Positions 1 through 64,000 of a DNA stretch of 64,000 bases are shown one piece after another. Made by a program: the position numbers and the translations under genes. Below the pieces are notes generated by a model. That model did no database searches. It saw nothing but the letters and a program-made list of their open reading frames with translations, and was not told the origin of the DNA. The stretch covers positions 1,524,527 to 1,588,526 of the forward strand of contig FP929140.1 in assembly GCA_000198515.1 (NCBI GenBank), written 5' to 3'. The stretch comes from a gamma proteobacterium HdN1. Lineage in GTDB: Bacteria > Pseudomonadota > Gammaproteobacteria > Pseudomonadales > Ketobacteraceae. Position 1 is the first letter of the stretch. Every line of letters starts with the position of its first letter.

Positions 1-1755
1 CGATATCCCCCGCGCCGTCTCCACAGCATTCTCCAGGTGTGCGAAAAATTGCGATACCCCCGCAATCGGCGTTACGCCAGCGCGAGCCAAGGTTTTCAAA
101 GGTTGAAACTGCAACTCGGCAATAAAAATCCGCGTGCCGGATTTCTCGCATTTTGCGATCAACTTATTCAGCGCCGCCAAGCCACCGGCGTCCAGAATAG
201 TCACGCCTTCCAGTTGCAAAATGATGCCGCCGCCCGACTTGCATAAAGTGGACAACTCACCGAACACCCGATCCGCCGCCGCAAAAAACAATGGCCCATT
301 GATCTTGAACAAACGCCAGCCGGTAGGCACAGCCAGCTCATGCGTATCAGGGTTGCGCGCATCGTGCGGGTGCGCCGGATCGCCACTCGTAATCTCCACC
401 ACCCGCGTCATCGCCGCAATCTCCCTCATGAACAGCAAGGCCGCAAGAATGATCCCTGCGGTAATGGCAATCACCATATCGAACAGCACCGTAAGCGCAA
501 AGCAAGTGAGCAGCACCAGCACATCGCCACGCGGCGCAGTACGCGCCAGCCGTACCGCCTTCGGCGCCTCACTCATATTCCACGCAACCATCACTAAGAG
601 AGCCGCCATGGCCGGCATTGGCAGATAAGAGAGCAGCGGAGCGAGGAGTGCAAGCCCTAGCAGCACCACCAGCGCATGTATCATGCCTGCGATCGGAGAT
701 TCTGCCCCAGCCCGAAAATTTGCCGCCGAACGCGCCAGCGCCGCCGTCGCGGTAATGCCGCCGAAGAACGGCGTTACGATATTGCCGATCCCTTGGCCGA
801 GCAGCTCACTGTTGGCGCTATGACGTTTGCCGGTCATATTGTCCAGAACTACCGCACAAAGGAGAGATTCGATCGCCCCCAGCATCGCGATCGCAAAGGC
901 AGCGGGAAGCAGGCTTTGCAGCACCGGCCAGCTCCATACCATCGCGGTGCCATCTGGCCCTGTCTGCCGCCAAGGCCATTCAAAAAAGGGCAGCACAGGT
1001 GGAATGCCGCTCCCCGTCTCGCCGTTGGCTAGCGTGTAATGAAAGCGACTTCCGATGGTGTCCACCGAAAAACCCGCATGATGAAGAAGCCACGCCACCA
1101 GCGTACCCACCACAACCGCAGTAAGGTGCGGCGGCACCGGCGTTTTCAGGCGCGGCCAAAGCACCATCACCAGTAGAGTAACCGCAGCCACGATCACACT
1201 CGGCCAATGTACACTCGGCAGCGCCATCAATAGTGCAGCCACCTTGGATAGATAATGCTCAGGTAGCGTGGCGATTTCCAAGCCAAAAAAATCCTTCAAT
1301 TGCAGGGTGGCGATCACCACTGCAATCCCCGCAGTGAACCCGAGCGTTACAGCTTCTGGGATGTATTCAATGAGCCGCCCCAAGCGCAGCAACGCCATGG
1401 CCACCAGAATAATCCCGGAGAGCACAGAAGCCACCAGCAGCCCTGCCAAGCCATACTGCTGAGCCACCGGAAACAAGATCACCACAAACGCTGCCGTCGG
1501 CCCAGAAATGCTCAACCGCGAGCCACCGGTAAGTGCAATCAGAAACCCTGCAATAATCGACGTATACAACCCGTGCCACGGCGCAACCCCGCTGGCAATT
1601 GCCAGCGCCATCGCCAAGGGAATCGCAATGATGCCCACCGTCACACCGGCCAGCAAATCCCTCTGGAAACGTTGCAGCGTGTAGCGCTCGCTGATGCAGC
1701 TCTCTCGGAGCGCGTGTCCGGTACGCAGGGAAAAAAGATGGGCGCGGTGTGGCAT
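1..1755 (-). CDS. dauA: SulP-family C4-dicarboxylate transporter DauA (3' end beyond window)
   Basis: The reading frame is open from an ATG at 1755 to the first base of the window, so the C-terminus is cut off after about 585 residues. It is an inner-membrane SulP carrier. The DauA/YchM signatures are clear: SGPTAAFVVIL near residue 85, RLIEYIPEAVTLGFT near 125, LGAIESLLCAVVLD near 295, PFFGGITATAA and ARSAANFRAGA near 330-350, and LLVMVAWNMSEA near 390. A cytoplasmic STAS domain begins after about residue 450 and carries VTILDAGGLAAL. E. coli DauA takes up succinate and other C4-dicarboxylates aerobically at acidic pH; the substrate here is inferred from that similarity. A CGGAG ribosome site lies 7-8 bases before the start. 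A 54-bp piece of this gene (1616-1669) recurs at 4077-4130. Confidence 0.93.
   Translation of the reverse strand, partial: MPHRAHLFSLRTGHALRESCISERYTLQRFQRDLLAGVTVGIIAIPLAMALAIASGVAPWHGLYTSIIAGFLIALTGGSRLSISGPTAAFVVILFPVAQQYGLAGLLVASVLSGIILVAMALLRLGRLIEYIPEAVTLGFTAGIAVVIATLQLKDFFGLEIATLPEHYLSKVAALLMALPSVHWPSVIVAAVTLLVMVLWPRLKTPVPPHLTAVVVGTLVAWLLHHAGFSVDTIGSRFHYTLANGETGSGIPPVLPFFEWPWRQTGPDGTAMVWSWPVLQSLLPAAFAIAMLGAIESLLCAVVLDNMTGKRHSANSELLGQGIGNIVTPFFGGITATAALARSAANFRAGAESPIAGMIHALVVLLGLALLAPLLSYLPMPAMAALLVMVAWNMSEAPKAVRLARTAPRGDVLVLLTCFALTVLFDMVIAITAGIILAALLFMREIAAMTRVVEITSGDPAHPHDARNPDTHELAVPTGWRLFKINGPLFFAAADRVFGELSTLCKSGGGIILQLEGVTILDAGGLAALNKLIAKCEKSGTRIFIAELQFQPLKTLARAGVTPIAGVSQFFAHLENAVETARGIS
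1616..1669. repeat. Source copy, part 1, of direct repeat (inside dauA)
   Basis: These 54 bases, coding for about residues 29-46 of DauA, occur again without a mismatch at 4077-4130. There they have no dauA context and are directly fused to a copy of 1831-1966. The intervening 1670-1830, including the dauA start codon, is absent from the second copy. Confidence 0.93.
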
Positions 1756-1830
1756 GGAAAGCTCCGCAGTAAGGCTGGTCGATACGATAGTATGCGCCAA
1801 GATGAGCGCTGGCTGCGTCTGTTACCTCTA

Positions 1831-1966
1831 AAATTGTGTAGCCGCTTTATTGTGCAGCCGCTTCGGCCCGCAACCTTGGCTGTGCCGTAGCGATCTATGT
1901 AAAGAGAACGCCTGTGTTAGTATCCGTCGCACACGGTAAGCTTTCGGGCCGCCAGACATTACTAAC
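1831..1966. repeat. Source copy, part 2, of direct repeat
   Basis: These 136 bases match 4131-4266 with about seven mismatches and no gap. Both copies share the stretch ending in gccagacattactaac. The repeat covers the start of the deacylase remnant. The two copies bracket the microcin-like operon in direct orientation about 2.3 kb apart. Confidence 0.93.
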
Positions 1967-2219
1967 CATCATGGGCACCCAACAGTTACGCATTGCCAGT
2001 GAATACGAATTCTGCGATCGGTTTCTGCACTGCGAACTAGGCGGCATGCCGCCACTGGGTGAGCCGTACAGCATGCGCGTGTTTATAGAGCGGGGCTTGA
2101 TGAACGACAACTGGATCGCCTTCAACGCAGGCACTTATACTAAAGTGATCAAGATGGATACCGGCGTATTCCGGCGTCTGGTGCAGCCGATGGTGTGCAG
2201 TTTTGGTGAAACGCACTGA
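1884..2219 (+). pseudogene. YbaK/EbsC-type aminoacyl-tRNA deacylase remnant (N-terminus missing)
   Basis: This open frame encodes the C-terminal half of a YbaK/ProX-like editing domain, which removes mischarged amino acids from tRNA. Recognisable blocks are LRIASEYEF, CELGGMPPLGEPY (family form CEVGAMPPFG), the segment around VFIER, and IAFNAGTYTKVIKM followed by FRRLVQP. Intact members are about 150-165 residues. The N-terminal part with the conserved catalytic lysine region is not present upstream: the frame enters from the repeated segment and from non-coding DNA after dauA. A GTG at 1914 and an ATG at 1971 could start translation, but of a domain fragment only. It is convergent with the HIT gene. 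I read it as a decayed gene broken by the same event that created the flanking repeats. Confidence 0.7.
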
Positions 2220-2256
2220 ACCTGAAAACGTAGTTACCAGGGAGCAACTCTCTGCC

Positions 2257-2715
2257 TCAGCAAGACGCCCTGATCCGGCTCGCCAGCTCTGCTAGTACAG
2301 CATCGTCTGCGCGCTTGTAGTCATGCGACGAGATATAGCCTTCATATCGGGTGAAATATTTATCGACGCTGGAGGATATCGGTCTGAATTCAGAACCGCC
2401 TCCCGTTCCGTGCATGGGAAAGAGCTTGCTGTGGAGATGATCGACGCCATAACCCTCGAAAATCAGGCCGGTTCTGCCAACATCGGAGAAGTAGCGATCC
2501 AGAACCGTAGCCACCTTCTTGCTGGCCAGCAGCAAGGCAGCAATGCTCTGATCATCGTGATCGAAAACATAGCTTGAGAGGTGGCGCTTGGGAATGACAA
2601 CACTGAAACCTTCTATATTCGGATAGATAGACAGAAAGGCAAGGTGTGCTTCGTCTTCCCAGATTTTGTGGCAAGGCTGATGACCGGCCACGATGGCGCA
2701 GAAAATACAACTCAT
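2257..2715 (-). CDS. HIT (histidine triad) hydrolase, MccH-like immunity candidate
   Basis: The 152-residue product starts with CIFC (residues 3-6) and follows the HIT fold: EDEAHLAFLSIYP near 20, then GFSVVIPKRH near 36-45, and the signature GYGVDHLHSKLFPMH at 88-102. HIT enzymes hydrolyse nucleotide-phosphoramidate and related bonds using the central histidine, here H95. The triad is H93-x-H95-x-K97, so the third histidine is a lysine. The ATG overlaps the stop of the upstream MccB-like gene (ATGA, 2712-2715), which implies translational coupling and chose this start over an upstream in-frame one. HIT hydrolases in microcin C-like clusters (MccH) give resistance by cutting the peptide-nucleotide phosphoramide bond; that role here is inferred from context. 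A housekeeping HIT function is the alternative. Confidence 0.85.
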   Translation of the reverse strand: MSCIFCAIVAGHQPCHKIWEDEAHLAFLSIYPNIEGFSVVIPKRHLSSYVFDHDDQSIAALLLASKKVATVLDRYFSDVGRTGLIFEGYGVDHLHSKLFPMHGTGGGSEFRPISSSVDKYFTRYEGYISSHDYKRADDAVLAELASRIRASC

Positions 2716-3713
2716 TGCGAAACGCCTCTTGGATACGTCGTGGCTGATCTCGGGAAATTGTCCGTACTCCAGTGTGAAACAAAGGGGCTGTTGAAATTTT
2801 TCGATTCCGGAAAACAGAGTGCATGCAAACACAATGAAGCAGCAAAACCAGCGATTTCAGTATTGCTGGGACCAAAGCTGGGACCGATAAACCAGGGATT
2901 ACGATTCCAGGTATAGTCACCTTCCCACGTCTCGCTGGACTGTCCGCATACATAAGTTACGCTCAAGTTGGCGTGGAAGTAGCCACATGTGATCATGCGA
3001 ATAGCGCCGGTGGAGGCGAGCTGCTTCAGCCTGGCATCTCCAATGCCCAAGGGCTCATCCGCAGTCAGGAGCACGAGATCGTATCCTTGCGCAGCGGCGC
3101 ATATACTGTCGTCAGTTATTTTGTGATCGAGCACATCGATACTGAGATCATGGTATCGACGCTGCAATTCCCTGCGCAGAACCGCCACCTTTTTTTGACC
3201 GATATCTTCGCTTCTCCAGAAGAACTGTCTATTCATGTTGCTTTGCTCAATGGTATCGTCGTCGATCAGCTTGATGTGCTTCACACCTGCGCCCGCAAAG
3301 TTGAAAGCCGACAGCGCGCCTATGCCGCCGCAACCGACAATCAGTACCCTGGCATTGTGCATGTTCTCCATGGCCTGACAAACCGCGCCACAATTCTCGG
3401 CGATTGCGCAGAGATACGATGCTGTGCGACTGGTCTCCGGCGCCAGCAACAGCTTTTTGCACGCATCAATATCCTCGGCGCTGCCAAAAAGTATCGAGCC
3501 GGTGGCAACCAATGCCTGAACAATATCGACAGCATTGTCCAGGTCGACTTTCTTGAGACCTTTCGGCCCGGAAATCATGCGCTCGTTTCGGGCGTTGCCG
3601 AAACCTTCAAGAGATGAAGGACAGAGGACACCCAAGGGCTTGCCCTCGACTAGCACGATTCCGTCATGAATATGTACATCGGTGGTTTGAAGATGGGTGA
3701 ATATAGATTCCAT
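2712..3713 (-). CDS. mccB: MccB-like E1/ThiF adenylyltransferase
   Basis: The 333-residue protein has an N-terminal domain of about 120 residues, the place of the peptide clamp in MccB, followed by a ThiF/E1 nucleotide-binding fold. Visible motifs are VLIVGCGGIG (123-132), LIDDDTIEQSNMNRQ (149-163), DIGQKKV (170-176), the acidic LLTADEP loop (215-221) and FIGPSFGPSNTEIAGFAA (275-292), which matches the MccB segment facing the active site. MccB adenylates the C-terminal Asn of its precursor and makes the peptidyl-N-P-AMP linkage. The two CxxC zinc pairs of many E1-like enzymes are absent: there is only YVCGQ at 254-258 and no cysteine near the C-terminus. GAGGAAAAT stands just before the ATG. 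It lies 71 bp after the Asn-terminated ORF and overlaps the HIT gene. Other E1 enzymes of RiPP pathways, such as the pantocin type, are possible. Confidence 0.75.
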   Translation of the reverse strand: MESIFTHLQTTDVHIHDGIVLVEGKPLGVLCPSSLEGFGNARNERMISGPKGLKKVDLDNAVDIVQALVATGSILFGSAEDIDACKKLLLAPETSRTASYLCAIAENCGAVCQAMENMHNARVLIVGCGGIGALSAFNFAGAGVKHIKLIDDDTIEQSNMNRQFFWRSEDIGQKKVAVLRRELQRRYHDLSIDVLDHKITDDSICAAAQGYDLVLLTADEPLGIGDARLKQLASTGAIRMITCGYFHANLSVTYVCGQSSETWEGDYTWNRNPWFIGPSFGPSNTEIAGFAASLCLHALCFPESKNFNSPFVSHWSTDNFPRSATTYPRGVSQ

Positions 3714-3784
3714 ATTTTCCTCGACACCGCCACCCCTTGTTAGGAGCAGCGGGCATTTTCTGCAATCAAGAGGTTATGCGCGGT

Positions 3785-3958
3785 TTAGTTGCATATGGAG
3801 GGCAGTCTAGGGAGATAACAACCGCGGTAGGACACCACTTTACTCGTTTCCGCCTTAACTACCTGGGGAGCAGCCTGGTCAGGCGTGGCACCCACAGCGA
3901 AGGCATGTGCCGACAACAGGACGGATACTGCGGTGATAACGACTTGCTTACATTCCAT
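3785..3958 (-). CDS. Candidate microcin C-like precursor peptide (57 aa, C-terminal Asn)
   Basis: A short ORF lies between the promoter at 4011-4039 and the MccB-like gene. GGAG followed by AAACAAAA precedes its ATG. The first part, MECKQVVITAVSVLLSAHAFA, reads as a Sec signal: short n-region, hydrophobic core, AFA cleavage site near residue 21. A polar linker follows, then a C-terminal stretch YRGCYLPRLPSICN directly before TAA. Every known MccA-type precursor ends in Asn because MccB modifies that residue; here the last codon is AAC. Two cysteines (47 and 56) in the tail could form a disulfide. The similarity is in architecture, not alignable sequence. Alternatively it is a small secreted protein of other function. 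A signal-like leader on an MccA-type substrate would be unusual. Confidence 0.6.
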   Translation of the reverse strand: MECKQVVITAVSVLLSAHAFAVGATPDQAAPQVVKAETSKVVSYRGCYLPRLPSICN

Positions 3959-4010
3959 TTTTGTTTCTCCATTAAAGTGAAATTATGACCATTCGCGCGA
4001 GGTCCGCTCC

Positions 4011-4039
4011 ATCTTATTGGCTTACATCAATCACTTCAA
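4011..4039 (-). promoter_or_regulatory. Sigma-70 promoter of the microcin-like operon
   Basis: On the minus strand TTGAAG (4039-4034) and TAAGAT (4016-4011) are 17 bases apart, each matching four of six consensus positions. The predicted start of transcription, near 4004, leaves a leader of about 45 bases before the 57-codon ORF. The Fur-like box ends one base upstream of the -35. Confidence 0.5.
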
Positions 4040-4040
4040 T

Positions 4041-4059
4041 AATAATGATAATCATTGTT
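4041..4059. promoter_or_regulatory. Fur-box-like iron operator
   Basis: AATAATGATAATCATTGTT matches the 19-bp Fur consensus GATAATGATAATCATTATC at 16 positions and keeps the central palindrome ATGATAATCAT. It abuts the -35 element of the operon promoter, a place where Fur-Fe(II) would repress. Low iron is therefore the predicted inducing signal. Confidence 0.75.
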
Positions 4060-4076
4060 ATTTGGTTGCGGTGCCA

Positions 4077-4266
4077 AAGGGAATCGCAATGATGCCCACC
4101 GTCACACCGGCCAGCAAATCCCTCTGGAAAAAATTGTGCAGCCGCTTCATTGTACAGCCGCTTCGGCCCGCAACGTTGGCTGTGGCGTAGCGATCTATGC
4201 AAAGAGAACGCCTGTGTTAGTATCCGTAGCACACGGTAAGCTTTCGGGCCGCCAGACATTACTAAC
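4077..4266. repeat. Second copy of direct repeat (dauA scrap + deacylase scrap)
   Basis: Bases 4077-4130 equal 1616-1669 exactly, and 4131-4266 equal 1831-1966 at about 95 percent. The copy has lost the 161 bases that separate the two parts upstream. It ends 15 bp before the next gene. Recombination between 1831-1966 and 4131-4266 would loop out the whole microcin-like operon. Confidence 0.93.
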
Positions 4267-4281
4267 GCTAGGGATGCAGTT

Positions 4282-5397
4282 ATGGATAAGACCTCACCCA
4301 TTCTCGAACGGCTCGAAGCCTTCTTGCCCACGCTCATAAACCGTGCTCACCAGCTCAACGGCTCACCCTTTCCCGCTAAGACCAAAACCCCACCCCCCGC
4401 CGGCCGTCAGCGAAGCTGGGTTCACTACGGTGTCATGGTGCCGGATCTTGGTGACGAGCAGCGTTTTTTTAACGTGCTTTCCATCGTAGGAACTCCAGGC
4501 GCAACGGTTTTTGATAATGACTATCTGATCAAGACCCAGCCACGCGACACCGCCTACCTGTTATCGACCACTGCAAAACAGGGTGCCGACGAATTTCGTT
4601 CCTACAGCATCCAAAATGAATGCCTATTCAACGAAGCAGGCAGCCACGTCGAGTTTGGCAATGCATTGCAGATTTCCGGCCAGTACCCGCGCTTTCGCGT
4701 GCTGAGGAAATTTTCGGATGGCACTGAAATTGAGCTGCACTTAGAAGCCACGTCGGCGGTTTCCTACTTCGCCCACATCCCTGGGCTTTATCTGCACTGG
4801 AGCCTGTTGTGTCGCTATCACGGAGAAATTCGCCCGGCAAAAACAGGCATTGGTCTGGCCGCAGAGAACTCGGAAGTGCGTGCGATACGTGGATTATGCA
4901 CCTTTGAATATGCAAAAGGCGTTGGCGTATACAGCCTTGCCTCGCAACCGGTGCCTCCTTCCAAAAAAATCCCGATCCAGTTTTTCACCTACCAAATCAT
5001 CAACCTTGATGAAGAGACGCAGCTTCTGTTTACGCGGCTATTAGGCCCCCGTGATTTTGTGATACAGCAAGCCCTTTATGTGCGAAAAGTGGATGGCACC
5101 AGCGTAGTACATACAAAAGCGGTTCGGATGGACGTTGTCGAGTATCTTGAGCACAGCCACACAACGCCGGATGGCCATGTCATGGCGCTGCCCCAGCGCC
5201 TCACCTGGCAGGTGAAAGACGCCAGCGGAAACCGCCTGCTTGAACTGGACTGCACGGTAGACACGCCTTACACCTATGGCTTAGGCGCCGGCTTTGTGAC
5301 CTCTTATCAATTCTCGGGAAGCTTCAAGGAGCGCAGCGTTCGTGGGCGCGGGTATATGGAATATATTGACCGCCGAGCTCATTCAGAGAATGGGTGA
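4282..5397 (+). CDS. Uncharacterised 371-aa protein, possibly lipocalin-like (DUF6670-type)
   Basis: I do not recognise this with certainty. The product is soluble-looking, with no signal peptide or membrane segment, and rich in beta-forming stretches such as GTEIELHLEAT and GNRLLELDCTVDTPY. Its two-part layout (GVMVPDLG and YFAHIPGLYLHWSLLCRY in the first half, GRGYMEYIDRR at the end) recalls the tocopherol cyclase/AttH/CrtC-like lipocalin proteins and the DUF6670 family. That assignment comes from memory of the pattern, not a search. AGGG eight bases before the ATG supports the start. The gene begins 15 bp after the repeated segment, so its original promoter region may have been rearranged. 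Confidence 0.6.
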   Translation: MDKTSPILERLEAFLPTLINRAHQLNGSPFPAKTKTPPPAGRQRSWVHYGVMVPDLGDEQRFFNVLSIVGTPGATVFDNDYLIKTQPRDTAYLLSTTAKQGADEFRSYSIQNECLFNEAGSHVEFGNALQISGQYPRFRVLRKFSDGTEIELHLEATSAVSYFAHIPGLYLHWSLLCRYHGEIRPAKTGIGLAAENSEVRAIRGLCTFEYAKGVGVYSLASQPVPPSKKIPIQFFTYQIINLDEETQLLFTRLLGPRDFVIQQALYVRKVDGTSVVHTKAVRMDVVEYLEHSHTTPDGHVMALPQRLTWQVKDASGNRLLELDCTVDTPYTYGLGAGFVTSYQFSGSFKERSVRGRGYMEYIDRRAHSENG

Positions 5398-5570
5398 CGG
5401 CCTGTTTCGGGATGCGTAAAATAGCCGCCGCTGTTTTAGCGCGTAGGTCTTTGTGTGTGCTTTTTCCGTGCACGATCGTTGGTTATACGTGTTCTTCCTA
5501 ACTTTTTTCGGGCGATTTTTAGCTAATCGCTTATTTCTAACTCGATTATCCTAACTGAAGTAGCCTTTCT

Positions 5571-6077
5571 ATGCTGGAAAAAACCTTTGAAAAGCTGATG
5601 TATTCAGCGCGCTGGATCATGGCGCCGATTTATCTTGGATTGAGCATCTTATTGCTAGCCCTCTGCGTAAAATTTTTTCAGGAAGCAGTGCACCTGATTC
5701 CCGCCATTCTTTCGATGACGGAAACCGATCTAATATTAGTAACGCTTTCCCTGATTGACATGGCGCTGGTAGGCGGCTTGATCGTGATGGTGATGTTTTC
5801 GGGTTATGAAAACTTCGTCTCCAAACTGGATGTCAGCGAGACGCAAGAAAAATTAAACTGGCTGGGCAAGCTCGATGCAAATTCCCTGAAAAACAAAGTT
5901 GCGGCGTCCATCGTTGCGATTTCGTCGATCCACTTGCTAAAAATATTTATGAACGCGCCTCAAATTTCGAACGATAAAATCATGTGGTACTTGCTAATCC
6001 ACATCACGTTCGTGGTATCAGCGTTTGCAATGGGGTATTTAGACATCCTCGTGCATAAAGACAAAGAGCGGCACTGA
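5571..6077 (+). CDS. yqhA: YqhA-type UPF0114 inner-membrane protein
   Basis: The 168-residue protein matches the UPF0114/YqhA family end to end: [23 protein letters not shown] at the start, a central [27 protein letters not shown], the polar loop with [27 protein letters not shown], and a final helix before [10 protein letters not shown]. Four hydrophobic segments are visible. The function of the family is unknown. A strong bidirectional terminator follows at 6104-6138. Confidence 0.92.
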
Positions 6078-6103
6078 TGAAAAAACAGTGGTACTGATAC
6101 AAA

Positions 6104-6138
6104 AAACAAAAGGGCAGCCACTGGCCGCCCTTTTGTTT
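6104..6138. terminator. Bidirectional rho-independent terminator
   Basis: Perfect 12-bp stem AAACAAAAGGGC / GCCCTTTTGTTT with an 11-base loop. The A- and T-rich outer arms serve both the plus-strand yqhA and the minus-strand gene ending at 6159. Confidence 0.85.
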
Positions 6139-6158
6139 GCTTAAATAAAGCGAAGCTA

Positions 6159-6854
6159 TCATCTTTCAATCAACATTGAAATTGCCGCCATCGCCTCAGG
6201 GTCTTGCTCTTTAATTTTGTTTGCGATCCGGTGCTGGAAAAAATACCGAAATTCGGGATGCTCTTGCGCCGGATATAAGCACTTGTCTCCAGGTAACACC
6301 GGCGTAGAACTAACCTTTTGCTCGTCTACTAGCATGGCCTGAACAGTTCCATCGCCAAGCAAACGCCAGCTCATCACTTCAATTAAAATAAAAGAGGCAA
6401 AGCCGTTTTCGGTAAGAACTGCATGCGTGCCGATCGTATCAGGAATCTCCTGAATGGATTCCTCGCCACGAAAATTGCGATAACGGTAGAATTCACGCGC
6501 GGCTTTTAACTCTGCAACCTTGTGTTCTGGCGCAGTGTAAAAAATTTCCTCACAACGCGGGTCACGATACCCTTCCCAACGGCCGTTGAGTGGATCATCA
6601 ATTTCGGTGCATGGCGTAATATCGCTTAGCCAAGGCACCATCCCTACCACTTCACCATCTTCCAGCAGCGCCCAATGCGCGATCTTCAGACTAAATAATT
6701 TATCCGGCGAAGAATCGTTGGAATATAACATTTCCAAGCCATCCAGCTCCGGTGCAATACGCAAAATACGCTTGCGTTCCGTGACAGGGCGGCCAGTAAA
6801 AATGTTGTAGACATTTTGTTGATGCTGGGTTGGGCTCGACATATAGGATCTCAT
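6159..6854 (-). CDS. Hypothetical cytoplasmic protein, 231 aa
   Basis: Not recognised. There is no signal peptide or transmembrane segment. The sequence is acidic and aromatic-rich, with internal phrases that look like paired beta-strands (HWALLEDGEVVGMVPWLSD, and SWRLLGDGTVQAMLVDE), suggesting a repeated sheet motif. A helical tail ends in EAMAAISMLIER. GAGGG lies before the first ATG; MSSPTQ four codons later is an alternative start. It is flanked by terminators and a non-coding gap, so it is probably monocistronic. Confidence 0.7.
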   Translation of the reverse strand: MRSYMSSPTQHQQNVYNIFTGRPVTERKRILRIAPELDGLEMLYSNDSSPDKLFSLKIAHWALLEDGEVVGMVPWLSDITPCTEIDDPLNGRWEGYRDPRCEEIFYTAPEHKVAELKAAREFYRYRNFRGEESIQEIPDTIGTHAVLTENGFASFILIEVMSWRLLGDGTVQAMLVDEQKVSSTPVLPGDKCLYPAQEHPEFRYFFQHRIANKIKEQDPEAMAAISMLIER

Positions 6855-7049
6855 GGAACTACCCTCACAACAGTGAGCTTTACCATCTTTCTAGTAGAAA
6901 CAATCGCTTGCTTAAAAAACGAAAATTTGTGCTACTTGAGCGATGCGTGTTCGTCACAGGTTCATGCTATCAGTATAGTGGCTCATTGAGAAGTGGGTGA
7001 TTATTTGCCTGTTTTAAACGCCCGGAAATGCAGTTTTGTGACCTAAAAC

Positions 7050-8507
7050 TCAGCTTGACATGGTTGAATCCCGCGCCGTTACTAAGTGGCTGCGAACTTC
7101 ACGTAATTTAATAAATAATCGTAAGTTGAGTAAAATCGCTGCGCAGCTTAGGCCCGCAAAAAGCCCCCACCAAAATCCTTTCGCGCCGAGTGCCGGTAAA
7201 CCAAATTTACCAAACGCCAAACTGTAACCAATTGCAAGTGCAATCACCCAATAAGAAATTAGCGTAATCACCATCGGATAACGAGTATCCTTCAGCCCCC
7301 GCAAAGCGCCGCTTGCGCCCACCTGCACCCCATCAGAAAATTGGAAAATTGCTGCCAACACAAGCAATTGGCTGGCAAGCGCTAAGATGGCGGTATCTTT
7401 GGTATACAGCGCGGCAATGGAATCACGCGCAAGCCACATGATCGCCGCATTGCTAAGCGCCACGATCACCACCAAACCAACGCCAGCCACTGCCGCGTGA
7501 TCAAGACCAACCGGATCTTTCGCGCCGATGCAGTGCCCCAAGCGAATCCCGATCGCAAGCGCAACACTCAACGGCACCATGAAAATCAGCGAAGATACAT
7601 TCAAAGCCACTTGATGGCCCGCAATGACCGTTGTACCCAAAGTTGCAAGTAACAGAGAAATTACTGCGAACACACTGACTTCAAAGAAAATACTCAACCC
7701 AATGGGAACGCCCAATTTAAGAATTTCCGCAATCATGGCGCCATTGGGTGCAGAAAATCGCTCACGCACCCCGTAGCGCAAATCTCGATCCATGTACAGG
7801 CAATACAGCAGCATCAAACATGCCATCAACATCAGCGCAGCAGAAGTCGCCACGCCACAACCGGGGCCGCCCATTCTAGGAAAGCCAAACTTCCCAAAAA
7901 TTAGGATGTAATTCAGTGCTATGTTGAATGCTAACCCAATTAGGCTCACAAACATCACGACACGCGGCTGGCCGATTCCCTCCGCAAAAAAGCGCAGCGC
8001 TAAAAATGCGCTAAACCAAGGAAACCCCCACGAAATTCCATTCAGATAAGATTGCGTCATTGCCGCCAGAGGCGCCTCAACCTCAAGCAACTCCAGAAGC
8101 GGCATGGCGTTTCGGAGAGCAAAAAAAGCGAGCAATCCAAGCGGAATGCTCACCCACACCGCTTGGTGAACATGCCGCCCGATTTCGTTCGTCCGCCCAG
8201 CGCCGAACAGATGCGACACAATCGGCGAGGTTGCATTGAGCGTGCCGACAATAAACAAAAAAATCGGCATCCAGATCGAGCTACCCAAGGCAATCGCCGC
8301 GAGATCGGTTGCACCCGCCCAGCCAGACATCACCGTATCGGCAAAGCCATTCGCGGCTTGGGCAAGCTGCGAGATCACGATGGGGCCGGTCAGCGAGAGC
8401 ACGGCAGCCGCCTCCTTCCGCAAACGCTGAAAGTGCAAATGGAAGGGCGGTGAGCAAGGCATCGGTGGCTGTGGCATCGGTGCCTGAGGCATAGCTGGCT
8501 GAGACAT
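7050..8507 (-). CDS. MATE-family multidrug/Na+ antiporter (NorM-like)
   Basis: The 485-residue protein has the twelve hydrophobic segments of a MATE exporter. Typical features are LTGPIVISQLAQAANGFADTVMSGWAG in helix 1-2, AIALGSSIWMPIFLF, GFPWFSAFLALRFFAEGIGQPRV in the first half and SLIFMVPLSVALAIGIRLGHCIGAKDP in the pseudo-symmetric second half. Such proteins expel cationic drugs or metabolites in exchange for Na+ or H+. The N-terminus carries a short Met-Pro-rich stretch (MPQAPMPQPPMP), so the true start may be one of several internal Met codons. No regulator is adjacent; three 15-bp repeats sit upstream at 8569-8613. A role exporting the microcin-like product is possible but unsupported. 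Confidence 0.92.
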   Translation of the reverse strand: MSQPAMPQAPMPQPPMPCSPPFHLHFQRLRKEAAAVLSLTGPIVISQLAQAANGFADTVMSGWAGATDLAAIALGSSIWMPIFLFIVGTLNATSPIVSHLFGAGRTNEIGRHVHQAVWVSIPLGLLAFFALRNAMPLLELLEVEAPLAAMTQSYLNGISWGFPWFSAFLALRFFAEGIGQPRVVMFVSLIGLAFNIALNYILIFGKFGFPRMGGPGCGVATSAALMLMACLMLLYCLYMDRDLRYGVRERFSAPNGAMIAEILKLGVPIGLSIFFEVSVFAVISLLLATLGTTVIAGHQVALNVSSLIFMVPLSVALAIGIRLGHCIGAKDPVGLDHAAVAGVGLVVIVALSNAAIMWLARDSIAALYTKDTAILALASQLLVLAAIFQFSDGVQVGASGALRGLKDTRYPMVITLISYWVIALAIGYSLAFGKFGLPALGAKGFWWGLFAGLSCAAILLNLRLFIKLREVRSHLVTARDSTMSS

Positions 8508-8568
8508 GGGAGATCCAAGCGGTTGGCGACACCAACTTCGTGCCTAGGGGCACAGGCGTTGGGTAGCG

Positions 8569-8613
8569 GTAGTCGGGGAAATGGTAGTCGGGGAAATGGT
8601 AGTCGGGGAAATG
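8569..8613. repeat. Tandem repeat, 3 x 15 bp
   Basis: Three exact copies of gtagtcggggaaatg lie between the greB stop and the MATE start. A degenerate fourth copy (gtagatgagtgaatg) follows. They fall in the promoter/leader region of the MATE gene. Confidence 0.9.
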
Positions 8614-8637
8614 GTAGATGAGTGAATGGGTGAGTGT

Positions 8638-9117
8638 TTAGGGCTTTCGGTATTCGATGCTCTCAATTTCCCACTCTTTGGTCGCCTCCGGAGTGCGAAC
8701 GGTAATCTCATCCCCCTCGCTCTTGCCTAGGCAGGCCCGAACAATGGGCGCGTTTACAGACACGTAGTTCTTTTTGCCATAAATCTCGTCAGGCCCAACG
8801 ATTCGGAAAGACAGGCGCTGATCATCTACATCCACCAATCCCACCCAAGCGCCAAAATAAACCTTGCCTTCTTGAACAGAGTTGTACTCGACGACGCGCA
8901 GCTTGCCCAAACGACCGCGTAGAAACCGCACCCGCCGGTCGATTTCCCGCAGGCGTTTTTTGTTGTACTGATAGTCCGCATTCTCAGAACGATCACCCAA
9001 ACTTGCCGCCCATTGCACCAGTTTCGTGACTTTTGGACGCTCCTTGTACCAAAGTTCATCCAATTCCTGCTGCAGCTCCGTATAGCCTTCTGGGGTAATT
9101 ACGTTGGTATCCATCAT
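8638..9117 (-). CDS. greB: Transcript cleavage factor GreB
   Basis: The 158-159-residue protein has the two Gre domains. The N-terminal coiled coil carries the catalytic loop as LGDRSENADYQYNKKRLREIDRR, with the acidic pair D/E at its tip. The C-terminal FKBP-like domain contains VGPDEIYGKKNYVSVNAPIVRACLGKSEGDE. It rescues backtracked RNA polymerase by stimulating transcript cleavage. The basic pattern RYLxxRLxxL (here RFLRGRLGKLRVV) and the length favour GreB over GreA. Two adjacent ATG codons (9117 and 9114) are possible starts. Confidence 0.96.
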   Translation of the reverse strand: MMDTNVITPEGYTELQQELDELWYKERPKVTKLVQWAASLGDRSENADYQYNKKRLREIDRRVRFLRGRLGKLRVVEYNSVQEGKVYFGAWVGLVDVDDQRLSFRIVGPDEIYGKKNYVSVNAPIVRACLGKSEGDEITVRTPEATKEWEIESIEYRKP

Positions 9118-9184
9118 TTGATAGGGTAGCCTCAGAACTTTTGAGTCAGGAAAGATAGGTTGTGCTGCAAGCGATCAACAGAAC

Positions 9185-9270
9185 GCCGAAAGCTTTTTTC
9201 TGCAAGCCGAAAGCTTTTCTTTGCAAGCAGAAAGTTTTTTCTTCGCAAGCCGAAAGTTTTTTCTTCGCAA
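9185..9270. repeat. Tandem repeat, 4 x 21-22 bp
   Basis: Four imperfect units of the form gccgaaagcttttttctgcaa (9185, 9206, 9227, 9249) lie in the divergent intergenic region between greB and the GGDEF-EAL gene. T-rich halves recur every two helical turns, which could bend DNA or bind a regulator. Confidence 0.88.
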
Positions 9271-9390
9271 GAATGTTATCAGGATGTAAATTGTAGAAAA
9301 AACAGTCGCCAGATGGGTTTATAATAGCCGATTTGGTGGCCGCTTTGCGTAGTGTATGCGTGCGCAGTGTATACAAAGGATGTAGTAATC

Positions 9391-11262
9391 ATGAAGGACG
9401 TAGACAGCAAACCCTCGACCGCTCGTCTTTTGGTTCAGGCGGGCCAAGCTGTGCCTGAAAAAGCGGCCCGTCCAAGCCAAGATCAGTTGCTCGCAGACGC
9501 CGTATTCGATGCCATTAGCGAAGGCGTGTTCATCGCCGATCGTGAAGGCTTCATCGAAAAGGCCAACCCTGCCTTCCTCACGCTTACCCAATACAAATCC
9601 GAGCAAATCATCGGCCAGCACTGCAGCCGCCTCTGGGAAGAGCACCTCAGTAGCGGAATCTTCAAAAACATGCGTAAAGGCGTCGATGCTGAATCAAGCT
9701 GGCGCATGGACACCACCGTTGTCTGCAATCATGGCAGAGTTCGCCCCGCAACGCTGAGCGTTACGGCGATTCGGGATCTGGCCGGCCAAGTCACACACTA
9801 TATTGGCATCCTGCTCGACACCGCCGAACGCCGCCAAAGTGAACAGCGGATCTACCGCTTGGCCTACTACGACTCGCTGACCGAAATTCCCAACCGAGTT
9901 TCTTTTTTTGAACGCTTGGATCAGGCGCTTGCGAGCGCGGGAAGCACCGGAACGTCTCTCGCGGTGCTGTTTTTAGACCTCGACCGCTTCAAACCCATCA
10001 ACGATTCTTTGGGGCACGGTGCGGGAGATCAGCTGCTAAAAGCGGTCGCCCGTCGCTTGCTCTACTGCATCCGCGAAAACGATCTGGTTGCGCGGGTCGG
10101 TGGTGATGAGTTTGCAATTCTCTTGACGAGGCTCAACACCCCAGAGGAAGCCGAAAGTACCGCCATTATCACCGCATCCCGCATCCTTGCGCAGTTTGCA
10201 ACCGCCTTTATGATCGAAGGGCGCGATGTGTTCTCGTCCACCAGCATTGGAATTGCGCTGTTTCCCAGAGACGGCCAACTGCCGGACGAGCTGGTGCGTA
10301 ACGCCGACATGGCCATGTACGCAGCAAAAAAAGCCGGCAAGAACGCATGGCACTTCTACGATCACAGCATGAACGAGAAGGCCATGGAGCGCTTGGTGAT
10401 GGAAAACGCCATGCGCAAGGCGCTGAATAACAGCGAGTTTGAGTTGTATTTCCAACCCCAATGCGAAGCGGATAGCGGTGCGCTGGCGGGTTTGGAAGTA
10501 TTGCTGCGCTGGCAGCACCCCCAATTTGGTATACAGACGCCGGCAGAATTTCTCGCGCTTGCAGAAGAAACCGACCTGATCAACCCGATCGGTGAATGGG
10601 TGTTTGAAAAAGCGCTTGGCACGCTAGAAGACTGGCTATCACAAGGTTTTGATCCGGGATATCTTGCGATTAACATTTCCAGCACGCAGTTCAAGCGCAC
10701 GAATTTTGCTGACTATCTCCAGATTTTGTTGCGTCGTCACGAGATGGATCCCAGCTACATTCAACTGGAAATTACCGAGCACGCCATCATGGAAGACGTT
10801 GCGCGCTCACAAAAGATTCTGGATACCCTCAGCGACGCGGGGATTCGCATTGCGATTGATGATTTTGGCGTTGGCTACTCCTCTCTAAATCACCTGCGCC
10901 GCTTTCCGGTGCATACCCTGAAAATTGATCGAGATTTTGTTCGCGACCTCGAACTGGAAGGCGGCACACAAGCCCTCACCAATGCAGTCATCGCCATTGG
11001 CAAGAGCTTGAATCTTAGCGTTATCGCAGAAGGTGTCGAGACAGCAGGGCAGTTAGAGTACTTGCGAACCCACGGCTGTCGACGGGTGCAGGGGCATTAT
11101 TTGAGCGCGCCCATGAACGCAGCCGCCGTTATGGAAAAATATTTCTGCAACGTGTTAGACGCTAGGGAAGTTCAAGAAAAAAGCGCCGAGCCGCAAGCTA
11201 CGGCGAATGCAACACAAGCGCCAGTGGTATCGGAGTTCCAGCCCGAGCCTGAGCAAGCGTAG
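9391..11262 (+). CDS. PAS-GGDEF-EAL cyclic-di-GMP signalling protein
   Basis: The 623-residue protein has a PAS sensor at about residues 30-145 (AISEGVFIADREGFIEKANPAFLTLT), a GGDEF domain at about 155-320 with intact RVGGDEF, and an EAL domain at about 335-590. The EAL motif reads EVLLRW, a variant seen in active phosphodiesterases; the metal motif DDFGVGYSSL and AEGVETAGQL are intact. There are no membrane segments, so it acts in the cytoplasm. It could make and degrade c-di-GMP, with PAS input setting the balance. AAGGA before the ATG at 9391 supports that start over 9352. The last 30 residues are Ala/Gln-rich. The four repeats at 9185-9270 lie in its upstream region. Confidence 0.94.
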   Translation: MKDVDSKPSTARLLVQAGQAVPEKAARPSQDQLLADAVFDAISEGVFIADREGFIEKANPAFLTLTQYKSEQIIGQHCSRLWEEHLSSGIFKNMRKGVDAESSWRMDTTVVCNHGRVRPATLSVTAIRDLAGQVTHYIGILLDTAERRQSEQRIYRLAYYDSLTEIPNRVSFFERLDQALASAGSTGTSLAVLFLDLDRFKPINDSLGHGAGDQLLKAVARRLLYCIRENDLVARVGGDEFAILLTRLNTPEEAESTAIITASRILAQFATAFMIEGRDVFSSTSIGIALFPRDGQLPDELVRNADMAMYAAKKAGKNAWHFYDHSMNEKAMERLVMENAMRKALNNSEFELYFQPQCEADSGALAGLEVLLRWQHPQFGIQTPAEFLALAEETDLINPIGEWVFEKALGTLEDWLSQGFDPGYLAINISSTQFKRTNFADYLQILLRRHEMDPSYIQLEITEHAIMEDVARSQKILDTLSDAGIRIAIDDFGVGYSSLNHLRRFPVHTLKIDRDFVRDLELEGGTQALTNAVIAIGKSLNLSVIAEGVETAGQLEYLRTHGCRRVQGHYLSAPMNAAAVMEKYFCNVLDAREVQEKSAEPQATANATQAPVVSEFQPEPEQA

Positions 11263-11273
11263 CGCAAGACTTT

Positions 11274-11933
11274 TTATTTCTGCGTTGCATCTGCGAGTTT
11301 ACGCGCCATTGCGGCCCCTCGTGACGTAGTGGCCGTAATGACTTGGCTCCCCGTCAGGATGATCCGCAGTTCGAGCTTCAGTTTTTCGGCAAGCGGCGCA
11401 CGTTCCTCTTTGGGAAGGCTTAGCGCTTCAATGCCGCCATCGAACACCAGATTGACCATCATTTCAGCAACTACCGTTATATGATCTAACGGCTGATGGC
11501 GCGTGGGCGGGTCTTTGCTTAAATCGTCGGCCAGTTCATCCACAAAACGTTGTTTCTCTTTCTTGATCGCCGCGCGAAAAGAACGCGGGCCACCAGCACG
11601 ATCGCCCATTAAAAGTTGGAAAAGCAGCGGGTTCTTGTCGATAAAATCCATGAAGGTTTCAATTGACGTATTCACAATGCTGCCTTCCACGCGCACCCGA
11701 TGACGCGCCTTTCGCATGAGCTGCCGCAGGCTCAATCCGACTTCATCCACAATCGCAAGGCCCAGCGCTTCCATGTCGATAAAGTAGCGATAAAAGGTTG
11801 CGGGGGCCACGCCCGCTTCACGAGTCACTTCACGCAGGCTCAGCGCCGGAAAGCCTTTTTCGGAACTTAAGTGCAAGGCTGCTTGTACGATCGCTGTGCG
11901 GGTTTTCTCTCGCTGCTCGATTCTGCTGGCCAT
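11274..11933 (-). CDS. fabR: FabR-type TetR repressor of unsaturated fatty acid synthesis
   Basis: The 219-residue protein begins MASRIEQREKTRTAIVQAAL, equivalent to the E. coli FabR start. The helix-turn-helix is LSLREVTREAGVAPATFYRYF, followed by DMEALGLAIVDEVGLSLRQLMRKAR, a stretch shared with FabR. FabR senses acyl-thioester pools and represses fabA/fabB. A longer in-frame extension to 12044 exists but lacks family similarity and overlaps the upstream gene. It starts 19 bp after the second TetR gene ends, so the two probably share a transcript. Confidence 0.85.
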   Translation of the reverse strand: MASRIEQREKTRTAIVQAALHLSSEKGFPALSLREVTREAGVAPATFYRYFIDMEALGLAIVDEVGLSLRQLMRKARHRVRVEGSIVNTSIETFMDFIDKNPLLFQLLMGDRAGGPRSFRAAIKKEKQRFVDELADDLSKDPPTRHQPLDHITVVAEMMVNLVFDGGIEALSLPKEERAPLAEKLKLELRIILTGSQVITATTSRGAAMARKLADATQK

Positions 11934-11952
11934 GCAATAAGAGGCTCGTGAT

Positions 11953-12654
11953 TCAATCGGTGGGTGAGTCGCTGGAAAAAGCCGCCGTCGCTTGGTGCGT
12001 AGAAATGAGTCGCGGTAAATCATCTTGCCAATAGAACAGCACATAATCTGTGAGCGCTTCGGCGGGCGCTTCTACATCTTCATAGTGGCCGGCAATGAAC
12101 TGGCTCGCATAACATTCAAACAGGGCAAAAACCCCATCCATAAACAAACGCAGCCGCACCTGTTCGGTGGGTGTTTTACCAGCAATCCCGATGTTCATAA
12201 ACACCTGTGCCCAGCCTACCTTGTTATCGTTGTAGAAGCGCGATAGGTGGGCGCCCAGCGGCGAGTTGGGTTGATCTCTCTCAGCCCAGACCATGCGACA
12301 CAGCGCTTGTTGCCCTCGGATGATATCAAAACCGGCGATAAAAAGGCGGTGAATAACGTCGCGAATCTCCTCTGGGTGCAGGGTCAGCAGCACCGTTTCT
12401 AACGAGCGTTGTAAGGGATGGATAAAGCGCTCTGCGAGATCGTTCGCCATCGCTTCAAATAGCTGCTCCATCGTCTCAAAGTGTACATAAAAGCTAGGCT
12501 GGGCAATGCCCGCTCGCTTGGTGACTTTGTTCATGCTTATGCCCGCATAGCCTTCTTCGATCAAAGTTTCAATCGCGGCATTTACGATCCGTGCACGGGT
12601 ACGAGCTTTTGTTGCGTTGCGCGTATGCGACGTGCTGGTTGCAGCATGGGACAT
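11953..12654 (-). CDS. TetR-family transcriptional regulator
   Basis: The 233-residue protein has a TetR N-terminal domain (RARIVNAAIETLIEEGYAG then MNKVTKRAGIAQPSFYVHFETMEQLFEA) and a long ligand-binding part with RMVWAERDQPNSPLGAHLSRFY. The ligand is unknown. It is divergent from the esterase at 12800. A 15-bp-arm inverted repeat sits between the two starts, so autoregulation and control of the esterase are likely. The FabR gene follows 19 bp downstream, which suggests a lipid-related signal. Confidence 0.9.
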   Translation of the reverse strand: MSHAATSTSHTRNATKARTRARIVNAAIETLIEEGYAGISMNKVTKRAGIAQPSFYVHFETMEQLFEAMANDLAERFIHPLQRSLETVLLTLHPEEIRDVIHRLFIAGFDIIRGQQALCRMVWAERDQPNSPLGAHLSRFYNDNKVGWAQVFMNIGIAGKTPTEQVRLRLFMDGVFALFECYASQFIAGHYEDVEAPAEALTDYVLFYWQDDLPRLISTHQATAAFSSDSPTD

Positions 12655-12720
12655 GCAGACCCCTAGGTTATGGTTAAAAATTTAACAAAGCGCATCGAAA
12701 AACGATTGACTCACCAGTCG

Positions 12721-12762
12721 ACCTATAACATTATAGCCCAAGATACCTATTATGTTATAGGT
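12721..12762. promoter_or_regulatory. Inverted-repeat operator, probable TetR site
   Basis: CCTATAACATTATAG (12722-12736) and CTATTATGTTATAGG (12747-12761) form a near-perfect inverted repeat with a 10-base spacer and one further matching base on each side. The site lies between the divergent tetR and esterase starts. Confidence 0.75.
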
Positions 12763-12799
12763 TAAATAACACTAATAAGACACACGGGTTGGGCGCAAC

Positions 12800-14050
12800 A
12801 TGGTATTGCAAGGCGAATTTCATCCGGATTTTGGTCAGGTGGCAGAAGCTCTTATCAAGATCATCCCAAGGCGCACGCCTGGTGGTGCTTCAGTATGTAT
12901 CTATCACGAGGGTGAAAAAGTGGTAGACGTGTGGGGTGGCACCAAAGATCAGCAAGGGCATCCTTGGAAGCAGGATACCATCGTGTTTTCAGCATCTACC
13001 ACCAAAGGGGTGACGTCAACTCTGCTGCACATCCTTGTAGATCGCGGTCTTGCCAACTACGACGACACCATCGCCAAACACTGGCCCGCCTTCGGCCAGA
13101 ACGGCAAGAAAAATATCACCATTCGGCAAGCACTCTCCCACCAAGCAGGCTTGTACAACATCGCCGATTACGGGTTCAGCAAAGAACATTTCTGGAACTG
13201 GGATTCCGCCCTGCGCCTACTCGAAGAAGCCAAACCCAGCCATGCTCCAGGCGAGAAAAGCGCTTACCACGCACTCACCTATGGCCACATCATTGGCGGG
13301 TTGATTGAAAAGATCACCGGAAAACCCTTCCAGCAAGTCATGAAAGAAGAGTTGAGCGACCCACTCCAGCTAGAAGGCATGTTTATTGGTGTTCCTAACG
13401 AAGAACTCCACCGATTGGCCAACTTGATTACTCGCGACGGCTATCTAGGCTCTGCGATTCGCGCCTACAAAGACATGAATCCGTACATCCGCCAAGTGCT
13501 ACACTTTTTGACGCGCTTGATTGGAATGGATTTTTCTTATTTCCGCAAAGCGCTCGCGCCTGATTTTGTGGAAGAAATCAACTTCAACTCGCAAGAATCC
13601 ATGCAGGCCATCATCCCCGCAGCGAACGGCGCCTTTACCGCCCGCTCGCTCGCTAAAATGTACGCAGCGCTTGCCAATGGCGGTGAATTTGGCGGCGTGC
13701 GCCTGATGTCGGAAGATCGGGTTCGCATTATGAGCCAGCAGCAAACGAACGGCCGTGACCGCGTCGTGAACTTCCCGATGAAATGGCGGCTAGGCTATCA
13801 CGAAGTCTTTACGCTTGGCCAGAAAGCGCCGCACGCGTTCGGGCATTTTGGTTTTGGTGGTTCGGGTGCGTGGTGTGACCCCTCACGCAAACTGTCGATG
13901 GCCATGACCCTGAACACCGGCGTTGGAACCCCCTTTGGTGATCTTCGGATCGTGAAGCTTTCTACGGCCGTGATGCGTTGCGCAGATCGCCGCCAGACCT
14001 GGCGTGAGCAAAAGCCAATCGCGCTGGCCGATTTGCAAACGGCGAACTAA
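12800..14050 (+). CDS. Class C beta-lactamase-fold serine esterase (EstB-like)
   Basis: The 416-residue protein has the serine beta-lactamase/esterase motifs: nucleophile SxxK as SASTTKGV (S-T-T-K) near residue 75, the tyrosine motif as YHALTYGHIIGGLIEKITGKP near 155, and a third motif HFGFGGSGAW near 352. No signal peptide is seen, which fits cytoplasmic EstB-type carboxylesterases better than a periplasmic beta-lactamase. Substrates are probably short-chain esters or lactones; that is inferred. The divergent TetR gene and the inverted repeat at 12721-12762 suggest ligand-induced expression. Confidence 0.88.
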   Translation: MVLQGEFHPDFGQVAEALIKIIPRRTPGGASVCIYHEGEKVVDVWGGTKDQQGHPWKQDTIVFSASTTKGVTSTLLHILVDRGLANYDDTIAKHWPAFGQNGKKNITIRQALSHQAGLYNIADYGFSKEHFWNWDSALRLLEEAKPSHAPGEKSAYHALTYGHIIGGLIEKITGKPFQQVMKEELSDPLQLEGMFIGVPNEELHRLANLITRDGYLGSAIRAYKDMNPYIRQVLHFLTRLIGMDFSYFRKALAPDFVEEINFNSQESMQAIIPAANGAFTARSLAKMYAALANGGEFGGVRLMSEDRVRIMSQQQTNGRDRVVNFPMKWRLGYHEVFTLGQKAPHAFGHFGFGGSGAWCDPSRKLSMAMTLNTGVGTPFGDLRIVKLSTAVMRCADRRQTWREQKPIALADLQTAN

Positions 14051-14088
14051 GTGCGATCTCGCCACCACCGCGAGTCGTTGCAATAGCA

Positions 14089-14126
14089 ATAGCGCACCCC
14101 CGAATCGCGGGTGCGCTATATTTTTT
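14089..14126. terminator. Rho-independent terminator
   Basis: An 11-bp stem (14089-14099 with 14109-14119, ATAGCGCACCC and its complement) with a nine-base loop and a T6 run. It ends the esterase transcript and overlaps the stop of the convergent gene. Confidence 0.85.
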
Positions 14127-15006
14127 AGTGGTACATTGTGCCGTCGAGAAAAATCCGATCCGGGCGATCTGCAGATCCGCCTGACCAGCGGTACTTGTAA
14201 CTAGCACTTTTGTTGTTGTGGTAATTCAGGGTGATTTGGCCATCGGTGATCTGGTAGCAACCCTCATTCGCGGCGTTTTTCATACTGGTGACGTCTACAC
14301 CCCCGCCGTTTGCGTAGGAATAAGAACTGCTAGAAGTGCTGTAGCTGGTGCCAGAGCTAGACTTGCGAATGAAGCGTCCATTGGGCAAAAATTCGTAATG
14401 AGTGAATGCATAAGAGATTTCGTTTGCGTATGACCAGTTATACTTTCCCCAAATTCGTTGGCCGCCATCAGGACAGGTGAGCGGCGGTTGGTCGAATTGA
14501 AGCGCATCCAGAAAGGAATTAATCTCAGTGTGGGCTGCCTTGTTAATCACGTTCTTGGTGGTATGGATCGCAAGGAGGGCAACGCGCCTGCCGTCGGTAA
14601 AAGAGATATACCGTTTCGGAAATTTGCTTGTAGTGGATGTGGTGTCAATGTAGGTGGCCGTGTAGCCTTTTGGAGTGGTGTGGAGGTACACACCGTCGTT
14701 TGCTTCAAGCGACGAGTCTATGTCGCCTTTCGCATATTCCCTGATCCAGGAGGTGCTGTTGATGGACTCCTCGATTTTGGCGGGATTGGGAAAGGAGATT
14801 TTTAGTGCAAAGGCGGATAGGGGGTCTTCGGCAGGAATGGCGATGAAGCCGATCAGGTCGGAGTCTTGTTGCTGAACGCTCCAGTTTTTGGGCAGGGAAT
14901 AGTCTAGCGGTCCAAAAGTGGCAGCGTGGGCGTTCAGCGCAAGAGTGCTGAAAATCCCTGCGCATAGCAGGCTGATGCTGCGGAAAAATGAGGTACGAAT
15001 GCTCAT
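14125..15006 (-). CDS. Secreted/periplasmic protein of unknown function
   Basis: Not recognised. The 293-residue product starts with a clear Sec signal (basic MSIRTSFFR, hydrophobic core, cleavage after NAHA near residue 28). The mature part has two regions. The first (about 30-170, FGPLDYSLPKNWSVQQQ onward) resembles a lipoprotein-like beta domain. The second begins at CPDGGQRIWGKYNW, includes a Ser/Tyr-rich stretch (SGTSYSTSSSSYSYANGGG) and ends in TDGQITLNYH, like the small sheet domains seen after a serine-rich linker. Two cysteines may pair. It is probably monocistronic. Confidence 0.75.
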   Translation of the reverse strand: MSIRTSFFRSISLLCAGIFSTLALNAHAATFGPLDYSLPKNWSVQQQDSDLIGFIAIPAEDPLSAFALKISFPNPAKIEESINSTSWIREYAKGDIDSSLEANDGVYLHTTPKGYTATYIDTTSTTSKFPKRYISFTDGRRVALLAIHTTKNVINKAAHTEINSFLDALQFDQPPLTCPDGGQRIWGKYNWSYANEISYAFTHYEFLPNGRFIRKSSSGTSYSTSSSSYSYANGGGVDVTSMKNAANEGCYQITDGQITLNYHNNKSASYKYRWSGGSADRPDRIFLDGTMYH

Positions 15007-15178
15007 CGGGAAAATTCATCCTTGATAAAATGCGAGCGAAATTGATCTGGCATTTTATGTATTGCCGCGATGGTTGCAAGCTAGGGCGGTTACTGTAGTC
15101 GGGTAGGGCAGTCAAGGTGCGCGCTGCGCGCACGCGATTGCGTGCGCTACAGCGCGATCGTTGTTCGTGGTTGTCTTG

Positions 15179-15526
15179 TTAAATCTCCACCTTCACATCG
15201 TTACCCTCAACCACAACCTTATAGGTTTTTAGCGGCTTTTCCCCGCGCACGACGTTTAGCAGCTGAATGCCCGGTGGAAAGTTGGCCCAGTCAATCACCT
15301 CTCCTGTACGGATGTTAAAACGCGCCCGATGCAGGGGGCATTGAACTTTGCAATCCTCAAGCAGCTTGCCTTTGGCAAGATTGGCGAACATGTGGGTGCA
15401 GCTACTTTGCGTCGCAAAAAAGCCGTCGCTTAAGTGGTACAGCAGAATTTTCTCTTCTTCGACGGTAAACGCTTTCATCTGGCCAACGCCAATCTGATCG
15501 GTGGTGGTGACGGTGTGTAAACCCAT
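15179..15526 (-). CDS. Small Rieske [2Fe-2S] protein
   Basis: The 115-residue product has the Rieske ligands: CTHMFANLAKG with C-x-H, and later CPLHRARFNIRTGEV with C-x-x-H. The fold is that of dioxygenase-type Rieske ferredoxins or NirD-like subunits, acting in electron transfer to an oxygenase or reductase. No partner oxygenase is adjacent. GGGAGAG five bases before the ATG at 15526 supports this start. It is divergent from the cyclase gene at 15638. Confidence 0.9.
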   Translation of the reverse strand: MGLHTVTTTDQIGVGQMKAFTVEEEKILLYHLSDGFFATQSSCTHMFANLAKGKLLEDCKVQCPLHRARFNIRTGEVIDWANFPPGIQLLNVVRGEKPLKTYKVVVEGNDVKVEI

Positions 15527-15637
15527 GTTTTCTCTCCCATTGATGTGTGCCGCTTGCCCATTAAAGGCGAAATTGTCGGGAACGGCAATGGCTTGTCTAT
15601 ACTGAGGTAGAAGTGCTCGCAACGGAGGGGGATATGG

Positions 15638-17905
15638 ATGGCTGTGAGCGCGGCTTTACTGACAGCGTTATCGGTGCGGCTGCACGCCAAAACGCGCGAT
15701 CTGGAATGCGCTACAAGCGCGGCAACTGCCTTACCTAAGGCGTTTCTTTTCGCTGCGCTGTTTTTTATCATGCTCGTAGCGACTGCGGCGGCCGGCGCAG
15801 CGCCTGAACCGATTCGATCCAATATCAGCCCTTTAGAAGGCGGTATTCAATATGTCGTAGAAGATGTGGGGCGTTATAATCTTGCGCTGAGCATTTTCTA
15901 TTTGGAAGATCGTAATCAAGCACTGGATTTTCATTCAGTGCGCTCCAAAGTGCTGCATTTTCAGCAAAATCAGCAAAAGGTGATGTCGCTTGGCTACGTG
16001 GATTCGACGTACTGGCTCAAAATAACGGTTGAGAGTCGCGATTTGACGGATACCCACTGGCTTTTGGAGTTTGATGGGCTGGCGCGCTCACTGGATGAGG
16101 TAGATGCGTGGCTTCCGGATGGGCAGGGGAGGCACGCTAGCCCAAAGTGGCATTACCACCATTACCGATCGGGCGATCGGGTAGCGTTTGATGAGCGCAG
16201 CCTTCGACACCACGCGATGATGTTCCCTGTCGTGCTGCCACCGAAGCAGCCCGTAACCCTGTATTTTCGTGTGCGCACCAACGGTACCTTGCAGGTGCCA
16301 ACAATATTGTGGTCTACAGGGTACTATGCAGAGGTAAGCCACACTGCCGATCTTCAGGAAGGCGTATTTTATGGCATTCTGATCGTAATGGTATTTTATA
16401 ACGCCTTTATTTTTCTGATTGTGCGCGACGTAAGCTACCTCTATTACGTTGCCTATCTAATTTGCGTGGTTGGCTTTTCGGTTTCTTTGAAGGGCCTAGG
16501 GCTTGAATACCTCTGGCCAGAGTCGCCGAACTGGAATAATAAGAGCAATTTGATCTTTGCTAGCCTGGCGAATTTGTTTCTTATTTCCTTTGCGATTTGT
16601 TTTCTGCAAACCAAGATCAATGCACCGCGTTTGCATAGGGTGCTCGTTGTGCTAGTTGGAACCAGCACTGCACTGGTCCCCGTGGTGATCTTTGCCAGCC
16701 ATTCTGTGATTGCGATGTGCCTTTCAATTCAGTACGTATTCTCCGTGGGGGTCGTATTATGCGCTGCGTCTATCGCCTTGGGGCATGGGTATATGGCAGC
16801 GCGCTATTATTTATTGGCGTGGCTTGGCGTGTTGGTTGCGGTGCTCGCGTGGGTGTTGAACAGTTTCAGTGTGATCGACAATTCTTGGGTGGGTGCCTAT
16901 AGCTTCCAATTAGGCACCGTTATACAGGTGGTGATGTTCTCATTCGCCTTGGCAGACCGAATCAACTTAATGCGCCATGATCGTGAAGCCGCGATTCATC
17001 TTCAGCTAGAACATGCAGACAAGCTGGTGATGCTATCGAATATGTTCGAGAAGTTCGTTCCAAAACAGTTTTTAAGTAGAATTGCGCGTCGCGGAATTGA
17101 AAATATAGAGCTTGGAAAAGCAGAGGATGAAGTGATCTCGGTGATGTTTGCCGATATTCGAGGCTTCACGTCTCTTTCCGAAGCGATGAGCCCGCAGGAG
17201 TTGCTGAATTTCCTGAACTCGTATTTTTCGCGAATTGACGGCGTAATCCACAGAAACCGAGGATTTATTGACAAATTTCTTGGCGATGGCGCAATGGCGA
17301 TTTTTGAAGGAGATGAAGCTTTCAAGAGCGCTCGACATGCCGTAAAAGCCGCGATCGAAATGCAATGTGATCTTGTTGAATACAATCAATACCGTGAAAA
17401 TTCAGGGTATCAGGCAGTCGCTGTAGGGATTGGTATCAATACTGGAAACGTGGTGATCAGTACCGTAGGCTCGCATGAACGTATGGATTCTACGGTGCTT
17501 GGTGATAACGTCAACCTTGCTTCACGTTTGCAAGAATTAACCAAGATATTTGGCGTAAAAATCATTATCTCCGAACAAACCCAAGCTGGCCTCGCAGGGG
17601 ATACCCAGTTCTTGCTGCGAGAGTTGGGTGATGTATTAGTGCGAGGCCGCCAAGCTCCAGTGCGCCTGTATGAAGTATTCAATACCGATTCAGAACAACA
17701 CCAACAAGATAAGCTCACAGCATTGCCCACGCATCGCATTGCGCTGGAATGCTTTCGGCGAGGCGAGTGGGCGTGGGCAAGAATGCTGTGGGACGATTGC
17801 CAGCGGCGTTATCCTTACGATTCAGTTTATCTTTATATGTTGGAGCGCTGTGATTTGCACTTGCTGAATGTGGAGCAGGCGACTGCGGAAAATACGGCGT
17901 TGTAG
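15638..17905 (+). CDS. 7TMR-DISM class III adenylate/guanylate cyclase
   Basis: The 755-residue membrane protein has an N-terminal anchor, a periplasmic 7TMR-DISMED2 sensor (about 60-235, with DSTYWLKITVES), a seven-helix 7TMR-DISM module (about 240-450, VFYGILIVMVFYNAF, RDVSYLYYVAYL, GLGLEYLWPESP), then a class III cyclase domain (about 490-690). Metal-binding motifs FADIRGFTSLSE and DKFLGDGAMAIF and the TVLGDNVNLASRLQ loop are intact, so it should be active. Substrate choice (ATP or GTP) cannot be fixed by eye. GGAGGGG seven bases upstream supports the ATG. The same sensor layout recurs in the kinase at 49269-52754. The periplasmic ligand is unknown. Confidence 0.92.
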   Translation: MAVSAALLTALSVRLHAKTRDLECATSAATALPKAFLFAALFFIMLVATAAAGAAPEPIRSNISPLEGGIQYVVEDVGRYNLALSIFYLEDRNQALDFHSVRSKVLHFQQNQQKVMSLGYVDSTYWLKITVESRDLTDTHWLLEFDGLARSLDEVDAWLPDGQGRHASPKWHYHHYRSGDRVAFDERSLRHHAMMFPVVLPPKQPVTLYFRVRTNGTLQVPTILWSTGYYAEVSHTADLQEGVFYGILIVMVFYNAFIFLIVRDVSYLYYVAYLICVVGFSVSLKGLGLEYLWPESPNWNNKSNLIFASLANLFLISFAICFLQTKINAPRLHRVLVVLVGTSTALVPVVIFASHSVIAMCLSIQYVFSVGVVLCAASIALGHGYMAARYYLLAWLGVLVAVLAWVLNSFSVIDNSWVGAYSFQLGTVIQVVMFSFALADRINLMRHDREAAIHLQLEHADKLVMLSNMFEKFVPKQFLSRIARRGIENIELGKAEDEVISVMFADIRGFTSLSEAMSPQELLNFLNSYFSRIDGVIHRNRGFIDKFLGDGAMAIFEGDEAFKSARHAVKAAIEMQCDLVEYNQYRENSGYQAVAVGIGINTGNVVISTVGSHERMDSTVLGDNVNLASRLQELTKIFGVKIIISEQTQAGLAGDTQFLLRELGDVLVRGRQAPVRLYEVFNTDSEQHQQDKLTALPTHRIALECFRRGEWAWARMLWDDCQRRYPYDSVYLYMLERCDLHLLNVEQATAENTAL

Positions 17906-18079
17906 TGTAAGCGCCTCTATCCATGCCGTTAAGCTTGGCTGTTTCGCAGGAGCCAAACGAAAACCGATTCCCCACTGGTAAATAGCGCGCCACCGATTTG
18001 GAACAATGCCGAACGAGCGCTACATTTCAGACGTCCTTGCCGTCTTTGGCTTCGTCAAATCAACCACTTATTGCAAACG

Positions 18080-18511
18080 TTAGGGCTCTCGAAAAGGATT
18101 CACCACTTTGAGATTTCCAATGCTATGCGAGTGCTGCATATCTTCTGAATAAAGTATATTGCAGCCTGCTGATATTGCCGCTGCAATAATCAGAGAGTCA
18201 TAGAATGAATATCTCCACCTGTTTGCGATTTCAAGCGCTTGATGGAAAAGAGTTGCCGAGGAATATACCTCGCAAAGTGGCTCTAATACAGTACGAAGGT
18301 AGATCTGCGCATCAGACGTAGATAATGGGGTTTCAAATTTTCTGGTTGAGACGCTTAAAAATTCCTGAATTACTTGATAGCTTATTCTACCATTTCCATT
18401 ATTGAGCGCGTCACTTACAAGGTTTCTCGCAATATCCCGTTCTCTTAAATTCTTGTTGTCGAACGAATAGACAAGTATGTTTGTGTCTAGGAAATAGCTA
18501 TTATCGCTCAT
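18080..18511 (-). CDS. vapC: PIN-domain toxin, VapC family
   Basis: The 143-residue PIN nuclease has the acidic cluster of the family: FLDTNILVYSFD (D9), IQEFL (E near 49), FYDSLIIAAAISAGC (D near 109) and LYSEDMQ. VapC toxins cleave tRNA or rRNA and are held inactive by VapB. The start overlaps the antitoxin stop by 11 bp, which is typical of such pairs and implies translational coupling. Confidence 0.9.
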   Translation of the reverse strand: MSDNSYFLDTNILVYSFDNKNLRERDIARNLVSDALNNGNGRISYQVIQEFLSVSTRKFETPLSTSDAQIYLRTVLEPLCEVYSSATLFHQALEIANRWRYSFYDSLIIAAAISAGCNILYSEDMQHSHSIGNLKVVNPFREP

Positions 18512-18722
18512 TCAATTCGTCTCTACTGAATCGCTTGCTTGAATTGGCGTACGAAAGTCTTTGCATTAGCGTGTTGTAATCAATAGCTTTAGCCTCGGAA
18601 CTTACGTATCGTTCGAGCCATTGGCGGAATTGTTCATTAAGCGTGGATTTCTCGCGGCTGGCTTTTTCTCTCGCTTGTTGAATGAGCTTTTCTTCGGCGC
18701 TCAGGGTAATGTTTCTATTCAT
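18501..18722 (-). CDS. vapB: Antitoxin paired with the PIN toxin (VapB-like)
   Basis: The 73-residue product begins MNRNITLSAEEKLIQQAREKA, a ribbon-helix-helix-like start. It continues with an acidic toxin-binding tail (SSKRFSRDELNER). AGGTG seven bases before the ATG at 18722 favours it over a GTG nine bases upstream. A short dyad (GTGCAC...GTGTACAC, 18744-18764) lies just upstream and may be its own operator. Confidence 0.8.
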   Translation of the reverse strand: MNRNITLSAEEKLIQQAREKASREKSTLNEQFRQWLERYVSSEAKAIDYNTLMQRLSYANSSKRFSRDELNER

Positions 18723-18731
18723 TGCGATCAC

Positions 18732-19042
18732 CTAGCAGTAAATGTGCACGGTATTAGTGTACACGAACGTAGTGTTGCGTGCAATTGGCGCGGCTAAGCT
18801 ATTGATACCGCTTGCCCGAAGAGAAGTCTTCTCCCGCTACTCGTGGCTAACGAACGCAAATAAACGTGAACACACTATTCGAAGTCCGAAACGCCCCTGC
18901 CTACCAGAACAAAATGTTCGAAACACACGAAGCCGCTCTTGGGCGCATCTGCTAAATCGGTCGCAATAATGGCCCAAATTTTGCTGCATATCACGATTGA
19001 CAGGCATTGCCAGTAAAAGCCGAAGTCAGGTGAGGTGGTGAA
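18732..19042. other. Intergenic region between vapBC and flgF
   Basis: About 310 bases without a convincing gene. It holds the vapBC control region on the left and a sigma-54-type site for flgF on the right. Short frames here have no family features. Confidence 0.7.
18970..18985 (+). promoter_or_regulatory. Sigma-54 (RpoN) promoter candidate for flgF operon
   Basis: TGGCCCAAATTTTGCT has the GG (-24) and GC (-12) dinucleotides 12 bases apart, and the TGGC and TTGCT cores, of the sigma-54 consensus. It lies 57 bp before the flgF ATG. Confidence 0.6.
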
Positions 19043-19780
19043 ATGGATAAAGGTCTTTATATATCAATGACGGGTGCGCGAGAGGCCCTGCTGTCTCAGG
19101 ATACGCATGCCAATAATCTGGCGAACGCGTCGACGACGGGTTTTAAGGCCGATTATCAGCAATATCGAAGTATGCAGGTATTTGGCTCTTATTATCCATC
19201 AAGGGTTTACGCGCAGACGGAGCGTCCAGGCACGGATATGCGGGGCGGGAATTATATGACCACCGGACGAAATCTTGACGTTGCGGTAAGAGGAAAAGGG
19301 TGGATTGCGGTACTGGATGCTGAGGGCAAGGAAGCATTTACTCGTGCGGGAGATTTGGAGCGCGACTTAAACGGCACTCTGGTGACGGGATCTGGCCTTG
19401 CGGTGATGGGGAATGATGGCCCAATCGTTTTGCCAGAGTATCAGAAAATTGAAGTTGGCATGGATGGAAGCATCTCTGTCCGGGCGTTAGGGGAAGATGC
19501 GCTCGGTATGGTTGAAGTGAACCGGATTCGCCTTGTGAATCCAGATCCTAAGGCGCTAGAGAAGGGGGAAGATGGCCTTTTTCGGATGCGTGATGGCAGC
19601 GAGCCAGAGGCGAGTGCAGAGGTTGCGTTGGCGAATGGAATGCTGGAATCGTCCAACGTGAACCCGGTAAGTGAGCTGACTTCCGTGATTACGAGTTCTC
19701 GCTTGATGGAATTGAACGTGAAGATGTTGGCGACCTACAAAGAAAACGATCAGGTGGCGGCACGCATTCTGCAAGCGTGA
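19043..19780 (+). CDS. flgF: Flagellar proximal rod protein FlgF
   Basis: The 245-residue protein starts MDKGLYISMTGAREALLSQDTHANNLANASTTGFKADY, written here only as its key parts: the rod-protein ANNLANASTTGFKADY segment, a central GRNLDVAVRGKGWIAVL, and the C-terminal ASSN-type ESSNVNPVSELTSVI motif. It polymerises in the flagellar rod in the periplasm. It is the first gene of a collinear operon with flgG 33 bp downstream. flgBCDE, which often precede it, are absent; the operon starts here behind a sigma-54 site. Confidence 0.96.
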   Translation: MDKGLYISMTGAREALLSQDTHANNLANASTTGFKADYQQYRSMQVFGSYYPSRVYAQTERPGTDMRGGNYMTTGRNLDVAVRGKGWIAVLDAEGKEAFTRAGDLERDLNGTLVTGSGLAVMGNDGPIVLPEYQKIEVGMDGSISVRALGEDALGMVEVNRIRLVNPDPKALEKGEDGLFRMRDGSEPEASAEVALANGMLESSNVNPVSELTSVITSSRLMELNVKMLATYKENDQVAARILQA

Positions 19781-19813
19781 TGCTGGAGCGTATTGGTGAG
19801 TGGAGATTGACAA

Positions 19814-20599
19814 ATGAATGCAGCACTGTGGATTAGTAAATCGGGATTATCGGCACAGGATTTGAGGTTAAGCACCATCTCGAACAACTTGGCAAACGTT
19901 TCAACCACGGGATTTAAGCGTGACATTGCGGTATTTCAGGATCTCCTCTATCAGGTGCAGCGTCAGCCTGGCGGGCAGTCATCGCAGGATACGCAATTGC
20001 CGTCCGGTTTGCAGGTCGGTACTGGGGTAAAAACCGTTGCGACGAAAAAGCAGCATACAGAAGGCACGATTCAAACTACTGGACAAGCACTGGATGTTGC
20101 AATCATGGGGCGTGGGTTTTTCCAGGTTCTGATGCCGGATGGTGCGATTGCCTATACGCGAGATGGCGCATTTCAGCTGAGTGCGGAAGGTGATCTGGTG
20201 ACGGCTGAGGGGCTTTCGCTGGAGCCGGCGATCAACGTTCCAGAAGGATCTCAGTCAGTTACGATCGGCAATGACGGTACTGTAACCGCCGTGGATGGGC
20301 AGACCAAGCAGCAGATTGAAATTGGTAATATCCAGCTCGCAGATTTTGTGAATCCAGCGGGCCTTGAATCCGTAGGCTCCAATCTTTATCGCGAAACCGT
20401 TGCCAGCGGTGCTCCGACAGAGGCTCAACCTGGCACCGATGGAACTGGTACATTGCAACAAAATGCGCTGGAAGCATCGAACGTCAATGTGGTGGAAGAG
20501 CTGGTAAATATGATTGAAACCCAACGCGCTTACGAGATGAATTCCAAAGTGATTTCGACCGTTGATCAGATGCTTAGTTACGTAGGGCAACAGCTATAA
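19814..20599 (+). CDS. flgG: Flagellar distal rod protein FlgG
   Basis: The 261-residue protein has the expected FlgG length and motifs: MNAALWISKSGLSAQD, ISNNLANVSTTGFKRD, TGQALDVAIMGRGFFQV, and the C-terminal QNALEASNVNVVEELVNMIETQRAYEMNSK. FlgG forms the distal rod crossing the peptidoglycan and outer-membrane rings. It is followed by flgH in the same operon. Confidence 0.97.
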   Translation: MNAALWISKSGLSAQDLRLSTISNNLANVSTTGFKRDIAVFQDLLYQVQRQPGGQSSQDTQLPSGLQVGTGVKTVATKKQHTEGTIQTTGQALDVAIMGRGFFQVLMPDGAIAYTRDGAFQLSAEGDLVTAEGLSLEPAINVPEGSQSVTIGNDGTVTAVDGQTKQQIEIGNIQLADFVNPAGLESVGSNLYRETVASGAPTEAQPGTDGTGTLQQNALEASNVNVVEELVNMIETQRAYEMNSKVISTVDQMLSYVGQQL

Positions 20600-20621
20600 C
20601 GATGTTGAATAGGTGATTGAT

Positions 20622-21335
20622 ATGAATGATCTATTGAATATGCTCGGCCTCGTGTCGCTATTTTTTGCCGTTGCGATCCTTTCGGGTTGCGCCTCACAAA
20701 TGCCGAAGCCAGATGATCCACGTTATGCGCCGGTGTTTCCGCAGGCTCCGCAAACGGATATATCAAATACCGGCTCGATCTACGGAAATAGCATGGGTGT
20801 AAGCCTCTACGAAGATCAGCGTGCGAGGCGAGTGGGTGACATCCTAACGGTAATGCTACAGGAACGTACCAGCTCATCAAAAACGAGCGGTACAGATATG
20901 AGCAAGGATGACAGCAATAATATGCAGGTAAATTCAATTTTGGGGCTGACGCCAAAAACAAATTTACCCCTTGGATTAAGCAAGAGCGATTTGAGCCTGA
21001 ACTCGGATACTGATAGCAAGCGAAAATTCAAGGGTGCGGCAAAATCTGATCAAAGCAATCAGTTGCAGGGAAATATCACTGTAACGGTTACGCAGGTGAT
21101 GCCTAACGGAATTTTATACGTGCGCGGTGAAAAGTGGATTACCCTTGCAGAAGGGGATGAATATATCCGAATTCACGGCTTAGTGAGGACGGCCGATATC
21201 AACCCGGATAATACCGTTCAATCGAGCAAAATCGCCGACGCCCGCATTGCTTATGGAGCCACTGGAGACTTTGCGGATGTGAACCAGAAAGGCTGGCTTT
21301 CGAGGTTTTTCAGTAGCAAAATGTGGCCGCTCTAG
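20622..21335 (+). CDS. flgH: Flagellar L-ring lipoprotein FlgH
   Basis: The 237-residue protein has a lipoprotein signal with lipobox LSGC near residues 20-23, followed by SQMPKPDDPRYAPVFP. The family core is present: DQRARRVGDILTVMLQERTSSSK, GNITVTVTQVMPNGILYVRGEKWITLAEGDEYIRI split across two strands, and ARIAYGATGDFADVNQKGWLSRFF at the end. It forms the outer-membrane L-ring. AGGTG upstream favours the ATG at 20622 over a GTG nine bases before. Confidence 0.96.
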   Translation: MNDLLNMLGLVSLFFAVAILSGCASQMPKPDDPRYAPVFPQAPQTDISNTGSIYGNSMGVSLYEDQRARRVGDILTVMLQERTSSSKTSGTDMSKDDSNNMQVNSILGLTPKTNLPLGLSKSDLSLNSDTDSKRKFKGAAKSDQSNQLQGNITVTVTQVMPNGILYVRGEKWITLAEGDEYIRIHGLVRTADINPDNTVQSSKIADARIAYGATGDFADVNQKGWLSRFFSSKMWPL

Positions 21336-21412
21336 AGCGGATTGGAGCGCTTTGCAGAGAGATTCCGCTGGGAATTCAATGAGATTCAAGATCCGCTGTG
21401 GAGAGAAACGAT

Positions 21413-22516
21413 ATGTCGTACCGTCGCATTATTTCGATCGTTTGTGTATTGCTAATGAGCGGTATGGCTCATGCCGATCGCCTGAAGGATATTGTCGATA
21501 TTCAGGGTGTGCGGGAAAACCAGCTGATCGGTTACGGGCTTGTGGTCGGATTAAACGGGACGGGTGATAAGACGAGCCAAACACCTTTTACGGTTCAGAC
21601 ATTCAAAAATATGATGGCGCAGTTTGGCATCAGCGTGCCGCCGAATCTGGAACCAAAATTAAAGAACGTCGCAGCAGTTTCTGTGAACGCAAATCTTCCC
21701 GCTTTTGCAAAGCCTGGGCAGAAAATTGACATTACGGTTTCTTCCTTAGGCAACGCGACTAGTTTGCGGGGGGGAACGTTGTTAATGACGCCGCTCAAAG
21801 GAGCCGATGGCCGCGTATATGCTGTGGCACAGGGGGAGTTAGTCGTGGGTGGTTTTGGCGCAGAAGGCGCAGATGGCTCAAAAATTACGGTGAACGTTCC
21901 AAGCGCAGGGCGGATTCCAAGTGGCGCGACGGTTGAGGTTGCGTCGCCAAACCCATTTCAAACCGGAAATACGCTCACTTTTAACCTAAGAAATCCAGAC
22001 TTTACGACTGCCCGGCGTATCACAGACAGCATTAACCAGATGTTGGGGCAGGGCACAGCAAAATCCTTGGACGGTGCCTCCATTCAAGTTGCCGCGCCAG
22101 CAGATCCGTCGCAAAAAGTGATGTTTTTGTCCGTACTGGAGAACTTGGAAATTTCTCCAGGGGAGCCAAGTGCAAAAGTAATCATCAATTCAAGAACCGG
22201 TACGATTGTCATTGGTAGCGCGGTAAAGGTATTTCCTGCGGCAATTAGCCACGGTAATTTGACAGTGACGATCTCGGAGAACACGCAGGTTTCTCAGCCT
22301 AATGCGTTGGGTGGCGGTGCAACGGTGGTTGCTCCGCAGAGCCAAGTGGATGCAACTCAAGAGAATAACCGCATGTTTTTGTTTGAGGCGGGCACGACCT
22401 TGGATGATATCGTACGCGCAGTCAATCGTGTCGGCGTGGCTCCAGGCGATTTAATGGCGATCCTCGAAGCGCTCAAACAAGCCGGCGCATTGCGTGCAGA
22501 ACTGATCGTGATTTGA
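21413..22516 (+). CDS. flgI: Flagellar P-ring protein FlgI
   Basis: The 367-residue protein has a cleavable Sec signal ending in MAHA, then [32 protein letters not shown], the hallmark of FlgI (key parts IVDIQGVR and [11 protein letters not shown]). The C-terminus has [27 protein letters not shown], also typical. It forms the P-ring around the rod in the periplasm. GGAGAG eight bases before the ATG supports this start. Confidence 0.97.
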
Positions 22517-22644
22517 CTCGGGGAGTATTGGCTGCAAACGCGAATCGTAAGCCGCCAATGAATTCAGCCTGTTATCGAGAATGGCACACGGATTGCTCAG
22601 GTAAGGGGGATAGAGAAACCTCTGCCAAATGAGTGACAGTTGCC

Positions 22645-23616
22645 ATGATCAATCCTACGGTCGCAAGTTCAACTTCTTCCGTGCTGGACGCATCCAGTCT
22701 CAATCAGCTTCGTGAAGCGGGCGCTTCCGGCTCGTCTGAGCAGCGCCACGAGGCTTTGTTTAAAGCGGCGAAGCAGATGGAAAGCATCTTCATGGACATG
22801 GTCATGAAGAGCATGCGGCAGGCCGATGCGGTTTTCGCGGAAGGCAATATGCTAGAGAGCCAGGAGGGCGGTGTTTTTCGCGATATGTTGGATAAGGAAT
22901 ATTCCAATAAAATCGCAGGAAGTTCGCAGTTCGGTTTAGCGGAACAGATCGCACGCCAGCTGGATCCAGAATATGCGAAGACGCATCCATCCACGGTTGT
23001 ACGCAAGGCGCGACCTCAAGGGAATTCTTACTCAATCTCCGATGCGCCAACATTCTCGCTTCTAAAGCATCCACCGATGAGAAGCGCCAACACCACCGAT
23101 TCCTCACGGCGAGAAGATGCCTCAGGTGGTGTGTTAGATACGTCCAGCCCCACCGCGTTTATCAATAGTATTTTGCCGTACGCCAAGCGTGCAGCAAAAG
23201 AGCTTGGGATCGACGCGCGCGCGATTGTTGCGCAAGCGGCGCTCGAAACGGGTTGGGGCAAACACGTAATGAGCGATAAACAGGGAAATCAAAGTTTGAA
23301 TCTCTTTGGGATCAAGGCGGGCGGTTCGTGGAAAGGGGAGCGGGCAAAAGTTCAAACCACGGAGTTTCGGCAAAATGTTGCCGTTCGGGAGGTCGCAGAG
23401 TTCCGCAGTTATAACAGCCTAGATCATGTATTTGATGATTATGTGGATTTTCTCAAGAACAACCCACGTTATGCCGGCGCGCTGGAGCATTCTGGCGATG
23501 CTGCCCAGTGGGGCGCCCATCTTCAGAAAGCGGGATATGCGACGGATCCAGAGTATGGCAAAAAAATTGCAAGACTCGTGAATAGTGATGAAATTTCGTG
23601 GATTCCGAAGGGCTAG
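22645..23616 (+). CDS. flgJ: Two-domain flagellar rod cap/muramidase FlgJ
   Basis: The 323-residue protein carries the N-terminal rod-cap domain (AAKQMESIFMDMVMKSMRQAD and EYSNKIAGSSQFGLAEQIARQL), a variable linker (about 115-175), and the C-terminal glucosaminidase domain (IVAQAALETGWGKHVMSDKQGNQSLNLFGIKAGGSW). It caps the growing rod and opens the peptidoglycan. The fused form is typical of beta- and gammaproteobacteria. A GTG at 22633 is an alternative start; neither has a strong ribosome site. Confidence 0.95.
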   Translation: MINPTVASSTSSVLDASSLNQLREAGASGSSEQRHEALFKAAKQMESIFMDMVMKSMRQADAVFAEGNMLESQEGGVFRDMLDKEYSNKIAGSSQFGLAEQIARQLDPEYAKTHPSTVVRKARPQGNSYSISDAPTFSLLKHPPMRSANTTDSSRREDASGGVLDTSSPTAFINSILPYAKRAAKELGIDARAIVAQAALETGWGKHVMSDKQGNQSLNLFGIKAGGSWKGERAKVQTTEFRQNVAVREVAEFRSYNSLDHVFDDYVDFLKNNPRYAGALEHSGDAAQWGAHLQKAGYATDPEYGKKIARLVNSDEISWIPKG

Positions 23617-23645
23617 GCACGTCAAGTATTGATGGGTAGAAAGAT

Positions 23646-25652
23646 ATGGCGGATATAACACAGATTGGCTTGTCGGGTTTGATGGTCAGTAAGAGTGCGC
23701 TATCTACCACCAGCCACAATATCGTAAACGTAGGCACGGACGGCTATAGTCGCCAGCGCGTAGATATTAGTGCGATTGACCCAATCAAGCTGGGTGGAAA
23801 GTATATCGGCCAAGGTGCAATCGTGAATGGAATTTCACGAATCACCAATACCTTTCTAACAGACCAGCTACGCAGGGATACTCAGAATTTTAATTCTTAC
23901 GATTCTTACTTTGATTTTGCGGGAAGAGTGGACTCCCTGCTTGGCGATCAGTCAACGGCGATCACGCCGACGTTGCAAGGGTTTTTTAATTCGGTGCAAG
24001 ATTTGAATAATGATCCCGCGTCGATCCCTATTCGGCAGGTGATGCTTAGTGAAGCGAATGCGCTCACCAATCGGTTTAATACGGTCTATGAACAATTATA
24101 TCAACAGAACCAAGCGCTCAATACCGCAATGCAAACGATTACCTCCGAAATCACGGAGCGTGCCTCGGAGCTTGCAAGTTTGAATCTTGCGCTAAAAGTC
24201 GCGACGACGAACGGTGTAGGGGCACAGCCAAACGATCTTCTCGATCAGCGTGATCAGGCGTTAAAAGATTTATCCACCTTGGTGGGAATTAGCGTTTCCT
24301 ACAATCCTGATAACACAGTCGATGTGTCGGTCGGTACGGGGCAGCCCTTGGTGTTGGGTGGAGATTCTTTTCAACTCACTGCCGATGATAACGTCACAGG
24401 ATATAATCACCTTGGCGTTAAGCTGACCACGGCAAATTTGACTACGGATATTTCTTCGCAAATTAGTGGTGGGCGCCTAGGCGGGCTGCTTAAAGTACGA
24501 GATGAATTAATCGACCCCGTATTTAATGAGCTGGGGCGATTGTCTATGGTGATCTCTGATACGGTCAATAAGCAGCATAAGCTGGGGATGGATTTGAATA
24601 GCAATCTTGGAAACAATTTCTTTACCAATATCAATGAGCCGTGGATGACCTCATCCCGGGTTGCTACTGGGGTAAAAAATACGGGAAATGCTGGGTTTTC
24701 CGTAACAATTGATGATTCAACAAAGATTAAGGCCACCGATTATACCATGAGGTTTGATGGGACTAACCTCAACCTTGTCGATAACGCGACTGGTCAGCTA
24801 GCTGCTTCACTTACGCCGACGGGAGTGCCGCCTGAGTCTTTTGCGCTCGCTGGTGAGGGCTTTACGATTACGATTGAGAGTGGCACGTTGCAGGACGGTG
24901 ACATGTTTACGGTGGCGCCCACGCGAACTTACGCCAGTCAAGTCGGCGTTAAGGTGAATAACGTAGAGCAAATCGCTGCGGCATCCCCAGTTCGTACGAC
25001 ATGGCCTGCTGCAAATACCGGCCGTGGCTATGTTGAAAAAGTCATTGTCACCGAAACAGATGACCCCGTTACAGGCACTGCATTTGTGGGTGCGCGTGGT
25101 GTGCCTCCCACGTTGGCACTGCAGCCTCCCTATCAGATTGTATTCACGTCAGGCGCCACTTACGACGTGTATGACGCCACCAATATGGCGGCTCCGATTG
25201 CCAGCGGAACTTTCGTTCCCAACCAGTCCAATCTTTTGTTAGATGGCGCAGGGATTGTCGACTCCGGGTATGACGTTTCTTATAACGGCGTCCCTGTGAC
25301 TGGAGATATATTGAACATTGAGTATAACGCCGGGGGAATTACGGATAACCGAAATAGTGCCCTGCTTGGTGCGCTACGAACCTCGAAAACGGTGCTCGGA
25401 ACTTCCTCTTATCAGGAAACCTATGCAAAATTGGTCAGTGGTGTTGGTACTCGCACACGTGATGCGGGCATTGGGCAAGAGGCGTCTCAAAGCATCATGC
25501 GGCAAACTCAAGCACAGCGTGATGCAGTTTCGGCAGTCAATATGGATGAGGAAGCGGCTGATTTGATTAAGTTCCAGCAGCAGTATATGGCGACCTCAAA
25601 AATTATTCAGGTATCGCAGCAGCTCTTTGATGCAATTCTCGGAGTGGTCTGA
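23646..25652 (+). CDS. flgK: Flagellar hook-filament junction protein FlgK (HAP1)
   Basis: The 668-residue protein has the conserved N-terminus GLSGLMVSKSALSTTSHNIVNVGTDGYSRQRVD and C-terminus VNMDEEAADLIKFQQQYMATSKIIQVSQQLFDAILGVV of HAP1 (key parts only). The middle is longer than in E. coli (547 residues) and Thr/Gly-rich, consistent with surface domains. Secreted through the flagellar type III system, it joins hook to filament. It sits between flgJ and flgL. Confidence 0.96.
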   Translation: MADITQIGLSGLMVSKSALSTTSHNIVNVGTDGYSRQRVDISAIDPIKLGGKYIGQGAIVNGISRITNTFLTDQLRRDTQNFNSYDSYFDFAGRVDSLLGDQSTAITPTLQGFFNSVQDLNNDPASIPIRQVMLSEANALTNRFNTVYEQLYQQNQALNTAMQTITSEITERASELASLNLALKVATTNGVGAQPNDLLDQRDQALKDLSTLVGISVSYNPDNTVDVSVGTGQPLVLGGDSFQLTADDNVTGYNHLGVKLTTANLTTDISSQISGGRLGGLLKVRDELIDPVFNELGRLSMVISDTVNKQHKLGMDLNSNLGNNFFTNINEPWMTSSRVATGVKNTGNAGFSVTIDDSTKIKATDYTMRFDGTNLNLVDNATGQLAASLTPTGVPPESFALAGEGFTITIESGTLQDGDMFTVAPTRTYASQVGVKVNNVEQIAAASPVRTTWPAANTGRGYVEKVIVTETDDPVTGTAFVGARGVPPTLALQPPYQIVFTSGATYDVYDATNMAAPIASGTFVPNQSNLLLDGAGIVDSGYDVSYNGVPVTGDILNIEYNAGGITDNRNSALLGALRTSKTVLGTSSYQETYAKLVSGVGTRTRDAGIGQEASQSIMRQTQAQRDAVSAVNMDEEAADLIKFQQQYMATSKIIQVSQQLFDAILGVV

Positions 25653-25753
25653 TTCTTTCAGCGCTACATGGGTCTTTGATTGAAAACCATTGGCCGCACA
25701 CTCTCGATTTCGCGTAAAGATTGCTGCAAATTTTGGTGTGATAGGTGTAAATC

Positions 25754-26992
25754 ATGCGTATTTCTAATAACCAATCGTTTAGCCAGGGCGTTAACAGCAT
25801 GCTGGATCAGTATTCCAGTGTGTCTTACACCCAGCTGCAGATTTCAGAAGGAACACGGATATTAAAACCGTCTGACGATCCTGTAGGCACAAGTATCGCG
25901 CTCAATTTGCGGCAGCAGGTCAACGCGGCAGAACAGTATGCGAAGAACAGCGGCTCTGCAGCTTCGATGTTGAAATCGGAGGAAGCTTCTCTTACCAGCG
26001 TTAACGATATTCTAGGCCGTATACGAGATCTCCTTGTGACGGCAGGAAACGGGATTCTTAATTACGAAGATCGGAAAACCATAGCAACAGAGATGCAGGG
26101 CAGGCTAGATGAGCTTGTGAGCGTTGCAAATACGCAATCTGCGGATGGAAAATACATTTTCTCCGGTGCAAGAACGAACACTATGCCGATCACCCGCGAC
26201 GCGGGAGGAAATTATGTCTATGGTGGCGATCAGACTAACCTAACGGTACAGGTAAATTCATCGGTGGTGGTGAAGGGAACGGATAACGGTTCTGAGCTCT
26301 TTATGGAAGTTCCGACCGGGAACGGAGCTTTTGAAACTCGCCAGAATCCTCTTAATAATGGTAGCGGCGTGATTGGCCCAGCGAGTGTGTATGACGTCGC
26401 GCAGTACCTGCCAGATACCTATACGGTGGACGTATTTGTCGACGGCGGTGGTGTTACGCGCTATTCGATCAGTGATTCTGCCGGCGGCCAAGTTGTGCCG
26501 GCACCCCCTGCCGTTATTGCCACCGACTCGCCTGAGTTTGTGAACGGGGCAGATATTCAGTTCAATGGGGTTCGTGTCGCGATTGCAGGCCAGCCCGTGG
26601 CGGGCGATAAGTTTACCATTCAGCCTTCTTTGAAGAAGAGTGTTTTCCAGACCGTTGCGGATGCGATTCGGGACCTTCAGCTTGCCAACTCATCAGACGC
26701 GATGCTTGCGCACTATAAAAATAACGTGGGCAGAGCGTTACAGAACGTAGATCAGGCAATTTCCCACACAGACAGCTTTCGTTCGCAGTTGGGCACTCGC
26801 GTAAACGTGGTCGAGAGCGAAGCGGATATTAATGAGAATCTTGTTGTGCAGGCGAAGGGAGCCTTGTCTCTCGTAGAGGATCTTGATTATGCGGAAGCCA
26901 TTACGCGTATGAATCGGCAAAGTGTTGCCTTACAAGCGGCACAACAGAGTTTTGTGAAAATCCAGTCGCTCAATATATTCCAGTTTATTTGA
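25754..26992 (+). CDS. flgL: Flagellar hook-filament junction protein FlgL (HAP3)
   Basis: The 412-residue protein begins MRISNNQSFSQGVNSMLDQYSSVSYTQLQ and includes LKPSDDPVGTSIALNLRQQV and SADGKYIFSGART, the flagellin-like N-terminal segments of FlgL. The C-terminal helix is LDYAEAITRMNRQSVALQAAQQSFVKIQSLNIFQFI (key parts). It forms the second junction layer. It is the last gene of the operon; a separate promoter follows for flagellin. Confidence 0.96.
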   Translation: MRISNNQSFSQGVNSMLDQYSSVSYTQLQISEGTRILKPSDDPVGTSIALNLRQQVNAAEQYAKNSGSAASMLKSEEASLTSVNDILGRIRDLLVTAGNGILNYEDRKTIATEMQGRLDELVSVANTQSADGKYIFSGARTNTMPITRDAGGNYVYGGDQTNLTVQVNSSVVVKGTDNGSELFMEVPTGNGAFETRQNPLNNGSGVIGPASVYDVAQYLPDTYTVDVFVDGGGVTRYSISDSAGGQVVPAPPAVIATDSPEFVNGADIQFNGVRVAIAGQPVAGDKFTIQPSLKKSVFQTVADAIRDLQLANSSDAMLAHYKNNVGRALQNVDQAISHTDSFRSQLGTRVNVVESEADINENLVVQAKGALSLVEDLDYAEAITRMNRQSVALQAAQQSFVKIQSLNIFQFI

Positions 26993-27045
26993 GTCAATCG
27001 CGGTTATTTGGGGAAATTATCTCGCTTTCTCGAATAGATCAAAAC

Positions 27046-27062
27046 TTGGCAAGCAGTTTGCA
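27046..27062 (+). promoter_or_regulatory. Sigma-54 (RpoN) promoter candidate for flagellin
   Basis: TTGGCAAGCAGTTTGCA keeps TTGGCA at -24 and TTTGCA at -12 with exact GG-to-GC spacing of 12, one of the best RpoN matches in the window. It lies about 150 bp before the flagellin ATG, leaving a long untranslated leader. Confidence 0.7.
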
Positions 27063-27214
27063 TTATTACGGTTGTAAAGGTGAAATTGTTCGGATCAGGA
27101 AGTTTGTTGAAGAAGTTTCAGTAGATCGAAATCGCCATAAGTGGCGCAATTGCAACAAGACCACTAGCCCGTCAGTGAATGACGATTACTGAGGGGAAGA
27201 CAGGAGAAGGTAAC

Positions 27215-28876
27215 ATGCCGCAAATTATTAACACCAATATATCGTCGATCAATGCTCAGCGTAACCTGAATAAATCTCAGGGAGCACTTGCGACATCGCT
27301 GCAGCGGTTATCCTCTGGTCTGCGTATCAATAGCGCGAAAGACGATGCCGCTGGATTGGCAATTTCTAACCGCTTCACGACACAGGTCAGAGGCCTGAAC
27401 GTTGCGATCCGAAATGCCAATGACGGGATTTCCTTTGCGCAGACGACAGAAAGTGCGTTAGATGAAATATCGGTTGCTCTGCAACGGATGCGGGACCTTG
27501 GCGTCCAGTCTGCGAATGATACCAACAGCGAATCCGACCGTAAGTCTTTGCAAGAAGAAGTTGCCCAGCTGGTGCTGGAAATCGACCGCATTGCAAAAAC
27601 TACCACCTTTAACAACCGTCCAGTGCTGGATGGCTCCAATACGCAAGTGAGCTTCCAGATCGGCGCGAACGCCAATCAAACAGTGTCGGTAGAAGGCGTG
27701 GATGCGCGATCGACTTCTTTAGGGCGTCAGCCCGGGATTGTTCAGTCAACTGGCAACCGAGTATTTGTGGATACCACCGCTGATGCAGGAACGGTAGGGA
27801 TCCAGGAGGGAACCGACGGATCGGGCCCGATCAGTGATTTCATCGTGCGTCTAGATTCTGTAGATGCCAATAAGGCGGTCAATATCGCCGATGTTGCGTA
27901 TGGTGGCAATCTGGTTTCTGCAAATATTGCGCAGGTTACCGATCGCTATGATAGCTACTATGGATCGGGCCTCGCGAAAACCATTGCCGCACGTATTAAC
28001 GACATCCGTAAGGGCGGTGAGGCTTCCATGCAAGGAGTGTACGCATCGGCCAAGACCGTTTTTCGCGGCAGTGATGTTCAAGCCGGCGATTATGCAGGTG
28101 CTCAAGCAGATGCAAACATTCCCACAAACGTTGGGCAAGGGACTCTCAAGAACGGCGATTTGAAGATCAACGGAGTAGATATCGGCCCGGCCGAGTTTAT
28201 GGTGAATGATTCCAGTCAGTCTCTCACGCGTGCAATTAACGCCAAGAGTGATGTTACCGGGGTTACTGCGGCCATTGATCGCAACGGCGAACTGGTGCTT
28301 ACCGCTGAGGATGGCCGCGATATTGTGATTTCCACTGGAAGCGGCGAGATCAACAACTATCTATTCGGTGGCGGTTACAATACAACCGGTAACAACCACT
28401 TTGATAATACCGCTAATTTCGATAACCTTCGTGTGACCGGACGGCTCACGGTGACCGGTACTGATACGCTCAGTTTTTCAGGAACGGGGAATGAGGCCTT
28501 AGGCTTGGATGCTACTGGCCTTGCCGCCGACGGTGCAGAAAATAACACGCAGGCGATTGGCACGATTGCTTCTGCGGATATCACCACCATTGATGGTGCA
28601 AACCGGCTAATCACGTCGGTAGATAGCGCCTTGGATCAAATCAACTCAATGCGCGGTGCGCTCGGTGCGGTTCAGAACCGCTTTGAGTCAACGATCCGCA
28701 ACCTCTCTAGCGTTTCAGAATCGCTCTCCGCCGCAAATTCGCGGATTTTGGATGCGGATTTTGCGGCCGAAACTGCATCGCTATCTAAAAACCAAGTGTT
28801 GCAGCAGGCGGGGATTTCGGTGCTCTCACAGGCCAATGGATTGCCACAGCAAGTGCTTCAGCTGTTGCAGGGATAA
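27215..28876 (+). CDS. fliC: Flagellin
   Basis: The 553-residue flagellin has the conserved D0/D1 ends: MPQIINTNISSINAQRNLNKSQ, LQRLSSGLRINSAKDDAAGLAISNR, and the C-terminal SRILDADFAAETASLSKNQVLQQAGISVLSQAN before the QVLQLLQG end (key parts). The middle, about 170-470, is variable and Gly/Asn/Thr-rich. GGAGAAGG four bases before the ATG at 27215 fixes the start. It is exported by the flagellar system and forms the filament. Only one flagellin gene is seen in the window; fliD and fliS are not adjacent. Confidence 0.96.
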   Translation: MPQIINTNISSINAQRNLNKSQGALATSLQRLSSGLRINSAKDDAAGLAISNRFTTQVRGLNVAIRNANDGISFAQTTESALDEISVALQRMRDLGVQSANDTNSESDRKSLQEEVAQLVLEIDRIAKTTTFNNRPVLDGSNTQVSFQIGANANQTVSVEGVDARSTSLGRQPGIVQSTGNRVFVDTTADAGTVGIQEGTDGSGPISDFIVRLDSVDANKAVNIADVAYGGNLVSANIAQVTDRYDSYYGSGLAKTIAARINDIRKGGEASMQGVYASAKTVFRGSDVQAGDYAGAQADANIPTNVGQGTLKNGDLKINGVDIGPAEFMVNDSSQSLTRAINAKSDVTGVTAAIDRNGELVLTAEDGRDIVISTGSGEINNYLFGGGYNTTGNNHFDNTANFDNLRVTGRLTVTGTDTLSFSGTGNEALGLDATGLAADGAENNTQAIGTIASADITTIDGANRLITSVDSALDQINSMRGALGAVQNRFESTIRNLSSVSESLSAANSRILDADFAAETASLSKNQVLQQAGISVLSQANGLPQQVLQLLQG

Positions 28877-28953
28877 GCATTGTTGCGGGGATAAGATTTG
28901 CTACAAGGATAAGCGTTACTGCAAAGGAATGCGTCGCAAGGATGCGAGTAAGA

Positions 28954-28981
28954 AGGGGTGGCCATCTGGCTGCCCCTTTTT
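28954..28981 (+). terminator. Rho-independent terminator after flagellin
   Basis: AGGGGTGGCC (28954-28963) pairs with GGCTGCCCCT (28968-28977, one G-T and one mismatch) around a tetraloop and is followed by T5. Confidence 0.75.
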
Positions 28982-29042
28982 GCGTCTCGACTACTCATGG
29001 CAGCATATGCTTTCACTTTCATATGCTGACGGCTTCATATGC

Positions 29043-30161
29043 TCAGGGTTTCATATAACCATGCTGTGTAAGCCACGAATACCACGCCCGACCGCGCGCT
29101 TGTCCGTCAAATACCCACCAATGACCACCTGGTAACGACGTTATATTTTGTACTTTCCAGCGTTCAGCCCAGACGCGCGTTGCCTCTGCTGCATTGATGC
29201 GATCACCCTGATGGTAAACGACGGCAAAACGACTCAAGTCCATTTTGCTGGAATAAAAAGTAGGATCAATCAGATCCAGCGCTTGGAAGGTTTTTTCACG
29301 CAGCGTGTTGTCCACCTGAAATGGCAATTTTGCGCGCTGCGGGTCAAGATGCGTATCAAAGCGAATCGCAGGCACCACTGAAAAAATAAAATCGGGAATT
29401 TCACTTACCGTCGCGTACAAAGTAACGGCAAGCCCACCCAAGCTTCCCCCAATCAAGCCAAGGCGATCATAGCCAAGGGCCTTTAAGCCAAGAACGCAGG
29501 AATGCAGGTCGTGAATTTGCTGCCCGACGTTTTCAATCGTGAGTGGGATGTCTTCGGCATTGAAAAAGTACTGGCGATAGCGGCTGCTGCTGCGTAGCCA
29601 ATGGTGCGGCTGGATAAACAGCGCAACATCCATTCCGGCCTTGAACAGTTTTTCGACCTTGAACATCGCCTTCGCGCGTGCCGGCTTTCCCATGCGGAAT
29701 CCATGTACGCAGAGTACTAATGGTCTTTGCGGAGCAGATGGTCTTTGTGGAGCGTTTGTGTCGGCACTTGGATGTCGCCAGAGCCAAAGATAGCCTGTGC
29801 GGTTTTCTTCGTGCTGCTCAAGACGCGGCTGAACTGCAGGGTTGCGCGTTTGATAACGGCTCGGGTAGGACATCAAGAGTGCCTCGCCTTCATGCCACGG
29901 TTTGCAGGAAAGTGTGGTGAAGGCGGGTGCTTCATTCGGTAGCTGAAAAAACCGCTTATGGCTACGAAATTCTGGCTGATCATAGAATGCCAGTTCTTCC
30001 AGCCATTGTTGGCGGGTGACTGCGCGCGGCTTGCGTTCAGCAACGAAGGCTGCATTCATGATACGATCTGGAATTGCGCCAATTTCGTTGAAAACCGATT
30101 CCAGAGGCTTTCTCGCTAGCGAATGAAGGGTCACCGGTATTACTCCGACTCGTGATGCCAT
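29043..30161 (-). CDS. Alpha/beta-hydrolase
   Basis: The 372-residue protein has the nucleophile elbow GGSLGG near residue 235, an oxyanion region PLVLCVHGFRMGK near 150, a late aspartate in YHQGDRINAAEATRVW, and the catalytic histidine in PGGHWWVF. No signal peptide is seen. It overlaps the acyl-CoA dehydrogenase gene by 22 bp and is the last gene of that operon, so a thioesterase/esterase or lipase role in acyl metabolism is a reasonable inference. The ATG at 30161 is preferred over the longer frame. Repeats of TCATATGCT near its 3' end add nothing to the coding part. Confidence 0.85.
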   Translation of the reverse strand: MASRVGVIPVTLHSLARKPLESVFNEIGAIPDRIMNAAFVAERKPRAVTRQQWLEELAFYDQPEFRSHKRFFQLPNEAPAFTTLSCKPWHEGEALLMSYPSRYQTRNPAVQPRLEQHEENRTGYLWLWRHPSADTNAPQRPSAPQRPLVLCVHGFRMGKPARAKAMFKVEKLFKAGMDVALFIQPHHWLRSSSRYRQYFFNAEDIPLTIENVGQQIHDLHSCVLGLKALGYDRLGLIGGSLGGLAVTLYATVSEIPDFIFSVVPAIRFDTHLDPQRAKLPFQVDNTLREKTFQALDLIDPTFYSSKMDLSRFAVVYHQGDRINAAEATRVWAERWKVQNITSLPGGHWWVFDGQARGRAWYSWLTQHGYMKP

Positions 30162-31219
30162 AGGTTCAGCGTACGCGCATGAGGGTGGCCGAGCAGAAAT
30201 TCGCACTGCTTGGCATCACGGAAACGCCGCTCTTGAATATAATCTTCCATATAGCCCACGCCGCCAAGAATTTGAATACCGTCTGACGTAAGCCACGGAA
30301 GCAAATCGCCGCTTTTTAGCGCAACTCCCACTTGGCCATGGCGAAGCGGCTGATCGCTTTGCAGGCCTTGAGCCATCATGCGCCAGCTCTCGTCCATTGC
30401 ACAAGTTTCGCGGTAAAAATCCGCCAACATCTTGCGAATCAGGGAATGCTCAATAATGATCTTGCCGCCCTGATAGCGCTGCGCGGCGTAATCGCGTGCG
30501 GTACGATAGCTCGCTTTTGCAATGCCTGCGCGAATGGCCATCATGCAGGTTTCCGCATGAGACCAGAGCAGCTCGGTGCATGCACGTGCTTTCTCGCCGC
30601 TTAGCAGGATATGTTCTTGCTTTACGTCGTATTGTGCGAATTGCAAGTCAGCGGTTGGACAAGCCCTTAACCCAAGCGTTACTGCGGGTGCGGAGACACT
30701 CAAGCCGCGCTCGTTTTGAGTAAGAGGAAGTAGAATCAACTGGAAATCACGGCCTTCTTTCGCGGCAATCGGCAATAGTGCGTGTGTAGCGACATTGAGT
30801 AGCGGCAGGCTTGACCACCTACCATCTAAGCTAAGCTGGCCTTGATTGTAACGGTGGTTGATCTGAAATCGCCACTCACTTGCCGCGTCATACACTGGCA
30901 GGCTAATCCAGCCCTCCGGAGCACTCTTCCCGGCTTCTGTGAATAGCCAAGCCGCCATATTCTGTTGCACGACCATAACCGCAATGCTGGGAGAGTGGTA
31001 GGCCAGCTGGGTTGCAACTTCTGCTAAGGCTTCAATTTCGTGATGGGTTTCCTGCTCGCCGAGGATAGAGAGGATACCTAGCGAATTGAACGTACCGTAG
31101 AGTTGGTTCAGGAGTTCATTGCTAGGTTGTTTGTGTTCCATCTTTCCAAGCAATGACGCATTGTCTTCACACCAGCTGCGCACGCTATCCCCGAGTAGGG
31201 TCAGTGTTTCTATATCCAT
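30140..31219 (-). CDS. Acyl-CoA dehydrogenase-like protein (short, degenerate C-terminus)
   Basis: The 359-residue protein has the acyl-CoA dehydrogenase fold: helical N-terminus (LTLLGDSVRSWCEDN), a middle beta domain (SAPAVTLGLRACPTADLQF), and the FAD-side helices ending in LGGVGYMEDYIQERRFRDAK. The segment that normally carries the YEGT/GGTNEI loop reads CEFLLGHPH, so the usual catalytic glutamate is not evident. Such short partners often pair with a full-length dehydrogenase, as in steroid-degrading heterotetramers. It starts 27 bp after the larger dehydrogenase. GAGGTG before the ATG at 31219 supports the start. Confidence 0.85.
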   Translation of the reverse strand: MDIETLTLLGDSVRSWCEDNASLLGKMEHKQPSNELLNQLYGTFNSLGILSILGEQETHHEIEALAEVATQLAYHSPSIAVMVVQQNMAAWLFTEAGKSAPEGWISLPVYDAASEWRFQINHRYNQGQLSLDGRWSSLPLLNVATHALLPIAAKEGRDFQLILLPLTQNERGLSVSAPAVTLGLRACPTADLQFAQYDVKQEHILLSGEKARACTELLWSHAETCMMAIRAGIAKASYRTARDYAAQRYQGGKIIIEHSLIRKMLADFYRETCAMDESWRMMAQGLQSDQPLRHGQVGVALKSGDLLPWLTSDGIQILGGVGYMEDYIQERRFRDAKQCEFLLGHPHARTLNLWHHESE

Positions 31220-31246
31220 GATGCACCTCAAACAAAAGCGTTATGT

Positions 31247-32749
31247 TTATACGAGCGTGTCGGCGTTGGAGAATTGCCGAGGCAATCGACGCTTCACAAA
31301 ATCCAGCATATTGACCTGATTGGTCCCTTCGTAGATCTGTAGAAGTTTTACATCGCGCAATAGCTTTTCTGCGCCGTTTTCGTGTCGGAATCCGCCTTTG
31401 CCCATCAAACTGATTGCGCGTTGGCAATTTTCCATCGCAAGTTCGCTGCAGCTTACCTTGGCAACGTCGCCGTAGGCGGTTACCGTATCCCGCTCTGAGG
31501 TGGTTTGCGTGGCAGCGATTCGCTTAAAAAGTTTTTCAGCGATGCTGGAGTCTAGTAAGGAATCCCGAACGTTTGCGATTCCCGGTTGCGTTAGCGCCCA
31601 ATTTGCGACGCCCCAATCGGGTACGCGAGTGATCGGGTTGGCCAGCCCCTTCGCGCAAACGGCCAGCAAAGCAGATACATACGTTGCGCGAGCCACTTGT
31701 GCGCGGCGTGCAAGGTTTGCAAGCTCAATGCGAACCCACTGCTGCTGTTCCATTGGTTGGCCTAGAAAATCGTTGCTACGAACAAACTGGAGGGCGGTGC
31801 GATACGCATTTTCAGTAACGCCCGTCGCAAACGCACCCACACCTGCGCGAGTCAGCCCCAACACGTTTGCGATTCCGGTGTAGGCGAAGTAGGAACCCTT
31901 GTCACCCGTTCTGCACACCATCTCGTCGGGAACGAATACGTCCTCAAATACCACTTCGCTTGCAGGGCATACTTTTTGGCCCATTTTCTTTTCGTTACGT
32001 GGTACGGATAGTCCTTCGCTGCCTCGAGCGACCAGAAATAACAGCAGATCTTCGGGGCGGTGCGCACCATCGGCATCATAAGCAACCACCACATGCAACG
32101 CCGCAAGTGCGCCATTGGAAATGAATACCTTGTTGCCATTCAGGCGGTATCCACCTGGAACGCGCTTTGCAGTGGTACGCAGTTGGGCGTGAGTAAATTC
32201 ATCCGCATCCTCCGCGTCAGACCCCGCGCCTGGCTCGGTAACGCAGGTAGAGAGAAACGTAGGAATTCCCTTCTTCTCATTATCCACAATCAAGCGTGCA
32301 ACCTTAGAAATCGCTCGTGGATCAAAGGATGCCAGAACACACGCCAACGCAAGGCCGCTCACGCCTAAAAGGTTCGCGACGCCCACACAATGGCTTGCAA
32401 TCATCTCATAGGTCATAAAGGCGGAAATTACATGCTCTCCAGCCCCACCCACAGAGGCCGGAAACATCATTGAAAATAGCCGGTAATCGCAGGCTTTTTT
32501 CAGAAGCTCGTGTGGAACGTAGTGCGGATCGTCGCGCAGTTTGAGGTCAATATCCAAAACATGTGGAGCGAGGTGGTAACGGCAGAATTGTTCCACGCGC
32601 CGATAGTGTGCTTCCATCTTGCGGCCAAGAGCAGGATCTTTTTGTAAATAAAATGCAAGTTCTGGGTAGCGTTCTAAAAAGCTAAGCTCAGCAATTTTTG
32701 CTGTTGGCTCTGCAAGGGGAGGGCATTCGTTGATCGCAATACTTTGCAT
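31247..32749 (-). CDS. Acyl-CoA dehydrogenase, full-length
   Basis: The 500-residue flavoenzyme oxidises acyl-CoA at the alpha-beta position. Conserved parts are LSTCVTEPGAGSDAEDADEF (FAD-binding), NGNKVFISNG, the middle ARGSEGLSVPRNEKKMGQKVCPASEVVFEDV, and the C-terminal KLLQIYEGTNQVNMLDFV with the catalytic-type Glu in YEGT. The region after the synthetase gene starts 105 bp upstream. The paired shorter dehydrogenase follows at once, which suggests a two-subunit enzyme. Confidence 0.93.
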   Translation of the reverse strand: MQSIAINECPPLAEPTAKIAELSFLERYPELAFYLQKDPALGRKMEAHYRRVEQFCRYHLAPHVLDIDLKLRDDPHYVPHELLKKACDYRLFSMMFPASVGGAGEHVISAFMTYEMIASHCVGVANLLGVSGLALACVLASFDPRAISKVARLIVDNEKKGIPTFLSTCVTEPGAGSDAEDADEFTHAQLRTTAKRVPGGYRLNGNKVFISNGALAALHVVVAYDADGAHRPEDLLLFLVARGSEGLSVPRNEKKMGQKVCPASEVVFEDVFVPDEMVCRTGDKGSYFAYTGIANVLGLTRAGVGAFATGVTENAYRTALQFVRSNDFLGQPMEQQQWVRIELANLARRAQVARATYVSALLAVCAKGLANPITRVPDWGVANWALTQPGIANVRDSLLDSSIAEKLFKRIAATQTTSERDTVTAYGDVAKVSCSELAMENCQRAISLMGKGGFRHENGAEKLLRDVKLLQIYEGTNQVNMLDFVKRRLPRQFSNADTLV

Positions 32750-32854
32750 GGAATTATCACCTCTATCAATGTGGCGTACTGCCGACGGTATTTATTCGGT
32801 TACATCTTTGTTGTCTTGTCTGTGATTACATAACGCGTTTGATAAGATTACCGG

Positions 32855-34606
32855 TCAGCGCGAGCGCTCTGGCGCTTTCCATGCATCGCTGGTAATTCCT
32901 TCTGATTTCAGTAGGTGCTTGATTACACGGTGGGTTTCGGTTTTAGGAAGCGCGTTCACAATGCGGATATAGCGAGGTTGTGCGTGCTTCGGAAGTTTGT
33001 CCTTCAAAAAGTCTGCCAGTGCTTCTGGGTTCACCGTATCGCCTTCGCGTGGTTGCACCACTACCATTACATCTTCCTCTGCGAGCTCAGAGGGAACGCC
33101 GAATGCGGCGCTCTCTAACACGCTGGAAAAGCGGTTTACGGCAGATTCAACTTCTAAAGCAGATACGTTTTCACCGCCGCAGCGCATGGAGTCGCTGTTG
33201 CGTCCGGCAAAATAGAGGAAATTCTTTTCGTCGCGCCACATGAGGTCGCCGCTATGTACCCATCCACCACGAGTCTTTTCGGCACTGGCCTTTTCGTTGT
33301 TGTAGTAGTCCACCTCACGAGTGGCGTTACCACCAGCAAAATGGATCAGTTCTCCCGGTTGGCCGGCCGGAACGTCATTTCCGTGTTCATCCACCAAGCG
33401 CCATTTCACTTTTCCGAGTGGCTTGCCGATGGAGCCGACCGGCGCATTGCCGACGTTCATCGTCACGATGCCGCCGCCATCTACAGCGCCGAAACTTTCA
33501 ATCAGATTGACGTTAAAACGCTTCTCGAAGGCTTCCCAGATCGCAGCTGGGCAAGCGGCGCTTACGACTCTGCGAACATGGTGCGTGCCGTCTAGCGGGT
33601 GCTCAGGCTGCTTCATAAGAATCGCAATCATGGTACCCAAGGTATTGAATGCAGTGGCGCGCGAGTCGCGAATTTCTTGCCAGAATTTGCTGGCGCTGAA
33701 CTTACGTGAGAGCGCCAGAGTTGCGCCTGCATAGAGCACGGATAAGTTAGTAACAATCAGCGCGTTCGCGTGGAACAGCGGCAGACAGGTATAGTAAATA
33801 TCGTCTTCCGCAATGAGCATATGAGCAAGAATTCGCGTCATTTTTGCCTGTGAAGTTCCGTATCGGTATACCACGCCCTTTGGATATCCGGTGGTTCCTG
33901 AGGTGTACATCAACATGCTTACGGATTTTGGATTGATGTTTTTACGTGGCGCAGCCTGCGGTTTGTGATTTAAAGCAGTAGTCAATGGGATCAGCATCGA
34001 ATCGCTGCTTGCTTCGGGCAGTGTTTCGTCCTTGAATTCCTTTGCGACCACCGTTTGCAGAGGCTGATCAAGGCGGTCGCGAACGCGATCCAGTTCGGCC
34101 AATAGAGAAGGCACCGTATAGATTTGCGTAATCCCAGCGTTATTGATGATATACGCCAACCCATCGTCTTTGAGGGAGGTATTGATCGGTACGACGGTTG
34201 CGCCTACGCGTTGGGTGGCAAAGAAAATAGAGAGGTAGGTGGGGACGTTAGGCATCAAAATGCCGATTACCTTATCCTCCCCGAAACCCTTAGATTCCAT
34301 AAAACCAGCAATACGAGCTGCTTGATCATTGATGAGCTCATAGCTGAAGGATTGCCCTTCAAATTGAATATACGGCTTACTGTGGTAACGCTCCGCCTTA
34401 ATGGCAAGCTCTTCGCCTAGCGTGCGGTCCGGCCGGAATCGCATGTCGCGTTCTGCTACTGTAGCAGCGAGCGATCGAGCAACATTGGTTACTCCCTCGT
34501 TACGTGCCTCGTTTACAACAAAACGCAGTGCTCCGCGTGCGAGAAAGGCTTGTAATGAGAAAGGTGTACGGTTAAGTGAAAAATCAGGCAAAAAAGAGCT
34601 TTTCAT
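32855..34606 (-). CDS. Long-chain acyl-CoA synthetase (FadD6/FATP-like)
   Basis: The 583-residue AMP-binding enzyme activates carboxylic acids to CoA thioesters. Motifs are MYTSGTTGYPKGVVYRYG (P-loop), the EHPLDGTHHVRRVVSAACPAAIWEAFEKRF region, SFGAVDGGG, WVHSGDLMWRDEKNFLYFAGR with the hinge aspartate, and the C-terminal PKTETHRVIKHLLK with the catalytic lysine. FDD6/FATP-like phrases such as IQFEGQSFSYELINDQ and GILMPNVPTYLSIFFATQRVGA place it among long-chain or steroid-acid synthetases. It is the first gene of the operon with the two dehydrogenases and the hydrolase, and is divergent from an AraC regulator. Confidence 0.92.
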   Translation of the reverse strand: MKSSFLPDFSLNRTPFSLQAFLARGALRFVVNEARNEGVTNVARSLAATVAERDMRFRPDRTLGEELAIKAERYHSKPYIQFEGQSFSYELINDQAARIAGFMESKGFGEDKVIGILMPNVPTYLSIFFATQRVGATVVPINTSLKDDGLAYIINNAGITQIYTVPSLLAELDRVRDRLDQPLQTVVAKEFKDETLPEASSDSMLIPLTTALNHKPQAAPRKNINPKSVSMLMYTSGTTGYPKGVVYRYGTSQAKMTRILAHMLIAEDDIYYTCLPLFHANALIVTNLSVLYAGATLALSRKFSASKFWQEIRDSRATAFNTLGTMIAILMKQPEHPLDGTHHVRRVVSAACPAAIWEAFEKRFNVNLIESFGAVDGGGIVTMNVGNAPVGSIGKPLGKVKWRLVDEHGNDVPAGQPGELIHFAGGNATREVDYYNNEKASAEKTRGGWVHSGDLMWRDEKNFLYFAGRNSDSMRCGGENVSALEVESAVNRFSSVLESAAFGVPSELAEEDVMVVVQPREGDTVNPEALADFLKDKLPKHAQPRYIRIVNALPKTETHRVIKHLLKSEGITSDAWKAPERSR

Positions 34607-34864
34607 TGCAAATTCCCTCTACGGTCGATGCCCCAATATCGCAAAGACGCGTCTTGTCAAAAAGGACATGGAACGACAATTAAGTGGCATTGCGCGACAC
34701 GTCTACCCACTAGGTGACATTGACGTCGCTGGATGTAAAGGTAGACTCGAAGAAAAGGGACTCAAAGGTCACCACCTAGAAAGGTAAACGTATACTTTTG
34801 TAAATCGGCTCGTGATTACCGGCACGCCGACACGCCTATTTAGTTTTTGAGGAGTGCATTCGCC

Positions 34865-35899
34865 ATGAAACGTCCAGAAGATACCGTCATCGCAAGCAAT
34901 TATGCGGCTCTCATTCTACGTCTGACGCGTGCACGTGAAATTCGCGACGAGAACGTACTAGCGCAGACTGGGATTCGTGCAGAGCAGCTAGAAGGCGAGA
35001 TCACCTCGATCAACGGAAAGCAGTTTTTGCAAATGATTCGCAACGTTAGCGAATTGGTGGACGATAGCGCCTTTCCTGTTTACTACGGGATGAATATGTC
35101 GGTCGCAACCCACGGCATCATGGGCTATGCGTTGCTTACCTGTGCTTCTGCGCGCGATGCTTTCTCACTTGCGCTTCGCTATTACCGAACCGTATTTTCC
35201 ATGCTCTCCATTGTGGAAGAGTCGCACGGAGAGAACGTCCATTTTGTCTTTGATTTCGATATTTGTACTGGCGAGATGGAAAAATTCATGATTGAGGGCG
35301 TTTTTGCGGGCTTGCTCAGCGTTTCGAGGTACGTGTTGGGAATCGCCGAAATTCCTTGTGAAATGCGCTATACAGGGTCGAGACCGAGCCATGTTTCAAT
35401 TTATCAAACCTTATTTGGATTAAAGCCCACCTTTGATTGCGAGCGAAATGAAATCATCGTATCGCGTTCTGTCTTGGATCTCGCTCTACCTGCGCATGAT
35501 CCGCAAACGCAAAGGCTGGCACAAGCTCAGTGCGAAAAGGCGTTGGAGTCGATGGCAGAGCAAACCTCATTTCCAGATCGAATCAAGCAGTTAATTAAAT
35601 CAAACCCAAACCCTCTGCCGTCGCTCAGCCAAGTGGCGGATCGACTGCACATGCATCCTCGTACGCTCGGGCGGCGGTTGAGTGACTTCGATACCTGTTT
35701 TAAGGATCTTTTAGAAGAAGTGAAGTCCGAGCTTGCAATGGAATATCTCGCCAACTCCGATCTTCTGATTGACGACATTGCATACTCGCTGAATTATAAC
35801 GATGCAACGAGCTTTTATCGGGCATTCCGACGCTGGACTGGGCGCTCGCCCGGTATGTATCGCCAGAAGCACGCAAGAACTCGCTTGCGTGCTGTGTGA
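34865..35899 (+). CDS. AraC-family regulator, arabinose-bind_2 type
   Basis: The 344-residue protein has a long ligand domain (about 20-205, with LVDDSAFPVYYGMNMSVATHGIMGYAL) and an AraC helix-turn-helix pair (about 245-340, LSQVADRLHMHPRTLGRRLSDFD and IDDIAYSLNYNDATSFYRAFRRWTGRSPGMYRQ). Members of this group respond to hydrophobic acids or their CoA esters. It is divergent from the acyl-CoA synthetase, which is the likely target. GAGGAG about ten bases before the ATG at 34865 supports the start. Confidence 0.92.
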   Translation: MKRPEDTVIASNYAALILRLTRAREIRDENVLAQTGIRAEQLEGEITSINGKQFLQMIRNVSELVDDSAFPVYYGMNMSVATHGIMGYALLTCASARDAFSLALRYYRTVFSMLSIVEESHGENVHFVFDFDICTGEMEKFMIEGVFAGLLSVSRYVLGIAEIPCEMRYTGSRPSHVSIYQTLFGLKPTFDCERNEIIVSRSVLDLALPAHDPQTQRLAQAQCEKALESMAEQTSFPDRIKQLIKSNPNPLPSLSQVADRLHMHPRTLGRRLSDFDTCFKDLLEEVKSELAMEYLANSDLLIDDIAYSLNYNDATSFYRAFRRWTGRSPGMYRQKHARTRLRAV

Positions 35900-35905
35900 G
35901 GAGGC

Positions 35906-36289
35906 TTAAAACTTTCTGGGCTCCGCAGCCTCGCTGCGCCCAATAAAACGATAACGCCCATCGTACTGCTGAAATCGCGTCAGGCTAATTACGTCAGGCA
36001 AACAAATTGCGATACACGCACCGCAGCCGATGCAGCATGCGCTATCGCTTATCATGGCAACCGCCTTTTTGTCGATCATCTCAAGGGCATTGCCAGGGCA
36101 GACTTCTACGCAGAGTTCACAGCCGTTGCAGCCATCATTATCCACCTCTACGCGCGCCATGAGCGTGTGATCGTTTGGGTTTGGGATATGATTTGGATTG
36201 CCAACGCCCATTTCTGGAAGTGTGTTTAGATCCTTCTTTGAAAGGTGTTCGAAAGAAAGCCAGTCTTTAATATCGGTCACAATGGACAT
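35906..36289 (-). CDS. Ferredoxin, 2[4Fe-4S] type
   Basis: The 127-residue protein has two cysteine quartets: CNGCELCVEVCPG near residue 54 and CCIGCGACIAICLPD near 85. The N-terminal 45 residues are an extra segment. It should carry electrons for the nitroreductase-like flavoprotein directly upstream (23-bp gap) or the acyl-CoA dehydrogenases. It converges with the AraC gene at 35899. Confidence 0.93.
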   Translation of the reverse strand: MSIVTDIKDWLSFEHLSKKDLNTLPEMGVGNPNHIPNPNDHTLMARVEVDNDGCNGCELCVEVCPGNALEMIDKKAVAMISDSACCIGCGACIAICLPDVISLTRFQQYDGRYRFIGRSEAAEPRKF

Positions 36290-36312
36290 AATTCTGCACC
36301 TCTGTTCAACGA

Positions 36313-37071
36313 TTATTTGTGGACGGTTTTATTGCCATCATTTCCATACCAAACAGTCTCATGAGTTTCGCGCTCAACAAAACCATCAGGAATTCCCTTT
36401 GGATAACCGATTGCAATGCTTGTGGCGAGTTTGTACGGATAGGCAATGCCAAGCATCCTCCGATATTTTGGATGCACAGCAAGGAGCGACGCAAAACTTA
36501 CCCAGCAAGTAGAAAGCCCGAAACTATGTGCGGTTAGCACCATATTGGTGCCGGCAATGCCAACGTCCAGATGTGGATCACCGCTGCCGCGTTCATCTAC
36601 CAGTAAAAAAATGACGGTAGATGCGCCGTGCCATACGCCCAGTTCACGACGTGCGACTTGCCCTAAGCCGGTGATGCCCGTGGGATGAAAGAGTTGCGTC
36701 ATCACCTTCATCATGATCCTGGAAACTGCGCGCGGAATCAGCGCGCCCGGATATGCAGGATTGGTAAAGCGCGAGGCAAGATCCGCCATTCTAACCACGT
36801 GATCTGCCATTTCATCAATGAGCTTGCGATCTTGCACGACAACGAATTTCCAAGATTGGCAGTTGCCGGCGGAGGGTGCGTAGCGGCCAGATTCAAGAAT
36901 CCTCTTTACGAGATGCTCTTCAACGACTTTTTTTCGATAAAGCCGGGTGCTGCGGCGCTGCATGATAATGGTTTCGACTTCGTTAAAGTCGGAGCCTGGT
37001 GCCGGCGGCGCTCTGCGAGCGACTTTTGGCCTAGACTTTTTGTCATCGAGGATGGCTTGGTGCGACGTCAT
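36313..37071 (-). CDS. Nitroreductase-family FMN oxidoreductase
   Basis: The 252-residue protein has the NfsA/NfnB fold: QRRSTRLYRKK near 38-48 (FMN phosphate site), RYAPSAGNCQSWKFVVVQD near 83, LDVGIAGTNMVLTAHSFGLSTCWV near 175, and IAIGYPKG near 225. An N-terminal basic extension of about 30 residues precedes the domain. The next gene is a ferredoxin, so a ferredoxin-coupled flavin reduction of an unsaturated or nitro compound is plausible. It is divergent from an AraC regulator 365 bp away. Confidence 0.9.
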   Translation of the reverse strand: MTSHQAILDDKKSRPKVARRAPPAPGSDFNEVETIIMQRRSTRLYRKKVVEEHLVKRILESGRYAPSAGNCQSWKFVVVQDRKLIDEMADHVVRMADLASRFTNPAYPGALIPRAVSRIMMKVMTQLFHPTGITGLGQVARRELGVWHGASTVIFLLVDERGSGDPHLDVGIAGTNMVLTAHSFGLSTCWVSFASLLAVHPKYRRMLGIAYPYKLATSIAIGYPKGIPDGFVERETHETVWYGNDGNKTVHK

Positions 37072-37436
37072 ACGGTAGCCCTCTTATGGATTTGTGCGTC
37101 ACTTGCAACGCAATTGCTTTTCAAGCAAGAGAAAACAGTCGCAATGTACTCTTCTGAAGAGGCCGTATGTTTCAAATTGGCCTGTTCAGCCTGACTGTTT
37201 TCATTGTATTTCCGCAGTACCCGCGAATTGCAGAAATAACCTTGATGGTTTCAAGCTATCGGTAAACGCTTTACTTGAAAAGCACCCGAAATGACGTTTT
37301 AATTGCATAACACGACACCTAAAGCAGTAGGTTGTTTTTTTTATTGGTTCCACCCTGCGGCCTTATCCCTCTTAGTGGATATTTACGCTTTTGGATAATT
37401 ACTTCACAACAGAAGACAAGAATAAGTAGGTACGAG
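37072..37436. other. Divergent intergenic region, nitroreductase / AraC
   Basis: About 365 bases with no convincing gene. The AT-rich part (about 37285-37430) probably holds the AraC promoter. No clear repeat or known operator was seen. Confidence 0.6.
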
Positions 37437-38510
37437 ATGAGTGGTGTCAGCAGCATGAGTACCGGAAGCGTAACGACAAGCTCGAATCGGTCTGCGATCC
37501 GGATTTCTGCATCGCTTGTACCGGTTTGTGTGCAGGTAGGCGTCTCGCTGGGGGTAAACCCCTCTTATTTGCAGCGCTGGGTCGATAGCGTCGATCTGGA
37601 GGCGCTAGAGGCAGGGTTGATTGATGCCAACCAAGTTTCGGATTTAGTCAAATGGATCACCGACTGCACCGATCGCACGGACGTTGCCTTTTTAGTGGGC
37701 GAAGTCTTTGATTTTGATTTTTTTCCTGCGGTTACCACTTATTTGCGATCGCTGGATTGCTTGCGTAACTTGCGCTGCGATATTGGGTTTATTCAGCGCC
37801 TGTTTAGCCCACAGTTCTGCATTGAGGTAAAAGAAGTAGGAGAATGGATTGAAGTGCGGCTTGGCGTGCTGGATGCAGCCGTTAACGATCAACTCGACCC
37901 GCTGATTGTCCGGTTTGCGGTGTCAGGCGTGATGACATTTTGCCAAAAACTGCTCGCTTCACTGCTTCAGGAGGATGGTTTTATCGAGGGATTCTATTTT
38001 AGGGAAAGCGAGCCGGATTCGGTGGATGACTATCGTAACTACCTGAAATCCCCCCTTCATTTTGGCGCAGATTTTGATGGCTTTATTGTGCCAAGATCGC
38101 TTCTAGATTTGCCGCTTCGTGGTGCCTTGCCCATGCTCAACGCGAAGGCAAGAGCGCGCTTGGTGGAAGTTTCCAACACCTTGATTGAAGCGGATACGCT
38201 GGCCGAAAAATTGCTTGAAGCATTTCATCAGCATCACCGTCTGCTTTCACTTCCCTTGCCCGCAACTGCCGCCCATTTCAACGTTAGCGAGCGCACCTTA
38301 CAGCGGCGGTTGCAGGCAGAATCGGTGACGTTTTTTGAATTGCAAGAGCAGGCCAAGAGATTGGTGGCAACTGAGCTTCTAAAAAAAGGCACCTCTACCG
38401 ACGACGTTGCAGAGCAGCTAGGGTTTGCGGATCGTCGAAGTTTTTGCCGCGCATTCAAGCGCTGGTTTGATAAAAGCCCGAGCGCGTTTCGTGCTGAAAT
38501 CACTTCTTGA
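37437..38510 (+). CDS. AraC-family regulator
   Basis: The 357-residue protein ends with a clear AraC HTH: LPATAAHFNVSERTLQRRLQAESVTFFELQEQAK and DDVAEQLGFADRRSFCRAFKRWFDKSPSAFRAE (key parts). The N-terminal 230 residues form the arabinose-bind_2-like ligand domain. It is divergent from nitroreductase-ferredoxin, its likely target. AAGTAGG before the ATG at 37437 is used for the start; the longer frame to 37332 has no family support. Confidence 0.9.
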   Translation: MSGVSSMSTGSVTTSSNRSAIRISASLVPVCVQVGVSLGVNPSYLQRWVDSVDLEALEAGLIDANQVSDLVKWITDCTDRTDVAFLVGEVFDFDFFPAVTTYLRSLDCLRNLRCDIGFIQRLFSPQFCIEVKEVGEWIEVRLGVLDAAVNDQLDPLIVRFAVSGVMTFCQKLLASLLQEDGFIEGFYFRESEPDSVDDYRNYLKSPLHFGADFDGFIVPRSLLDLPLRGALPMLNAKARARLVEVSNTLIEADTLAEKLLEAFHQHHRLLSLPLPATAAHFNVSERTLQRRLQAESVTFFELQEQAKRLVATELLKKGTSTDDVAEQLGFADRRSFCRAFKRWFDKSPSAFRAEITS

Positions 38511-38627
38511 TCGTCGTAAAATGCTATAAAGCTGACGTGTAATGCGCTATCCAGAACCCATTTTTCCTCTTTATCCTCTGTGAACTCGGTAGCAAAGACC
38601 ATATAGAACGGAATAGAGGCTGCAAGC

Positions 38628-39362
38628 ATGGTGAAATCAGTTCTTACAAGCGTAACGCGTCCGTATTCCTCTTTGGAGTCGTTTTCTTACGACAAAATTA
38701 TTGCCCCTGCCGTAGTCCAGATGCTGGAAGGCGCGTTACAAGATTGGAGTGATGTCTTGGCATCCTCTAAGGAATTGTTAGACCTTGGTTGTGGCGGCGG
38801 GCAGGTGCTTGCGCTGTTGGCAAAGCGTTATCCTTCTTTGCAGCTCAGCGGAGTGGATTTATCCTACGAGCAGGTCGCTCGCGCCAGAAAACGCTTGGAT
38901 GCTTTTTCTGGGCGCGCGGAAGTCAAGCAGGGGAGTGCGCTCGAAATTCCTTACCCAGATGCGCACTTTGACACGGTCATTAGCATCGCCTCCATCAAAC
39001 ACTGGCCCGATCCACAGCGCGGGCTGCAGGAATGCGTGCGCGTGCTGAAGCCAGGCGGCACCTTGCTGGTAGTAGAAGTCGATCGCGCCTGCACGCTTGC
39101 CGACGCCCATAAATTTATTTCCGGCTGGAAAATCCCGAGGGTTTTTCAGCCCTTTGCGCTAGCACTTTTTAGAACATGGGTCGCAGGAAACTCCCCTGAT
39201 TTGCTTGAAGCGAGCGAGCTTGCGAATAAGCTCACCATTGATGGGATCAAGGTTGTGCGTGTTGCGGGAACCCCCGCGTGGAGTATCAGTGGCGCGCGCC
39301 GCGTAGATGCTGCAAAGATAACCGGAAAACCAAGCGGCACCACGAAGCGGCTGCAAAAGTAA
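38628..39362 (+). CDS. SAM-dependent methyltransferase (class I)
   Basis: The 244-residue protein shows motif I LDLGCGGGQVL, motif II LSGVDLSYEQVARA, the post-motif DAHFDTVISIASIKHWPDPQ and the LKPGGTLLVVEVDRA strand of UbiE/Methyltransf_11 enzymes. The substrate is not evident. No signal peptide is seen. A rho-independent terminator follows at 39440-39478. Confidence 0.9.
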   Translation: MVKSVLTSVTRPYSSLESFSYDKIIAPAVVQMLEGALQDWSDVLASSKELLDLGCGGGQVLALLAKRYPSLQLSGVDLSYEQVARARKRLDAFSGRAEVKQGSALEIPYPDAHFDTVISIASIKHWPDPQRGLQECVRVLKPGGTLLVVEVDRACTLADAHKFISGWKIPRVFQPFALALFRTWVAGNSPDLLEASELANKLTIDGIKVVRVAGTPAWSISGARRVDAAKITGKPSGTTKRLQK

Positions 39363-39439
39363 GCGGGAAACAAAATAGTAGGAATAATTTTTACATAAAC
39401 CGGATAAATTTTTACTTGCAGTAAGATTTTTACAGTTTT

Positions 39440-39478
39440 CCTGCAGGGGTTGAAAGGTGCCCTTGCAGGTTTTTTTTG
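39440..39478 (+). terminator. Rho-independent terminator
   Basis: CCTGCAGGGG and CCCTTGCAGG form a stem with one bulge, followed by T8. It serves the methyltransferase and lies between convergent genes. Confidence 0.75.
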
Positions 39479-39515
39479 CGGATTTTTTTGGGGGGTGCCA
39501 ATCCCTAACGAATCT

Positions 39516-42500
39516 CTAATGAAAGTTGCGGGATTCCAGAGAAAGTTTCCCCAATAGCCCGCTAAGATCCTCGATTGCACCTGCAACAATGTGTGTCACG
39601 TCGTCTTTTTTTTCTACAACACCTTTAATCTTTAAGAGCTGCCCTCTTAATATCGCCTCACGAAACCTTGTTGCCACGTCACGCCAGATTACGATGTTGT
39701 GATTTCCAGTTTCATCTTCTAGGGTGAGAAACATTACGCCCTTTGCAGTACCAGGTCGCTGCCGACAGGTGACAATGCCCGCAACCTGCACAAAGCGGCG
39801 TGTGCTTAACAAACAGACTTCCTTCTGGAGCTTGCACACTTTGAGCGCTGCGTGGTTGCGCAATAACGCCATTGGGTGGCGCCCTAAGGTAAGCCCAAGG
39901 CTGCGATAATCTTCCAGCATGTCTTTTGCCTCTGTAGGTGCCCGCAGTAACACGCTTATGTCGCTCTCGTTACTGGCGTCTACCAGTGCGGTGGGGGCGT
40001 GCAAGGCCATGCTTTCCCAGCGGGCTTGATGACGATTCCCTGTTAACGTAAGCAGCGCGTTACCGTGAGCCAGGGCGTCCATATCCTTTTGGTTTAGAAA
40101 TGCGCGTTGTTTCAGATCTGCAATGGATTGGAAAGCGCGCTGCTTGCGTGCGCGCAATAGCGATTGCCCGCCGATGCTTGAGAAATCCTTAAGCATGCAA
40201 AGGCCAAGGCGAAGCGCAGGCTGTTGGCGGCCTGAGAGCGGTTCAAGCGAGTGCTCCCACTGGCTGCACATAACATCTACCGTGCGAATTTCTACGTTGT
40301 GCCGCCGAGCGTCCTGAACCAATTGTGATGCGGAATAAAACCCCATAGGCTGGCTGTTCAGCAGCGCACAACAGAATGCGGCAGGTTCATGGCACTTCAG
40401 CCAAGCAGAGACATAAACCAGTAGCGCAAAACTTGCTGCGTGCGATTCAGGAAACCCGTATTCGCCAAATCCATTGATCTGTTCAATGATGCGCTCTGCA
40501 AATTCTGTGATGTATCCGCGTGCCATTAAGCCATGATGCAGCTTTTCCTGATGGCGCTGTAATTCGCCTTTTTTCTTCCAGCTCGCCATGGCGCGGCGCA
40601 GTTGATCCGCTTCGCCTGCGCTAAAACCTGCGGCGAGCATGGCGAGTTCGATCACCTGCTCCTGAAAAATAGGAACGCCCAAGGTGCGCTTTAATACACT
40701 TTCCACTTCTTTTCCCGGATATTCGACGCTCTCCAGCCCTTGGCGGCGTTTCAGGAATGGGTGCACCATATTTCCCTGCATCGGGCCTGGCCGAACAATC
40801 GCAACCTGAATTACGAGATCATAAAAGCAGGCGGGTTTTAAGCGCGGCAGCATCGACATTTGCGCACGAGACTCGACCTGAAACACACCGATGCTGTCGG
40901 CCTGTTGCAGCATTTGGTACACCTCTGGGTCTTCTGCGGGCAGGGTAGCCATGCTCCAATGGCGTCCACGAATCGGCGCCAGCAAATCAAAACAGCGCCG
41001 AATTGCGCTTAACATGCCCAAGGCAAGAATATCGATTTTCATTAAACCAAGCGTTTCGATATCGTCCTTATCCCACTGAACTACCGTGCGATCTGGCATA
41101 CTGGCATTTTCGATCGGCACGAGCTGATCCAAGTGCCCATCAGAAATAATAAATCCGCCGGTATGCTGGGATAAATGCCTCGGAAAGCGCAATAAGATAT
41201 TGACCAAATAAATAAGCTGCCGCACTCGGCGCTGGTTGTAGTCAAGCCCAATGGTCATAAGCTGCTCTGCCAGTTGATCGGGCTGATCCCACCATGTGAG
41301 TAAGCGATTTAGTGGGTCGATTAGCGTACCGTCGAAGCCTAATGCTTTGGCTACATCACGTAGCGCGCTTTTAAGGCGCCAAGTAATTACGGACGCAGTC
41401 AGCGCTGCACGTTGCCTGCCATATTTCTGATAGATAAACTGGATGATTTCTTCGCGCCTCTCGTGCTCAAAATCAACGTCTATATCAGGAGGCTCGTTGC
41501 GCTCTTTTGAGATAAATCTCTCAAAAAGAAGGTGATGGATTGCGGGGTCTACCTCAGTAATAAATAAACAAAAGCAAACAGCAGAATTAGCTGCAGAGCC
41601 TCGTCCTTGGCAAAGAATTCTGCGGCTTCGAGCAAATTGCACAATATCGTAAACGGTTAAAAAATAGTATTCATAGTGCAGTTCGGCGATAATATGGAGC
41701 TCTTTTTCGAGCTGAGCCCGTACTTTTTCTAAAATCCCTTCCGGCCAGCGTTGACGTGCGCCGCTATAGGTGATGGCGCGCAGATATTGCGTAGGGCTAA
41801 CATTTGAAGGCACTGATTCATGAGGGTATTCATAACGCAATTCGCGCAGCGAAAATAAACAGCGATTGGCGATTTCTACGGTATTTTGCAGTGCGGCTTT
41901 TGGGAACCTATTTTGTAATTCTTCCAGTCTCTGCAAGTGTCGCTCTCGGTTGGATTGAAGTTCAAACCCTGCTTGATCGACGGTGGTGTTCAGGCGAATC
42001 GCGGTAAGCACATCCTGCACTGGTTGACGGCTTGCGCTATGCGTCAAGACGCCGCCCACTGCTACAATGGGCAAATGAAGGCTGTTAGCGAGGGACATGC
42101 GCCATGTGAATTGTTCGGGAGTAATCGCGCAAAATCCCTGTTCAATGCCAATCCAAAGGCGTTCGCGAGAAATTTGTAGAAAATATTGCGTATCTGCCTG
42201 AGTGCTTTCAACGTAGGCACGATCAGGAAGCCAAATGAGTAAACAGTCACGCAAATGGCGTTCAAGGTCTTTGGTATGGGCTTCATATTGGCCTTTTTTG
42301 CTGCGGCGGCGTGCGTGGCTGATGTAGCTAGATAGCTGATGGTAGGCCAATTTGCTGGGTGCTAATGCAACATATCGCAAACCTTCCTCGCAGACAAAAT
42401 AGCTGCCGATGATAAGCTTGATGCCGCACTTTTCCGCTTCGACAAGGGCACGTACAACGCCCGCGAGTGAACATTCATCGGTAAGGGCGATGGCGCTGTA

Positions 42501-42767
42501 GGATTGCGCGTGGGCTTGTCGCACCAATTCTTCTGGATGCGATGCGCCTTTCAGGAAAGAAAAATTACTCAAGCAAAACAGTTCTGCATAACAGAAATCA
42601 AGTGCAGCCCTTGCTTTGGTGCACTCAACCTCCGTTTTGGCACCTTCAGACTGCGTTTTGGCACATTCAGGCTGCGTGTGGCGATCAGGCTCACCTGCAC
42701 GGCAGTTCTCACCGAGTTTTCGGTGAGGTAGGATCGTATTCAACCGAATACTCCATGCAAAAACCAC
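39516..42767 (-). CDS. dnaE2: Error-prone DNA polymerase DnaE2 (ImuC)
   Basis: The protein is up to 1083 residues. PHP-type N-terminus begins at CYAELFCLSNFSFLKGASHPEEL near residue 58; the polymerase core has RILCQGRGSAANSAVCFCL, EPPDIDVDFEHERREE with the catalytic aspartates (PDIDVDF), and FGEYGFPESHAASFALLVYVSAWLKCHEP (key parts). DnaE2 is the translesion polymerase of the ImuB mutasome. The start is unsettled: a GTG at 42767 overlaps imuB by 28 bp, and a TTG at 42743 overlaps the imuB stop (TTGA). Either adds an unusual extension with three heptapeptide repeats before the conserved start. It shares a transcript with imuB and should be SOS-induced. Confidence 0.95.
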   Translation of the reverse strand: MVFAWSIRLNTILPHRKLGENCRAGEPDRHTQPECAKTQSEGAKTEVECTKARAALDFCYAELFCLSNFSFLKGASHPEELVRQAHAQSYSAIALTDECSLAGVVRALVEAEKCGIKLIIGSYFVCEEGLRYVALAPSKLAYHQLSSYISHARRRSKKGQYEAHTKDLERHLRDCLLIWLPDRAYVESTQADTQYFLQISRERLWIGIEQGFCAITPEQFTWRMSLANSLHLPIVAVGGVLTHSASRQPVQDVLTAIRLNTTVDQAGFELQSNRERHLQRLEELQNRFPKAALQNTVEIANRCLFSLRELRYEYPHESVPSNVSPTQYLRAITYSGARQRWPEGILEKVRAQLEKELHIIAELHYEYYFLTVYDIVQFARSRRILCQGRGSAANSAVCFCLFITEVDPAIHHLLFERFISKERNEPPDIDVDFEHERREEIIQFIYQKYGRQRAALTASVITWRLKSALRDVAKALGFDGTLIDPLNRLLTWWDQPDQLAEQLMTIGLDYNQRRVRQLIYLVNILLRFPRHLSQHTGGFIISDGHLDQLVPIENASMPDRTVVQWDKDDIETLGLMKIDILALGMLSAIRRCFDLLAPIRGRHWSMATLPAEDPEVYQMLQQADSIGVFQVESRAQMSMLPRLKPACFYDLVIQVAIVRPGPMQGNMVHPFLKRRQGLESVEYPGKEVESVLKRTLGVPIFQEQVIELAMLAAGFSAGEADQLRRAMASWKKKGELQRHQEKLHHGLMARGYITEFAERIIEQINGFGEYGFPESHAASFALLVYVSAWLKCHEPAAFCCALLNSQPMGFYSASQLVQDARRHNVEIRTVDVMCSQWEHSLEPLSGRQQPALRLGLCMLKDFSSIGGQSLLRARKQRAFQSIADLKQRAFLNQKDMDALAHGNALLTLTGNRHQARWESMALHAPTALVDASNESDISVLLRAPTEAKDMLEDYRSLGLTLGRHPMALLRNHAALKVCKLQKEVCLLSTRRFVQVAGIVTCRQRPGTAKGVMFLTLEDETGNHNIVIWRDVATRFREAILRGQLLKIKGVVEKKDDVTHIVAGAIEDLSGLLGKLSLESRNFH
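42612..42674. repeat. Tandem repeat, 3 x 21 bp, in dnaE2 N-terminus
   Basis: Units at 42654-42674, 42633-42653 and 42612-42632 encode the heptads QPECAKT, QSEGAKT and EVECTKA on the minus strand. They lie in the extension before the conserved DnaE2 start. Confidence 0.85.
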
Positions 42768-44176
42768 TGTGGCTGCGTGTGTTCAAGTTCATTTTTCGCA
42801 AGCGGGCGAAATATCCAATACAACATGCCTTCAGAGTGGCGAGCGATAAAATAGTCTCGCTTTACCGGAGCTTGATCCCACCAGCCGCTGTCGATACGCT
42901 CTGGCCCTTGCAGCAGCGTTAACGGTGCAGGATCACAAGGAAGGCCATTTTTACAGGCGAGCGCTCGTGGCGTGGCCAGTAGCCATAAGGGGCGAGTGGA
43001 TAGGGTGCGGGCAATCTCATGGGGTTGTCCAGGTGGTGTCACCTGCCAGCTACGTTCGGGTCGGTAGTCTTCCAGTGGACGAAGGCCGCTCACGAAATCA
43101 TTCCCCAAACGCGCTTGCAAATGATCCACCAGCGCTTGTGGTGACCAAAGCGCAGCGGCTTGCGTATCGAACAGATCAGTAACGATCGGCTTCCAGGGCT
43201 GAAACTCATCGCACACAAGCTTGAGGGCAACGATGGGCTGCCGAATCTGAAAACGCTCTAGCCGTAAACGAAATAAATCCAGCAAAATTTCTGCCCGTAA
43301 CGTCGCCTGTGCAGGGGTGAGCTGTAGCATCTCTTGGCTGCCATCACGCTGCCGCAAATGTAATTGCACCGAGGTTGCCGTTTGCTGGCGCGCATGCAGG
43401 TACAGCGTTAGCGCATTCAGCAAACGCTTGAGTGGGAATAGTAAGGCTTCTTGATGCTCAACTTCGTGGCCGAATTCGAGATCGCTTTCAAAGCTGGGTG
43501 GCGGGCTGTAGTGGGGTCGCAAATCCGGGTGTAAGCCGCGTAGTTGCTGAAGGTATAGCAGGCTCCCTTGGCCCAAGCGTTTGCCCAAAGCCGCGCTTGG
43601 CAGGGCAAACAGTTGACCAAGGCGATCCAGCCCCATCCCTTGCAGGCGATCAATCTGAGTTGCGGGCAATTCGCTTGCGCTTAGCGGGCAGCCATCCAAC
43701 GCCTCTAATGGAAAAATTCCTGCTTGGTTCAATTCCAATGCGCTGCGCGCCAAGACGATAGCGCCGCGAGCGGTTGGAAAGCAGGCAAGGGTGTAGTGAA
43801 GGTCTTCAGCAGCGAGCACCTGTTGCAATTGGGCAAGCAATGCCTCGCAGCTGCCAAAGAGGCGCAAACTACTTTGAACTTCTAGCAGCACGCAGTCGGG
43901 CTCTGCCTGTGTGATGTGTGGGGTGAACTGGTATGCCAGTAAAGCGGTGCGCGCAAGGGTACGCTGTTCCAAGGCTGGATCGCGAAGACGTACCTGCAAA
44001 GTGGGGCACATCCCAAGTGCGCTGGGGATGCTGATCCCTGACCGAACTCCACTGGCCCGTGCTGTCTCTGTCGCTAGCCAGACTTGCCGCCGAGTTTCAA
44101 TGGCTACGGGCATATCAGAGGCGGGGTGGAATACATCGAGCGCTAGTTGTGGAAAATGCACGCAGATCCAAAGCAC
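42740..44176 (-). CDS. imuB: Y-family-like mutasome hub ImuB
   Basis: The 478-residue protein begins LWICVHFPQLALDVF, the usual ImuB start, from a GTG at 44176. It has the Y-family polymerase fold (TRRQVWLATETARASGVRSGISIPSALGMCP; GCPLSASELPATQIDRLQGMGLDRLGQLFALP) without the catalytic acidic residues, in line with its role as a non-catalytic scaffold that brings DnaE2 to the beta clamp. It overlaps dnaE2. A LexA-like box is 18 bp upstream. imuA, normally next to it, is about 4.3 kb away. Confidence 0.94.
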   Translation of the reverse strand: MLWICVHFPQLALDVFHPASDMPVAIETRRQVWLATETARASGVRSGISIPSALGMCPTLQVRLRDPALEQRTLARTALLAYQFTPHITQAEPDCVLLEVQSSLRLFGSCEALLAQLQQVLAAEDLHYTLACFPTARGAIVLARSALELNQAGIFPLEALDGCPLSASELPATQIDRLQGMGLDRLGQLFALPSAALGKRLGQGSLLYLQQLRGLHPDLRPHYSPPPSFESDLEFGHEVEHQEALLFPLKRLLNALTLYLHARQQTATSVQLHLRQRDGSQEMLQLTPAQATLRAEILLDLFRLRLERFQIRQPIVALKLVCDEFQPWKPIVTDLFDTQAAALWSPQALVDHLQARLGNDFVSGLRPLEDYRPERSWQVTPPGQPHEIARTLSTRPLWLLATPRALACKNGLPCDPAPLTLLQGPERIDSGWWDQAPVKRDYFIARHSEGMLYWIFRPLAKNELEHTQPQWFLHGVFG

Positions 44177-44193
44177 AGTAGTAACCCTGTATA

Positions 44194-44209
44194 GTGTTTA
44201 TTTATACAG
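44194..44209 (-). promoter_or_regulatory. LexA-like SOS box of imuB-dnaE2
   Basis: On the minus strand CTGTATAAATAAACAC matches CTGT-N8-ACAG at seven of eight fixed positions with an AT-rich centre. It lies just upstream of the imuB GTG. Confidence 0.65.
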
Positions 44210-44337
44210 TATGTCATCATTGGCAGTAGATCAAGGTCAACACAATGTAGCCCCGAATCAATACGCAGGTATTTTTCTATCGTTACTCCTCCTTGAGAGT
44301 GGTAAGCTTGCGCCTTCCGAAAGACAGACAGGATTTG

Positions 44338-44979
44338 ATGATGTTTGCTCGCTTCATGCCCCGCGAGGGCCGATTTTTCGATTTGTTCAACGAGCATGCT
44401 GCCGAGATCGTTCAGGGGGCTGAAGTTCTAAGGGAATTGCTAGCTGCGCTGGGCCACTCGCATGAAGATGTCGCCAAGAAAACCGCTGAACTCGACGCGA
44501 TCGAATCCAAAGCAGACGACATCAACGACGAAACCATCAACCTGTTACATTCCACCTTCATCACGCCCTTGGATCGTGACGAAATCCACCTTTTGATTTC
44601 ACGTATGGACGACGTGCTCGACACCATGCAGGATGCTGCCGGCACCGTTGCTTTGTACGACATTCGGCGCGCTATTCCAGAAGCGATGCGCTTTGCAGAC
44701 ATCATCCTAGATGCATCGCGAGCGATGCAAAAAGCGCTTTTGCTGCTCAATGATATGGACAATGGCCCTGCCATCCTTACCACCTGCCGTGAAATTTCCC
44801 GGCTTGAGTCCGAGGCAGATCAGGTGCTGCGCGATGCGATTTCCCACCTGTTCAGAGAAGAGCCCGACGTGCGCGAGCTAATCAAGTTGAAGGCGGCCTA
44901 TGAACTGCTGGAAACCGTGACGGATATCTGCAAAAACGTCGCTAATATCCTCGAAGGTATCGTGCTGGAAAACTCTTGA
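44338..44979 (+). CDS. DUF47/PhoU-like Pit accessory protein
   Basis: The 213-residue protein has the TIGR00153/DUF47 start FARFMPREGRFFDLFNEHAAEIVQGAE and is all-helical, with acidic metal-binding patterns such as LDAIESKADDINDETINLLHSTFITPLDRDEIHLLISRMDDVLD (key parts ESKADD and DRDEIH). These proteins are encoded with Pit transporters and are thought to control phosphate transport. The next gene, pit, starts 7 bp downstream. ATG at 44341 is an equal start candidate. Confidence 0.93.
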   Translation: MMFARFMPREGRFFDLFNEHAAEIVQGAEVLRELLAALGHSHEDVAKKTAELDAIESKADDINDETINLLHSTFITPLDRDEIHLLISRMDDVLDTMQDAAGTVALYDIRRAIPEAMRFADIILDASRAMQKALLLLNDMDNGPAILTTCREISRLESEADQVLRDAISHLFREEPDVRELIKLKAAYELLETVTDICKNVANILEGIVLENS

Positions 44980-44986
44980 GGCGCCC

Positions 44987-45994
44987 ATGGAAACTGTACA
45001 GATCAGCCTAGGCGTCATCATCTTTTTGGTGGTACTGGCACTCGCCTTTGATTTCATGAATGGCTTTCATGATGCCGCCAACGCCATTGCCACCGTCGTA
45101 TCTACGCGGGTGCTCAAACCGCACCAAGCTGTTGCGATGGCGACGTTTTTTAACTTCATTGCGATCTTTGTTTTCCACCTCAAGGTGGCAGCGATGGTGG
45201 GGAAGGGTACCGTGGAGCCCTCCATTATTGATCACTATGTGATATTTGGTGCGCTGATTGGTGCCATCGCATGGAACATTATTACTTGGTATTACGGGAT
45301 TCCGTCTTCGTCTTCCCACGCCTTGATCGGTGGTTTGGTGGGTGCAGCGGTTGCTAAAGCCGGCACTACCGACGTGCTGATCGCAGATGGCCTGATTAAA
45401 ATTATCGCCTTTATTTTTGTGTCACCTTTGGTCGGCATGCTGCTCGGCGGCTTGATAATGCTATTGGTGGCATGGTTGTTTCGGCGCACAGCACCGCGCA
45501 AGGTCGATCGTTGGTCGCGGCGTTTGCAGCTGATTTCTGCATCTGCTTACGCATTGGGGCACGGTGGTAACGATGCGCAAAAAACCATCGGAATCATCTG
45601 GATGCTGCTGATTGCAGCAGGGATGAGCGGCACCGACGCACCACCGACATGGGTGATCGTTTCCTGCTATATGATGATTGGTTTAGGCACCGCGTTTGGC
45701 GGTTGGCGAATCATCAAGTTAATGGGGCAAAAGATCACCAAGTTACGCCCCGTAGGTGGTTTCTGTGCGCAAACCGGTGGTGCTGTAATGCTGTTTGTTG
45801 CCACAAGCTTCGGGATTCCCGTTTCTACCACACACACCATTACCGGAGCAATTGTCGGAGTGGGTGCTACCCGCCGCTTTAACGCGGTACGCTGGGGGAT
45901 TGCGGGGAACATCGTTTGGGCGTGGATTCTTACAATCCCATGCAGCGCGGTGATTGCCGCCATTGCTTGGGCAATTGGCACCAAGATTTTGTAA
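44987..45994 (+). CDS. pit: Low-affinity inorganic phosphate transporter Pit
   Basis: The 335-residue membrane protein has the PHO4 repeat: FMNGFHDAANAIATVVSTRVL at 24-44 and SAYALGHGGNDAQKTIGIIW near 190, plus the second-half IPVSTTHTITGAIVGVGATRR. It moves metal-phosphate with protons. It forms a two-gene operon with the DUF47 protein. No clear Pho box was found upstream. Confidence 0.95.
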   Translation: METVQISLGVIIFLVVLALAFDFMNGFHDAANAIATVVSTRVLKPHQAVAMATFFNFIAIFVFHLKVAAMVGKGTVEPSIIDHYVIFGALIGAIAWNIITWYYGIPSSSSHALIGGLVGAAVAKAGTTDVLIADGLIKIIAFIFVSPLVGMLLGGLIMLLVAWLFRRTAPRKVDRWSRRLQLISASAYALGHGGNDAQKTIGIIWMLLIAAGMSGTDAPPTWVIVSCYMMIGLGTAFGGWRIIKLMGQKITKLRPVGGFCAQTGGAVMLFVATSFGIPVSTTHTITGAIVGVGATRRFNAVRWGIAGNIVWAWILTIPCSAVIAAIAWAIGTKIL

Positions 45995-46006
45995 GTTGGC
46001 CCCCCA

Positions 46007-46041
46007 ACCTTTGAGAAAAAATCTCTCTCAGAAGGTGTTAC
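46007..46041 (+). terminator. Probable terminator after pit
   Basis: ACCTTTGAGA and TCTCAGAAGGT pair with one bulge around an A/T-rich loop; GTTACTTTTT follows. Confidence 0.5.
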
Positions 46042-46154
46042 TTTTTCAGAAGCAGCACCTTCGAGCATCTACTTTCAAAACCACGCCTTTGAAAAAGCAC
46101 ATAGCATTGTCTACGCTCAACGTATCTGCACGTTTTGTATAGTGGAGGGCGGCT

Positions 46155-47666
46155 ATGCTGCAAAATATCTCGGTTGCCAACCGCCTAGGTGGTGGCTTCG
46201 CAGTCGTTACTTTGACCTTCGTTGGTTTGTTGGCGTTTGTCTTTTTGGCGTTCGGCCACCAGTACCAAACGACCGAAACGATTTTTGAGCATTACGTTCC
46301 CGCTACCAGCAATCTGTATTCTGCTGATCGTGATTTGCAGCAGGCGCTGGTTGCAGAGCGTACCCTGCAGTCTGCCGAGCCGGGCAGTGATGCATTCAAA
46401 ACCTTGCTGGCCGAACACGCAGAGAACGTGCAGCAAGCACGCGATCGGGTGGACAAGTTCTATGGGCTTGTTCAGGACGTGCAAATTGACCGACTCATGG
46501 ACGCGTATCGTGCAAGACGAGACACATGGGAAGCGACGACGGCTCAGGTAGTGAGGCTGGCGGGGTCCTCCGATGCCTCCGATCGCGCGCAATCACTCGC
46601 CTTGAGCATGGGCACCGCAGCAGAACAGTTTGAAGCCATGCGTCATGAGCTGGATGTGATTCAGGATCGGCTCGAAGCCATGCTTTTGGAGAGCCAAACT
46701 GCAGCTCGTGACAATTTTGATTCCACATCCTTCACCATTGCAATTGTGACGACTTTAGGCGTTGTGCTTGCGATTGTGCTTTCAGTGCTGCTGTTTCAAA
46801 GCATTATGGGTCCCTTGCGCGTGGTGTCGGGTGCGGTGCAACAGTTGGCGAACGGCGATTTGCGTTTTCGTAATCAGGATCAGCGCCGCGATGAATTCGG
46901 CCAGTTGCTACATGCGATGGGAGACTCGTTTGGCCATCTGAGCGAAACAGTCGTCAATATTCTCTCCACCTCCGAGACACTCACCAATGCGTCTGGGCAG
47001 GTATCCAGTACGGCACAAAGCGTCAGCCAAGCGACCACGGAACAGGCGGCAAGTGTAGAAGAGATTGCCTCCTCCGTGCAGCAGATGTCATCCTCTGTAG
47101 CGGAAAATGCCAAAGATGCACAAACGACAGGTCAAAGCGCATCCCAAGCGGCGGCGCAAGCGCGCGAGGGCGGAAATGCAGTCTCGCAAGCGGTAGAAGC
47201 CATGATTAGCATTGCAGAGAAAATCGCGATCATTGACGAAATTGCCTATCAAACCAACCTGCTCGCACTGAACGCCGCGATTGAAGCTGCGCGCGCCGGA
47301 ACTCACGGAAAAGGCTTTGCCGTGGTGGCAGCGGAAGTGCGTAAGCTAGCCGAGCGCAGCCGTATTGCCGCGCAGGAAATTAGCGAGGTGGCAGGTACCA
47401 ACGTTGCATTAGCAAAGCGCACCGGCGAATTGTTAAAAGAAATGGTGCCTGCCATCGCACATACTTCGGAACTTGTGCAGAAAATTGCCGAAGCTTCGCA
47501 CGAACAGTCTGGTGGCTTGAACCAAGTAACGGATGCCATGGGACAAATGAACCGCGTGACGCAACAAAATGCTGCCGCGTCAGAGGAGCTTGCTGCAACT
47601 GCGGAGGAGATGAGCGCACAAGCTGTGCAACTTAGCCAACTGGTCTCATTTTTTAAGGTTAGTTAG
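46155..47666 (+). CDS. Methyl-accepting chemotaxis protein
   Basis: The 503-residue receptor has a membrane helix near 12-32, a periplasmic four-helix-bundle-like sensor (about 35-190), a second helix near 195-215, a HAMP linker (about 216-270) and the signalling tip [43 protein letters not shown] (key parts). It lacks an obvious CheR-tether pentapeptide. A Tsx-like porin gene follows and a phosphate operon precedes it. The ligand is unknown. Confidence 0.93.
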
Positions 47667-47755
47667 CCTCAAAAGGCTGGCTAGGATTAAACCAAGCAGG
47701 ATTTTTAGCAGACGACTTGTGTCGTTAGCAATGCACTGTTAGGAGCATTGCCACT

Positions 47756-48487
47756 ATGAAAAAAAATATCACGTTATTGGCTTTAGGATGTTGCCTGCCC
47801 CTTACAGTTTCAGCGGAGCAGCTCTGGTCGGATAATAGCTTTTCAGTGCTGTACGGCGGGAATTACGAGATGATTCCGTCTGGGCGGAGAGGAGAGGCGC
47901 ATGTCCTTACTTTGGAGCACACTTCTGGCCATAGTTGGGGGAGCTTATTTTTTTTCGTGGATCGGATTCAGTCAGCCAAAGAGGCTTACCGTGAAACTTA
48001 TGGAGAGCTATCGCCCAATATCAAGTTGATTGAAGTGGGCGGATTTATCAAGCGCATCAACGCTGCTTTTACCTATGAGTTTGGGAGTAGCACAACGAGA
48101 GCTACCAAGCAGTCTTATAGCCAGGATAATTATTTAGCGGGCTTTGGCGCGGATTTGGATATTCCCGGCGTGGATTTATTTAACGTGTCGATTTATCGTG
48201 CGCAAGATAATAACGTGTTTGGAAAGCGCTATGATAATCAGCTGTCTTTTTCTGGCGGCTGGCACTACGGCAATTTTATCATGGATGGTTTTCTTGATTA
48301 TACGCCGGGTCGTAATGGCGATAATACAGAACTAAATTTTACTCCGCAGCTTACTTACAATTTTGGCCCGTTACTGGGTTTGAAAAACAAACTGAAATTT
48401 GGCATCGAATACGCGTACTGGCGCAATAAATTCCGCTCGGATGAAACCCAGCATAACGCAGCCGCTATTATTAAGTGGCATCTTTAA
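47756..48487 (+). CDS. Tsx-like outer-membrane channel
   Basis: The 243-residue protein has a signal peptide ending in VSA near residue 20, then EQLWSDNSFSVLYGGNYE. Alternating beta-strands, LEHTSGHSWGSLFFFVDR and a C-terminal aromatic end (IKWHL) fit the Tsx/OmpK nucleoside-channel family. It probably lets nucleosides or similar small solutes cross the outer membrane. The family call rests on motifs, not a search. Its stop overlaps the convergent imuA stop by four bases. Confidence 0.75.
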   Translation: MKKNITLLALGCCLPLTVSAEQLWSDNSFSVLYGGNYEMIPSGRRGEAHVLTLEHTSGHSWGSLFFFVDRIQSAKEAYRETYGELSPNIKLIEVGGFIKRINAAFTYEFGSSTTRATKQSYSQDNYLAGFGADLDIPGVDLFNVSIYRAQDNNVFGKRYDNQLSFSGGWHYGNFIMDGFLDYTPGRNGDNTELNFTPQLTYNFGPLLGLKNKLKFGIEYAYWRNKFRSDETQHNAAAIIKWHL

Positions 48488-49155
48488 TCTTGCAATAAAG
48501 GAGCGCTCAACGCTACCGAAAACCAGTCGCTGGCCCAGTTGCCTCGGCGTTTTAGCAGGCGCAAATTGCAGTGCAGGCCGCCATGCTGGGTAAGGGAGGG
48601 TGCCTTGATTTCTACGCGCAGCGGGGCAGGAGATGCGCTTTGTGCGTGACGTTGATCCCTCATCAATACGCCCAAACACTGCCCGTCCTGACCTGCTAAA
48701 TGCAGACGCCGAATCTGTGCTGTGCGTAAGTTTTGCGGCCAGCCAAACACAATGGCGCAAGCCCCCGACTTTAAGCATTGTTCCATTGCCCATAAGGTGT
48801 CTGCCAAATTGTGTGTGCGCACGAGTAGCAAATGTTGTGTGGGGATTCCGGCGCGCTCAAGCGCAGGAGCATAGGGAATCCACGGGGGTGCGATCCACGC
48901 CAGCCAGCGATTTTGCTGGCCGAGTTGTGTAAGTGCAGGTGTGAATAGAGACATTTCCCCTAGCCCCCAGCGGGGTAGCAGTAGCTCTACGATGCCCTGT
49001 TTGGGCCAGCCGCCGTCAGGTAATTCTCGATCCAGACGGTCATATCCACTGGGAATACAGGCTTCCGGCTGTACTTGGCCCATTGGCCCGCTCAAGATGC
49101 GAGAGGCTCTCCAAATGGAAGGATGGTCCAGTAGGGGGGAGAGTGAGTTAGGCAT
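48484..49155 (-). CDS. imuA: Mutasome subunit ImuA (SulA/RecA-like)
   Basis: The 223-residue protein has the ImuA layout: LSPLLDHPSIWRASR, IPSGYDRLDRELPDGGWPKQGIVELL (Walker-A-like loop, key parts), RWLAWIAPPWIPYAPALERAGI and SGACAIVFGWPQN. It partners RecA/ImuB in SOS mutagenesis. The ATG at 49155 with GAGGG upstream is preferred over a frame to 49221 that crosses the LexA box. It stands alone, separated from imuB-dnaE2 by four unrelated genes. Confidence 0.9.
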   Translation of the reverse strand: MPNSLSPLLDHPSIWRASRILSGPMGQVQPEACIPSGYDRLDRELPDGGWPKQGIVELLLPRWGLGEMSLFTPALTQLGQQNRWLAWIAPPWIPYAPALERAGIPTQHLLLVRTHNLADTLWAMEQCLKSGACAIVFGWPQNLRTAQIRRLHLAGQDGQCLGVLMRDQRHAQSASPAPLRVEIKAPSLTQHGGLHCNLRLLKRRGNWASDWFSVALSAPLLQD

Positions 49156-49184
49156 GGGAAACGCCCTCTTTAGATTTACATATA

Positions 49185-49200
49185 CTGTTATTATGTACAG
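49185..49200 (-). promoter_or_regulatory. LexA SOS box of imuA
   Basis: CTGTTATTATGTACAG is a perfect CTGT-N8-ACAG box, with flanking TA on both sides. It lies 30 bp upstream of the imuA ATG. Confidence 0.88.
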
Positions 49201-49268
49201 TATATTGGGCGAATCGACCAAAATCTAGCGGGCAGCAGGAGATAACCGCTGAAGCAAAAAAAAACGGT

Positions 49269-52200
49269 TCAATGCGCCTGCTGGTGCAGTATCGGCAGAT
49301 CACTCAGGGCTTGCGCGAGAGCATCCAAGGTAACAGGCTTGGTAATAAAACCGTCCATACCAGCGCGTGCGGCCTCGGCGATAAACTCCTGCATCGCGTG
49401 TGCAGAGAGACCGAGTAGGGGTTTGCGAGGTAAGCCTTGCTGTGATTCAAATGCGCGAATTGCTTCCGTGGCGCGGTAGCCGTCCATAACCGGCATTTCG
49501 ATATCCATCAATAGAATATCAATGTTGGCGTGTTCTTTTCGGTAGGCTTGGAAAGCCTCTTGGCCGTCGTTGGCAAAATTCACCTGCGCACCATGTTTTT
49601 GCAGAATGCTTTTGATGACCAGTTGGTTTACCGCATTATCTTCGGCAATCAAGAAACGTTTTTGTTTGATGTTGAGGAGCGCGTTTTTCTTTGCACCTGC
49701 AGCGCCAGTCTTACGGGTATTGCTTGTGCCAAGGCCGTAGATGGCTCGCCACAGTCGAATAGGCGAAAAAGGAGCTTCGAGCAGTTGTTGGCGAGCCACA
49801 TATTGATTGGCAATATTCAATTGCGCGCTGTTGCAGTAAGCGAATACTTGGCTTGGATGCTGTCTTGGTAGGCCGCTGGACTCTAGCGCGAGAAGCATTT
49901 CAAAATCCAGAATTACGCAGGATTTATCCATGGATGACGATGATTCCAGCAGGGCGCGCACCTCTCCAACTTCTGGCATATGTACCAGGTGGCGGAACCA
50001 TGCGCCGGGGAGGCGTTGACATGCGCTCACCAACGACGCATCTTGGCAAGCCAGCACCAACACCTCGGTAATGCGGGCGCGATCTCCCAGAAGCTTCTGT
50101 GCGCCGCCTGCAGGGCTTGCACTTTGAACGCTAAACCAGAATTCAGAGCCTTTCCCTGACTCACTGATGACACCGACTTCCCCACCCATCAGTTCCGCGA
50201 GGCGTTTCGAGATGGCAAGGCCAAGCCCCGTGCCGCCGTATTTGCGGGTGGTGGATACTTCTGCCTGCGAGAAGGATTGAAAGAGTTTTTCCTGTTGCTC
50301 TTGGGAGAGACCGATCCCGGTGTCGCGAACGCCAATCCGGATTCTCCCATCGGCGAGCGAGTCTGCGCGAATCCGCACGCTCCCCGTTTCGGTAAATTTA
50401 AATGCGTTGCTCAAAAAATTCAGTAAAATCTGACGGATGCGAGCAGGGTCGGAAATGATTCGGTCATTGATTTGCGGGTCAATATCAACATACAAACCGA
50501 GATTTTTGGAAATACTTTGTTGTGCGAATACTGCGGCGCATTCATCAATTAAAGCCATTAGATCCAAGGAGATCGACTCGACTTCCAGCTTGCCGGATTC
50601 GATTTTTGAATAATCCAGAATATCGTTGATTAGACTGACTAGCGCCATCCCTGAATTGTGGATGGTATTGACATAGCCGGTCTGTTGCAAATCCAATGGC
50701 GTTTCGCGCAGAAGTTCAGTCATGCCGATCACGCCGTTCATGGGAGTGCGAATTTCGTGGCTCATGGTGGCAAGAAATGCGCTTTTTGCTTGTGTTGCCT
50801 GCTCTGCTGCCTCCCGTTCACGCTGCGCAATTTCTTTTTCGACGCCTTCTGTAACGTCGATTAACGAGCCTTCATAGTTTACGCTATCCGGTTGAGCCTT
50901 GTTTGCATCTGCGTTGTTTGTACTAACGTTGTTTGCACCAACGTTGTTTGCATCAACAGAGCCAGCGGATGCAGTTTCAAGAAGGTCAGTGGGGTTGCTT
51001 GTGGCGCTGTCCTGTTTCACCTGCGTGCGCAAAGTTACCATGCACCACACGCTGCTGCCGTCGGCGCGCCGCCCTTCAAACTCACAATTCTCAAAGGAGA
51101 CTCTGCCACTTTTTAGATCCCGGGTAGATACGTTCGGGAAAAAATCCTGCAGCTTCATGCCGCTGCGCGCAGCAGATCCGAGTAATTGCTTTTTATCCGC
51201 TGCAAGGATCTGGAGAACACTGTCATTAAATCGTAAGAATCGGCCTTCTGCATCTACTGTGAAGAGGCCCTGAGCCGCGTTCTGGTAAAGCATCTCATAT
51301 TGCTTCAGCGAATCCATTGCAGCAGATTGCGCCCGTAGGGTTTGTTGCTGCGCCGCCTCGCGCATGTGCTTTTCGCGATTGATTTGATCCGCAAGCGCAA
51401 GTGACAGCAGCATAACCTCCAGTGCAGAACCAATTTGCACCGAGTTTTCGGTTAACAGGCTGCGCGGCATTACGCCAAACTTGTACAGCGCAAGTACCAA
51501 TCCGCCCAGCATCAAAAAAGACCATGCAATACAGTAAATCCGTGCAGGCGCATAGCCTTCTCGCCAGCGTAATATGCTGGTGGTGTAAATAAAAAAGATG
51601 CCGGTGACTGCAATAATGATCGTGCTGATAATTGCAATGTGGTAGCTAAGAATGAATGCTCCTATGCAAGTTACCAAACCCAGATTGGATAAGAACGTAA
51701 ACGCGCGTCCGATGCGTGGGTGGCTTTCGCGGAGCTGCAGAAAGTCGCGGGTAAAACGTGTTGCAAAAAAAATGAGGCCCGAAAAACTCACTAGGATGGC
51801 AACATCGTTCCACCAAGTTGCGTTTGGCCATAAATACTCAAAGGAGAGGCCGCTAATGGCGGCTAAAAACAAGGTGAGGCAGGCGACATAACAAACGTAA
51901 TACAGATACTTGCGATCGCGGATGGAGAGATAAAGCACAAGGTTGTACAGCACCATGATGAGCATTGCGCCGTAGTAAATTCCCATGCCCAAGAGTTCTT
52001 GCCGATCCGCCTCTAGGAGTGCCTGGCTGCTCCAGAGCGTAACGGGGAACTGCACGGAACTACCGGTTGTCACTTGCAGATAAACGTCCACTGTGCCGTG
52101 GGTCTCAAATTTGATGGGCACAATAAAATAGTGGTGCCGAATTGGCCGAGATGAAAAAGGCAATTTGTCGCCCAGCGAATAGCTTTGTATTTCACCGCCT

Positions 52201-52754
52201 TCGGGCACAATAAATATATTTAGGTAATCCAGCACCGCGTAGGAGACTTCGATCAGGCGATAGAGGTCAGTAGATTCAGAATTGTGAAATCGGCTATGCA
52301 GCCAATAGCTTGATTGGCTATAACCAAAGTTCAGGCTGTTGTCAGGTGCAGCTTTCCATTGCAGCACATTCGAGTTGTTCAGGATGTCGCTAAAACTAAT
52401 TCCGCCGGTGGGGTCTTCTGCAAACTGCGATCGGTTGCCAAAAGGAAGAGCTACGGTGGATCGCGTAACTTCAATCGTGGATAGCTGATTGCTTGGCGGA
52501 TTTGAGGCTGTAATTTTGGTGATTTGCGCGGTTGGTTCGACGTTCACGCCGGCGCTGGCGGAAAGCGCAGGTGGTGTCCAGAGCGTGGCACCACAGAAAA
52601 TCGTAATGACCCAAAAAAGCGCCTTCCAATGCCCCATATTATGGCGTTTGCGCAGGCAGAAAAAGGCTACGGGCTGGCCGTAGCGACTGCGCATCGCTTG
52701 CAAGTGCATCATTGTTTGGGAAAGTAGCCAAAGGGCCAGCTTAAAAACAGACAT
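49269..52754 (-). CDS. 7TMR-DISM hybrid sensor histidine kinase
   Basis: The 1161-residue kinase has a signal/anchor, a 7TMR-DISMED2 periplasmic domain (about 100-245, [14 protein letters not shown]), a seven-helix module (about 250-460, [29 protein letters not shown]), a PAS domain (about 485-590), a short Asn-rich linker, HisKA ([19 protein letters not shown] with the phospho-His), an HATPase ([36 protein letters not shown]), a divergent receiver-like segment and a C-terminal receiver ([23 protein letters not shown] with the phospho-Asp, KPV). No response regulator gene is adjacent. A start at the internal MGHWKAL, which gives a cleaner signal peptide, is possible. Confidence 0.93.
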
Positions 52755-52960
52755 GGTAAGGCTGGCTCACCTGTATCGTGGTTCCTAATAGATCAGTATA
52801 TACAACACGCCACAAAATATGTATGGGTTTTGAACAAGAGCTTTTTTTGTGGCCCCACTTTTTTTATGGTCCTAATACTCTCAGATCGTGGAAGCGAGTA
52901 CACTTCGCTCTCTTTTTCCCCCTCATCCTCTAAATCATTTAGTGTTTCTTTGTGAACGCG

Positions 52961-55528
52961 ATGGCGAAACTCACGCATGTTTTGCAAACCTTCGGTTGGG
53001 AAAAAGGGCGCCGCGCTTGGATGCTTGTTCCCTTTGCGATTGTTTTGGCGCTGGTTTTTGGCGCTTTTCATCATTTGCTGGAGGAGGTTTCCTACGCGGA
53101 CATTGTTGTAAGCGTTCAGGGCACCTCGGCGCAGCAATTGTGGCTGGCATTGCTTGCCACCTGTGCAAGCTATCTTGCGCTTACCGGCTATGATGCGTCC
53201 AGCTTGCGCTATGTAGGCGCAAAGCTGCCTTATCCTCAGGTGGCAATCACATCGTTCATTGCCTTTGCACTTGGTAACAACGTAGGGATCGGCCCCTTGA
53301 CCGGTGGTGCGGTGCGGATGCGCGTGTATTCCGCAGCCAAAGTGGAGCCGGCGCTCATTCTGCGTGCGATTGCATTCAACGCAGTGGCGTTTGGGTTCGG
53401 GCTTGCGGCCATCGGTGCGCTGGGGTTATGGGTTGGGGGCGCGCAGGTTGCAGGCGTGCTGCACGTTCCTACGGGTGGTTTGCGCGGGTTGGCGGTTCTT
53501 GTACTTGCTGGCGTGGTGGCCATTGTTGCGGCCTGCTTCTGGAAACGGGAGCTACTCATTCGGGGCTGCCTGCGCCTGCTTTTGCCGAGTGGATGGCTGG
53601 CACTGTTTCAGCTTCTGGTTTCCTGCGCCGAAATTGTCGCAGCATCGCTCGTTCTTTGGGCATTGCTTCCGCATGAGTCCATCAGCTATCCCACTTTTCT
53701 TGCCTGCTATGCAATTGCGCTGGTAGCCGGTGTGATCAGCCATATGCCAGGTGGCCTTGGAGTGTTTGAAGCGGTACTTCTTGTCGGGGTGGGCGATGCG
53801 GTTCCGCGTGACACGCTGGCAGCCGCGCTCGTGCTTTACCGCTGCATCTATTTCCTGCTGCCGCTGGCGCTTTCTGTGATGCTTCTTTCTGGGATGGAGC
53901 TACGCAAGGTGTCCGCAACGCCGGCAGTTCGTGCGTTGAGCCGCCTCTCGCCGATGTTTCTTGCCGCGTTCATATTGGCGGTCGCCGTTATGTTGCTGAT
54001 TTCGGGATCACTGCCGGCGTCCGATGGCGCGATGGCATTACTGGAGTTGTCAATACCACTACCGCTTGTAGAGGCCGCGCACTTGGCAAGCAGCCTTGCC
54101 GGCCTTGCGCTGTTGTTTGTCGTGAGAGGCATCTTGCTGCGGCTAGACGTGGCATGGTGGCTAGCCCTGTTGATCACCGTGGGGGCGTTCATTTTGTCTC
54201 TGCCCAAAGGCGTATCGCTCATCGAGATGGGCATTCTTGCCTACCTAGCAGGGATGTTGATCCTGTCACGGCGCGAGTTCACGCGCGCATCTTCTTTGCT
54301 GCGCCAGCGCTTTGGGTTTGAATGGTGGTTTTTGGTTGCCATGGTGTTGGCGATTACACTCTGGATGCTGTTTTTTGCCTATCGCGATGTCGATTACGCA
54401 CGGGAGCTTTGGTGGCAGTTTGAGTTTGACGGCAATGCGCCGCGTTCCATGCGAGCAGCATTTGCCCTTTTGCTGATTGGAGCAAGCGTTGCGCTCACTC
54501 AAATGTTACGCCCAGCTCCAGTGATTCTGGCAGGGCCAAGCGTTGCAGAAATGGCAAATGCCGCCAAAATCGTTAGAGCGCAGCCGAATGCGGAGAACGG
54601 TTTGGCAATGATGGGCGATAAACATTTTATTTTTTCAGAGTCCGGCAAGTCCTTTCTCATGTTTGGAGTGCATAACGACTCGCTGGTGGCCTTGTTCGAC
54701 CCCGTTGGGCTTGCCTCCGAGTGCGGGGAGCTGGTGTGGAAGTTTCGGGAATTTGCAGATCAACGTGGCGTACGCGCAGCGTTTTATCAGGTTCGACCGA
54801 GTACGCTGCCGCGTTATCTGGATGCGGGGTTTCGGGTCTATAAACTGGGTGAATATGGGTGGGTGAACCTCTCCGATTTTTCGCTGCAGGGCCCAAAGCG
54901 CGCCAATCTTCGCCACGGATGCAGCCGTGCAGAGCGGCAGGGATTGAAAGTGGAGATCATTCCCGCCGAGCAGACCTGCGAATACTTGCCTGTATTGCGG
55001 GAAATTTCTGATGCATGGCTACATTCACTACACTTAAATGAAAAAGGATTTTCTCTGGGTGCATTCTCTGAGGACTATCTCGCACAACAGCCGGTTGCTT
55101 TGATTCGCCACGGTGAGCGTGTGATTGGTTTTGCGTCGTTGCTGGAAACCAATGCACAAGATGAGGCGAGCGTTGATTTGATGCGTTATTTGCCAGATGC
55201 GCCGCCAAATACGATGGAATATCTGTTTGTTCAGGTGATATTACATCTGAAAACGCAAGGATTTAAGCGCTTCGGGTTAGGGATGGCGCCGTTATCCGGG
55301 ATGGAGGATCATCCGCTAGCACCGACTTGGCATCGCGTTGCGCGCATAATTTTTTCGCGCGGCGAAAATTTCTATAATTTTCAGGGGTTGCGCAGTTTCA
55401 AAGAGAAGTTCTCTCCGGAATGGGAGCCGCGTTATTTGGCCGCAAATGGCGGGGTAAACGCAATTCGTATTTCTCTTGATATTGTTGCGTTGGTGAGCGG
55501 CGGTTTACGTAAGGCGGTGCTTAAGTGA
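52961..55528 (+). CDS. mprF: Phosphatidylglycerol aminoacyltransferase MprF/LpiA
   Basis: The 855-residue protein has an N-terminal flippase part with many membrane helices (about 1-540, GNNVGIGPLTGGAVRMRVYS; HMPGGLGVFEAVLLV) and a C-terminal DUF2156 aminoacyl-transferase domain (about 560-855, GDKHFIFSESGKSFLMFGV; FGLGMAPLSGM; FSRGENFYNFQGLRSFKEKFSPEWEPRYLA). MprF moves Lys or Ala from tRNA to phosphatidylglycerol and flips the product, lowering surface charge. A GTG nine bases upstream is an alternative start. It overlaps acvB by four bases. Confidence 0.95.
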   Translation: MAKLTHVLQTFGWEKGRRAWMLVPFAIVLALVFGAFHHLLEEVSYADIVVSVQGTSAQQLWLALLATCASYLALTGYDASSLRYVGAKLPYPQVAITSFIAFALGNNVGIGPLTGGAVRMRVYSAAKVEPALILRAIAFNAVAFGFGLAAIGALGLWVGGAQVAGVLHVPTGGLRGLAVLVLAGVVAIVAACFWKRELLIRGCLRLLLPSGWLALFQLLVSCAEIVAASLVLWALLPHESISYPTFLACYAIALVAGVISHMPGGLGVFEAVLLVGVGDAVPRDTLAAALVLYRCIYFLLPLALSVMLLSGMELRKVSATPAVRALSRLSPMFLAAFILAVAVMLLISGSLPASDGAMALLELSIPLPLVEAAHLASSLAGLALLFVVRGILLRLDVAWWLALLITVGAFILSLPKGVSLIEMGILAYLAGMLILSRREFTRASSLLRQRFGFEWWFLVAMVLAITLWMLFFAYRDVDYARELWWQFEFDGNAPRSMRAAFALLLIGASVALTQMLRPAPVILAGPSVAEMANAAKIVRAQPNAENGLAMMGDKHFIFSESGKSFLMFGVHNDSLVALFDPVGLASECGELVWKFREFADQRGVRAAFYQVRPSTLPRYLDAGFRVYKLGEYGWVNLSDFSLQGPKRANLRHGCSRAERQGLKVEIIPAEQTCEYLPVLREISDAWLHSLHLNEKGFSLGAFSEDYLAQQPVALIRHGERVIGFASLLETNAQDEASVDLMRYLPDAPPNTMEYLFVQVILHLKTQGFKRFGLGMAPLSGMEDHPLAPTWHRVARIIFSRGENFYNFQGLRSFKEKFSPEWEPRYLAANGGVNAIRISLDIVALVSGGLRKAVLK

Positions 55529-56931
55529 CAGGGCGGGCGAACGCGATGCAGTCGATGGCATTTTTGCGGCTTATACTCATCATTATAGTGGGCCTTGGTG
55601 GTGTGCGCTTGGCTTGCGCCTCAGATGCAACGTTCTCTCATGGCCGATTTGAGAATGTAAGGGTATTCATGCCAGAACGCACCGTCACTAGCGTCGCGAT
55701 CTATATTTCAGATCCCGCCGGCTGGAAGGCGCAAGATACCGAAAGCGTCCAAGCCTTACAGAATTCGGGGAGTATGGTGATTGCACTGGATAGCACGCAG
55801 TTTTTTAAGGTTTTGGCATCCGACGATGGCGACTGTGAATTTCCGGATGGTGATATTGATAACTTGAGCCGGTACCTGCAGGCCTATTTTAAGCTGCCAA
55901 GCTATCATCAGCCGTTGATTGTGGGCGTTCATTCAGGAGCCGCGCTCGCATTTGCGATTACATCACAAGCGCCAGTGGATACGTTTTCCGGCTTGATTAC
56001 CGATGGCTTTTGTAAGGAGCTCACGCTACAGAAACCAATCTGCACAGGTGAAGGGCTTATGTTTTCTGGCGTAACCAACGCCAAAACGCATACCATTCTG
56101 AATACTTCTAGGCTCCGCGTGCCGTGGATTTCGCTGACGGATACAGCTACAGCGGATGCGTGTGTGCGCCAATCCGCCGCAGATTTTCAGCAGCTACAAA
56201 TGCCGCTCGCAATAAGCGCCGGTGAACGGTCGGCGGGTACGCAATCTGCACGTTTACTGGAAGGCTATCAACAGCTTGCAAAACGTGGGGTCGGCACCGC
56301 GCAGAGCGCGCCATCCTCGCTTGAGGATCTGCCATTGGTGCCAATGCCAGTGAGCAACAGCCGCCCATCTTATATGGCAATTTTTATTTCTGGGGATGGT
56401 GGCTGGGCAGGTCTGGATAAAGGGATTGCCGAAGGGCTGGTGGCGCGCGGAGTGCCGGTCGTGGGTTGGGATTCTTTGCGATATTTTTGGACACCTCGCA
56501 CGCCGGAGAGCTTGGCCGCAGATGCGGAACGTGTCCTCTCGTACTACCAAACGCGATGGGGTGCGGAAAAGGTAATGCTGATCGGTTATTCACAGGGCGC
56601 GAATGTCCTGCCGTTTCTGCTCAATCGGCTAAGCCCTGAAACTCGGGAAAAAGTAGGGCTTGCTGTGATGATGGGAATTGAAGAAGAAGCCAGTTTCGAA
56701 TTCCATTTAAGCAATTGGGTTGGGCGAAGTGAAGGCTTGGCCGTCGCTCCTGAAATCAGCAAATTCGCACAGGTAAAAGCCGTATGCTTTTACGGCGAAG
56801 ATGACGATGAATCCGCCTGTCCGCTCCTAGATCGTACTAAAATAAAAATCATAAAGCTGGAAGGCGGCCACCATTTTGACGGTGGCTTCGATGCGCTGGC
56901 TCAGCGAATTTTGAGTGAGCGCACGCTTTAA
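55525..56931 (+). CDS. acvB: AcvB/VirJ-type lysyl-phosphatidylglycerol hydrolase
   Basis: The 468-residue protein has a Sec signal (cleavage after ACA near residue 36), an N-terminal VirJ-like domain, and a C-terminal alpha/beta hydrolase with SGDGGWAGLDKGIA and the nucleophile elbow GYSQGAN. In Agrobacterium AcvB hydrolyses lysyl-phosphatidylglycerol made by LpiA, in the periplasm. The same gene order and the four-base GTGA overlap with mprF support that role here. Only the first half differs from short VirJ proteins. Confidence 0.92.
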   Translation: MTGRANAMQSMAFLRLILIIIVGLGGVRLACASDATFSHGRFENVRVFMPERTVTSVAIYISDPAGWKAQDTESVQALQNSGSMVIALDSTQFFKVLASDDGDCEFPDGDIDNLSRYLQAYFKLPSYHQPLIVGVHSGAALAFAITSQAPVDTFSGLITDGFCKELTLQKPICTGEGLMFSGVTNAKTHTILNTSRLRVPWISLTDTATADACVRQSAADFQQLQMPLAISAGERSAGTQSARLLEGYQQLAKRGVGTAQSAPSSLEDLPLVPMPVSNSRPSYMAIFISGDGGWAGLDKGIAEGLVARGVPVVGWDSLRYFWTPRTPESLAADAERVLSYYQTRWGAEKVMLIGYSQGANVLPFLLNRLSPETREKVGLAVMMGIEEEASFEFHLSNWVGRSEGLAVAPEISKFAQVKAVCFYGEDDDESACPLLDRTKIKIIKLEGGHHFDGGFDALAQRILSERTL

Positions 56932-57087
56932 TACGACGTTAATACAGTGACGTTAATACAGTGGCGTTGCTACAACGGCGTTTGGTGCGCGAACGTGATT
57001 TCGGATTCTTATTAATACAAACGTAATACAAATGCTAACGCACTGTTAGCTGAACAACTGATGAACGACAATTTAATCGGATAATAT

Positions 57088-58701
57088 ATGCAGCGCCGTA
57101 TCTTTGTTAAATCAATGGTTCTACTCGCGGCCATGCCTGCTGTTTCTCAAGCTGGATTTTTGGGAAGCTCACGCTCCAATGAAGCCAAAGAGCATGCGTT
57201 CGATTATGCCTGGCTCAAAGGTGAGGCTCGTACTTTGGCCAGCCAGCCGTTTCAACCGCATACTGGGGAAGTACCGGACGTGCTTGCTGCACTGGATTGG
57301 GATTCCTATCAAGCGATCCGTTTTAGGCCAGAGCACGCGTTATGGGCAGATGAAGACTTACCCTTCCAGATCCAATTCTTTCATCTAGGGCGCGGTTTTC
57401 GGGACCCAGTACACATGTACGAAGTGGTTGACGGCAAAGCGCGCCCAATTCTCTATGATCCGGAAATGTTCACTTATGAGAACACTGGAATTCGGCCTCG
57501 GAGCCTGCCGAATGATTTAGGGTTCGCCGGTTTTCGCGTTCAGTTTTATACCGACTGGGTATCGGATGTTGCGGCCTTCCTTGGAGCGAGCTACTTTCGC
57601 GCCGTCGGCGGTGAAAAGCAGTACGGCCTTTCCGCACGTGGCCTTGCAATTGACTGCGGCATGTCGCGGCCGGAAGAGTTTCCCGTATTTCGTGCGTGGT
57701 GGTTAGAGCGCCCACGTAAGGGAATTGAAACCCTAATCGTACACGCGCTTCTGGATTCGCCCAGCATTACCGGCGCGTATCGTTTTGAAATTCATCCCGG
57801 TGCGACGCTCACGATGGATGTTGATGCCGCACTCTACCCGCGCAAGCCCATCGAACGGCTCGGAATCGCTCCGATTACCAGCATGTATCAAACCGGTGAG
57901 AACGATCGGCGCATGGCCAACGACTGGCGGCCAGAGATACACGATAGCGATGGTTTGGCGATGTATTCTGGCAACGGCGAGAATTTGTGGCGCCCGCTTA
58001 CCAACCCAACGAGTGTACGGGTCAATTCTTATTTCGACGAAAATCCGCAAGGATTTGCTTTGGAACAGCGAGATCGGAATTTCGACCACTATCAGGACGA
58101 CGGCGTGTTTTACGAGAAGCGCCCGCATCTTTGGGTTGAACCAAAGCCGCTGTCCAATCGAGGTTGGGGCAAGGGCGCCGTTCAGTTGGTAGAGATTCCC
58201 ACGGTCGATGAAACCTTTGACAATATCGTCACTTTCTGGAACCCCGCAGAAGCGCCGCAACCCGGGCAGGAATTGCTGTATAGCTACCGCCTGTATTGGG
58301 GGGAAGAAACCGCCCCGCTTCCTTCGCGCGCGCGCGTTGTCAATACCTTTACCGGCATTGGTGGCATCATCGGCCGGCCACGGAAATACTTCTCTTGGCG
58401 CTTCGCCGTTGATTTTGTGGGCGGCGTGATTCCAATGCTACGTGAAGGCGCTTTGGTGGAAGCGGTAGTTTCAAGCTCTCGCGGTGAAATCGAGATTGTA
58501 TCGGCGCGCCCACAGCGAGAGATTGGCGGGATGCGGGCGATGTTTGATTTGAAGCTCACCGATGAAACCACCGAGCCGATTAACTTAAGGCTGTTTTTGC
58601 GAGTAAAAGGGCAGGTGATTAGCGAAACCTGGATCTATCAGTACACGCCGCCCACGCTTGCAAGCCGTAAAGCTTGGTTGGAATCATCGCGGCCAGCTTA
58701 G
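57088..58701 (+). CDS. opgD: Periplasmic glucan biosynthesis protein OpgD
   Basis: The 537-residue protein has a Tat-like leader (QRRIFVKS followed by a hydrophobic stretch), as in E. coli OpgD, and the MdoG-family core: YQAIRFRPEHALW, FLGASYFRAVGGEKQYGLSARGLAID, PITSMYQTGENDR, EIHDSDGLAMYSGNGENLWRPL and NFDHYQDDGVFYEKRPHLWVEP (key parts). It works on the osmoregulated periplasmic glucan backbone. It lies upstream of a second MdoG-family gene and opgH. Confidence 0.93.
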   Translation: MQRRIFVKSMVLLAAMPAVSQAGFLGSSRSNEAKEHAFDYAWLKGEARTLASQPFQPHTGEVPDVLAALDWDSYQAIRFRPEHALWADEDLPFQIQFFHLGRGFRDPVHMYEVVDGKARPILYDPEMFTYENTGIRPRSLPNDLGFAGFRVQFYTDWVSDVAAFLGASYFRAVGGEKQYGLSARGLAIDCGMSRPEEFPVFRAWWLERPRKGIETLIVHALLDSPSITGAYRFEIHPGATLTMDVDAALYPRKPIERLGIAPITSMYQTGENDRRMANDWRPEIHDSDGLAMYSGNGENLWRPLTNPTSVRVNSYFDENPQGFALEQRDRNFDHYQDDGVFYEKRPHLWVEPKPLSNRGWGKGAVQLVEIPTVDETFDNIVTFWNPAEAPQPGQELLYSYRLYWGEETAPLPSRARVVNTFTGIGGIIGRPRKYFSWRFAVDFVGGVIPMLREGALVEAVVSSSRGEIEIVSARPQREIGGMRAMFDLKLTDETTEPINLRLFLRVKGQVISETWIYQYTPPTLASRKAWLESSRPA

Positions 58702-58860
58702 TTGTATGGTTTGTGTGGGCTTTTTTCTTGCCGTAATCACTGCGGTTTTGCGGCGTTGTGCGATAATTTAGCCATCCTCTGGTTCTTCGGCGGGTTGCGC
58801 CTATTGCGTGCAATGCCTATCAACGTAAAGTGCCAATTTTTTTCAGGAATAGATTCCCTC

Positions 58861-60639
58861 ATGCACAGACTGCTCGTTTGCCTGTTATTGGCAGTATCGT
58901 GTCCTTCCGTATCCATGGCCGCGCCTGCTGCTTCGGATTCTAATGTCAAAGGGCTTTCGCCCGCTGCGCAGGCCGAGCCTTCAAATGCAACGGCGAGCGC
59001 GGCCGCAACTCCAAAAGCGGCTACGGCGCCAAAAGCAGCCGCTGCTTCAAAAGAAGCCACAGCTCCAAAAGCAGCTGCGGCCAATCATGAAAGCGCTTAT
59101 TCTGCGGCGCCTGCATCTGCAAAAGAAAAGGCAAAGGCAGAAAAGCCTACGCCAAAAGCGGCCCCTGTGTTTGGCCTTAAAGACGTTGTAGAGAAGGCAC
59201 GCGTGTTAGCAGAACAGCCTTATCAGGCGCCGGATGAAATCCCGAATTTCATGCGGGAGCTTTCCTACACGCAGTATCAGGACATTCGTTTTAAGCCGGA
59301 AAAAAGCCTTTGGCGCGAGCGTAAATCCAGATTTCAAGTCATGATGGTGCCACCAGGTTTGTTCTACACCCATGCGGTGCGCCTCAATGAGGTACTCGGC
59401 ACAAAGGTGAAACCGATTGCCTTCGAGAAGGATCATTTTTCGCTTACCGACCAAGAACTCCAAAAGCTGCTGCCACCCGATCTGGGCTATGCGGGTTTTA
59501 AGCTTACCTTTCCGTTCAGCTCCGCAAGCGCGCAAAATCAGTTTTTAGTGTTTGCTGGTGCAAGCTATTTTCGCGGAGTTGGCAAGCCCAATGGCTTCGG
59601 GCTTTCGGCGCGTGGTATTGCCGTAGATACCGGCTTGCCGAGCGGCGAGCAGTTTCCATCCTTTGTCGAGTTCTGGCTGGTGCGACCCGCACCGATGGCG
59701 AAGGATGTAACGCTTTACGGCCTCTTGGATGGCCCCGCACTCAGCGGCGCATATCAGTTTCAAATTACGCCCGGTGAAAGCACTCGCGTAAAAGTGCAGG
59801 CCGTCTTATTCCCGCGCACAAACATCAAAATGCTGGGCATTGCGCCACTTACGAGCATGTATTATTACGGGGAAAATTCCGCGCGTCCGCGTGGCCAGTG
59901 GCGTGGAGAGGTGCATGATTCCGATGGTCTGCTGATACACAATGGCGGGAGCGGTGAGTGGCTCTGGCGCCCGTTGATCAACCCTGCGGTGCTTAGTATC
60001 GACTATTTTAATACGCAAGATGTGCGTGGTTTTGGCGTTCTGCAGCGCGACACTCACTTTGATCATTATAACGATCTGGAAGCGCTCTACCACAAGCGGC
60101 CAAGCGCTTGGGTTGTCCCAGAGAATAACTGGGGGCCTGGGGACGTTGTTCTTGTGCAGCTTCCTACCGCAGATGAAACCAATGACAATGTCGTAGCATT
60201 TTGGACGCCACGCCAGCCGCCTGCCGTTGGCCAGCCTTATCAGATTGGTTATACCCTCTCGTTTGGTAGCGCAGGCTTGCCGCAAGAACCATTGGGGCAT
60301 ACCGTTGCCACGCATGTGGGTAGCGGCAATGCAAGCGGTGGTGGGCGCGTTGCGGGGGCGTATCGCATCGTCGTGGATTTTGTGGGTGGCGGATTGGCGC
60401 GGGTTCCCAAAGACGCAGGAGTGACCGCATCGGTTTCGGCTCAATCGCAAGGCGAGATTGTCGAGCATTACGTTGAGTACAACGCACAGCAAAAAACTTG
60501 GCGGCTTTCCATGCTGGCAAAACCCGCTGAAGACCAACCGCTGGATGTTCGGGCATATTTGACGCTTGGCGGCGATACGCTTACCGAAACATGGACGTAC
60601 CATCTGGCCCCACAGAACGATATTGAAGATCCAAAATAG
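58861..60639 (+). CDS. opgG: Periplasmic glucan biosynthesis protein OpgG
   Basis: The 592-residue protein has a Sec signal (cleavage after SMA near residue 20), a long Ala/Lys/Pro-rich low-complexity linker (about 25-95), and the MdoG domain: YQDIRFKPEKSLWRERKS, FAGASYFRGVGKPNGFGLSARGIAVDTG, APLTSMYYYGENSAR, VHDSDGLLIHNGGSGEWLWRPL and ADETNDNVVAFWTP (key parts). It is needed for beta-1,6 branching or backbone formation of periplasmic glucans. The ATG at 58861 is chosen because it gives the signal peptide; a longer frame exists. Confidence 0.94.
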   Translation: MHRLLVCLLLAVSCPSVSMAAPAASDSNVKGLSPAAQAEPSNATASAAATPKAATAPKAAAASKEATAPKAAAANHESAYSAAPASAKEKAKAEKPTPKAAPVFGLKDVVEKARVLAEQPYQAPDEIPNFMRELSYTQYQDIRFKPEKSLWRERKSRFQVMMVPPGLFYTHAVRLNEVLGTKVKPIAFEKDHFSLTDQELQKLLPPDLGYAGFKLTFPFSSASAQNQFLVFAGASYFRGVGKPNGFGLSARGIAVDTGLPSGEQFPSFVEFWLVRPAPMAKDVTLYGLLDGPALSGAYQFQITPGESTRVKVQAVLFPRTNIKMLGIAPLTSMYYYGENSARPRGQWRGEVHDSDGLLIHNGGSGEWLWRPLINPAVLSIDYFNTQDVRGFGVLQRDTHFDHYNDLEALYHKRPSAWVVPENNWGPGDVVLVQLPTADETNDNVVAFWTPRQPPAVGQPYQIGYTLSFGSAGLPQEPLGHTVATHVGSGNASGGGRVAGAYRIVVDFVGGGLARVPKDAGVTASVSAQSQGEIVEHYVEYNAQQKTWRLSMLAKPAEDQPLDVRAYLTLGGDTLTETWTYHLAPQNDIEDPK

Positions 60640-60693
60640 TATTGAAGATCCAAAGTATTGAAGATCCAAAATAGTATTGAAGACGCAAAGTAG
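60621..60693. repeat. Tandem repeat at the 3' end of opgG
   Basis: Four units of tattgaagatccaaaatag (19, 16, 19 and 19 bp; starts 60621, 60640, 60656, 60675). The first contains the opgG stop codon. Confidence 0.85.
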
Positions 60694-60760
60694 TCTGGAG
60701 CCAATACAGCGATCATGAGAAACGCAGGAGACAATTCGCTTCAACAGCGGATGAATAGAG

Positions 60761-61012
60761 ATGAATAAAACAGATGCCGAGCAAGCTTTGGGGCGTGTGC
60801 TTGCCTATTTGTGTGCATTAGGGATGCCTGTAAATCGCGAGTTAGAGCTCATTGCCTTAAGGCTGGTGGTTGAAGCTTTTGAGAGTGGTGCGCCTGACCT
60901 TTATCGTTATGTTATGGAGCTATTGCCGCAGCGTTTTCAATTGCCACCCTTGACCCTGCCTCACGCAACGCCTCCCATTCATCGTGGCAGCATCGGCTAT
61001 GGGGCAGAGTGA
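60761..61012 (+). CDS. Small hypothetical protein between opgG and opgH
   Basis: The 83-residue product (MNKTDAEQALGRVLAYLCALG onward) is helical in the first 55 residues and ends in a Pro/His-rich tail. There is no signal peptide. It sits one base before opgH in the operon, which suggests a role in glucan synthesis or its regulation. No family recognised. Its stop is just upstream of the opgH ATG, so coupling is likely. Confidence 0.6.
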   Translation: MNKTDAEQALGRVLAYLCALGMPVNRELELIALRLVVEAFESGAPDLYRYVMELLPQRFQLPPLTLPHATPPIHRGSIGYGAE

Positions 61013-61013
61013 T

Positions 61014-63173
61014 ATGGATATAACACAAAGCAGTATGAAACCGAGCGCTATGAGCTTGGCCGAAGCAGACCGAGGCACGCTCTTTCCTAACGCGGGGCGC
61101 CCGTGGCGTATGCGTGCCATGATCCGGCGTTTTTTGCTTACCGCATTAGTGTTGTCGCAAGCTACGCTCGGCACTCATTATGCGCTTGCCGTGTTGCCTT
61201 ACCACGGAGGTGACGCGCTTGAAATCGCGCTAGCCGCATTGTTTGCGCTCCTTTTTACTTGGATTTCCATTGGTTTTTGGTTTGCAATTTATGGATTCTT
61301 TCTGCGGCGGATGGGGGGCGATTCACTTTCATTATGGAAGCGTCACCACAAGAATCTTCATCTTGCGCCAATGGCACGTACCGCGATCGTTATGCCGATT
61401 TATCATGAACCTGTTGAGCGTACTTTAGGGGGATTGCGGGCCGTTTATCTGTCTCTAAAAGAAGCAGGAATGATTGAACACTTTGATTTCTTTATTTGTT
61501 CGGATAGCCGGAACCCAGACATCTGGCTGTCGGAACAGGCGACATGGTACAAACTTTGCCAAGAACTGGGCGCAGAAGGAAAATTATTTTATCGTCGCAG
61601 ATCGCTCAATATGCGCTATAAAAGTGGAAATATCGCCGATTTTTTGCGCCGCTGGGGGCGCAACTATACCTATACGGTAGTGCTGGATGCGGATAGTTTG
61701 ATGGATGGGCGCACCTTGGTTGATATGGTGCGATTGATGGAATTAGAGCCGCGCGTTGGTATTTTGCAAACCGGCCCAACCTTGATCAATGGGAAATCGC
61801 TGTTTGCGCGCGTGCAACAGTTTGCAAGCCAAGTCTATGGGCCGCTTTTTACCGTGGGGCTTGCCGCTTTGCAATTGGGGGAGGCCGCCTATTGGGGGCA
61901 TAACGCGATTATTCGAACCCAGTTGTTTATGCGGCACTGCGGTTTGCGCCAATTGAGCGGGCCGGGAATTTTCGGTGGCCCCATTCTAAGCCATGATTTT
62001 GTCGAAGCGGCCTATATGGGGCGTGCAGGCTATGAAACCTGGCTTGAACCTGCGCTGAGCGGCTCCTATGAGGAATCCCCGCCGACCTTGGTCGATGATC
62101 TTACCCGCGATAAGCGCTGGGCAAAGGGCAATTTGCAACATTTATGGTTGTTGCTGTTTGAGCCGAAACTGAGATTTGCGCACAGAATGGCATTTTTGAA
62201 TGGCGTAATGTCTTATTGCGCCTCTCCGTTGTGGCTGATTTTTCTAGGTTTGTCCACCGTTGAAGTTGCGCGTTTGGTGTTGCAGCCTATCAACTACTTT
62301 CCAAGCGAACATAGCTTGTTCCCAACGTGGCCAGAGTGGCATCCGGAAACGGCTATTATGCTAGCGGTATCGACAGGGATTTTATTGTTTTTGCCGAAAT
62401 TATTGGCGTTTCTCGATATTCTGTTCATGTGGCGCCAAAAGGCGTTTGGTGGATTTTTCAGATTGTTCGCCAGCATCTTGCTTGAAATCGTAACGTCCAT
62501 CTTAATGGCTCCGATACGAATGCTCTCTCACACGCGCTATGTGATTGAAGCCTTGCTGAACGTAAATCTGGCATGGGCAGGTCAGAATCGCACCCAGGAA
62601 ACCGGTTGGTGGGCTGCATTCAAAGCCCAGGGGATTGGTAGTTTATCGGCTTTGGCGTGGGCGGGGTTTGCGTTCTGGCTGGACGAGATGTTTTTTCTCT
62701 GGTCGCTGCCGGTCGCGATTCCGCTCATTTTTGCGGCGCCAATATCGGTGATCATGAGCCGCGCTGGGGTTGGCCTCCGAGCAAAGCGGTTGGGCTTGCT
62801 GATTACACCCGAGGAGCGCTACGGCAATACGCTTGTTGAGACGGTAGAAAAAATGCCCTTCACAGATTCAAGCCAGCCGCGTTCGGCGTTTGTGCAGGCG
62901 GTGGTTGATCCGGTCATGAACTATGTGCATGGCTCGCTTGCCGTTCGAGATAAGGCTTCTGTGCGAATCAACAAGGCAGGTATCAAGCAGGGGCGTTTGC
63001 AGCAGCTTCGTGTTCGCTGTTTGGAGGAAGGGCCGAGCGGTCTGACCAGCAAAGAGTTGAGCATGCTAGCTTTGGATAGAGATTCCTTGCAATGGTTGCA
63101 CGAAATGGCCTGGCGCGCACAGCCCGAAAGTTTCTGGGGTGATGCCGCAATGCGGTGCGCGCGAACGCCTTAA
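61014..63173 (+). CDS. opgH: Glucan glucosyltransferase OpgH
   Basis: The 719-residue inner-membrane GT2 enzyme polymerises glucose from UDP-glucose into the linear beta-1,2 glucan backbone. Motifs are TAIVMPIYHEPVERT, FFICSDSRNPDIW, VVLDADSLMDGRTL (DxD), GPGIFGGPILSHDFVEAA and TRDKRWAKGNLQHLWLL (RW motif). About eight membrane helices flank the domain. Start choice: an ATG at 61014 two bases after the small gene's stop; GTG 60984 and ATG 60999 are alternatives. E. coli OpgH also couples size to UDP-glucose by binding FtsZ; whether that holds here is unknown. Confidence 0.95.
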   Translation: MDITQSSMKPSAMSLAEADRGTLFPNAGRPWRMRAMIRRFLLTALVLSQATLGTHYALAVLPYHGGDALEIALAALFALLFTWISIGFWFAIYGFFLRRMGGDSLSLWKRHHKNLHLAPMARTAIVMPIYHEPVERTLGGLRAVYLSLKEAGMIEHFDFFICSDSRNPDIWLSEQATWYKLCQELGAEGKLFYRRRSLNMRYKSGNIADFLRRWGRNYTYTVVLDADSLMDGRTLVDMVRLMELEPRVGILQTGPTLINGKSLFARVQQFASQVYGPLFTVGLAALQLGEAAYWGHNAIIRTQLFMRHCGLRQLSGPGIFGGPILSHDFVEAAYMGRAGYETWLEPALSGSYEESPPTLVDDLTRDKRWAKGNLQHLWLLLFEPKLRFAHRMAFLNGVMSYCASPLWLIFLGLSTVEVARLVLQPINYFPSEHSLFPTWPEWHPETAIMLAVSTGILLFLPKLLAFLDILFMWRQKAFGGFFRLFASILLEIVTSILMAPIRMLSHTRYVIEALLNVNLAWAGQNRTQETGWWAAFKAQGIGSLSALAWAGFAFWLDEMFFLWSLPVAIPLIFAAPISVIMSRAGVGLRAKRLGLLITPEERYGNTLVETVEKMPFTDSSQPRSAFVQAVVDPVMNYVHGSLAVRDKASVRINKAGIKQGRLQQLRVRCLEEGPSGLTSKELSMLALDRDSLQWLHEMAWRAQPESFWGDAAMRCARTP

Positions 63174-63197
63174 ACCTTAAAGCCAAGGTCTTAAACT

Positions 63198-64000
63198 TTA
63201 GAACAGTAAGCTGTAGTCTTTTTCCAGTTGTTCAAAGGATAACGAGCCGATAAAGCGGCCGAAACTGAGCCACGCGGCAAGTCCTTTAAAGTCCGAGAAT
63301 ACTGGCGGGATAAATTTAGGTTTGGCGATGATGTCGTCTTGCATGAGTTCATAGATGATTTTGGCATCGTCCAATACGATTTTGCCTACAAACAAGAGCG
63401 GAAGCCGATCCAGCATTCCCCGCGCAACCGCCACGCGAATAAAGTTGTAGGTCAATACAAACCCTTTGATGTAGGAGATATCTTTTACAAAGGGTTTGCC
63501 CGTAGGCGTTGAGCCTCGAAAAATTCGGCTGACGATGGCGTAGCAATCTTCCGCCTCGATGCCTTTTTCGCGCAAGTAATTAAAAACATCCAGAAAATCT
63601 GCGCCATCCTCGGCTAGGGTGATGGCGCGAATACGGTTCACTAGCTTGTAGAGGCGCTTGGGGCCAGATCGAAGCGTGATGATCTCCGAAAGCACCGCGA
63701 GGCCTTCTTGTGTCACGGTAGCGGCGGGCGTGCCTTTGCTAAGAAAGGTGCAGTAAGGTTGGGCGGCTCCATTGAGCGTGGTGCCCAGATGCACCCAGCC
63801 CTCGTGTACTTCGAGAATGTCGAGATCACGTTGGTTGAACCATGAGTCCTGATTGAGCTTGATGTAATCGCTGCCGGCGGCGGCGTCTGATGCGATGCCG
63901 TCACTGATGATGACGCGCACTTGTTCTTCGGGGAATACGTTGTGGATGCGCTGTTGCAGGATTTCAACCGATTGGGCTGCACTTAGGTTGCGTGGTTCTT
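63198..64000 (-). CDS. DUF1704 (QEGLA-motif) putative zinc carboxypeptidase, 5' end missing
   Basis: The frame is open to the right edge of the window, so the N-terminus is cut off; 267 codons are visible. TQEGLAVLSE is the signature of the 'flavohemoglobin expression-modulating QEGLA motif' family. HEGWVH, upstream of it, is an HExxxH zinc-binding motif like that in the eukaryotic tyrosine carboxypeptidase MATCAP, which is in the same family. The bacterial substrate is unknown. The gene is convergent with opgH. Confidence 0.9.
   Translation of the reverse strand, partial: EPRNLSAAQSVEILQQRIHNVFPEEQVRVIISDGIASDAAAGSDYIKLNQDSWFNQRDLDILEVHEGWVHLGTTLNGAAQPYCTFLSKGTPAATVTQEGLAVLSEIITLRSGPKRLYKLVNRIRAITLAEDGADFLDVFNYLREKGIEAEDCYAIVSRIFRGSTPTGKPFVKDISYIKGFVLTYNFIRVAVARGMLDRLPLLFVGKIVLDDAKIIYELMQDDIIAKPKFIPPVFSDFKGLAAWLSFGRFIGSLSFEQLEKDYSLLF

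Follow-up and report, generated by a model that had tools for sequence, protein, structure and literature searches.

Microcin C and related systems

The systems closest to the locus described here are summarized from those parts of the cited reports that were searched. In E. coli, microcin C is encoded by mccABCDEF; the precursor, MccA, has only 7 amino acids, with neither a signal peptide nor a cysteine, and the operon includes the MFS exporter MccC (plasmid record; PMC12250964). An exporter is also part of the published minimal mcc operons, which contain mccA and mccB (PMC9239234). Published routes of immunity act on processed microcin C, which is destroyed by HIT hydrolases (PMC7157772) or by S51 peptidases (PMC9239234), or dealt with by MccE (PMC7157772, PMC9239234). 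In the mcc cluster of Hyalangium minutum, a HIT protein, MccH, is encoded beside mccB, the precursors are long, and the exporter encoded there is of the ABC type and has a C39-like peptidase; the searched text of that report mentions no Sec signal (PMC7157772). The same report notes mcc-like clusters of Pseudomonas with a HIT protein of the MccH clade, and the main text searched leaves their precursors undescribed (PMC7157772).

We analysed a stretch of 64,000 nucleotides (the window) carrying a small cluster of this general type. It shares with E. coli microcin C a precursor ending in Asn and an MccB-type enzyme, recognized by both profile and fold, and with the Hyalangium cluster a long precursor, MccB and a HIT gene beside mccB. 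Unlike these, it encodes neither an MFS nor an ABC-type exporter. Another likeness, in its cysteines and its predicted signal peptide, is to the bufferins and other RiPPs modified by multinuclear iron oxidases (MNIO), whose Cys-containing precursors carry Sec signal peptides; bufferins, however, are modified by the iron oxidase and a partner, whereas the enzyme here is a ThiF-fold nucleotidyltransferase and the peptide ends in Asn (PMC12452194). No MNIO enzyme lies next to the precursor in the probably inserted islet of the window that holds the cluster.

The precursor gene and its operon

The precursor gene, which is mccA-like, occupies positions 3785-3958 on the minus strand. It starts with ATG, is preceded at a distance of 8 nt by a Shine-Dalgarno sequence, GGAG (3967-3970, minus strand), and encodes a 57-aa peptide (MECKQVVITAVSVLLSAHAFAVGATPDQAAPQVVKAETSKVVSYRGCYLPRLPSICN) that ends in ...RGCYLPRLPSICN. 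Residues 1-21 (3896-3958, minus strand) form a predicted signal peptide with a cut after AFA. This site was placed by eye; the site scored highest by our home-made rule is AHA, two residues before it. The predicted mature peptide (3788-3895, minus strand) has 36 aa, a net charge of +2 and cysteines at its positions 26 and 35. These are Cys47 and Cys56 of the precursor, and they bound a C-terminal loop, Cys47-x8-Cys56-Asn57 (3788-3820, minus strand), in which C47, C56 and N57 are invariant in an alignment of 11 rows. The frame, the AFA site, the two tail cysteines and the terminal Asn are all present as an earlier note, made from the DNA alone, had described them.

The gene stands at the head of a compact operon, in which it is followed by the MccB-type adenylyltransferase and then by the HIT hydrolase. 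The gap between the precursor and the ThiF-fold gene is 71 nt. The ATG of the HIT gene overlaps the stop codon of mccB (ATGA), and the frame of the HIT gene stays open upstream of this ATG as far as a GTG at 2832.

The 57-aa ORF is genuine and conserved, and we take it for the precursor of a variant of microcin C whose chemistry and export are predicted. We put at roughly 0.8 the probability that it encodes the precursor of a peptidyl-nucleotide of the microcin C type, with a Sec signal peptide in place of the exporter, a reading in which chemistry, export and killing are deduced from the sequence. Small genes of this kind are easily overlooked, and gene callers can miss such precursors.

A family of precursors in related loci

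Sixteen related MccB loci were compared: the window, two loci from a scan of genome contigs, eight from the genus of P. chlororaphis, four from its family, and one from Zooshikella. In 15 of them a small ORF lies 22-236 nt from mccB (upstream in 14, downstream in 1) and has the same build, namely a signal-peptide-like start, two cysteines and a C-terminal C-(x)-Asn. The 15 precursors end in Cys-Asn (10) or Cys-x-Asn (5), and each has two cysteines in its predicted mature part; in the window and ten Pseudomonas loci there are exactly two in that part, spaced by 8-16 residues. This build is kept even though the other precursors are only 15-31% identical to the peptide of the window. Conservation of the frame and of its final Asn had been set by the earlier note as the test on which its claim should stand or fall, and the claim came through it in 15 of 16 loci. 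The two tail cysteines, which the same note had held to be unusual, are indeed there but are not peculiar to this locus, being a fixed feature of the same 15 loci. Zooshikella encodes MccB and HIT, but no precursor of this type was found in the stretch searched.

The C..C(x)N motif was written down after the first 11 precursors had been seen, so that the four loci found later are a fair test of it. All four contain an ORF of the same type, which precedes mccB in three of them; in the fourth it lies 193 nt downstream of an mccB whose frame an in-frame stop interrupts. Signal peptides were judged by a loose home-made rule together with an AxA pattern, and cut sites by eye; of the four later loci, three were scored by the rule and one was judged by eye. 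All 14 precursors that were scored passed the rule, although in several of them, that of the window included, it favoured other cut sites nearby. Inspected by eye, all 15 precursors have an [AVS]-x-A site behind the hydrophobic stretch. As a background we took the 1332 other ORFs of 40-110 aa in the window and ten related loci, among which 137 pass the rule, 28 end in Asn, 4 contain C..C(x)N and 0 combine the rule with the motif, as against 11/11 candidate precursors with both. The end motif occurs in 18 of 2856 ORFs with lengths of 20-110 aa; of these 18, 13 are precursor rows (11 different precursors, since two loci are present twice) and 5 lie elsewhere. The precursor build is more common than chance expects.

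How the peptide changes was followed in a single pair, the precursors of the L027 and L066 loci. There the leader and the core change slowly and the linker between them fast: dN and dS are 0.049 and 0.868 for the leader and 0.75 and 1.21 for the middle, while the last 21 residues have a dN of 0.154 with dS saturated.

Predicted signal peptide and export

No exporter gene was found in the islet of the window, and none is common to the 11 loci that were compared for this purpose, a set to which the four later-found loci do not belong. Of the ORFs with 110 aa or more in these 11 loci, mccB (11) and HIT (10) are the common ones. Apart from these, the groups present in at least three loci consist of antisense frames and of one ABC-ATPase type, which occurs in 4/11 loci; in L099 it lies 222 nt upstream of the precursor, in the other three at a distance of several kb. 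Because it lacks the dedicated exporter of the published minimal mcc operon, the cluster of the window is better called a variant than a plain member of that type. The suggestion of the earlier note that the modified peptide might leave by a general route, with no MFS pump, fits these data, given that the signal-like start, the two cysteines and the Asn recur in 15/16 loci and that no exporter is shared by the 11.

The signal peptide of the precursor would then be an economical substitute for the pump, export by this route being predicted from the leader. Sec signal peptides have been called rare among bacterial RiPPs in the part of one report that was searched (PMC12452194), and we found no description of a signal peptide on an MccA in the main-text literature searched.

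The alternative that survives best gives the N-terminus a different meaning. It could be a hydrophobic leader that is recognized by MccB and removed in the cytoplasm by a TldD/E-type protease, the product being exported by a housekeeping pump encoded elsewhere. There are longer MccA precursors, of 17-56 aa, and one of them is trimmed within the producer, according to the part of the report searched (PMC6495379); our signal-peptide rule, moreover, is loose. Nevertheless, the cut-site pattern seen by eye in every precursor and the passing of the rule by every one that was scored speak for a signal peptide, the leader of the L027/L066 pair is conserved (dN 0.049) as well as the core, and a pair of cysteines in every member has no reason under cytoplasmic trimming. 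We regard this alternative as unlikely, and export through Sec as the preferred reading.

The islet and its probable regulation

The operon lies in a stretch between duplicated flanks (1967-4076), marked off by direct repeats, and this islet likely arose by insertion. A 137-nt repeat has its left copy at 1830-1966 and its right copy, 95% identical, at 4130-4266; in addition, 4077-4130 is a 54-nt copy (100%) of 1616-1669, a piece of the upstream gene. In the right flank copy the 54-nt and 137-nt pieces are joined directly, without the 160 nt that intervene on the left. Besides the genes for precursor, ThiF-fold enzyme and HIT protein, the islet holds only part of an aminoacyl-tRNA editing domain (profile positions 50-122 of 123; 1971-2219, plus strand). 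Its base composition is not distinct. No empty site was available for comparison, the flanking DUF6670 gene being present only in the window's own genome (1/15 of the family). Elsewhere in the window, intergenic short tandem repeats occur at 8568-8617 (15 nt) and 9185-9271 (about 21 nt), and scanning the window against Rfam and for tRNA genes gave no match.

A palindrome resembling a Fur box, with 16 of 19 positions matching the consensus, lies at 4041-4059. Nowhere else in the 64 kb is there a match with 3 mismatches or fewer, the number expected being 0.01. Weak promoter-like hexamers (4048-4077, minus strand) overlap it; there are 3 such sites in the region against 2.0 in shuffled sequences. 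The operon of the window is probably repressed by Fur under iron-rich conditions, as the palindrome and its placing suggest. The low-iron setting that the earlier note proposed for its checks is favoured by the strong site of the window but does not extend to the family, in which such sites are not conserved. Iron control as a family trait is rejected: the Fur-like sites of L027 and L089 are weak, with 6 mismatches (5/300 shuffles were equally good), and an apparent site with 5 mismatches in L093 was discarded when it proved to be another palindrome, GAACG-N5-CGTTC. This second palindrome is found exactly in 4/15 loci (L093, L096, L116, L117), 26-39 nt ahead of the start codon, and is a possible operator of another regulator.

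The history of the islet bears on whether the operon works at all in this organism. It might be genuine by descent and yet have been inactive in this genome ever since its insertion between the duplicated flanks. The duplication of the flanks with internal loss in one copy, the truncated tRNA-editing domain within the islet and the restriction of the cluster to one genome, the organism's own, among the 15 of its family can all be taken in that sense. Against this, all three frames are intact, and the operon has its Shine-Dalgarno sequence, its ATGA overlap and its Fur-like site; we hold inactivity to be distinctly unlikely.

The MccB-type enzyme

The second gene of the operon (2712-3713, minus strand) encodes a protein of 333 aa with a ThiF domain (Pfam ThiF, 3.6e-31), which is 22% identical to E. 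coli MccB. A profile made from four relatives, searched against solved structures, placed E. coli MccB first (1.1e-29), ahead of E1 enzymes (1.5e-23), PaaA (1.6e-20) and ThiF (1.3e-19). The structure model has a mean pLDDT of 74.3, with weak stretches at residues 264-280 and 310-333. When it was submitted to Foldseek, the best 24 rows were all MccB (2.8e-15 downward, TM about 0.6), and the next family, PaaA, came at 1.2e-11. VIA-align also put MccB first, with a Z of 19.0 over 255 residues, which ties with the 18.2 reached by E1 enzymes over 171 residues; the structural alignment to MccB takes in the N-terminal part (model residues 26-309). The protein is accordingly classed as an MccB-type adenylyltransferase with the N-terminal peptide-binding part, the tie with E1 enzymes in the VIA-align Z notwithstanding. 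In the tree, the MccB group makes up one side of a 100/99 branch (12 rows tested), and the point at which this group joins the known MccB is left without resolution. By reading, the protein lacks the CxxC pairs that are present in E. coli MccB, which presumably have a zinc role there.

HIT and other immunity-type genes

The third gene (2257-2715, minus strand) encodes a MccH-like HIT hydrolase of 152 aa (Pfam HIT, 1.6e-07) with an HxHxK motif; it is 63% identical to its homologue in Zooshikella. In 11/11 HIT sequences the motif is accompanied by a Glu six residues before its first His. As judged by reading, this Glu and the Lys of the motif would correspond to E93 and K103 of the Hyalangium MccH.

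A gene of a microcin C immunity type stands beside all 15 precursors. It encodes HIT in 13 loci, in one of which (L118) it is divergent from the precursor-mccB pair. In G805 (L089), an S51 peptidase (PF03575, 3.2e-42; MccG family, or PepE) comes directly after mccB; the S51 family also takes in the housekeeping enzyme PepE. The gene is at the immunity position, as in MccG/S51 immunity, but the published MccG cluster, that of Nocardia vaccinii, is unlike G805 in having a 21-aa precursor and cytidylate chemistry (PMC9239234, in the part searched). In G1680 (L120 8040-12038), a Sec-type precursor is followed by homologues of mccD and mccE, a further likeness to E. coli microcin C, beside the mccB frame interrupted by a stop. 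The methyltransferase is 50% identical to E. coli MccD, the decarboxylase 38% to MccE and the acetyltransferase 44% to the C-terminal domain of MccE; no HIT gene was found in 17 kb of this locus.

The HIT proteins of the clusters do not form one clade in a tree of 35 rows (27 hand-picked from the 80 scan loci, plus eight). The best tree implies 4 changes, at least 2 of them forced by supported branches, which suggests that HIT genes were recruited repeatedly. That immunity parts have been swapped around a constant precursor-MccB pair argues more strongly than anything else for a product that would be a nucleotide conjugate of the microcin C type.

This argument also weighs on the possibility that the MccB-like enzyme makes another bond, such as a thiolactone, an amide or a ring, using the two cysteines, with no nucleotide kept in the product. 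One report has ThiF-like enzymes forming thiolactone and indolylamide bonds (PMC12150305, in the part searched), and two cysteines are fixed near the C-terminus of the precursors. But all 15 precursors end in Asn, as the chemistry of MccB needs, and the neighbouring genes encode enzymes whose substrates are isoaspartyl-nucleotides (HIT, S51) or which decorate these (MccD/MccE), so that such a bond is quite improbable. It is highly improbable that the small ORF is a secreted peptide merely adjoining mccB-HIT while the true MccA is shorter or elsewhere: 7-codon MccA genes are easily overlooked and ORFs shorter than 20 aa were outside our ORF listing, but the same build occurs at the same place in 15 loci in spite of the low identity, four of them found after the motif had been written.

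Proposed pathway

From gene layout, sequence conservation and gene-family identity, which were observed directly, we infer each of the chemical, export and killing steps of a microcin C-type peptidyl-nucleotide as follows. In the cytoplasm, the MccB-like enzyme would activate the C-terminal Asn with ATP and attach a nucleotide. This step is placed before export because MccB needs ATP and, by reading, has no signal peptide. The Sec translocon would then carry the modified peptide over the inner membrane, where signal peptidase I would cut it after AFA to leave about 36 aa. In the periplasm, the two cysteines would probably form a disulfide loop adjoining the end that bears the nucleotide. The peptide would leave the cell, enter competitors and be degraded to a toxic isoaspartyl-nucleotide blocking aspartyl-tRNA synthetase. 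The HIT hydrolase would protect the producer by splitting any such product released in its own cytoplasm.

Extended to the whole family, the proposal is one of peptidyl-nucleotide antibiotics in which a nucleotide-tagged chain passes through Sec, is cut by signal peptidase I and carries a disulfide by its nucleotide, with HIT, S51 or MccD-MccE immunity swapped around a fixed precursor-MccB pair; we consider the odds to lean somewhat in its favour. If true, the replacement of a pump by a signal peptide would amount to a novel design for a Trojan-horse antibiotic, one in which a disulfide would adjoin the warhead. Two questions would also become testable: whether Sec transports a nucleotide-tagged chain, and how export is delayed until MccB has acted. 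Further precursors could be sought by a simple rule, combining a signal peptide, a C-x8-16-C-(x)-N end and a ThiF-fold neighbour.

Occurrence of the cluster

The HIT family is widespread, with 404 relatives in genome contigs. The best 80 of these were examined further, and in 3 the retrieved flank includes a ThiF homologue of this kind: P. chlororaphis PCL1601 (L027), P. fluorescens PS723 (L066) and Zooshikella harenae (L051). Profile searches, whose taxon samples overlap from one search to another, gave 10/398 genomes in the genus of P. chlororaphis (two being the starting loci and eight more) and 6/398 in its family (four new). The cluster was found in 2/390 genomes of the order sample. The class sample (1/369) and, with a 12-row profile, the phylum sample (1/398) returned only the window's own genome. 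Searches of plasmids and phages gave no MccB record covering 80% of the query, and no relative of the HIT protein was found in viral contigs.

Some loci near the edge of this set differ in their arrangement. On the Zooshikella harenae contig L003, HIT, MccB-like and asparagine-synthase-like genes lie in a row (8970-12356) without a Cys-Asn precursor, and a 57-aa ORF ending in VIN occurs at 12367-12540 on the other strand. L033 has a weak partial ThiF match near its HIT gene. The same HIT family is also present, without such a ThiF neighbour, on contigs of Patescibacteria and of archaeal MAGs (L017, L018, L024, L048 and others).
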